From the IMG/VR virus record IMGVR_UViG_3300031951_000860, positions 1 to 29,992 of that record: a stretch of 29,992 nucleotides of DNA. One strand, 5' to 3'. This DNA is from a virus. Both the position numbers and the translations under genes were made by a program. A model generated the notes under the pieces. The model was not told the origin of the DNA. It worked only from the letters and a program-made list of their open reading frames with translations, and did no database searches. Below are positions 1 to 29,992 of this stretch, piece after piece (the stretch's first letter is position 1; each line of letters opens with the position of its first letter).

Positions 1-45
1 GGCGCATATGCCAACGATAAAGGCGATTGTACTAAATATAATCAT
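1..45 (-). CDS. Small membrane peptide, partial (left-end allele)
   Basis: Reads leftwards from an ATG at 45-43 and runs off the window after 15 codons (MIIFSTIAFIVGICA). It is the same gene as the complete 30-aa peptide at 29739-29831, but with substitutions at residues 6, 8, 9, 10 and 11 that all keep the segment hydrophobic. Its start lies inside the end of the HAD-like gene. Function unknown; the visible part is a single transmembrane helix. Confidence 0.7.
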   Translation of the reverse strand, partial: MIIFSTIAFIVGICA

Positions 46-206
46 CGGCCTTGAATAGTATTGCTTTCGCGTGTGGTGCTCTTGCGTTTATTTTGTCGAC
101 TTGTTCCTTAGAATTGTCGTAGTGAGTCCCGATGTGATGTTTCATCACGAATGTGTACTTGTCCATTCCTTCGGTAAAAATCACTTTTGCTCGGCTGATT
201 CCAAGT
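1..206. repeat. Left copy of 206-bp terminal direct repeat
   Basis: These bases align without gaps to 29787-29992 (offset 29786). There are 14 mismatches: 11 within positions 1-31 and only three in 32-206 (92, 110, 191). The three all fall on third codon positions of the HAD-like gene and are silent. An exact terminal repeat would be expected from a single molecule, so the two ends most likely come from two related strains of a circularly permuted or circularised genome. A true tandem duplication of this segment is the alternative. Confidence 0.9.
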
Positions 207-376
207 CGGTCGGCTAAGTTAAAAACGGATTGACCCTCCGATTTTCTGCGAGCGGTCAGGATGAGCACCTCCATTCCGTCCGCGAGGAGTGATTTCGCCA
301 GTCGTTTGCCTTGTGGCGTTGTGAGAACCCCGTCGTAATCGAACGAGACTCGACTTTTTGCAAGATACTTATTCAT
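32..376 (-). CDS. Small HAD-superfamily phosphatase-like protein
   Basis: 114 aa. It shows the HAD signature: motif I FDYDGVL with D13 and D15 (nucleophile and acid/base), motif II LTAR with T41, a lysine-rich middle, and an aspartate in HYDNS (D87) that fits the Mg-binding motif. There is no room for a large cap domain, so it resembles the short HAD proteins of phages, including phosphatase domains of the polynucleotide-kinase type. The substrate cannot be read from the sequence; a nucleotide or nucleic-acid phosphate is a guess. Its ATG overlaps the stop of the upstream cysteine-rich gene by 8 bases, and its own stop overlaps the start of the membrane peptide by 14, so all three are probably translationally coupled. 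A second copy of its 3' half is at the right end of the window. Confidence 0.75.
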   Translation of the reverse strand: MNKYLAKSRVSFDYDGVLTTPQGKRLAKSLLADGMEVLILTARRKSEGQSVFNLADRLGISRAKVIFTEGMDKYTFVMKHHIGTHYDNSKEQVDKINARAPHAKAILFKADDYI

Positions 377-815
377 TTTCGTTGATGTGTCGTTTTAATT
401 CACTGAGAATCGTCTTGGCGTTACAACTGGTGCACGAGATTCGTTGGTCGCTCATCTTGTTGAACCACTTGGTGATTTCGGTGATGATTTTCGGGTCGCT
501 GAGACTTCCCGTCTTGGGCAATGAGTTGAGAAACGTCTTGAGTTGTTCGACGTCCTCATCGGTCAATTTGTACTTTCCCCATTTTCCGAGCGGGCACTCG
601 GCCAATCTCAACCACGTCTTGAGGCGCATATCGCAACCGCAGAGTCTCGCTTTCCGTCGGTAGTATGTGACGACATTCTCGTCATCTTGTTCGTCAATTT
701 TGTTGCCGATGAACTTTGTTCCGCACGAATGCGTTTGTTCCTTGTAATACTTGCAACCTCGGCAAGTGTCGAATCGTTCGCGTCGGACGGTATTCGGTAC
801 GTTAAAGTTGAACAT
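369..815 (-). CDS. Cysteine-rich, probably zinc-binding protein
   Basis: 148 aa with CRGC at 18-21, further cysteines at 31, 59 and 61 (LCGC), CPLG near 74, and CTSC near the C-terminus, enough for two zinc-ribbon-like sites. The middle (YYRRKARLCGCDMRLKTW) is basic and aromatic, suggesting nucleic-acid or protein contact. I do not recognise a named family; similar Cys-rich proteins occur beside structural genes in Bacteroidetes phages, but that is from general memory. It overlaps the sigma gene by 14 bases upstream and the HAD-like gene by 8 downstream, so it belongs to the same transcript. A regulatory partner of the sigma factor or a DNA-processing role are both possible. Confidence 0.6.
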   Translation of the reverse strand: MFNFNVPNTVRRERFDTCRGCKYYKEQTHSCGTKFIGNKIDEQDDENVVTYYRRKARLCGCDMRLKTWLRLAECPLGKWGKYKLTDEDVEQLKTFLNSLPKTGSLSDPKIITEITKWFNKMSDQRISCTSCNAKTILSELKRHINENE

Positions 816-1365
816 TCCTTTTAATTTTATTGATTGCTTTCTCCACTAACTTGTAAAGGGTCTTGACCTCGATTCCCGTCTCATCGGAGCACTTTTGATA
901 ACTGAAATCGGTCATCATATATAGTCGGAGCATTGTGGCGTCGAGTTCGGGCATCATCGAGATATAGGCATCTAAGTATTCGTTGTCGAGTCGGCTTCCC
1001 AACCAAGGAGCGTCGCGTTCCTTTTCGTGTGCGGTTGATTCGCTTATCCACCTTAACTCAAACGAGCGGTATTTTGTCCCGTATCGGCTTGACTTGTCGA
1101 TTGCCATTAAGTAAAGCGACCGATTGACGTAAGCGAATAGGCCGCCATCACTCGCCAGTTGACACAACTTGTCGCCCTGATTCTCGAGTATCTTGAGCAT
1201 CGTCTCGGAAAGGAGGTCATCGCCCTTCACCCGGTCGCGCATCAATCCGCTTGCAAATCGTTGCCATATGGGGAGGTGTTTACTCAATTCGATATTTATG
1301 TCGCAAGTTGTCAACTTTGTTCGATGTAGCGAATAACTTACATATCTTTGCCAAATGTAACACAC
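802..1365 (-). CDS. Phage-encoded sigma-70 family (ECF-like) sigma factor
   Basis: 187 aa. The N-terminal half matches sigma region 2: IWQRFASGLM, then DDLLSETMLKILE, then a stretch with AYVNRSLYLMAIDKSSR that fits the -10 recognition and core-binding helices. The C-terminal half matches region 4: ISMMPELDATMLRLYMM, FSYQKCSDETGI and a last helix VKTLYKLVEKAINKIKR, the usual -35 recognition HTH. It should bind host core polymerase and redirect it, presumably to phage promoters on the minus-strand arm. The start is uncertain: ATG at 1365 lies upstream of the -7 box at 1352-1359, so if that promoter is used, translation must begin lower, at TTG 1314 or TTG 1287 (just before the conserved LPIWQRF). 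Confidence 0.8.
   Translation of the reverse strand: MCYIWQRYVSYSLHRTKLTTCDINIELSKHLPIWQRFASGLMRDRVKGDDLLSETMLKILENQGDKLCQLASDGGLFAYVNRSLYLMAIDKSSRYGTKYRSFELRWISESTAHEKERDAPWLGSRLDNEYLDAYISMMPELDATMLRLYMMTDFSYQKCSDETGIEVKTLYKLVEKAINKIKRNVQL
1317..1350 (+). promoter_or_regulatory. Bacteroidetes-type promoter for the plus-strand early operon
   Basis: TTG at 1317-1319, a 23-base spacer, and TATCTTTG at 1343-1350 match the flavobacterial consensus TTG-N(17-23)-TAnnTTTG exactly. Transcription would start near 1357 and reach the HTH gene at 1398 after a short leader. Confidence 0.7.
1352..1359 (-). promoter_or_regulatory. Opposing -7 box for the sigma-factor operon
   Basis: Read on the minus strand this is TACATTTG, a full match to TAnnTTTG. 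It lies one base from the plus-strand -7 box, pointing the other way. No TTG is found at the correct -33 distance, so the promoter is either weak or activator-dependent. Confidence 0.45.
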
Positions 1366-1397
1366 GCCTAATGTGTGGAGTCATAAAAGAATTGACA

Positions 1398-1607
1398 ATG
1401 CAAAAAGTAAATAAACTTGAGGAGTTCATACTTGACGAATTCGGAACGCGTGACCTTTGCGCTAAGAAACTCCGGGTCTCAAGATGGACGATTTATCGTT
1501 GGATTGAACGACCTGACGCAATTCAATACAAGCACCTTCGCCGACTGAGTGAGGTGACCAATAAAGACATTTGTCATATAGTAAGTAATCACATAAACAA
1601 TCAATAA
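1398..1607 (+). CDS. Small helix-turn-helix DNA-binding regulator
   Basis: 69 aa. The core LCAKKLRVSRWTIYRWIER is a classic HTH: positioning helix, turn at RVS, and recognition helix WTIYRWI. The rest (YKHLRRLSEVTNKDI) fits a Cro/CI- or excisionase-sized single domain. ATG at 1398 was chosen because the longer frame upstream would cross the promoter at 1317-1350. It is the first gene of the plus-strand arm and sits beside the divergent promoter region, so it most likely represses or tunes the switch between the plus arm and the sigma-factor arm. The facing boxes at 1343-1359 form an imperfect palindrome and are an obvious operator candidate (inference). Confidence 0.65.
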   Translation: MQKVNKLEEFILDEFGTRDLCAKKLRVSRWTIYRWIERPDAIQYKHLRRLSEVTNKDICHIVSNHINNQ

Positions 1608-1608
1608 G

Positions 1609-1848
1609 ATGAGCAATTTTGAACCACAAGAGAAATTCGGAGCATTGTTCCGCAACACCAAAAAGACCGAGGATAAACAACCCGACTATCGCGGTAACAT
1701 CAAAATAGGCGGCGACCTTTACAACCTCGTCGCTTGGGTCAAGGAGGGTAAAAACGGCAAGTTCCTATCGATGAAAGTCGAGACGACCGAAATCAAACCG
1801 AAACCACAAGTTGAGTCCGATGAAAGTGGTAACGACCTCCCGTTCTAA
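1609..1848 (+). CDS. DUF736-like protein with SSB-like acidic tip
   Basis: 79 aa. The central block (YRGNIKIGGDLYNLVAWVK followed by KNGKFLSMKVE) resembles the short beta-rich DUF736-like proteins common in phages and plasmids. The C-terminus is a flexible, proline-containing stretch ending in ESDESGNDLPF. An acidic tail closing in an aliphatic-Pro-Phe tip is the protein-docking signature of bacterial SSB, which recruits RecO, PriA, exonucleases and others. This suggests a small ssDNA-binding or SSB-mimicking protein for the replication set downstream. It starts one base after the HTH gene. The SSB link rests on the tail and context only. Confidence 0.55.
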   Translation: MSNFEPQEKFGALFRNTKKTEDKQPDYRGNIKIGGDLYNLVAWVKEGKNGKFLSMKVETTEIKPKPQVESDESGNDLPF

Positions 1849-2005
1849 TTGCCCGCATCGGGAACCTGAGGACTTGAGTTATCGCGACTTTATCGACGAT
1901 GCTATTGAGCGCGTTGATAAGGGCGAGATTCAACTCAAGTGCCCAGTGTGCAATCGTTTCATTTGGGAATCATTGTATCACGCTAAAACAAACGAAAATG
2001 AGTAA
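1820..2005 (+). CDS. Small putative zinc-ribbon protein
   Basis: 61 aa from the ATG at 1820 (a TTG three codons earlier is possible). It has CPHRE near the N-terminus and CPVC near residue 44, together C, H, C and C, enough to coordinate one zinc, with an acidic helix (YRDFIDDAIERVDKGE) in between. Overlaps the preceding gene by 29 bases in another frame and the lipoprotein gene by 8 bases (ATGAGTAA). Not recognised as a named family. Confidence 0.5.
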   Translation: MKVVTTSRSNCPHREPEDLSYRDFIDDAIERVDKGEIQLKCPVCNRFIWESLYHAKTNENE

Positions 2006-2207
2006 ATTGATAACTTTTGTTTTATTGCTTGCCTTATATGGTTGCGATGAGCATCAAACACAATCTCAAGACGGTAGAATTAAATTTAAAGACTACGCTC
2101 ATCAAAGTGGGGCGTCGTTGTCAATAGTTGCCGTTGACTCGATTGAGTTCCTTGTCAATCATCGAACTGGTCATATGGTAAGGATAACAAAAGGAGGTGA
2201 GCAATGA
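1998..2207 (+). CDS. Small predicted lipoprotein
   Basis: 69 aa from the ATG at 1998; the longer frame upstream has no reason to be used because it would swallow the signal peptide. MSKLITFVLLLALYGC is a compact type II signal: basic N-region, hydrophobic core and a lipobox ending in Cys16 (ALYGC; tyrosine at -2 is unusual). The mature part is only 53 residues, polar. It would be exported and anchored in the inner or outer membrane. It lies in the early arm, well away from the lysis cassette, so a spanin role is unlikely. Phage lipoproteins expressed early can block superinfection, as Llp of phage T5 does at its receptor; that role here is inference. It ends in a 4-base overlap with the hydrolase. 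Confidence 0.6.
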   Translation: MSKLITFVLLLALYGCDEHQTQSQDGRIKFKDYAHQSGASLSIVAVDSIEFLVNHRTGHMVRITKGGEQ

Positions 2208-2674
2208 ACGCACTCTGCACGATTATCATTTGGTGTGGTATGCACTACGCAACGCCTCAATGGATGCATAAGCAGATACCCGAATCGATGTGGTCGCGCT
2301 TTGAAATTTTCATTTATAAGTACGGTCAACAATCAGTGGTTGAGCATAACCCATCGACAACCGCTTTGATTGGTTTCAGTGCCGGGGGACTTGATGTCTT
2401 TAGACACTATTCAAAAGACTACGCGCTTATTGTACTGCTTGACCCGACGACTCGTCCCGAATTCGAACGGATTGACTTCGGTAGCAATGTCGTGATGATT
2501 TACAACTCGTCGAACTGGGGAGGCACAAATAAAAGTCTCACAAAAGTCGCCGAGCGCATTCGTGCCAGTGGTAACGATGTGCAATCGGTTAAGTTAGGAC
2601 ATAGTGAAATTCCATCGTATTACTTTAAAAACAAAATGAGCAATGACTACCGACCAATTAAAAGAGAGAATTGA
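2204..2674 (+). CDS. Alpha/beta-hydrolase-fold protein (serine hydrolase)
   Basis: 156 aa. The opening strand and oxyanion-type loop TIIIWCGMHYATPQW is followed by the nucleophile elbow IGFSAGG (GxSxG, Ser59), a later acidic strand end VLLDPTT, and a histidine in VKLGHSEIP, giving a plausible Ser-Asp-His triad. At 156 aa the fold is minimal. There is no clear signal peptide although residues 5-12 are hydrophobic. The substrate (ester, lipid, peptidoglycan or a small molecule) cannot be told. Start ATG overlaps the lipoprotein stop (ATGA), so the two are coupled and may act together at the envelope. It overlaps the next small gene by 32 bases. Confidence 0.6.
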   Translation: MNALCTIIIWCGMHYATPQWMHKQIPESMWSRFEIFIYKYGQQSVVEHNPSTTALIGFSAGGLDVFRHYSKDYALIVLLDPTTRPEFERIDFGSNVVMIYNSSNWGGTNKSLTKVAERIRASGNDVQSVKLGHSEIPSYYFKNKMSNDYRPIKREN

Positions 2675-2780
2675 GTCGTCAATTCAACGATACTACTCGC
2701 GTGACCAAGTCCTCGAGTTGCTCGCCAAGTTGACCGATAAGACAAGTAAACAATCAACTCAACCACGACTTTTCGAATGA
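2643..2780 (+). CDS. 45-aa hypothetical protein, helical
   Basis: MTTDQLKERIESSIQRYYSR and then DQVLELLAKLTDK predict two helices, followed by a polar tail ending PRLFE. It starts inside the end of the hydrolase gene and ends in an ATGA overlap with the DnaA-like gene, the same coupling seen along this operon, which argues that it is translated. No family recognised. Confidence 0.5.
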   Translation: MTTDQLKERIESSIQRYYSRDQVLELLAKLTDKTSKQSTQPRLFE

Positions 2781-3265
2781 ATACAATCGAGACCCTTTTG
2801 TCGCTTGTCAATCCTCGCGACCATAAACGGGCACTCATCGCAATGCACCCGATGTTGATGCCTGAGGTTCGTTGTGATGTCGCCCTTCGAATTGCCCAGT
2901 TCGATGCGGAGGAGCAAAGCATCGAGGCAACTATCGACCACATTTGCGAGTGTGTGACGATGTTCACGGGCGTCAAAAATATCCGGGAGACAACCAGTCG
3001 AAAGCGGCGAGAGGTTATGGCGCGGCAGATGGTCATTTTTTGCGCTTGCGCCGAACTTGTCGGAACTAAGAAACTCACGTTGTTGCAAGTTGGGTCATAT
3101 TTCGCGAACAAGTACAATCACGCGCTCATCATCCATTGTCGAACCAATATCGCCGACCTTTATGTGACGGACAATGATATCCGCGAAACAATGGACAAAG
3201 TTGCCGATTGCCTATATTTGAATGGCCTCATATATACCAAAGTATGCCTAAGTTCGACAACCTGA
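2777..3265 (+). CDS. DnaA domain IV-like DNA-binding protein
   Basis: 162 aa. Residues about 70-125 follow the order of DnaA domain IV: a basic stretch with R-x-x-x-MARQM (as in the ARQ-type first helix), a helix FCACAELVGTKKLTLLQVGSYF matching the L-x-x-IG-x-x-F turn, and NKYNHALIIHCRTNIADL matching the RDHSTVLHAxxKI recognition helix of DnaA. There is no AAA+ ATPase part, so it cannot act as full DnaA. It may recognise DnaA-box-like sites at the phage origin or interfere with host initiation. Located just ahead of the terminase block. The first 60 residues (MNTIETLLSLVNPRDHKRAL...) are helical and unassigned. Confidence 0.6.
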   Translation: MNTIETLLSLVNPRDHKRALIAMHPMLMPEVRCDVALRIAQFDAEEQSIEATIDHICECVTMFTGVKNIRETTSRKRREVMARQMVIFCACAELVGTKKLTLLQVGSYFANKYNHALIIHCRTNIADLYVTDNDIRETMDKVADCLYLNGLIYTKVCLSSTT

Positions 3266-3564
3266 TAAACGTCAAGGACGATGCAATGACCGAGAGGGAA
3301 CTGATGAACCTCGAACCGCCGAAAATGGGTCGCAAGGAGCACGCCCTTAATGCTCAACTCATTCAGGACTTGCATCAAGAGAGACTCGTCAAGTACGCCA
3401 GTGAGCGGATGATTTCCGTTGACAAGGCCACATCGGAATTGATGCGCCTACATTCGGAGGGAATCAATATCGCCAGTCATATCTCGTCAGTGATTGGTGT
3501 GAGTCACAACAAGTATATCCGTCAGTTAACCCGGTTAAAGGAAAATAGTTGGTTCATCCGATGA
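3244..3564 (+). CDS. Putative winged-helix DNA-binding protein next to TerL
   Basis: 106 aa from the ATG at 3244. The C-terminal third (INIASHISSVIGVSHNKYI then RQLTRLKEN) reads like a winged helix-turn-helix; the middle is an amphipathic helix. Its stop overlaps the TerL start by 4 bases. Because small and large terminase genes are usually neighbours, this is one of two small-terminase candidates; the other is at 29162-29500 and looks more typical. It could alternatively be a regulator. Overlaps the DnaA-like gene by 22 bases. Confidence 0.5.
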   Translation: MPKFDNLINVKDDAMTERELMNLEPPKMGRKEHALNAQLIQDLHQERLVKYASERMISVDKATSELMRLHSEGINIASHISSVIGVSHNKYIRQLTRLKENSWFIR

Positions 3565-4859
3565 TTGAGTTCCTTCCCAAACAACTCGAGTGTCTCAAAG
3601 CACTGGCGACCGACTCGCCTTTTGAACTTGTATTGTTCGGAGGAGGAGCGGGCGGCTCAAAATCGTTCATCGGGTGCGCTTGGCAAATTCAACGGAGGTT
3701 GAAATATAAAGGGACGAGGGGACTGATAGGTCGTTCTAAACTCGACACGTTAAAAAAGACCACTTTAAAGACGTTTTTCGAGGTCGCGGGAATGTTTGGA
3801 CTTGTCGCCAACAAGCACTATCAATTCAACGCGCAATCGAACGTCATCCAATTTGCCAACGGGAGCGAGATTCTCCTCAAGGATTTATTTGCTTACCCAT
3901 CGGACGTAAATTTCGATTCACTTGGGTCGCTCGAGGTCACTGACTTCTATATTGACGAGTGCTCGCAAGTATCAAAGAAAGCGGTCGATATCGTGCGGAG
4001 TCGCGTCAGGTTCAAGTTGAATGAGTACAATTTGCAACCAAAAGGTCTCCTCACTTGCAACCCGTCAAAAGGTTGGTTATATAACGAGTTTTTTTCACCT
4101 TGGACGACTGGCGAGTTGCCTCCTTATATGGCGTTTATTCAAGCGCGTGCCATTGACAACCCGCATCTCCCGTCATCGTACATCGAAACCCTCTCCAAAT
4201 TGCCCGAGGTCGACCGCAAGAGGTTGCTCGATGGCGATTGGAACTTTGATGATTCGAACGACGCGCTATTCAACACCGATGATGTGCTCCGATGCTTTCG
4301 TCAACCCGATGAGACTGGCGAGTTGTTTATCACGGCTGACATCGCTCGACTTGGAAAAGATAGGTCGGTCATTGGATTGTGGAAAGGTCTCTCCCTTATT
4401 CAAGTCATCGAGTTGCGTCGCAAGAGAATCACCGAGGTTGCCGACGCGATTAAGAACCTCGCGAACCTCAAATATGTGAAACTCGGCAATATCATCATCG
4501 ATGAGGACGGTGTCGGCGGAGGTGTCTGCGATATAATCAAAGGAACGCGAGGTTTCCGTAATGGTTCGAAAGCGGCTCACCCGGAGCGGTTTGTCAATCT
4601 CAAAGCGGAGTGTTATTTTAAACTCGCGGAGTTCATCGAATTCGGTCGTGTGATATTCCCGAGCGAGTATAAAGAGACCATTGTCAAGGAACTCGATATG
4701 ATTCGCCGTAAAAACCCCGAGGGCGATAGTAAATTGACGGTGACAAGCAAGGACGAGATTCAACGGATGCACGGCCTATCACCCGACTACGCTGATATGA
4801 TTATGATGCGAATGTTTTTCGAATTATTCCCGAATTACGGAAAATACTCATACGTCTAA
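3561..4859 (+). CDS. terL: Terminase large subunit (packaging ATPase and nuclease)
   Basis: 432 aa from ATG 3561 (ATGA overlap; an upstream TTG at 3549 is less likely). N-terminal ATPase: adenine/Walker A segment FGGGAGGSKS at about residues 26-35, Walker B FYIDEC near 135. C-terminal RNase H-like nuclease: ITADIARLGKD (first metal Asp, near 262), IIIDEDGVGGG (second, near 315) and SPDYADMIMMR (third, near 413). All motor and nuclease residues appear intact. It translocates DNA into the prohead through the portal and cuts concatemers. Unusually it lies in the plus-strand early-type arm, while portal, capsid and a TerS-like gene are on the minus strand. No gene follows for 141 bases, so this ends the first transcription block. 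Confidence 0.93.
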   Translation: MIEFLPKQLECLKALATDSPFELVLFGGGAGGSKSFIGCAWQIQRRLKYKGTRGLIGRSKLDTLKKTTLKTFFEVAGMFGLVANKHYQFNAQSNVIQFANGSEILLKDLFAYPSDVNFDSLGSLEVTDFYIDECSQVSKKAVDIVRSRVRFKLNEYNLQPKGLLTCNPSKGWLYNEFFSPWTTGELPPYMAFIQARAIDNPHLPSSYIETLSKLPEVDRKRLLDGDWNFDDSNDALFNTDDVLRCFRQPDETGELFITADIARLGKDRSVIGLWKGLSLIQVIELRRKRITEVADAIKNLANLKYVKLGNIIIDEDGVGGGVCDIIKGTRGFRNGSKAAHPERFVNLKAECYFKLAEFIEFGRVIFPSEYKETIVKELDMIRRKNPEGDSKLTVTSKDEIQRMHGLSPDYADMIMMRMFFELFPNYGKYSYV

Positions 4860-4923
4860 AATAGTTTTTCCACAACGAAACCCGCGTCAGTATTGAGTTT
4901 ATCGCAGTTATTAACATAGCGCG

Positions 4924-4939
4924 ATGAAAATAATTTCAT
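4924..4939. promoter_or_regulatory. Inverted repeat upstream of promoter, possible operator
   Basis: ATGAAAATAATTTCAT is an imperfect palindrome (7 of 8 pairs) ending 7 bases before the -33 box at 4947. Its position suits an operator or activator site, perhaps for the HTH protein at 1398. Evidence is only symmetry and location. Confidence 0.3.
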
Positions 4940-4946
4940 TGACCGC

Positions 4947-4977
4947 TTGCGTGTAGCAAAAGTGCGACATATATTTG
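4947..4977 (+). promoter_or_regulatory. Bacteroidetes-type promoter for the replication block
   Basis: TTG at 4947-4949, a 20-base spacer and TATATTTG at 4970-4977 match the flavobacterial consensus exactly. It lies in the 141-base gap after terL and 23 bases before the next ATG (5001), so the leader is short. Confidence 0.75.
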
Positions 4978-5000
4978 TCAAAAATTAAAACACACACACA

Positions 5001-5303
5001 ATGAACGCGCAAGAATTAAAAAAAGGGTCAATCGTAAAAATGACATTCATCACTCAAGGAAACGAAATCAACCCCAATTGGGAAGTTCGTTGGACACAAC
5101 CAATTGGCGAAGGTGATGACCAAACAAATATGATTTGTTATATTGCTGAGTGTAAGGTTCAACGCGTGACTCCTCATTTTTTCACCGTCATCATTCCACA
5201 CTCAAACCGCGAATCGGTTCGATTTTCAAAAGAGTGCTTTACCACAACCAAGCAATCCTACGCTGACGATGCCGATTTCAAAGCATCAATCGTAAAAATA
5301 TAA
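5001..5303 (+). CDS. 100-aa hypothetical protein
   Basis: First gene behind the 4947 promoter. Opens with MNAQELKKGSIVKMTFITQ, a pattern of a small beta-barrel-like start, with two central cysteines and many aromatic residues. No family, signal peptide or membrane segment recognised. Being first after a strong early promoter suggests an abundant early protein, perhaps a host-takeover factor (inference). Followed by a 65-base spacer containing a GC-rich stretch (GCGCG/CGCGC arms) without a T-run. Confidence 0.55.
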   Translation: MNAQELKKGSIVKMTFITQGNEINPNWEVRWTQPIGEGDDQTNMICYIAECKVQRVTPHFFTVIIPHSNRESVRFSKECFTTTKQSYADDADFKASIVKI

Positions 5304-5368
5304 AACAACCCGAGGGGCGCGACTCGACAACGCGCATTCAATCAGTAAACAACTCAAAAATCAATCGT

Positions 5369-5563
5369 ATGAAATCGAAAAAAATCATAGTAGTTCAATT
5401 CGACCGCGTAACTCATAAAATCACCAAGAAATCAATTGACGAGGTTAAATATCTTCTCTCAGGTATGTATAAAGAGGAGGATGTTGAGAAAACCCTATTG
5501 AGCAGAGAGCAGATTTATACTCCATATTTTATCTACTTACTATTTAATCGCGTTAAATTTTAA
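5369..5563 (+). CDS. 64-aa hypothetical protein
   Basis: Basic protein starting MKSKKIIVVQFDRVTHKITKK with an A-rich leader before the ATG (CAATCGTATG). C-terminus is aromatic (YTPYFIYLLFNRV) but too short and too polar at its ends to be a convincing membrane helix. No family recognised. It belongs to the run of small genes behind the 4947 promoter. Confidence 0.5.
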   Translation: MKSKKIIVVQFDRVTHKITKKSIDEVKYLLSGMYKEEDVEKTLLSREQIYTPYFIYLLFNRVKF

Positions 5564-5581
5564 ACCATAAAAATCAATTAT

Positions 5582-5794
5582 ATGACAATCCAATCATCTT
5601 ACACACTCATCATCAACAACCTTCCGAACCGCACATCGCAGATTTTCGAATTCCGAAATATACGCGAGGCACTCAACTCATTCATTGAACGTTGTGACGC
5701 CCTTGACCTTGAATATAGGGAGGACAACAACGGCAATTTCATCGCGGGCGGTATCGGTCGTGACTGGGAACTCGAACTCATTAGCAACTTTTAA
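5582..5794 (+). CDS. 70-aa hypothetical protein
   Basis: Acidic small protein with the pattern FEFRNIREALNSFIERC (helix) followed by GNFIAGGIGRDWELELI (strand). Preceded by an 18-base spacer with an A-rich leader. A shadow frame on the other strand is not used. Function unknown; small early gene context. Confidence 0.5.
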   Translation: MTIQSSYTLIINNLPNRTSQIFEFRNIREALNSFIERCDALDLEYREDNNGNFIAGGIGRDWELELISNF

Positions 5795-5805
5795 ACTCAA
5801 GTTAT

Positions 5806-6108
5806 ATGTCAAAGCAAATCAATTTCACTATCACGCGCCCGATGGCCGTTGATACAATCACAATCGAATTGCCTTATTACTGCGCGTATAAGAACCGCGA
5901 TTGGCAATGTTTCTGCATCATCGACGACAACAAGGTTCTCGAAATCATCGACAACAAGACGGGCGGTCTCATCGCGGTAAACGACCGCGTCGGAGAACTA
6001 CTCAACAACTTTGATGTCGAACCTATCGACCGCGAGCGTTTCATCCAGTTGTACGCGAAAGTAAACGATTCATTCACCCAAGCACTACCATACGATGGAC
6101 ACGAATAA
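5806..6108 (+). CDS. 100-aa hypothetical protein
   Basis: Predicted mostly beta with a basic and cysteine-bearing middle (YYCAYKNRDWQCFCIIDDN) and a helical end. No known motif. It overlaps the annealase gene by 14 bases, so its product may be coupled to recombination, but this is only position. Confidence 0.5.
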   Translation: MSKQINFTITRPMAVDTITIELPYYCAYKNRDWQCFCIIDDNKVLEIIDNKTGGLIAVNDRVGELLNNFDVEPIDRERFIQLYAKVNDSFTQALPYDGHE

Positions 6109-6757
6109 GATAGACGCCCTTCAAAAGTTCAATCAGCGACTGAACTCGCAACCTACTGACGATGGAGTTGAATCAACGCCCGATGGAAAAGCGCGAACCC
6201 TTGTCATCAGTCACATCGAGATGACCCTCGACGAGTTATTCTTTGGCCAGTGGTCGACTGAAAATTTCAATTGGAACACAATCGCCAATGAGGTGCAAGG
6301 ATGCCTCGAGTTGGTCGTCGTTCATCCGATTACTGGCGAGCGCATTAAACGCCTCGGTTGTGCATCGGTCATCATAATGGTCGACCGGGTTCCCGATTCG
6401 CTTAAAAACGACCCGCAAGCACGAAATCAATGGGCACTTTCCCCATCGAATAAGAAACCGAACGCCCTCGACCTTGCGTTCCCCAAGTTGAAAGCGGAGT
6501 GTCTCAAAAATGCGGCGCAATCCTTAGGCAAGATATTCGGTCGTGACCTTAATCGTAAAAACGCCGACACCTATCGACCCTTTAAGTTGCAACGACCAGT
6601 CACCGAACTCCCCGAAAGCACGATGCTCAAACTTGAGCAAGGTATTAAAAGCGGAGCGGATGAGTTTGAGATTCGCAACGCAATGGAAACCCTGTCCGAC
6701 CTGATGAGTGACGAACAAAAAACCAAGTTAAACCAATTATTCAACGAACGAGTATGA
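6095..6757 (+). CDS. Rad52-like single-strand annealing protein (putative)
   Basis: 220 aa. After a polar N-terminus the fold core is present: IEMTLDELFFGQWSTENFNW, a beta region LELVVVHPITGERIKRLGCA, and the helix LAFPKLKAECLKNAAQSLGKIFGRDLNR, which fits the A/K-x-x-ALK-x-A-x-x-LG helix of Rad52/Sak-type annealases. Such proteins anneal complementary strands during recombination-dependent replication. The next gene is an exonuclease of the lambda/YqaJ kind, the usual partner. ATGA overlap with that gene. A Redbeta- or Erf-type assignment cannot be excluded without structure comparison. Confidence 0.6.
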   Translation: MDTNKIDALQKFNQRLNSQPTDDGVESTPDGKARTLVISHIEMTLDELFFGQWSTENFNWNTIANEVQGCLELVVVHPITGERIKRLGCASVIIMVDRVPDSLKNDPQARNQWALSPSNKKPNALDLAFPKLKAECLKNAAQSLGKIFGRDLNRKNADTYRPFKLQRPVTELPESTMLKLEQGIKSGADEFEIRNAMETLSDLMSDEQKTKLNQLFNERV

Positions 6758-7455
6758 ACCAGTACATTCAAGATGCGATGATGCAAATCGCACAAAATTC
6801 AATCGCTTGGGACAAAGTGCGCCTCGGCAAGTTTACGGGAAGCGGAATCTCTGCCCTGATGACTGACCCTCGAACCAAAGCCGACAAGGAAGCGGGCAAG
6901 TGGTCGCAGACGGCAGAAAAGTATATCATCGGCAAAGCAATGGAGGTCATCACCGGGCAATCGACCGATGAGGCGTTTGGTCGAGCGATTGATTGGGGGA
7001 ATGAGTGGGAAGAGATTGCACTCAAACACGTTCAACGCGCCATTAACTCACCTGACGACCGAACCGAGTTGAAACCTTCATTCAAGTTGTTCAATGATTA
7101 CACCGGGTGCTCACCCGACGCGATGATGCATCACGCCGAACTCGGAATCGATATCGGAGTGGAGGTCAAGTGTCCTTTCAACTCAGTCAATCATTTTATG
7201 CATTCGCGAGTCGTTGACGGCGCATCGCTTTACGACATCAATGAGGATTATTATTGGCAAGTTCAGTTGAATATGCTGACTTTTAATCGTACACACTGGG
7301 TATTCGCCTCATTCGACCCACGACAACCTGACCATCGGATGCTACATCACACCGTCATCGAGTTCGATGCGTTGAAAGTGGGCGAGTTGCTCGAGCGAAT
7401 TGAGCGTGCTGATGCCTATCGACGCGAGATTGTCAATAAGTGGAGCGCGTTGTAA
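6754..7455 (+). CDS. YqaJ/lambda-type recombination exonuclease
   Basis: 233 aa, a RecB-family nuclease of normal size. Visible motifs in order: FTGSGISALM (substrate contact), WGNEWE at 81-86 (GxxxE), CSPDAM at 119-124 with D122, VEVKCP at 136-141 (E137, K139), and YWQVQLNMLTF at 167-177 (QxQ). The catalytic set D122-E137-K139 looks intact. It should degrade one strand from dsDNA ends to give single strands for the annealase encoded just upstream. Together with the SSB-like protein this makes a complete Red-type module. There are 143 non-coding bases before the helicase start. Confidence 0.82.
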   Translation: MNQYIQDAMMQIAQNSIAWDKVRLGKFTGSGISALMTDPRTKADKEAGKWSQTAEKYIIGKAMEVITGQSTDEAFGRAIDWGNEWEEIALKHVQRAINSPDDRTELKPSFKLFNDYTGCSPDAMMHHAELGIDIGVEVKCPFNSVNHFMHSRVVDGASLYDINEDYYWQVQLNMLTFNRTHWVFASFDPRQPDHRMLHHTVIEFDALKVGELLERIERADAYRREIVNKWSAL

Positions 7456-7463
7456 ATTACTTT

Positions 7464-7496
7464 TTGACGACTCAATCGAATAATGGTGTACACTTG
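7464..7496 (+). promoter_or_regulatory. Possible promoter for helicase/NinG genes
   Basis: TTG at 7464-7466, 22-base spacer and TACACTTG at 7489-7496 (one mismatch to TAnnTTTG). It lies in the only sizeable gap of the replication block, about 100 bases before the ATG at 7599. Confidence 0.4.
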
Positions 7497-7598
7497 TACT
7501 GCGACTCAGTTGAAAAAATCAAATACATACCATCACCGCATTGCCAAAGCACAATCGTGCACTGGGTCGCCTTTGCGCGTGATGGTTGTATTTTTCAA

Positions 7599-9503
7599 AT
7601 GAAAAAATCATTCCTTGTTTACCTCGACTCTCTTGAGGTGCTTAATGTACTGACCGATGAACAAGCGGGAAAATTGTTTAAGGCAATCCGTTGCGTTCAG
7701 TTAGGTATCGAATGCGATACTGACCCTTTTATCACGATTGCTCTTGCTCCATTCATTCAACAATTCAAACGTGATGACGACAAGTATATGATGATTGTCG
7801 AACGGAATCGTGCGAATGGTTTGAAAAATAGCAAGTTATTACACGCTGAGAAACGAACCCAATCGAACCCAGTGGGTTCCAATGGCATCCAATCGAACCC
7901 AATGGTGACCGATAGTGATAGTGATAGTGTTAGTGATAGTGTATCTACTAAAGTAGATAAGACACGCGCCACTAAAACAAAAGCACCAACCGAACAAGAG
8001 GTCATTGAATTCTTTACTGCAAACGGCTACCGCTCCGACATAGCATCAAACGCCTTCAATTATTACAATTCGGCCGGGTGGCGCGACTCGCGAGGTAAAT
8101 CCGTCCTAAATTGGAAACAAAAAATGCGAGGCGTTTGGTTCAAAGATGAACACAAGGCCAAACAACCAAATCAATCAACCTATCACGACATAGAAATTGA
8201 ACAATGCATCCTCGGCGCGATGCTACTTGAACCCTCAAGTGTGGCAAACGTAGTGTCACAAGTTACCGACGTGATGTATTACGACCCAAGACACCAAACG
8301 ATTCACGCCGCTATCGCTCACCTGACCAACCAAGGTGACCCGGTCGACCTATTGACCATTAACCGACACCTTCGAAAAACTGGCGACCTTGAATCAATCG
8401 GAGCAAGTTACCTCTCACAACTGACAAACCGAATCGCATCAACCGCAAACCTCGACACTTGGTGCAAGTTGCTTTATGAGTTCCATCTAATGAGACAAAT
8501 GCGAATGATAGGACTCGAAATTGCCGATAGGAGCGTTTTAAACGAGACCGATGCCTTTGACCTATATGCAGAGTCGATTTCGAAACTTGAGTCGATTCTC
8601 GCGGCTAATATCAAAAGCGACGTCAAACACATCAGTCAACTCTCAAACGAGGTGACCAAGAGCATCATCACCCGAATGAACTCATCGAGTGAGGTCAGCG
8701 GATATTCGACAAGCATCAAAAGCATCGACACACTCATCGGAGGTCACCAAAAGTCCGATTTGATGTATATGGCGGGACGTCCCGCAATGGGTAAGACGGC
8801 AATGGCGTTGACTGAGGTGCTTGAACTTGCCCGGAGAGGGACGCCAGTCGCATTTTTCTCACTCGAAATGTCATCTCAGCAAATCACTTATCGATTGATG
8901 TCGATGCTTTCAGGAATAGACGGTGCAACGTTGATGAAATATCGCCTCGACGACGAGACTCTCAAAACATACTATCGTTACCTCGACCAACTTAACGCCC
9001 TTCCGATATACATCGACGACACACCCGCTCTCTCAGTCATCGACCTTCGCGCAAAAGTCAAAAGGTTGCAACACAAAAACGGAATCGAGGTCGTGTTTGT
9101 CGACTACGTTCAACTGATGACAAGCGGAACCAAGGGAAAGGGAGTCAGTCGCGAACAAGAATTGAGTCATATAAGCAGAAACCTCAAGTTAATCGCAAAA
9201 GAGTGCAACATTCCGATGATTGTGCTCGCCCAACTTTCAAGAGGTGTGGAATCGAGAAGCGAAAAAAGACCGTTACTCTCCGACCTTCGTGAGTCCGGGT
9301 CGCTTGAACAAGATGCCGACGTCGTGACCTTTTTATTCCGACCTGAGTATTATGATATGCTCCGCGATGATAGCGGAAACTCAACCGAGGGACTGGGTGA
9401 GTACATCGTCGCCAAGCAAAGGAATGGGAGCATAGGCATCGCACAAATGAGATTTCACCCCTCAATAATGAAATATACTGATTATACCGAAAACCCTTTT
9501 TAA
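7599..9503 (+). CDS. DUF6291-like / DnaB-type replicative helicase fusion
   Basis: 634 aa from ATG 7599; a GTG at 7440 would add 53 residues of doubtful coding character across a likely promoter. Residues 1-75 look like DUF6291 (MKKSFLVYLDSLEVLNVLTD). Residues 85-125 form a Ser/Asp linker, and 131-180 form a second small domain (VIEFFTANGY ... NWKQKMRGVWF) as seen in primosomal initiator proteins. From about 195 the DnaB N-terminal domain begins (EQCILGAMLLEPSS), then the RecA-like motor: Walker A GRPAMGKT 393-400, SLEM 421-424, Walker B VVFVDYVQL 498-506, LAQLSR 543-548 and AKQRNG 605-610. Helicase residues are intact. The fusion joins what are normally a separate initiator/loader-type protein and the helicase. 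Confidence 0.85.
   Translation: MKKSFLVYLDSLEVLNVLTDEQAGKLFKAIRCVQLGIECDTDPFITIALAPFIQQFKRDDDKYMMIVERNRANGLKNSKLLHAEKRTQSNPVGSNGIQSNPMVTDSDSDSVSDSVSTKVDKTRATKTKAPTEQEVIEFFTANGYRSDIASNAFNYYNSAGWRDSRGKSVLNWKQKMRGVWFKDEHKAKQPNQSTYHDIEIEQCILGAMLLEPSSVANVVSQVTDVMYYDPRHQTIHAAIAHLTNQGDPVDLLTINRHLRKTGDLESIGASYLSQLTNRIASTANLDTWCKLLYEFHLMRQMRMIGLEIADRSVLNETDAFDLYAESISKLESILAANIKSDVKHISQLSNEVTKSIITRMNSSSEVSGYSTSIKSIDTLIGGHQKSDLMYMAGRPAMGKTAMALTEVLELARRGTPVAFFSLEMSSQQITYRLMSMLSGIDGATLMKYRLDDETLKTYYRYLDQLNALPIYIDDTPALSVIDLRAKVKRLQHKNGIEVVFVDYVQLMTSGTKGKGVSREQELSHISRNLKLIAKECNIPMIVLAQLSRGVESRSEKRPLLSDLRESGSLEQDADVVTFLFRPEYYDMLRDDSGNSTEGLGEYIVAKQRNGSIGIAQMRFHPSIMKYTDYTENPF
7911..7942 (+). repeat. GATAGT microsatellite in helicase linker
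   Basis: About five copies of the hexamer GATAGT, one with GT changed, encoding the SDSDSDSVSDSVS linker. Just upstream (about 7860-7905) the short motif CCAATCGAACCCA occurs twice. Both fall in the disordered linker, where length changes are tolerated. Confidence 0.8.
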
Positions 9504-9504
9504 A

Positions 9505-9711
9505 ATGAGAATCTACTATAATACCGACAAGTCGTGCGACATAGTGAACGACAACAATGTTCTATTTCATTTACACAATGGATGTGTGAAAGTCATCGGG
9601 CGAGTGTCATCGAATTGGAAACATCATCGAAAGCAAAGCAATCGATTTCCTTCCCGATATTCGCGATATCGTGACCTGATAGTCGCGGCCATAATGAATG
9701 AAAAAATGTAA
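9505..9711 (+). CDS. 68-aa hypothetical basic protein
   Basis: Begins one base after the helicase stop and overlaps ninG by 14 bases. Strongly basic middle (SNWKHHRKQSNRFPSRYSRYR) that could bind nucleic acid. Two cysteines. No family recognised; a small partner of replication or recombination is plausible from position. Confidence 0.5.
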   Translation: MRIYYNTDKSCDIVNDNNVLFHLHNGCVKVIGRVSSNWKHHRKQSNRFPSRYSRYRDLIVAAIMNEKM

Positions 9712-10222
9712 AATTTGCAAGGAGTTTTTTGAACCGATATACTCGTCACTTCAAACAACTTGCACCAAACCTCAATGCATCATATCATATGCAAAAAGAG
9801 TCGAAGAAAAAAAGTCAAAGCGTGAAATCAAAGCAATGCGAGACAGGGTCAAGTCAGTTAGTCACTGGCGACGAGACTTGCAACAATCATTTAACGCATA
9901 CATCAGGGAACGAGACAAGCAACGACCTTGCATCAGTTGTGACAAACCTCTCGTCGGGAAATATGATGCGGGTCACTTCTACTCGGTGGGTTCTTATCCG
10001 AACCTGAGATTCGATGAGTCTAATTGTCACGGCCAGTGTGTAGAGTGCAATCAGCACAAGCACGGCAACTTGATTGAATACTCATTGAGACTCCCCGAGA
10101 GAATTGGAACCATCGAATACCATCGACTGCACAAAATTAAAAACGAACCTTTGAAACTATCACTCGACGAGATAAAAGAGAAGATTCAACACTATCGTAA
10201 ACTCCTTAAATCACTTAAATAA
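9698..10222 (+). CDS. ninG: NinG/Rap-like recombination nuclease
   Basis: 174 aa. N-terminal zinc finger with CKIC at 4-7 and C22/C27 (TTCTKPQC). The conserved NinG block follows: HWRRDLQQSFNAYIRERD, PCISC, YDAGHFYSVGSYPNLRF, NCHGQCVECNQHKHGNL, with the histidines and cysteines expected of an HNH-like metal site. Lambda NinG (Rap) cleaves branched recombination intermediates including Holliday junctions and D-loops. Here it closes the recombination set with annealase and exonuclease. Start ATG overlaps the preceding gene; the stop overlaps the next ATG by one base (TAATG). Confidence 0.85.
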   Translation: MKKCKICKEFFEPIYSSLQTTCTKPQCIISYAKRVEEKKSKREIKAMRDRVKSVSHWRRDLQQSFNAYIRERDKQRPCISCDKPLVGKYDAGHFYSVGSYPNLRFDESNCHGQCVECNQHKHGNLIEYSLRLPERIGTIEYHRLHKIKNEPLKLSLDEIKEKIQHYRKLLKSLK

Positions 10223-10383
10223 TGTACACCGAAAACGAAATAATCAAATTGATGCAACTCCGCGAGAAACGTTGGGAATTGCTAAGAAAAAACGACGAGA
10301 TGAGCGAATCACAAGTTCGAACCAAGTTGAACAAAGTGAATACCTCACTCTATAAACTAACTGGCAAAAGACAATACCTATGA
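10222..10383 (+). CDS. 53-aa hypothetical protein
   Basis: Short charged helical protein (NEIIKLMQLREKRWELLRK, then a second helix rich in K, N, T). It begins at a TAATG junction with ninG and ends at ATGA with the nuclease-like gene, so it is tightly built into the operon and very likely translated. No family recognised. Confidence 0.5.
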   Translation: MYTENEIIKLMQLREKRWELLRKNDEMSESQVRTKLNKVNTSLYKLTGKRQYL

Positions 10384-10850
10384 TTGCATCATTCACCTAC
10401 CCCGAATACTTGAACGAGGTGTCCGAAATCATCGGTCGGATGCGAAGCGAATCGAATGAGGAGTTGCGCTCCCTATTCCCCGAATTTTCACGGGGAACAC
10501 AAGAGGACAAAATCAGTCGGTTCGGAGTCCTTTGCGAAATGGTGTTTGCGTACTATCTGCAAAAAGAGGGGAAACCTTACACGATGGGCGTGCTCCTCGG
10601 GGGGAAACCAGTGCCCGAACCCGACGTGATTGTCGGCACAGGTCGAATCGATGTCAAATGGGTGAGCGGTGATGAGTTCCGAGTGAATACCAAAGCACAC
10701 CGAAAAAAGTCGGACGTCACTCACTATGCATTCATCAGGATTGCCGCACCCAATTACGCAAAAATGTGGGTCATCAAATATGACGAGGTGAGCAAGTGGG
10801 AAGAAAAAACCTCATTCACGCCGTTCCTATTCAAAAAGATAACCGTCTAA
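10380..10850 (+). CDS. PD-(D/E)XK nuclease-like protein
   Basis: 156 aa. Shows a plausible nuclease core: E53 in FGVLCEMVFAYYL, then PEPDVIVGTGRIDVKW with D82, D91 and K93, the PD-x(8)-DxK spacing of the family, and a later basic stretch. This resembles resolvases and restriction-type nucleases and could replace RusA as junction resolvase beside NinG. Specific substrate is not visible. Coupled on both sides by ATGA and TAATG overlaps. Confidence 0.5.
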   Translation: MIASFTYPEYLNEVSEIIGRMRSESNEELRSLFPEFSRGTQEDKISRFGVLCEMVFAYYLQKEGKPYTMGVLLGGKPVPEPDVIVGTGRIDVKWVSGDEFRVNTKAHRKKSDVTHYAFIRIAAPNYAKMWVIKYDEVSKWEEKTSFTPFLFKKITV

Positions 10851-11083
10851 TGGTTCGACTTGACTACAATCCGATTGAAAAGGTGCTCCGTATATGCGCG
10901 CAAGAGTATATTTTGGACGAGGGTTTCATCACCATCGGTTCGAATCTCTCCGAATCAATGGCGCATTTGTTTGCCGATTACGTTGACGGCGTTGAACTCG
11001 ATGACGAGACTCGCGCAAGCACCAAAGCAATGCGGTCAGTATTCAACGAATGGCGTGCAAATATGTACGACGACGATTATTGA
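10850..11083 (+). CDS. 77-aa acidic hypothetical protein
   Basis: Last gene of the plus arm, from ATG 10850 at a TAATG junction. Acidic, ending MYDDDY, with predicted helices around a central SNLSESMAHLFADYVDG. Its last 7 bases overlap the 3' end of the convergent minus-strand gene. No family recognised. Confidence 0.5.
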   Translation: MVRLDYNPIEKVLRICAQEYILDEGFITIGSNLSESMAHLFADYVDGVELDDETRASTKAMRSVFNEWRANMYDDDY

Positions 11084-11304
11084 AAAAAGACGAGGTCAAT
11101 CAATAACGCCAGTGCGCCGCCGCCCATAGTGAAAAGAAAGTCGGCCATATTAAACCGACGGCCATCATATGAATCGAGGAATTCTTTTGCGAAAGCAAAA
11201 AGGGCGCAGATGATTATACAACTTACTGGAGTCATTAAAGTCCAAGCAAGCGCGTAAATCATAAACCCCGCAACAAAATGTTGCAATTTATCAGGGTGAA
11301 TCAT
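11077..11304 (-). CDS. YfiM/DUF2279-like small membrane protein of lysis cassette
   Basis: 75 aa with two to three membrane segments (MIYALAWTLM, VSCIIICALFAFAK and GGGALALLIDLVFF). The opening DKLQHFVAGF, the motif AKEFLDSYDG and the following NMADFLFTMGGG match the pattern DK-x-x-H-x-x-x-G ... KE-x-x-D ... D-x-x-x-x-x-GG of YfiM-like proteins. It follows the endolysin by a 4-base overlap and is the last gene of the minus arm, which suggests a role at the end of lysis, but the exact function is unknown. Confidence 0.6.
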   Translation of the reverse strand: MIHPDKLQHFVAGFMIYALAWTLMTPVSCIIICALFAFAKEFLDSYDGRRFNMADFLFTMGGGALALLIDLVFFQ

Positions 11305-11684
11305 ACTTGAAAGTGTGGTAAGTCCTTAAACGATTTCCATCGACCTCCCCATTCAACATCGGGATATTGAATCGCGACGATGTGGGCGAACTTCTCAAAT
11401 AACTTAGGCGACCAGTCGAGTTTTCCCTCTTTAGTTTTGAATGCGATGTCGAATGCTTTGGATGGATAAGAATTGTGCTTGCCTCCGCGTTTGATTTGGG
11501 TGACAATTCCACCGGGTTTTGTTCGACCTTTTGCATATAACTCAAGTTGTTCCTCAGGTGTCCGATAGGTGCAAGTGATAAGTGGTTGAGGTAACTCAGG
11601 ATTGAGCGCGGCGAATGCCTTCGACCCATCACGCCAACACTTTTGGAGTAAAGGAACGCAGTCCTCAATGTTTCTACTCGGCAT
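11301..11684 (-). CDS. M15-family endolysin (peptidoglycan peptidase)
   Basis: 127 aa, single catalytic domain of the VanY/Ply500 type. CTYRTPEEQLELYAKGR near 38-54 is the substrate-side signature; KHNSYPSKAFDIAF supplies zinc ligands H70 and D79 (somewhat spaced, as in this family), and DLPHFQ supplies H124, with D121 near. These enzymes cut stem peptides (L-Ala-D-Glu type or D,D bonds). No signal peptide, so it needs holin pores to reach the cell wall; holin candidates lie immediately upstream. Overlaps the preceding gene by 11 bases. Confidence 0.85.
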   Translation of the reverse strand: MPSRNIEDCVPLLQKCWRDGSKAFAALNPELPQPLITCTYRTPEEQLELYAKGRTKPGGIVTQIKRGGKHNSYPSKAFDIAFKTKEGKLDWSPKLFEKFAHIVAIQYPDVEWGGRWKSFKDLPHFQV

Positions 11685-12243
11685 TGGTCAACTTGTTGAT
11701 TGTGTTGTCCTTTAAAGCACTCGATTTCGATGACCCGACATAGTATGAGAAGATGCTCGCTCCGATGCTCATAATCGCCCCGAAACACATATCCGCGAGG
11801 CGTTGATTCTCCTCGGGAATCACGATGAATGTGAGCGTCATAATTGTTGTAACAAGTAACAAAAGACCAGTTATAACAACCGCCGCCATCAACCAATCTC
11901 GACCTCCAGTCGTTTTAGTGTATTCGGCCTCCCTTAATCGTGCCGACGTCCTATCTTCGACCTCTGCCTTATACGTCTCAAGTTCATTCTGCACATCGAT
12001 TCGGTGCATCTCGAGTTGCCACTCCATTCGATACTTTTCGAATTCAAGAGCAAGGTCACGATGGGCGGCACTCTTGTCCTTTTCAGCGTTCAATAATTCA
12101 CCGACTCTCTCAATCGCTTCAACCCCGGTGACGTCTCCGACTATCTTGAGCACATCACCCGCGACGGGTTTGACCTTCTCGCGGATAAACGTTCCGAATT
12201 TTGAGTCTGCTATTCGCTTGCCAAGTGGTTTTTTTTCGCTCAT
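11674..12243 (-). CDS. Putative holin with coiled-coil N-terminus
   Basis: 189 aa. The N-terminal 110 residues are soluble, charged and coiled-coil-like (KYRMEWQLEMHRIDVQNE), then two hydrophobic helices at about 118-140 (WLMAAVVITGLLLLVTTIM) and 150-168 (ACFGAIMSIGASIFSYYVG type), ending in a short charged tail. This layout is seen in a common group of phage holins. It probably makes membrane lesions that release the M15 enzyme encoded next. Overlaps both neighbours by 4 and 11 bases. Confidence 0.65.
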   Translation of the reverse strand: MSEKKPLGKRIADSKFGTFIREKVKPVAGDVLKIVGDVTGVEAIERVGELLNAEKDKSAAHRDLALEFEKYRMEWQLEMHRIDVQNELETYKAEVEDRTSARLREAEYTKTTGGRDWLMAAVVITGLLLLVTTIMTLTFIVIPEENQRLADMCFGAIMSIGASIFSYYVGSSKSSALKDNTINKLTNAE

Positions 12244-12569
12244 TTTGGTTTGATGATGAGGTTGAATATACCCGTCAATATCGACTTGTAATTCGTAAAG
12301 ATATAGATAAATATCTTCTCACCCAAGAGCGTCCCGATAGGTACTAAATACTGCGAAGAGTCGCCCAAGTTGTTCGACTTGCAATAAAGTGAGACCATAT
12401 ACCCCGAGAATACACTCATTCCGACAACCGCCAACCATTGAATGACGGTGAGTGCTCTTTTTTTGTAAATCTCATACGACAATTTTCCAAGTAGTCCGAT
12501 GCTCATACCGATGATATAAGTTGATTCCTTTGTAAAATACTGACCTATCTCACTTAACGCGTTTTTCAT
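12240..12569 (-). CDS. Second holin-like membrane protein
   Basis: 109 aa from ATG 12569 (an ATG at 12605 would add 12 residues and overlap the preceding gene more). Three hydrophobic segments are visible: ESTYIIGMSIGLLGKL, TVIQWLAVVGMSVFSGYMV and LLGEKIFIYIFTNY, the three-helix plan of class I holins. A small phage with two adjacent holin-like genes may hold a holin/antiholin pair, or this could be a membrane protein unrelated to lysis. Confidence 0.55.
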   Translation of the reverse strand: MKNALSEIGQYFTKESTYIIGMSIGLLGKLSYEIYKKRALTVIQWLAVVGMSVFSGYMVSLYCKSNNLGDSSQYLVPIGTLLGEKIFIYIFTNYKSILTGIFNLIIKPK

Positions 12570-12666
12570 CTGCCTTTTTGCATTTATCGAGGAGACTTTG
12601 CTCATATGCTTTCAAGACAACGAGCATCTCTTTTCGCTTATTAACGGAATTTTTCTCGTTTTTCAT
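12550..12666 (-). CDS. 38-aa basic protein
   Basis: Reads MKNEKNSVNKRKEMLVVLKA, then YEQSLLDKCKKADEKRVK. It starts at an ATGA overlap with the connector gene and overlaps the holin start by 20 bases. Entirely helical and strongly charged. Possibly a regulator of the lysis block or just a coupling peptide; no family known. Confidence 0.45.
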   Translation of the reverse strand: MKNEKNSVNKRKEMLVVLKAYEQSLLDKCKKADEKRVK

Positions 12667-13229
12667 CGCGGCAATTGTGAAAGTCGATAGTCGTTTGAGT
12701 CTTGACTCATTGCCGTGTTGCCTCGGCTGAAAATATACGAACCACTTCCTTTTCGCATTTGAATCGGAGGTCGTTGCGGCCATTGATTATTTGAATACTC
12801 CGGGAAGAGATTCGAGTTCGCGCACAAGTAGTCAACCATCACCGCAGTATAATACTCGGCGTTTGCTTTTGCGCGGTTGAGCATATCTTTAAACACGACG
12901 TCCGACACTGGCGTCGAGTCCTCACTTTGACGTTGCACAAGAGTGCCGTTGTCGACTTTATAGGTTAATGACGGCAACGCCTCGACCATTGTCCACCAAA
13001 GGACAACTCGACGAGCATAGTCATCCACGAGCGTTTGATAGTCGCCCGCGAGAGTATTGTTTGCGATGTCATCCTTCAACTTGGTATAAAGTGACGTTCC
13101 CAAGTATGCACTCAAATACTTATCTTGTGACAAGTAAATTGATGGGTAAAGTAGATTCGGGTCAACCGCTCCGTTGATGGTTGTGTATTTTTTGACGTAA
13201 ACGTCGTTGATGAATAGAACCTCGGCCAT
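12663..13229 (-). CDS. Head-tail connector protein, DUF6712-like
   Basis: 188 aa. The opening (FINDVYVKKYTTINGAVDPN) and the stretch LSQDKYLSAYLGTSLYTKLK are typical of a Bacteroidetes phage family placed after the portal, equivalent in position to gp6-type head completion or adaptor proteins that bind beneath the portal ring. Helical, without membrane segment. Coupled to the portal gene by a TAATG junction and to the next small gene by ATGA. The name is from recognition of the pattern and position, not a search. Confidence 0.65.
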   Translation of the reverse strand: MAEVLFINDVYVKKYTTINGAVDPNLLYPSIYLSQDKYLSAYLGTSLYTKLKDDIANNTLAGDYQTLVDDYARRVVLWWTMVEALPSLTYKVDNGTLVQRQSEDSTPVSDVVFKDMLNRAKANAEYYTAVMVDYLCANSNLFPEYSNNQWPQRPPIQMRKGSGSYIFSRGNTAMSQDSNDYRLSQLPR

Positions 13230-14995
13230 TATTCGTAAGTATATTTTAGTGAAGCGTGATTCGGCATTGAATAGGGCGTTTGTCCCTCGATTCCCTTTTG
13301 TGGAACGTATGGATTGTTGCCGACTCTCTTGTCATTCTCGAGTCCTTTGTTCGGTAAAATGCGACCTTTTTCGTCGCGTTTACGCATAAAGATTAAACGT
13401 TTAAATGCGTGTCTGCAAAAACAACCGCCCTTGAACGTGAAAATGTCGTAAGTGCTCGAACCTGAGGGTGCAAACTGACCATTCACACCGTTGTCGCTCA
13501 TTTGTTGAATGTCCTCATATCGGAATACTTTACCCTCCTTAGACATCGAAACCATTGCGCGACAAAAGTCCCGCGATTTTTTGCTCACGTTGGTCGTGTA
13601 TGCATAGCGTAACTTATACAACCCTGTGTCACCCCATTGTGATTTTCGGTCGCCGTTCGCATATGAGTCATATGACGCCAGTTCGAGAGATTGAATCTTA
13701 TTGATTGCATCGACCTCCTCGTCGTGAGTGTGACAAGCATCCTCCTCACTCACAAGTTGCCATTCGTTCAAATCAATATATTCACCGCGTTCGGTCATTG
13801 CCTCAATCCAATACTTTTCATCCTCCTCACTCATATCAATGTCACGAACTTTCGACATTGTAACGGGTGTGACGGATGCCGTGACAACTGGTTCGGGTGT
13901 TACAACCTGAGGACTCAATTCAATCGGTGTGTTTGGAATCACGTTGATTTGAATGCCCTCCATCTCATACGATAGTACCTCGGTGAATGCTTTTGCAAGT
14001 CGGCGTTGAGCGGGTTCGATGACTTGGGTGTTGAATATCTGCAAACCGATTCTCATCTCGTCCGAGTTCGAACCGAAACCGCTCTCGGCACGAATTCCGA
14101 AGATGAGAGGAGTCGTCACTCGGTGACCAGTGAGAACCTCAGTGCGCGATGCCTGACTCAAAAACTCATATTGTTTATCAGCATCAGAAATAGGGAAAGC
14201 AGTGATATCAGGTTTCGGAGTATCACGCTCGTTGAAAGTCATAATAAACTTTCCCGCATTGCGCTCACCGCTTAACTTATTCTCCCAGTCTCGCATCATC
14301 GCGCGTTGTTGGTCAGGGTCAGGAGACCCGCCAAAAAACGAAACGATGAACGAGGGGAATAGTCCGCTACTGATATTATTGACGTGATAAATTCCGATTT
14401 TTTTCGAGAGTTCGATGTAGTTAACCGCTGACCAGTAGTCCGGGCGCGGATACGTTTGACCGCTTGTATAATAAAACGACCAATATATTTGACGAGGTTC
14501 CCTTGTTGCCGTCAGTGGGTTGTATTTTGGAATAAATGTCGGCTTGTTTTTTTTCTTTTTTGGTGCAGACCAGTCATCCGACTGATATACTCCGATGATT
14601 GACTCATCTTCGCCCTCGATGGCCATACGACATTCTTCAAATGGAATGTGGTTTATCTTGGCAATGCTCAACCTATCAACCGAATAAATCACCTCAATAA
14701 AAAACCCGCCGTATTTTTTTAAGTCGTGCGAACAACCATAGTACACATCGTAGGTATTAAGTGCATCAACACGCGATTGATATTGTCCCGCGTCGAGTCC
14801 TTTGCCCGCAATCATATCACCGATTGAGATACACAATGACCCGTGAATGGGCGATGTTTCCGCGAGTGACCGCAAGTATTGAGGAAACAAATTGTCGACG
14901 CCAAACGACACGAAACCCGCTCGGTCGGTCTTTTCGCTCGCGCTCACTGGCGTATAGTCCGAGAGCATTAAATTAACTACGTTGTTGTTATCCAT
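13229..14995 (-). CDS. Portal protein with MuF-like C-terminal domain
   Basis: 588 aa. Residues 1 to about 360 have portal character: GVDNLFPQYLRSLAETSPIH at the start, helical stem and clip region, and many conserved aromatic positions such as IYWSFYYTSGQ; it forms the dodecameric ring for DNA entry and terminase docking. After a Pro/Val/Thr-rich linker near 360-385, the last about 150 residues (KKSRDFCRAM, FAPSGSSTYDIF, KGGCFCRHAFKRLIF) resemble the cysteine/histidine-containing MuF/gp7 head morphogenesis domain. This joins two genes that are usually adjacent but separate. Its ATG overlaps the upstream stop by 8 bases. Confidence 0.75.
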   Translation of the reverse strand: MDNNNVVNLMLSDYTPVSASEKTDRAGFVSFGVDNLFPQYLRSLAETSPIHGSLCISIGDMIAGKGLDAGQYQSRVDALNTYDVYYGCSHDLKKYGGFFIEVIYSVDRLSIAKINHIPFEECRMAIEGEDESIIGVYQSDDWSAPKKKKNKPTFIPKYNPLTATREPRQIYWSFYYTSGQTYPRPDYWSAVNYIELSKKIGIYHVNNISSGLFPSFIVSFFGGSPDPDQQRAMMRDWENKLSGERNAGKFIMTFNERDTPKPDITAFPISDADKQYEFLSQASRTEVLTGHRVTTPLIFGIRAESGFGSNSDEMRIGLQIFNTQVIEPAQRRLAKAFTEVLSYEMEGIQINVIPNTPIELSPQVVTPEPVVTASVTPVTMSKVRDIDMSEEDEKYWIEAMTERGEYIDLNEWQLVSEEDACHTHDEEVDAINKIQSLELASYDSYANGDRKSQWGDTGLYKLRYAYTTNVSKKSRDFCRAMVSMSKEGKVFRYEDIQQMSDNGVNGQFAPSGSSTYDIFTFKGGCFCRHAFKRLIFMRKRDEKGRILPNKGLENDKRVGNNPYVPQKGIEGQTPYSMPNHASLKYTYE

Positions 14996-15377
14996 TGTAT
15001 ATGACGTCGTTGTTGATTGTTATAGTCGGCAAATCGTAATAGGTCGCCGCGTCGGTCATATCACACCAACCAATTTCGCACAAACCGACAACCGATGCGT
15101 CATTTGGGTTCGTGTTATTGCTTGAATTTTGACCGTATATATAATAACGATAGCGACCCGCCAAGGTCAACGATACCGTTGTAATTGTCAAAGTAGTTAT
15201 TCGTTGCGACTCACTCACGATTGTTCCGACTTGCGCTAAAGATACGCCAGTTGTCGAATTCTCCTCGTGTGTAAACACAACTAAATAATGAGTGAACGGC
15301 GTTGAATAATACTGACGCGCCTCATCGAGTGACAATCGAATCGTTTGATTTGCGGTGTTCGTGTTTAAGTATATCAT
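14988..15377 (-). CDS. Virion-associated hypothetical protein
   Basis: 129 aa from ATG 15377; a longer frame to 15473 would run through the terminator hairpin. Beta-rich: LVVFTHEENSTTG, TTLTITTVSLTLAGRYRYYI, then GLCEIGWCDM. It looks like an immunoglobulin-like or small jelly-roll domain and sits between a capsid-region gene and the portal, so a decoration or neck protein is plausible. Expression is set apart by the terminator at 15396-15425. Confidence 0.5.
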   Translation of the reverse strand: MIYLNTNTANQTIRLSLDEARQYYSTPFTHYLVVFTHEENSTTGVSLAQVGTIVSESQRITTLTITTVSLTLAGRYRYYIYGQNSSNNTNPNDASVVGLCEIGWCDMTDAATYYDLPTITINNDVIYNG

Positions 15378-15395
15378 CGCGTTCGTTTTTAAGTT

Positions 15396-15425
15396 AAAAA
15401 AAAAGAGAGGAGATAAACCCCTCTC
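15396..15425 (-). terminator. Intrinsic terminator (minus strand)
   Basis: On the minus strand: stem GAGAGG, nine-base loop, CCTCTC, then a run of nine T. It lies between the gene ending at 15455 and the one starting at 15377, so it should reduce transcription from the capsid genes into the portal and lysis genes. Confidence 0.75.
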
Positions 15426-15454
15426 CCTTTCCAAGGTGATACTCCAAAACCAAA

Positions 15455-16012
15455 TTAAGGAAGATTGTTCCAAATTGAAATTCCGGGGAAATTATCGAAT
15501 GGCGTGTCAGTGTACTGAGCAAGGAAATCGGGTTGATTCGGCTCCTCCGCAGTTAATGTGATTTGATATCCGTTAAGGTCGGCGCGTGCTTTACCACTGC
15601 CGAAAGTTCCCGCAGTCAAAAAGCAACCATCTTGACGACCTATCATCATAATCTTGTCATCGAACAAACGAACGAATACAACGACGCGAGTCTTGGCAAG
15701 TTGCTCAAGTTCGACTTTCTTATCGTTGTCCAATTTACCCAGTGTCATCTCGACCGTATGAGTATAATACAACGTGCCATTCTCAAGGTTCGCATTCGGG
15801 GCGATTGTTACGCCGCCAGTATTGCGATTTGCTTGGTATGGGTAGATTTGAATGTCGGGAGTGGGTTCGGGCAATTCCGTTATTAACTTACTTGTCGGGT
15901 CGATAACAACGCCAGTTTCGAAATCGGAAAAAAGTCCGATATATATGTCCTTGATGCCTCCGACTCCCTCGTTGCACGAAAGCAAAAAACCACGGCTTAA
16001 TACACAACTCAT
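15455..16012 (-). CDS. Virion structural protein, possibly tail tube
   Basis: 185 aa. Opens with MSCVLSRGFLLSCNEGVGGI and shows alternating beta segments (LYYTHTVEMTLGKLD, VVVFVRLFDDKIMMIGRQDG) and a closing GYQITLTAEEPNQPDFL. This pattern belongs to a structural protein found after the major capsid gene in Bacteroidetes phages and resembles a tail-tube or related ring-forming fold; the tail-tube reading is my inference, and a head decoration protein is the alternative. Separated from capsid by a hairpin and followed by a strong terminator. Confidence 0.55.
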   Translation of the reverse strand: MSCVLSRGFLLSCNEGVGGIKDIYIGLFSDFETGVVIDPTSKLITELPEPTPDIQIYPYQANRNTGGVTIAPNANLENGTLYYTHTVEMTLGKLDNDKKVELEQLAKTRVVVFVRLFDDKIMMIGRQDGCFLTAGTFGSGKARADLNGYQITLTAEEPNQPDFLAQYTDTPFDNFPGISIWNNLP

Positions 16013-16030
16013 TTTTTTAGATGTATAAAT

Positions 16031-16051
16031 GGGGAGGCATTACACCTCCCC
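16031..16051 (-). terminator. Hairpin after the major capsid gene
   Basis: GGGGAGG and CCTCCCC arms (7 bp) with a 7-base loop lie 8 bases after the capsid stop. No full T-run follows on the minus strand (ATTTAT only), so it may be a weak terminator or an mRNA-protecting structure. Confidence 0.45.
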
Positions 16052-16058
16052 GTTATTA

Positions 16059-16964
16059 TTAGAACCAAGTCGAATACGCGGCGATTTCGCTACCGAAACC
16101 GTACTGACAACCCGCAAAGAACTTCGCAGAGAAACGAACGTTGTCCTCACCGAATTGTTGCATCGGCGCAACGAGGATATTGTTCCAATCGCTGAGCACG
16201 TTTGTACCGAACCACAAGTTCGATTTGCGTGACATTACCATTGTAGACGCTGGCATTCCCGCGCATACTGCAATCGGATAAAGACCCATGAACAACTTTG
16301 GAACCTCAGCACCGCCGAAAGTGTACCAACCATTGCCCGCCGCCGCGTTTGCATACATATACTTTTCCCAAACATCAGCAGACATATAAATTGTCGGCTT
16401 TTCATTTGCTTGCTTTACTGCCTGAGGCAATTCAGCAATCAACAATTGCAATTTAGCAATTACGTTGGTTGAATCGATTGCAACTGGTGAAGCAACAAAG
16501 TTGATATCGCCGTCGCCGTCAGCACCGATGAGTTGCAAAAGGCCGTCATATTCCCCCGCAGTTGCACCGTTACCAGTCCAAATGAGTTGTTCGTTCTTTT
16601 GCGCCATACCCTCAAGCATTGTAGCGATTACGTTCTCAGTCACCAAAGTGCCAAGGTCGCCATTCTGCGCGTCGCGTGATGTCCAGTCATCAATGAAATC
16701 GTTCAAACACAAGTTGCGTTGAACTTGCAATTTTTTCAATTCGAGAACGCGGTCGTTCAAGTTGATTGTTCCCGTTGGGGCGAAATCACAAGTTGCGTTT
16801 GCAAAAGACACATCATCAGTGATGCGCTTCACTACTGCCTTGTAATCGATGTTCTCTTTAAACGTTACCGCGTTAACGGTGTCGTTAGCAAGGAAAGTAG
16901 CACGAATGTATTCGCCTGCGAACTTTCCCGCGTAGGTTGTTGGGTTGTTAACTGTTGTTGCCAT
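16059..16964 (-). CDS. Major capsid protein (HK97-like)
   Basis: 301 aa. Alternating helices and strands with late conserved-looking segments: YMSADVWEKYMYANAAAG, the P-domain-like strand FMGLYPIAVCAG, and NNILVAPMQQFGEDNVRFSAKFFAGCQYGFG at the end. Size, position after protease and scaffold genes, and the absence of catalytic motifs fit the shell protein. It forms the icosahedral head. Preceded by a short A-rich leader and followed by a hairpin, which suits high, separately tuned expression. Confidence 0.8.
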   Translation of the reverse strand: MATTVNNPTTYAGKFAGEYIRATFLANDTVNAVTFKENIDYKAVVKRITDDVSFANATCDFAPTGTINLNDRVLELKKLQVQRNLCLNDFIDDWTSRDAQNGDLGTLVTENVIATMLEGMAQKNEQLIWTGNGATAGEYDGLLQLIGADGDGDINFVASPVAIDSTNVIAKLQLLIAELPQAVKQANEKPTIYMSADVWEKYMYANAAAGNGWYTFGGAEVPKLFMGLYPIAVCAGMPASTMVMSRKSNLWFGTNVLSDWNNILVAPMQQFGEDNVRFSAKFFAGCQYGFGSEIAAYSTWF

Positions 16965-16979
16965 TTTATGTGCTACTTT

Positions 16980-17585
16980 TTATTGATTTTCTAAGTTGAA
17001 CGCGATTCTCTCCTTGAGAGTCATTTGCGCGTATGGTTTCACTGGTGTTGAATCAACCGACTTGGTTGCTTTTTTCAATTCAACTTTCGCCTTTACCGAC
17101 TCGACTGCGGGTGCTTTACGCAACGCGCTGAGTTCGGCTTTCAAAGCATTCAAATCAGTTGATGACTTTTCGCTCTTGCTCTTCTCGATAGCGAGTTGAG
17201 TTTCGAGTGTGGCCTTCTCACCTTCCAAAGCACTCACGCGAGTTGAAAGTGATTCGATTGCCGAAAGCAAATCAGCCGATGACATCTCTTGCTCCGTCTC
17301 AGGCATTCCCATCTCGGCGATTTTTGAATCTTCACCGACAACGATGACAACACCGTCCTCCATTTGATACTCACCCGCAACGCAAGGAATCATCGCCCCG
17401 GTTTCGTCTTTTGTGTAAACGTCAACACCGATGGCAAACGCCTCGGCACTGGTGTAGATATCGCTTCCGTCCATCAACTTGCTTGCAACCTCGAGAGCAA
17501 CTTGCTCGCTTAATTGAATGCCGTGTGTCGATGGGTCGATATTGTGTTTGGCGAAAATCGCCTTAATTGAATCGCGAACGTTCAT
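16980..17585 (-). CDS. Capsid scaffold-like protein
   Basis: 201 aa from ATG 17585, whose leader AAATAAACAC matches that of the protease gene; an ATG at 17651 would add 22 residues next to a terminator. The N-terminal part (MNVRDSIKAIFAKHNIDP) is globular; residues about 105-165 form a long coiled coil (IESLSTRVSALEGEKATLE), and the tail is Lys/Ala/Val rich. A coiled-coil protein between protease and capsid gene is the usual scaffolding protein, which shapes the prohead and is later removed. Confidence 0.65.
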   Translation of the reverse strand: MNVRDSIKAIFAKHNIDPSTHGIQLSEQVALEVASKLMDGSDIYTSAEAFAIGVDVYTKDETGAMIPCVAGEYQMEDGVVIVVGEDSKIAEMGMPETEQEMSSADLLSAIESLSTRVSALEGEKATLETQLAIEKSKSEKSSTDLNALKAELSALRKAPAVESVKAKVELKKATKSVDSTPVKPYAQMTLKERIAFNLENQ

Positions 17586-17657
17586 CGTGTTTATTTTGTC
17601 AATGAACGGAATCGGGTTGACTTTCCCCTCTGTGTTGCGTGTGTGCGACATAGTTGC

Positions 17658-17683
17658 AAAAAAAAAAGAGGTCAACCGACCTC
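17658..17683 (-). terminator. Intrinsic terminator (minus strand)
   Basis: On the minus strand: GAGGTC, loop GGTT, GACCTC, then a run of ten T. The stem overlaps the stop region of the protease gene (17672). It should lower read-through into scaffold and capsid or separate two transcripts. Confidence 0.75.
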
Positions 17684-18268
17684 TCCTTTTAAACCCTTTT
17701 TTACATCATTTAGCAATTTATCCAAATCACTCAGCAGTGACTCAATCGACATAGTAACGGATACCTCATTAAAAATTCCCTCGATTGAAAAACCTTTTAC
17801 CGCTCCACTTTTGACGTCGTTCCAAATGTCCGCGTCATCGACTTTCATTCCGAGCATCCAAGTGCCGACTGGTAAAGAGAAACCGAGGTGTGTCGCTTTG
17901 TCAACTTCCGACTCAATAATCCACGACTCGACCAGTGTGCACCCGGTGACCGCAAATTGATGCTCGAGTGTTGCGCTATGTTGCAAGTTCTTTTTGAGAT
18001 ATAGGTGAGCACACTTTTGAATCGTCTCTTTATCGAAAGTGATATAGTAATCATTCCCCTCCTCATCAATTCGGAGAATGTGCTTGTCGGGAATCAATGC
18101 CGCCCCGTATAACATCATCCGCTCCTCATTTACCGCTTGTAAACGATGCTCCGACAAGTGAACCCAAGTCTCTTCGATTGCGGGAAATTCGACAAGCGAA
18201 ATCGCAGTGATTCCGAGTTTCCCCTCCGCGTCGATGACGCATTTAACTACTTTCTTTTTTTCTGCCAT
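17672..18268 (-). CDS. XkdF-like prohead protease
   Basis: 198 aa. The pattern LIPDKHILRIDEEGNDYY, ITFDKETIQKCAHLYL, a histidine in TLEHQFAV, the ESWIIESEVDKATHLGFSLP block, GTWMLGMKV and VKGFSIEGIF fit the putative serine protease of the XkdF type in phages. Such proteases clear the scaffold and trim capsid precursor during maturation. The conserved His and the GFS serine are the likely catalytic residues. Its ATG is preceded by the leader AAAAATAAACACA. Followed directly by a terminator. Confidence 0.75.
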   Translation of the reverse strand: MAEKKKVVKCVIDAEGKLGITAISLVEFPAIEETWVHLSEHRLQAVNEERMMLYGAALIPDKHILRIDEEGNDYYITFDKETIQKCAHLYLKKNLQHSATLEHQFAVTGCTLVESWIIESEVDKATHLGFSLPVGTWMLGMKVDDADIWNDVKSGAVKGFSIEGIFNEVSVTMSIESLLSDLDKLLNDVKKGLKGEVG

Positions 18269-18279
18269 TGTGTTTATTT

Positions 18280-20283
18280 TTATCCTATTCGTGCGAGGTC
18301 AATCACTTTGTCGCGTGCCTCAATTCCGCTTGCTACATCACCCGCGAGTACATAGGCGGGAATCGGTTGTTGTGGTCGGTTGTTTAACTGGTCAAAGTTC
18401 AAAGCGTTGAACGATGGCGCACTCGTTCCACCGCCTTCACCTCCGCCGCCGCCAACTGATGGCGTAGTCGATGATGGAGGACTTGATGATTCGTATTTGG
18501 TTGATGCGATTTTTGCAATGTTTGCCGCGCTTGTGAGTGCCGCAAATGCAAGTGATGCAATACCCACAGGGTTCGGCACGACTCCAATCGCAACGGGAGC
18601 GGCGGCAAGTGAGGCCGTGATTGCTTTGCCCGCGTCGATGATAGCACCCGCAAGTTGCAGTTTTTTGTTGAATTCAAATTGCTTTCTCGCGAGTTGCTCC
18701 TCCTCTTTACTTCCTTTTTTGACCTTCGACATTTTATTCGCAAAAGCGACATCGGCAAGTCCTTGCAACGCGGAGACGCCTTGTTGCGCGAGGTCGAGAT
18801 TTGCTTGAAACGTCTCGAGATTAAGTTGGCGAATTTTCTCTTGCTTCTCTCTTTCGAGTTCGACAATTTTCTCGGCATCACCAAACGCGAGACGTTCCTT
18901 CTCGGCGTACTCAAGTTCCAATAAAGCACGACGCTCATCGAAACCAATCAAATCATTTTGAGCGCGCAACACATTCAACTCGTTTGTTCGGGCAATCTCC
19001 GCGTCACTTATTGCGGTTGCATTCGACGCGAGTGCTTGGTCGAGTTCTTGTTTCTTGGTATTGTATGCGATTTCGGCATCGAGTCGCGCTTGCGTTCCTT
19101 GGTTGTACTTGTCAATTTCGGATTGTAAGCGTTCAAGTTGAATCACCTTCTCCTCCTCCAATACTCCGCGTTGAGCGTTCAATCGTTCGAGGTCATTCTT
19201 TATCGAATCAGCGGCGAACTTGGCGTTTGCGATATTGAGTTCGGTTGTGCTTTGTGCTTGTGCTTTGAGTAGTTCGTTGTATTCGCGAGTCAAGGCCATC
19301 GCGTTCATTTGTTGCTCGGACATTAACCCCGCAACCTTCGCCCGAACGCCGTCGGCATTTGCAAGAGCGGCCGTGAGTGCAACCTGATTGTCGATTGTTT
19401 GGTTGTGCTCGAATGCCGCTTGCGCCGCCGCGACTTGAGCACTGGCCGCCGCGAGTTCGGCAGTCTCTTGTTTTTTGAGTACATCGAGCAAGTCATCATT
19501 CGACTTTATGCGGTCACTTATCGAACGGGTCTCATCATCGCGTTGTTGACGCAATACCTCCGCTTGCCTATCGAATTGCTCCGCGAGTCGCGCTTGTTGG
19601 GCGGCGGCTAACTTTGCATTGTTCTGCAACTGAACCAAGGCCATATTCGCGTCGTATGTCGCGGATGCATACTCGGTGAATGCCGCCACACCTTCGACAA
19701 CTGCATCACTCACCCGGTCAACGGTGTTGTTCACGCCAGTCAACACGTCGACCGATTCCTTTCCCGCACTCTTAAACGACTCAAGTGCCGCACTAAACTC
19801 CCCACTAAACAAGTTTTTCACGCCCTCGGCAATGAATCCAAGCGTATCGAGAAACGATTGAAAGCGTTCGATGAGATTCTCGACGATTGCGTCGCCGAAA
19901 TTCTTAAGTGATTGCACTGGGTCATCGAATATCGCTTTGAACCAATCAACGACCGCACCCGCGTTGTCGGTGATGTACGAAAAAAGGTCACGAATGATGT
20001 CGGCCGCAGTTCCAAGCACCGCAGAAAAGGTGTCGAGTACCTTTTGATTGCCCGAAATCACCTCTTTTAAGAAAGCAAACGCCGCAACAAGCAACCCGAT
20101 TCCCGATGCTTTGATTGCCGTGCCCATTGCCTTAAACCCTGACGCGCTTTTTTCAGCGGACTTTTTAATATCGCCCGCAGTTTTTTCGGTCTTTTGAAGA
20201 CTCTCGTTGACTTTATCGATGTTTGTGACTGCGCCCGTTGAATCAACGGTTAATTGCAACACATATGACTTGTTTTCGGCCAT
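18280..20283 (-). CDS. Tail tape measure protein
   Basis: 667 aa. Starts MAENKSYVLQLTVDSTGAV, typical of tape measures, with a hydrophobic helix near residues 57-80 (SGIGLLVAAFAFLKEV) and an additional hydrophobic region around 560-600. The middle (about 230-500) is long coiled coil rich in A, Q, E and R, with a glycine-rich end. At roughly 1.5 angstrom per residue it would set a tail near 100 nm (general rule, not measured here). It is short for siphophages. Unusually it is separated by six genes and some 8 kb from the chaperone-like pair at 28.4-29.2 kb. Confidence 0.85.
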   Translation of the reverse strand: MAENKSYVLQLTVDSTGAVTNIDKVNESLQKTEKTAGDIKKSAEKSASGFKAMGTAIKASGIGLLVAAFAFLKEVISGNQKVLDTFSAVLGTAADIIRDLFSYITDNAGAVVDWFKAIFDDPVQSLKNFGDAIVENLIERFQSFLDTLGFIAEGVKNLFSGEFSAALESFKSAGKESVDVLTGVNNTVDRVSDAVVEGVAAFTEYASATYDANMALVQLQNNAKLAAAQQARLAEQFDRQAEVLRQQRDDETRSISDRIKSNDDLLDVLKKQETAELAAASAQVAAAQAAFEHNQTIDNQVALTAALANADGVRAKVAGLMSEQQMNAMALTREYNELLKAQAQSTTELNIANAKFAADSIKNDLERLNAQRGVLEEEKVIQLERLQSEIDKYNQGTQARLDAEIAYNTKKQELDQALASNATAISDAEIARTNELNVLRAQNDLIGFDERRALLELEYAEKERLAFGDAEKIVELEREKQEKIRQLNLETFQANLDLAQQGVSALQGLADVAFANKMSKVKKGSKEEEQLARKQFEFNKKLQLAGAIIDAGKAITASLAAAPVAIGVVPNPVGIASLAFAALTSAANIAKIASTKYESSSPPSSTTPSVGGGGGEGGGTSAPSFNALNFDQLNNRPQQPIPAYVLAGDVASGIEARDKVIDLARIG

Positions 20284-20456
20284 TAGAATGCGAGATAAAT
20301 GAACAATTTAATCACGAGGTAAAGCATTGTGATGCCCACCGCATAACGAACGGCACGATGGGCATATTTTCGCCAACCACTAAGACGACGACTCTTTTGC
20401 TTTGTTCGGAGTCCGACCTTCATCAATGCCAATGCGGGTGAAATATGGTTGCTCAT
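20283..20456 (-). CDS. 57-aa protein with C-terminal membrane helix
   Basis: Too short for routine calls but well supported: it fills exactly the gap between tail-tip and tape measure genes and is joined to both by TAATG junctions. The N-terminal half is basic (KVGLRTKQKSRRLSGWRKYA); the C-terminal half (YAVGITMLYLVIKLFIYLAF) is a membrane helix. It could help DNA injection through the inner membrane or be a tail-tip component; function unknown. Confidence 0.6.
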   Translation of the reverse strand: MSNHISPALALMKVGLRTKQKSRRLSGWRKYAHRAVRYAVGITMLYLVIKLFIYLAF

Positions 20457-23400
20457 TATGCCGTTTTTGATTGTTGATATTGAATTGAACCGATAAAAAC
20501 GAACGCTTCAGGGTAAGTGCCTCCCGTCGTCGTGATTCTTATTCGATGTTCGTCAGTGTCGGTCGTTGTGTCGATGCCGATTGTAAATGTATATGCACCG
20601 ATTCCACCGATTGTACTCAATGGAGTGATTGCACTTGCGTAAGCGATGCCGCCAATCTTCTCAAGTGTAAAGTGATGCAATGACGTCTCACTTGTTCCCG
20701 TAACATCCTTAATAGTGAGATTCATCAAACAACTCCAAAGCGTCTCGTCAGGCAATTCGATGCGCTGATTCGATACTCCCTCAATAAACAACTCCCAACT
20801 TTGACCCGATGATGTGACCGTTGGGTATCGATGCAAAGCGAATTGACCAAACTGCGACCAACCAAACTCGGTCGCCGATGAGTTGCCCGCACGATAACCG
20901 CCTCCGACGTGAATACCGGGAAGATTGACCTCGACGTTTTTGCCGAGCAAGTTGCTCCCGTTGACGAACTTTGTGAGGTTTAAGTCCTGACCGATGGCGA
21001 GCATATTCCCGTTATTGGCCGCGATTGACACTTTTGTTCCGTTGACAAGCGAACTCGGTGCATTGCTTAACGATGACCCCGACGTTCGAACTGGGTTGTC
21101 AATAATTGAGTTGCGGAATTGACCGCCATTGTTGAACGCCCAACACACGCCATTGACCTCGTCCCAAAAATACCCATAGCGCGAGCAACAATCTTCACTG
21201 GGTTCAACGGGGTCGCCGTCGCCGTTCTCAAAGTTGACCTCGCCGTTCGTGGTCACGCTCACGGGAGTCGAAGCGCAGTCATTCACTTGGTCAAGGAACT
21301 TAATCAACTTGACTTTCGTGCTTTCCTTTAATCCGACTTTATAGTCGCTGATTTCGAGAATTCTCCAGTAAGCATCCTCAATCCAAATTTTATCGGCAAA
21401 CGAAAAGGTCAATATATCATTAAGGTCAAGAGAGAAAAACGCCTCCATTATTCGACCCTCGGGTGAATAAAGGTCATTCATATAATTGCGCCAGTATAGA
21501 TTGAACAAATTGTTGATTGGGTTGCCTTGCACCGTCGAAACGTGCGGAGGTATCTCGGGCGCCCAGTTCAAATCGAAATCGGGAACGTTTGGATAAGTAT
21601 TTGAATAGTGGTTTAATACGGGGACACTTGTCGTCGGCGTTGCACTATTCGTTCCGTCGTTGTACAAGTTGATGTTAATGTCATCCGCGTGATAAAGGGC
21701 GCGCGGACCGGGTGCGACAAACTCAAGATTATCATTGTAAAAACAAGGAATCGGAGTCCCCGTGTTTGGTATTCGGGCGGCGGGTGTGCTCCGCGTCACA
21801 AGTTGAATTCGTTGGTCACCCTTGGCGAAATCACTTGGAGGTGTTGACGGGTTGACGGTGTACCCTTCGACTTGAAAGTCCCCATAAACGCGGTTCGCAT
21901 CCTTATATACTTTCGAGTAGGCGTCTTCACCCGCCGTATATGTGAATTGAAACTTGGCCTTTTGAATGTCGGTCGTACTCGATAAGATGATGTCTTTTGA
22001 TATGTCGAGTTTATCAGTCCAATCGACCACATCGCCAGTCCCTAAATAATTGTTCTGCGGAACGATGGCGATTTGATTCGGGAAGATGCGACTCGGAATG
22101 ATGGCGCAGTTGTGCATTTTGACCACATCATTCACGAAATCGATTTGACGCATATCGGGAGCGTTCAAATTGTAATCGATATCGGAACCGACGTCGATTT
22201 GTGTTGCTATCAATTCAAACACGGAATCAGTCACCGCGCCAGTTCCCGCGAGGCCATACAACTCCATTGTTCCATAGGTAAACGTGTCGACGGGAGTCCA
22301 AGTATTGGACGATGAACCGACTGCGAACGCTTGCCCATATTCGAACTCAACAAAAAAGGTATCTCCGACCACGAGGTCAACATCGAATTGAATGTCGATT
22401 GTTCCCGTATTGTTTGAGGTTCCGGGGAATACTTCAAAATTCCGATAGTATGTCGTCAGTAAAGACCCATTTCTCCACAACTTAATGAAAACAATGATGT
22501 AGTTCGTTGGCAAAAGTGTCAAGGGCGTTATGAATGCTTGCCTGACGTGAAACGTAAACGTGCCGACCGCCGATGATGTATAGACTCCATTGACTGGGTT
22601 GAAATCACCATTGTTGTCAAACACCTCGGTCATATTTTGCCAAGTCGACACACCGTTCAAAGTGTCGTCAACGGCAAAGGGCGAGGGAGGATAAGCGCGG
22701 AAAAAATACTCATTCGTGCCCGCTTGCGTCGCCAGTATCGGCGTATTGCAAAAAGGCATATAATAGTCCTCGATGATGTTCTCAATCGATGAACCAACGA
22801 GGTCAAAACCCGCCTCTGCGATGATGTTTTTCAAGAGAAACCACCAACTAACTGCGGGCGTCAAATCAGCGGGGAACACTGGTGTGCTTGCGCTTAATAT
22901 CGGACGAGAATTCGCCTCTCCGCCATTACTCCAAAGTTGCGCCCTATCACATAACGACCACACGCGTTCGGGAGTTTCGGTTGTGACGTTGGTGTAATTG
23001 ATTTCCTCGTTCAATGTCGCGAGTGCGGCAATATCGCTTAACTTCTTTTCGCCAACCGCCCGAAACAAGTCAGGCGTCTCAGCGTAAAAAGCAACCTGAA
23101 TGTCAACGAGTCGGTTGAGTTGCTTGAACACTTTCATCACTCGCAAGTGACCGCGCACGATAGGCATCGTGTTGACGCGAATCTCTGCGGGAATCTTTTG
23201 GTTGAATGTCGTGTCGGTTGTGTTAGCACTTAAATAATTGACATTTGCAACCGCTCCGAACACCTCCTGATTGCGGTCGTTCAAAGGAATGCGGAATTCA
23301 CGCGAATAAGACCCTGTCGCCCTTAATTCGGAGAGGTCACTAAACGACCAGTTCTGCGAAATCGACTCATTCTCATAAAGGTCAACGTAGTATTGTTGCG

Positions 23401-23692
23401 ATGTGTCAATCTTAAAAGTCCAACCTGACGCGCCATCGAATAGAAGACTATTAGGAAAATATATATTCCATAATCCGGGAAAGACGCTACCGAAATCAAC
23501 TACACTAATCACTCCACCTTCGTATTCGTTCAAAGATGGGTCGATGATTGTTATCGATTTGCCTACCAAAGATTCGATTCCTTCAAAATAGTTAACGCCT
23601 ATTTTGTTTGAGGATGTTGGAACCGACGGCTCAATGACATCGCCAATGATGACCTCGCCCTTTGCTATAATCAACTGAACTTCGTTTATCAT
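20456..23692 (-). CDS. Large tail-tip/baseplate protein
   Basis: 1078 aa from ATG 23692 (ATGA overlap; the TTG six bases upstream is less likely). Early part has QNWSFSDLSELRATGSYSRE, a pattern I associate with Bacteroidetes phage tail-tip proteins. The middle has many beta strands and aromatic loops; the C-terminal 250 residues start with a Cys-rich stretch (DCCSRYGYFWDEVNGVCW) and look like a separate beta domain, perhaps the receptor- or sugar-binding end. It probably forms the hub at the tail tip, the counterpart of Tal/gpJ-type proteins. Exact fold not shown by sequence. Confidence 0.65.
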   Translation of the reverse strand: MINEVQLIIAKGEVIIGDVIEPSVPTSSNKIGVNYFEGIESLVGKSITIIDPSLNEYEGGVISVVDFGSVFPGLWNIYFPNSLLFDGASGWTFKIDTSQQYYVDLYENESISQNWSFSDLSELRATGSYSREFRIPLNDRNQEVFGAVANVNYLSANTTDTTFNQKIPAEIRVNTMPIVRGHLRVMKVFKQLNRLVDIQVAFYAETPDLFRAVGEKKLSDIAALATLNEEINYTNVTTETPERVWSLCDRAQLWSNGGEANSRPILSASTPVFPADLTPAVSWWFLLKNIIAEAGFDLVGSSIENIIEDYYMPFCNTPILATQAGTNEYFFRAYPPSPFAVDDTLNGVSTWQNMTEVFDNNGDFNPVNGVYTSSAVGTFTFHVRQAFITPLTLLPTNYIIVFIKLWRNGSLLTTYYRNFEVFPGTSNNTGTIDIQFDVDLVVGDTFFVEFEYGQAFAVGSSSNTWTPVDTFTYGTMELYGLAGTGAVTDSVFELIATQIDVGSDIDYNLNAPDMRQIDFVNDVVKMHNCAIIPSRIFPNQIAIVPQNNYLGTGDVVDWTDKLDISKDIILSSTTDIQKAKFQFTYTAGEDAYSKVYKDANRVYGDFQVEGYTVNPSTPPSDFAKGDQRIQLVTRSTPAARIPNTGTPIPCFYNDNLEFVAPGPRALYHADDININLYNDGTNSATPTTSVPVLNHYSNTYPNVPDFDLNWAPEIPPHVSTVQGNPINNLFNLYWRNYMNDLYSPEGRIMEAFFSLDLNDILTFSFADKIWIEDAYWRILEISDYKVGLKESTKVKLIKFLDQVNDCASTPVSVTTNGEVNFENGDGDPVEPSEDCCSRYGYFWDEVNGVCWAFNNGGQFRNSIIDNPVRTSGSSLSNAPSSLVNGTKVSIAANNGNMLAIGQDLNLTKFVNGSNLLGKNVEVNLPGIHVGGGYRAGNSSATEFGWSQFGQFALHRYPTVTSSGQSWELFIEGVSNQRIELPDETLWSCLMNLTIKDVTGTSETSLHHFTLEKIGGIAYASAITPLSTIGGIGAYTFTIGIDTTTDTDEHRIRITTTGGTYPEAFVFIGSIQYQQSKTA

Positions 23693-24981
23693 AACCAATA
23701 GTCTTGAGAGAGTGTAATCGTGAGAGTGACGTTGTACTTTTTACCGCTTCGTTCTTTTTTCTCGTTGAACGTTGTGTCAGCGATTGACACAGGCGTTTGA
23801 GTGCCGTCGATGTTTATCATCTGCACCTGATTCGAAAAGAGTAGATTCTTAAGAAATACGAATTCGCCCTCTTGCAACCAGTCACTCGTGATGGTCATAT
23901 TTCGAGTCACGATATTCTCGCGGTCGTAAAGTTGTCGGTCAGCGGGTCGAAATATCTCGGTCGAATTCCGATAAAGAACTCGACGATATTGCTTGCGTTC
24001 GATTTGGTTGTTCCATTCGTTCTTTTTGATAAAATTAAAATAGTCCCACCCCCCTCGCGAACTCACCCAACCAAGTCGCACCCTATCGAATCGGCAATCG
24101 ACTTGACCATAATCCGAGGCGTTGTAAAAACAATATGTGTTCGAACAAGTGTCGTTATTATCATCGGTCAATGTAATGGTATAATATACCCAGTCACTCC
24201 AATCGTCAGGAGTAACAGGTACACCTCCGTCATTGCTTATGTTTTTAGGGTAACAAGGAACGTGAACGATTCCATCAGTCTCGCCAGTGTTAACTCCGAA
24301 ATTCGACGACCCGCCTGTTGAATTGTGAATCGTATACTTGGCGCTATAAGGAGGATTGTTCGATGTATATCTATTCGTTGGCGTAAATGACAAAAGACCA
24401 TAATCGCCGTTGAACACTGGTATGAATACAAGTGTTGGGTCGTTTAATCCGAATGTTGATGCGAATTGCCACTTGTGAGTTGAGTTAACTCTATCGGTCA
24501 ACGCCTGTGACCCAGTATCGACAAGAGCAAATGAATACGCCTCTCCACTTGTGTCAGGGTTCGGCAAATATCCATACGACGGAGAGAGTGATGCGTTGAA
24601 CACGATGAGATTCACATCGGTTCGTGCCTCCTCATTTTCGGTCAGCACCGAATCAACCAACCACCACTCTTGGAGTTGAACATCATACTCCTCGTACGCG
24701 CCACCGACTGGTTCAATTTGATAGTTGGTAAAGTCGGCAGAGTGCCACCCCGCAAGAGTGTCCTCATTGCGTAACTTGACCACACTTTGCAAATCGAAAA
24801 TCAATTTGCCATCGACATCAGGAGTGACTAAGAATTGTAATATTTGCCCGGTGCTCGATGCAACGACCTTGACACCATACTTGAATTGTGGTTGACCAAA
24901 GTTGTCCGATGTTGCGATAAACATCAACCGCTGACCTCGCGGTGTAAACGAGTACGGTTGTGATTCTATTGTAATTGCCAT
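23689..24981 (-). CDS. Tail protein (distal-tail-like)
   Basis: 430 aa, rich in beta and aromatic residues. It opens with MAITIESQPYSFTPRGQRLM and has RLGWVSSRGGWDYFNFIKK about two thirds along, then a conserved-looking end. Position between tail-completion protein and tail-tip hub suits a distal tail or upper baseplate protein. Cysteines cluster near 280-295 (TCSNTYCFY). Family name not known to me. Confidence 0.55.
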   Translation of the reverse strand: MAITIESQPYSFTPRGQRLMFIATSDNFGQPQFKYGVKVVASSTGQILQFLVTPDVDGKLIFDLQSVVKLRNEDTLAGWHSADFTNYQIEPVGGAYEEYDVQLQEWWLVDSVLTENEEARTDVNLIVFNASLSPSYGYLPNPDTSGEAYSFALVDTGSQALTDRVNSTHKWQFASTFGLNDPTLVFIPVFNGDYGLLSFTPTNRYTSNNPPYSAKYTIHNSTGGSSNFGVNTGETDGIVHVPCYPKNISNDGGVPVTPDDWSDWVYYTITLTDDNNDTCSNTYCFYNASDYGQVDCRFDRVRLGWVSSRGGWDYFNFIKKNEWNNQIERKQYRRVLYRNSTEIFRPADRQLYDRENIVTRNMTITSDWLQEGEFVFLKNLLFSNQVQMINIDGTQTPVSIADTTFNEKKERSGKKYNVTLTITLSQDYWL

Positions 24982-25526
24982 TATTTTATTCCTTTGCCCG
25001 ATTGCGTTCGGGAGTTTAACAATAAACGTTTTTCGAGTTCATTTTTCAGTAATTCAAAAAACTCATCACCCCTCGCATCGATTTCCTCGGTGATGGCCTC
25101 GTTGAAATAATTGATTCCGACGATACCCTTTCGACCGATGCTTTGTGCGATATTCCACGATGCCGACCTCAATCTCGATTCGGTTGTCTTAATGAATTGA
25201 CCCTTTTCGTTGCGGAGTCGAATCTTGCGAATCTTCAACCAATCATATATCGAGTCCGATGGCGGTGCTTTGCTATTCGGCTTGCGACCATACTCGATGA
25301 CATCGGCGTATCGTTTAGTTAACCACGATTTGGTCGTAAAGTCCATCGTGTATTTGTTGTTTCGAACGCGCAACTTGTATGTGAGCGATTCCATCAAGTT
25401 CCCAGTCGCAACCCGATTCCGACTCTTGCCACGAATCGAACGCATCACCTTGAGATTGCTCATCGCACGCCTGACGACTGACTCGCCAAACGATTCGAGA
25501 ATATCGATGTCCTTTCCTTTCGCCAT
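24981..25526 (-). CDS. Tail-completion protein, HK97 gp10-like
   Basis: 181 aa. VATGNLMESLTYKLRV, RYADVIEYGRKPNSKAPP, a SIYDWLKIRKI helix and IGRKGIVGINYF follow the pattern of the gp10/gpZ-type neck or tail-terminator associated proteins (a G-N/T-L-x-S-L motif, x-x-E-x-G-R near the middle and PP before a helix). Basic overall. It probably works at the head-tail joint. Joined by a TAATG junction to the next gene. Confidence 0.7.
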   Translation of the reverse strand: MAKGKDIDILESFGESVVRRAMSNLKVMRSIRGKSRNRVATGNLMESLTYKLRVRNNKYTMDFTTKSWLTKRYADVIEYGRKPNSKAPPSDSIYDWLKIRKIRLRNEKGQFIKTTESRLRSASWNIAQSIGRKGIVGINYFNEAITEEIDARGDEFFELLKNELEKRLLLNSRTQSGKGIK

Positions 25527-25786
25527 TATACAAGGGTGAGATTGAGTTGTGCCGCCGCGATGACATACGCCTCGGAATTCGAGTCACTGGTTGCACCCCA
25601 ATTTAAGTAGGTGTCGCCCTCAATTAAAATTTGACCCTCGTAAATCATTGCGCCGTCAACATCACATAAAGAGTATTGCAATGCCGCACGACTTTCGAGG
25701 TCATCATAACTGATGTATAGTTTCAAACATTCGGCAATTTTAGTATCGCCGTTACTCCAAATGTCTAATGGTTGTATGTTTCTCAT
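25526..25786 (-). CDS. 86-aa hypothetical virion-region protein
   Basis: Small acidic protein with beta-like segments (LYISYDDLESRAALQYSLC, AMIYEGQILIEGDTYL). It lies one base after the fibre gene and is joined to the tail-completion gene. Position is that of a neck or fibre-attachment component; no family recognised. Confidence 0.5.
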   Translation of the reverse strand: MRNIQPLDIWSNGDTKIAECLKLYISYDDLESRAALQYSLCDVDGAMIYEGQILIEGDTYLNWGATSDSNSEAYVIAAAQLNLTLV

Positions 25787-25787
25787 T

Positions 25788-28421
25788 TTATAGTGTTTCT
25801 TGATATTCGATTGTTGAACCCGCCCTTAATGAAAACTGACCAGCACCCGCGCAACGAACGCGAATGGTAAATGTTCCGCTTGCCGTCGTTCGAATCATTC
25901 CCTCTCCAATGCAAACACCTGAACTCGTCATTGCCCCGTTTGTACCCGTATCATAAAGAACCCCCGTCTGATTCACTACCGATGTTGCCGAAAGTGTTGC
26001 GGTATATCGATAAACCATCCAATTAAATGTTGGCCCAGTTACACTAAATGTCACACCGTTAAGTGACGTAAACGCAAGCACCGCTTTCCACTTATATGTT
26101 TTATTCGCGCTCACCGCAAAAGACAAATCAGTCACACTTTCAAAACCAGTTCCGACATTTGTGAATGTTGACGCAAGTATTGCCGTTTGAGTTGCGACAA
26201 TAGACAAGTCGGTTGCAAGTTGCGCCGCGCTGATGCTACTCACCGAATTGTCGGCGTTTACTCTCAAGTAACGAATCGCGTTCGGGTTCGGTAGTGTTGC
26301 GATGTTCGTCCCGACGGTTGTCAATCCGATACTATTTTGCTTGCCGTTGAAAGTTGACCAGTCCGCACTCGACAAAGCACCGCGATTCGATGCCGATGCC
26401 GTCGGTAGGTTAAACGTATGAACCGAACCACTTGAGTTGATTGCGAAATCCGTTCCCGCAGTTCCGACGGCAAACGTTTGGGTTGAATCGGTCAGGCCGT
26501 TGAGCGAACTGAGTCCGATGGCATAGGTCGTATGAACCTCTCCGATTTTGTTTCCCTCCGTGTAAAGAGTGACCGTCTTCCCATTTGTGTTTTGAATATC
26601 GAACTCGATGTGAATGCGGTCGGTTGCGAGTGTGACCGTGTTGGGGACCGATATCGTGAAAGTGTACAAGTCGGGAACGTTGCCGTTCGTTATCTCCTCC
26701 ATTGTCGAGGTTGCAATCAACGTGAACGTGCTTCCGTTATATGTGTAAAGTTTCGCGAGTATCTGCGCGTGATTCGACCCGCCTCCCGTCTCACTCAAGT
26801 ATACATCGATAGTCCACACTCCCGACGGGATGACGAGGTGATTCGGTGACCCTACATCGGTGATGAAACGAGCAATCACGCCAGTGGTCGCCCGTGTAAA
26901 GTTCGCCGCTGACCCGGTGTTCGCCGCAGTCCCGAGTTCATAATAAGCGTTGCCGCCGATGCTCGGTTGCGAGACGTTGCCGTTAAAGTAGAAAATTTGA
27001 CCGCCGCCGCCTCCCGTACTTGGAAAATTGGCGAGAGTGCCATCACCCCGAACATATTGGTCAGTGGTTCCCGCTCCTGTCACCGCGAGGGTTCCCGATG
27101 TGGTCACTGGTGAGTTAGCGACATTAAATGCACTCGGCATCGTGAGACCGACCGATGTGACCGTTCCACTTCCCGTTGACGGAGTTGCCGCTTCCCATTC
27201 GCTCGTCGTTGTGTTATATGTAAGCACCTGACCATTCGATGGACTCGGAGCATTCACATCACCAAGGTCATCCAAGTTGGTTGGTATGGTCGGCAAATTG
27301 TCAAGGTCGTTATAGTCACCCGATGTCGCAACCGCCGCGAGTGTCGGCTTGTTGAGTATCTCTTCGACACCGCTCACCGCATTCCAATCGGAATTGACTT
27401 GTGCGGCGGGAATCGTTGGTTTGTTCAATATCTCGGCAACTCCCGAGGTTGCGTCCCAATCTGCGTTGACTTGCGCGGGAACATCACCAATCGTAATGAA
27501 ACCACTGTCGTTGGTCAGTTCGCTTGTTGCCGTCGGAATCGTCGGCTTATTCAAAATTTGATTGTCGCCAGTTGTCGCGTTCCAATCTACGGGCGTTTGG
27601 CGTTGACGATAACCCGCTCCGACGAGTGTCCAATATGAGGTGTTCGTTGGAATTATGGCGTCGTTGCTTGCGGTGCATCGGTAAACGTTGCCGTTATACC
27701 ACACCAAATCGCCGACGATGTACTGGTTGCCGAGCGACGTGTTGTGATTGACGTTGTACTCGGTGCTCGAAAGCGTGCCCGAACCGCCTCCGCCACTTGA
27801 ATTGACTTGAACGCGACCGTCACCTAAATCTTGAATAGTGGTATTCGTGCCATCGACCAAATCGAGAATAGATTGAACGACGTTGTTAGTTCCGTTGACC
27901 CTTAACACAAGGCCAGTCCCACCGCCGCCCGAACCGCCCGAACCCGAACCGCCCGCACTCCAATCAGCGGGAATCTCGCAAGCACTCCAATCATTCGGGA
28001 ATGTCATCGATAACTTGCAATTCACCCCGGTCAAGGTGTGAGTGTACTCCTCAATAAAAGGTTCGATTGTGGTTCCTCCCTCAAGAGTGACCTCAGTTCC
28101 GAAGATTATGCCGCCGTTTTTGATTTCGCTGATTAAGTCCTCCGCCAATCGGATGCAATCACTCAGTGACTCACGTTGATACTCGGTCGGTGTCTCCTTG
28201 TCGCGAGGTAGGTCAGCAAACACGACATCGAATTCATACGACATCGACCCGTCTCCGGGTGTCATCGATACGGGAACGACGTGCATCCAAGGATATTCAT
28301 TCTCCTGAACGATGTCGGTCACATCGATTTGACCGTGTGAAAATCTGCGAATGAGATAGTGCCCATCGGCGAATGCCTTGAACCGCTCAATCACTATGTT
28401 GTAACTTGTCTTAGTAAGCAT
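25788..28421 (-). CDS. Neck/tail-completion domain fused to long fibre
   Basis: 877 aa. Residues 1-150 ([34 protein letters not shown]) look like a separate small neck or tail-completion protein. A glycine hinge at 156-170 ([15 protein letters not shown]) and another near 210-215 lead into a fibre. The region about 270-360 has four repeats built around DWNA-x-x-G and ILNKPTIP, as in phage tail fibres; the middle is Thr/Ser/Gly-rich; the last about 130 residues are a beta sandwich-like tip ([34 protein letters not shown]), perhaps TNF/C1q-like and receptor-binding. The fusion would anchor the fibre at the neck or tail end. Confidence 0.7.
27337..27595 (-). repeat. Fibre repeats (DWNA...ILNKPT units)
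   Basis: Three clear imperfect repeats and a partial fourth encode D-W-N/D-A-x-x-G-x-x-x-ILNKPTI/L units, with spacers of varied length. They form the fibre shaft; copy number may vary between strains. Confidence 0.7.
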
Positions 28422-28584
28422 TGCTCTGCATTTTTATTCGTTGTCGTTGTGTGTCGTTGTAATCTCTTAAATAACTCAAGTGCGTCATCACCTCATACAC
28501 TGGTCGGTTGAGCACCGCATCGAATTTCGTGATGTCTCGGTCGGTAAGTGTCTCGATGATATTCATCCACCCCCATCGGTTCAT
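28411..28584 (-). CDS. Downstream T-like part (57-aa frame)
   Basis: The frame from ATG 28584, overlapping the preceding stop by 4 bases. Contains [20 protein letters not shown] and [19 protein letters not shown]. It may be made alone by reinitiation or only as the end of the frameshift product. It overlaps the next gene by 11 bases. Confidence 0.5.
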
Positions 28585-29165
28585 ATCATTTGCGCCAATT
28601 GGTTCCTCATCATCGTCGTCTCCTCCTCCAAAAAGGCCACTGAACTTTGAACCAATTCGCTTAGAATAGTCGAAAAAAAAACCAACACACCGTGCACTTG
28701 CGCCATCGTGAGCGACTTGACCGCATCCATATAATACTTGACCCTATCAACGTCATATATCTCAAGTTCGTAGTGTTTGCCGAACCGACTTTTAATCGGG
28801 CGATATAGCACCGCCATTAAGTTCGGGAGGTGTGAGTAGTCGATTTGTTCCTTGTCCTTCCAAATCGCTTGCGCGTAAGTGTCGAGGTCGATGTGCTCGC
28901 GGAGTGATAACGCGTCAATGTCAGGAACGAACCCGAGGTCAGTGTCACCCTTCACAACGTAGTCAAGTCGGGGAGCACCATTGTCCAAAGCGGTCGAGTA
29001 TTCGTTCACGATTGTTTCGATGGTCGATGCTTGCCACGATTCGACGGTCTTTTTTGATGCGCCAGTGATGAGCATCACTCTCTCGACATCGGACTTGAGC
29101 GAATGATATCGCACGAACTCTCCGAGCGTGATATCGTTGTAATTCTGCGGGACGGTTATCTTCAT
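28411..29165 (-). CDS. Tail assembly chaperone long form (gpGT-like, -1 frameshift product)
   Basis: Predicted 251-aa product. The first 164 residues come from the zero frame; at the heptamer T TTT TTT (28680-28674) a -1 slip changes the next residues to [15 protein letters not shown], then GGG and the acidic linker DDDDEE, then straight into the 57-aa frame that begins [10 protein letters not shown] and ends at 28411. I checked the -1 frame codon by codon between slip site and stop: no stop codon. In lambda and many siphophages the short form gpG and the long form gpGT bind the tape measure and recruit tail-tube protein. The downstream frame also has its own ATG at 28584. Confidence 0.75.
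28581..29165 (-). CDS. Tail assembly chaperone short form (gpG-like)
   Basis: 194 aa. Opens [20 protein letters not shown]; a central [13 protein letters not shown] is followed by [20 protein letters not shown], and the end carries [15 protein letters not shown]. Comparable proteins in Bacteroidetes phages carry this LMA-x-LYRPI block. Assignment as the G-type chaperone depends mainly on the frameshift site within its last 30 codons and the extension frame after it. Start ATG overlaps the TerS-like stop by 4 bases. Acts in the cytoplasm during tail assembly and is not expected in the virion. Confidence 0.65.
   Translation of the reverse strand: MKITVPQNYNDITLGEFVRYHSLKSDVERVMLITGASKKTVESWQASTIETIVNEYSTALDNGAPRLDYVVKGDTDLGFVPDIDALSLREHIDLDTYAQAIWKDKEQIDYSHLPNLMAVLYRPIKSRFGKHYELEIYDVDRVKYYMDAVKSLTMAQVHGVLVFFSTILSELVQSSVAFLEEETTMMRNQLAQMI
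28674..28680 (-). promoter_or_regulatory. Slippery heptamer for -1 ribosomal frameshift
   Basis: T TTT TTT in the zero frame of the G-like gene (GTT TTT TTT TCG, codons 162-165) within a run of nine T (28673-28681). It is an ideal X-XXY-YYZ site. Frame checked: position 28673 is the first base of codon 165 from the start at 29165. No convincing downstream pseudoknot seen by eye. Confidence 0.75.
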
Positions 29166-29500
29166 AGGTTCGCGGCGATGTGAATAATGGGTTGACCCTC
29201 GTTGCCCGTCAATTCGGTGCGCTCAACGAAACCGCGTTTTTTACCTTTGGTCTTGAGGTAGAAGATAGTCGACGCGACGTCACCGCCATCAATCAGGGTG
29301 TGCAACTTGGACTCGGCGAAATCAATCACCTCCTCACCGATGTTCTCAATATCCTCTTTATACTCCGGGTCATCCTTCAACCAGTTGTAGTGAGTCCTTC
29401 TATCGATGCCGACCTCTCGACACGCCGTTGATACGATGCCGAGCGACTTTCGCATCGCTTCGACCATCGCCTTTTTGAGTGTAGAGTTTTGATGATTCAT
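29162..29500 (-). CDS. terS: Terminase small subunit-like protein
   Basis: 112 aa. N-terminal HTH (SLGIVSTACREVGIDRRTHYNW then LKDDPEY), a central helical oligomerisation segment (EEVIDFAESKLHTLIDGG) and the ending FYLKTKGKKRGFVERTE, the arrangement of many small terminases: DNA recognition, ring formation, then a C-terminal segment. It should bind the packaging site and load TerL. Unlike usual, it is not adjacent to terL (3561-4859), which lies on the opposite strand. The gap just upstream (29501-29596) holds repeats and could contain its binding site. Confidence 0.7.
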   Translation of the reverse strand: MNHQNSTLKKAMVEAMRKSLGIVSTACREVGIDRRTHYNWLKDDPEYKEDIENIGEEVIDFAESKLHTLIDGGDVASTIFYLKTKGKKRGFVERTELTGNEGQPIIHIAANL

Positions 29501-29596
29501 ATAATGTCAATAACTGCATTTTCCCCGAAAACACTGGTGTTTCATCGGTGACGAAATCGCACTTTCGGGTTGTGCTTTCGACCGAATGTCAATAAG
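29501..29596. other. Repeat-rich non-coding gap upstream of terS (possible packaging or control site)
   Basis: 96 bases without a gene. The 11-mer AATGTCAATAA occurs at 29503-29513 and 29585-29595, flanking the gap. Between them are an inverted repeat AAACAC-TG-GTGTTT near 29530 and two related decamers (GCACTTTCGG and GTGCTTTCGA). No TAnnTTTG box is present. Small terminases often bind repeats close to their own gene, so this is the best pac/cos candidate in the window. Confidence 0.4.
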
Positions 29597-29737
29597 TCAA
29601 CGCCCTTTCCACTGCATTTGGCAAACTGCATAGCGTTGTTTCGGGTCTTTATACTCCGAAATCATCTTAGTCTCGGCCATACAACGACCGATGAACTCGC
29701 TTTTGTCCTCTTTTGCTTTTGGTTGTGGTAACGGCAT
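29597..29737 (-). CDS. 46-aa protein with EFIGRCM / QRYAVC motif
   Basis: Reads MPLPQPKAKEDKSEFIGRCM then about 13 residues and QRYAVCQMQWKGR. The paired motif (F-I-x-x-C-M and Q-R-x-A-V-C) is one I know from many short phage proteins and C-terminal tails near head genes; its function is not established, though the two cysteines may bind a metal. It begins one base after the stop of the membrane peptide (TAA-A-ATG) and lies ahead of the terS gap. Confidence 0.65.
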   Translation of the reverse strand: MPLPQPKAKEDKSEFIGRCMAETKMISEYKDPKQRYAVCQMQWKGR

Positions 29738-29738
29738 T

Positions 29739-29831
29739 TTAGTCTCGTTTGTTTATTTCGTTCACTCCTTGTACTATCCCGATAGTGGCGCAAATGCCAA
29801 TAGTCAGGAGAATTATGCTAAATATAATCAT
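29739..29831 (-). CDS. 30-aa membrane peptide (right-end allele, complete)
   Basis: MIIFSIILLTIGICATIGIV then QGVNEINKRD: one transmembrane helix with a short polar tail. It starts inside the end of the HAD-like gene (its ATG is 14 bases before that stop) and ends one base before the 46-aa gene. Compared with the left-end copy, residues 6 and 8-11 differ, but all stay hydrophobic apart from Thr. Possibly a membrane anchor or small effector; unknown. Confidence 0.6.
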   Translation of the reverse strand: MIIFSIILLTIGICATIGIVQGVNEINKRD

Positions 29832-29992
29832 CGGCCTTGAATAGTATTGCTTTCGCGTGTGGTGCTCTTGCGTTTATCTTGTCGACTTGTTCCTTGGAAT
29901 TGTCGTAGTGAGTCCCGATGTGATGTTTCATCACGAATGTGTACTTGTCCATTCCTTCGGTAAAAATCACTTTTGCCCGGCTGATTCCAAGT
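29787..29992. repeat. Right copy of 206-bp terminal direct repeat
   Basis: Partner of 1-206. It shows that the minus-strand operon continues across the ends. Unit length implied is 29786 bases. Confidence 0.9.
29818..29992 (-). CDS. HAD-like phosphatase, partial (right-end copy)
   Basis: The last 57 codons and stop of the same gene as 32-376, cut by the window end. Encoded protein is identical in the overlap; three silent third-position changes (29878, 29896, 29977). Confidence 0.85.
   Translation of the reverse strand, partial: LGISRAKVIFTEGMDKYTFVMKHHIGTHYDNSKEQVDKINARAPHAKAILFKADDYI

Follow-up and report, generated by a model that had tools for sequence, protein, structure and literature searches.

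Slip site and genomic setting

On the minus strand of the window, by which is meant the whole 29,992-nucleotide stretch analysed here (positions 1 to 29,992 of IMG/VR virus record IMGVR_UViG_3300031951_000860), lies a gene of 194 codons with a run of nine T's near the end of its reading frame (Table 1). The block around this gene also contains tape measure, protease, major capsid and portal genes. Because the ends of the window (1-206 and 29787-29992) form a 206-base direct terminal repeat of 94% identity, the window probably holds almost all of a circularly permuted phage genome about 29.8 kb long, and the two repeat copies probably differ by strain variation. The phage also carries an RNA polymerase sigma factor-like gene (window 802-1365, minus strand; phrog_1740, E 9e-10).

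Table 1. Features of the slip-site gene and its neighbours, in window coordinates
Feature	Positions	Strand	Support
Terminase small subunit-like gene upstream, its stop codon overlapping the slip-site gene's start (ATGA)	29162..29500	minus	
Zero-frame ORF, 194 aa, short gpG-like product	28581..29165	minus	pLDDT 93 (AF2); homologues A2/A4; phrog_32199, E 8e-8
Slip site, nine T's on the coding strand	28673..28681	minus	T9/T10 in 333/333 distinct relatives
-1 frame extension, 87 codons and stop, gpT-like domain	28411..28674	minus	substitution pattern by codon position; one-frame distant homologues
Doubly read stretch past the slip	28581..28672	minus	
57-aa ORF within the -1 extension, ATG at 28584; separate gene not supported	28411..28584	minus	
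Downstream gene, 877 aa, C-terminal part tail fibre-like; start overlaps the end of the -1 frame	25788..28421	minus	
Tape measure protein candidate	18280..20283	minus	phrog_21537, E 1e-24 (virion structural protein); phrog_3336 (tape measure), E 4e-7

A direct check of the sequence confirms that codons 162-165 of the zero-frame ORF read GTT TTT TTT TCG, with the heptamer T TTT TTT in phase at 28680-28674 inside the nine-T (T9) run, just as the original prediction had described. The further claim that a -1 slip at this site opens a frame of 87 codons running into the 57-aa frame also holds; the computed joined product has 164 + 87 = 251 aa, and the -1 frame stops at 28411. In the zero frame, an N-terminal domain (residues 1-164) is followed by a 30-codon tail, predicted to continue the last helix. 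The model of the N-terminal domain is of high quality (pLDDT 93) and that of the -1 domain, which is helical, is of medium confidence (pLDDT 73). The slip site is within the final long helix (residues 154-193), such that in these models the short form ends in the helix and the long form goes on via a flexible linker to a second domain. The bridging stretch itself (GGG-DDDDEE), once thought to resemble a designed linker, is variable among relatives and is not a conserved element.

Elsewhere on the minus strand of the window, T runs of nine or more occur only at 15396-15404 and 17658-17667, each just before structural genes; the former sits after a terminator-like hairpin.

Conservation of the -1 arrangement

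In close relatives (90-99% identity) both the run and the open -1 frame are retained unaltered. At 27% identity, gp38 of Nonlabens phage P12024S reads CTT TTT TTT TAT at the equivalent place, and the -1 frame from gp38 continues into the annotated gp39. A scan with gp38 as query yielded 63 further loci, all with the site. These first 63 loci were mostly found through the slip-spanning peptide, which could bias the sample, and the searches were therefore repeated with the -1 domain alone and with the N-domain alone, the latter query being blind to the slip site. In all 223 of the 223 loci with both domains, T_TTT_TTT separates the first domain from a second one read in the -1 frame. The full set, which also drew on prophage and genome contigs and on a scan for a DNA pattern unconstrained at positions 1, 8 and 9, comprises 333 distinct relatives with both domains at identities down to about 20%. 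The pattern scan (79 loci) required six T's and is informative only for run length beyond six. Every one of the 333 exhibits the same -1 arrangement with a T9 or T10 run, and the motif W-G-W-Y...GDI... of the second domain is found in the -1 frame across the set. More specifically, no member of the family lacks the heptamer or has a closed -1 frame, the two states that the original prediction had named as refuting it. Run lengths in metagenome assemblies can err, and the isolate genomes of P12024S, P12024L and Galbibacter pacificus concur with them. One candidate relative (L006) was rejected as a chance match.

The family is common: a single viral collection yields at least 559 relatives, and the family is present in 28 of the 101 genomes of the family to which a Dysgonomonas metagenome-assembled genome belongs. 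The hosts are Bacteroidota, as illustrated by Nonlabens phage P12024S and by Galbibacter, Flavobacterium and Dysgonomonas contigs; this bears out the earlier suggestion of a Bacteroidetes-type example.

Substitutions by codon position reveal how the two frames are constrained. Among closely related pairs, 359 of the 558 changes in the stretch read only in the -1 frame fall at its third codon positions. In the doubly read stretch the -1 third position is again the most variable (1150 changes versus 869 and 312), and the -1 frame therefore constrains this stretch more than the zero frame does. The third-position pattern called for by the original prediction is thus present, and these substitutions show the -1 frame to be under purifying selection. 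The zero frame past the slip is open for up to about 88 codons in relatives, in which nearly the whole -1 domain is overlapped, and the overlap of the two frames in relatives places constraint on both.

Some distant Bacteroidota homologues, most clearly L370 and L371 and, judged by eye, L404 and L364, apparently encode the two domains as a single ORF without interruption, and the T run is absent from them. The short form may be missing in these four or may be produced another way. At the protein level, several BFVD entries also match both predicted domains. Because the -1 arrangement recurs in 333 relatives, the -1 frame is under selection and some distant homologues join the domains in one ORF, the frame switch is, on these comparative grounds, practically certain to be real, and the -1 frame is to be regarded as true coding sequence attached to the zero frame.

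Run length, codon register and mechanism of slipping

A striking property of the run is its fixed length. Among the 333 loci, 303 have nine T's and 30 have ten; none is shorter or longer. The run occurs in three codon registers: NTT TTT TTT T.. (phase 2, the most frequent), TTT TTT TTT C.. (phase 1) and NNT TTT TTT TT[AG] (phase 3), the last comprising all Dysgonomonas-family prophages together with L363 and L255. A run that starts one base later also ends one base later. A tree of 163 N-domains requires no fewer than 17 changes in length or phase state, all within nine to ten T's; phase 3 has at least three origins on this tree, in which bootstrap support is not fully settled and some branches are long. 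In phase-3 genes TTR makes up only one third of the upstream leucine codons, and the leucine after the two phenylalanines is always TTR; the -1 frame also constrains that base. In every relative with both domains T_TTT_TTT is in phase, and no other heptamer was found to replace it among relatives.

Runs of this kind are rare outside the slip site. Of 2090 non-redundant genes on related contigs, 275 have T9 or T10 runs, and all but about two of these runs are the slip site itself. Elsewhere in the genes of the same phages, runs of seven T's (107 versus 305 expected) and of eight T's (12 versus 57 expected) are depleted, as are runs of nine or more, with about two outside the slip site. The mark of programmed transcriptional slippage is a homopolymeric A/T run of at least nine kept regardless of codon phase, and such a run is present throughout the family. 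In bacterial coding sequences, selection against transcriptional slippage usually becomes apparent once an A/T run reaches nine (PMC1088944), and the RNA:DNA hybrid in the polymerase spans 9-10 bp (PMC5009743).

Folding analyses of the surrounding RNA gave no conserved stimulator, the mean folding z being near 0 both upstream and downstream in sets of 70 to 142 diverse relatives; nor was a folding signal found in the phase-3 or sister sets. A 3' hairpin in the window (28573-28660) was considered as a stimulator and rejected: its energy is -24 kcal/mol but its z is only -1.6, and it is broken without compensation in two relatives (L004 and L005). No terminator-like hairpin was found upstream of the run.

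A sister family provides a natural control. It was recovered with L406 as query (L406-L471), occurs in 60 of the 301 genomes from a single Bacteroidota family, and possesses a homologous N-domain and a -1 extension, about 85 codons long, that holds a helical domain of similar kind. A ribosomal site of the type T_TTT_TTT needs seven T's in one phase. In contrast to the T9-10 run of the window's family, only the bare CA[T_TTT_TTT] is conserved in the sister family, where the run length varies from seven to nine and is set by the next codon (seven T's in 44, eight in 9 and nine in 2 of 55 loci). The 33 of 33 phase-3 loci of the focal family at T9 differ sharply from these 55 loci (Fisher p 3.5e-22; 8e-11 on 80% identity clusters). 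Run length in the sister family behaves as expected of ribosomal slipping. The heptamer is therefore enough for one family, while the window's family retains something longer and independent of phase. Within the sister family, L471 seems to have a +1 arrangement, possibly through an indel.

The likelier account of the window's gene is that it encodes a tail chaperone of a small tailed Bacteroidota phage, the long form of which would be made by programmed transcriptional slippage at the T9 run. Most mRNAs or ribosomes would give the 194-aa short form, and a minority would switch to the -1 frame at the run, giving the 251-aa long form with the second helical domain. Roles for the two forms can be proposed from lambda G/GT: the short one would serve as a coat for the tape measure protein, and the long one would bring in the tail tube protein. 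The RNA polymerase would insert an extra U at the run of nine to ten T's, which is about the length of its RNA:DNA hybrid, so that part of the mRNA pool would itself carry the fused frame; the ribosome may contribute by slipping -1 at the T_TTT_TTT within the run. In this explanation we infer the chaperone function, the ratio of short to long form and the action of the polymerase rather than the ribosome. Transcriptional slippage is favoured because a run of at least nine T's is kept in every codon phase and the sister family keeps the heptamer only.

The strongest alternative, though a tentative one with clearly the smaller probability, is a classical ribosomal frameshift of the lambda G/GT kind, by -1 at T_TTT_TTT. 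The T9 run always includes the in-phase heptamer, such that ribosomal slipping is possible at every locus; the sister family evidently functions on the heptamer alone; and the frame switches of known tail chaperones are described as ribosomal (PMC5009743; PMC3711429). The extra T's would then be retained by dual coding or as boosters of the slip rate, and, since they sit where both frames code, dual coding could hold part of the run. Against this, the run stays at nine to ten T's in three registers although seven or eight would be sufficient in two of them, and the sister family reveals that variation from seven to nine is free to occur. Furthermore, the heptamer is never substituted, the folding analyses gave no conserved RNA stimulator, and in E. 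coli U_UUU_UUU ranks with the weaker sites (PMC5009743). The simple ribosomal shift at T TTT TTT that was originally proposed is thus not supported as stated, the conserved feature being at least nine T's irrespective of phase. Either mechanism leads to the identical 251-aa protein.

Probable tail chaperone identity and relation to known systems

The reading of the gene as a lambda G/GT-like tail assembly chaperone is made with moderate confidence, because its layout resembles G/GT and matches, though weak ones in fold and family, point to tail proteins. Of 207 PDB chains, which were Foldseek candidates realigned with VIA-align, the HK97 tail assembly chaperone 2ob9 ranks first, with a weak Z of 3.2 over 57 residues. 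The PHROG tail protein phrog_166 matches 9 of 80 aligned members and Pfam Phage_TAC_7 matches one of the 80 weakly; Pfam otherwise gave no useful match, and no PDB relative was found by sequence. All 80 match phrog_32199, which includes gp38, with gp39, of Nonlabens phage P12024S. Of the earlier equation with lambda gpG/gpGT, the likeness of layout therefore stands and the name tail chaperone is only moderately supported, while the remark that the proteins are far from those of lambda agrees with the lack of any significant sequence match to gpG/gpGT.

It is unlikely, but worth weighing, that the frame switch is real and the protein pair is something other than a tail chaperone, for example a minor tail or head completion factor. 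A clear family match is absent from the searches, and the tape measure candidate, which would be the expected partner, is not directly after the slip-site gene, as it would be in lambda, but about 8 kb downstream. These points are outweighed by the layout of a short protein with a -1 helical extension, the setting amid tail and head genes, the match of phrog_166, and the rank of the HK97 chaperone as best structural match among the Foldseek candidates.

The chaperone frameshift is widely conserved in long-tailed phages and is assumed to be ribosomal. The window's gene and the tail assembly chaperones of the lambda gpG/gpGT type (Xu, Hendrix and Duda 2004, cited in PMC5009743) are alike in yielding two products, the longer of them through a -1 switch close to where the short frame ends, and in their small helical extension domain and location among tail genes. 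They differ in that the window's gene is not beside the tape measure gene, its frames overlap for up to about 88 codons in relatives, and its signal is a T run of fixed length, nine to ten, where lambda-type chaperones have a variable X_XXY_YYZ heptamer. Programmed slippage at nine A/T is known from Thermus dnaX (A9), from Shigella mxiE and related secretion genes, and from IS elements (PMC1088944; PMC3711429). These cases likewise have a conserved nine-A/T run followed by a conserved shifted coding frame; unlike them, the window's case, known from sequence comparison, is in a phage tail gene.

It is fairly probable, by a slightly narrower judgement than for the window's gene taken singly, that one family sets its ratio of short to long form by polymerase slippage on T9-10 and its sister obtains the same pair by ribosomal slipping on T7. 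Were this so, the case would parallel that of dnaX, with the product ratio being conserved and not the machine. It would further give a function to the unannotated family phrog_32199, offer annotators a homopolymer-length rule and make the T9 and T7 sister families a ready natural experiment. In the literature searched, outside which most subscription journals lie, tail chaperones were not found among the reported cases of transcriptional slippage.

Nonlabens phage P12024S, which belongs to this family and shares its -1 layout and T9 run, is recorded with gp38 and gp39 as two separate genes for hypothetical proteins, and the frame switch is absent from its annotation. That the corresponding 57-aa ORF of the window is likewise a separate, translationally coupled gene, with the -1 frame upstream of it open by coincidence, might be read from its own ATG overlapping the zero-frame stop and from the annotation of gp39, but is highly improbable given a -1 frame that in every relative can be read back to the run without a stop, purifying selection there, and both domains within one ORF in some distant homologues.

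A distant fold relative is found in Flavobacterium phage 6H (L351), where gp10 (10927-10020, minus strand) ends in TGT TTT TTC (T6C). An unannotated T-like domain (GMKGVLLSMAESGVYGPEQ...) lies downstream of this gp10, in the -1 frame and past a -1 stop.
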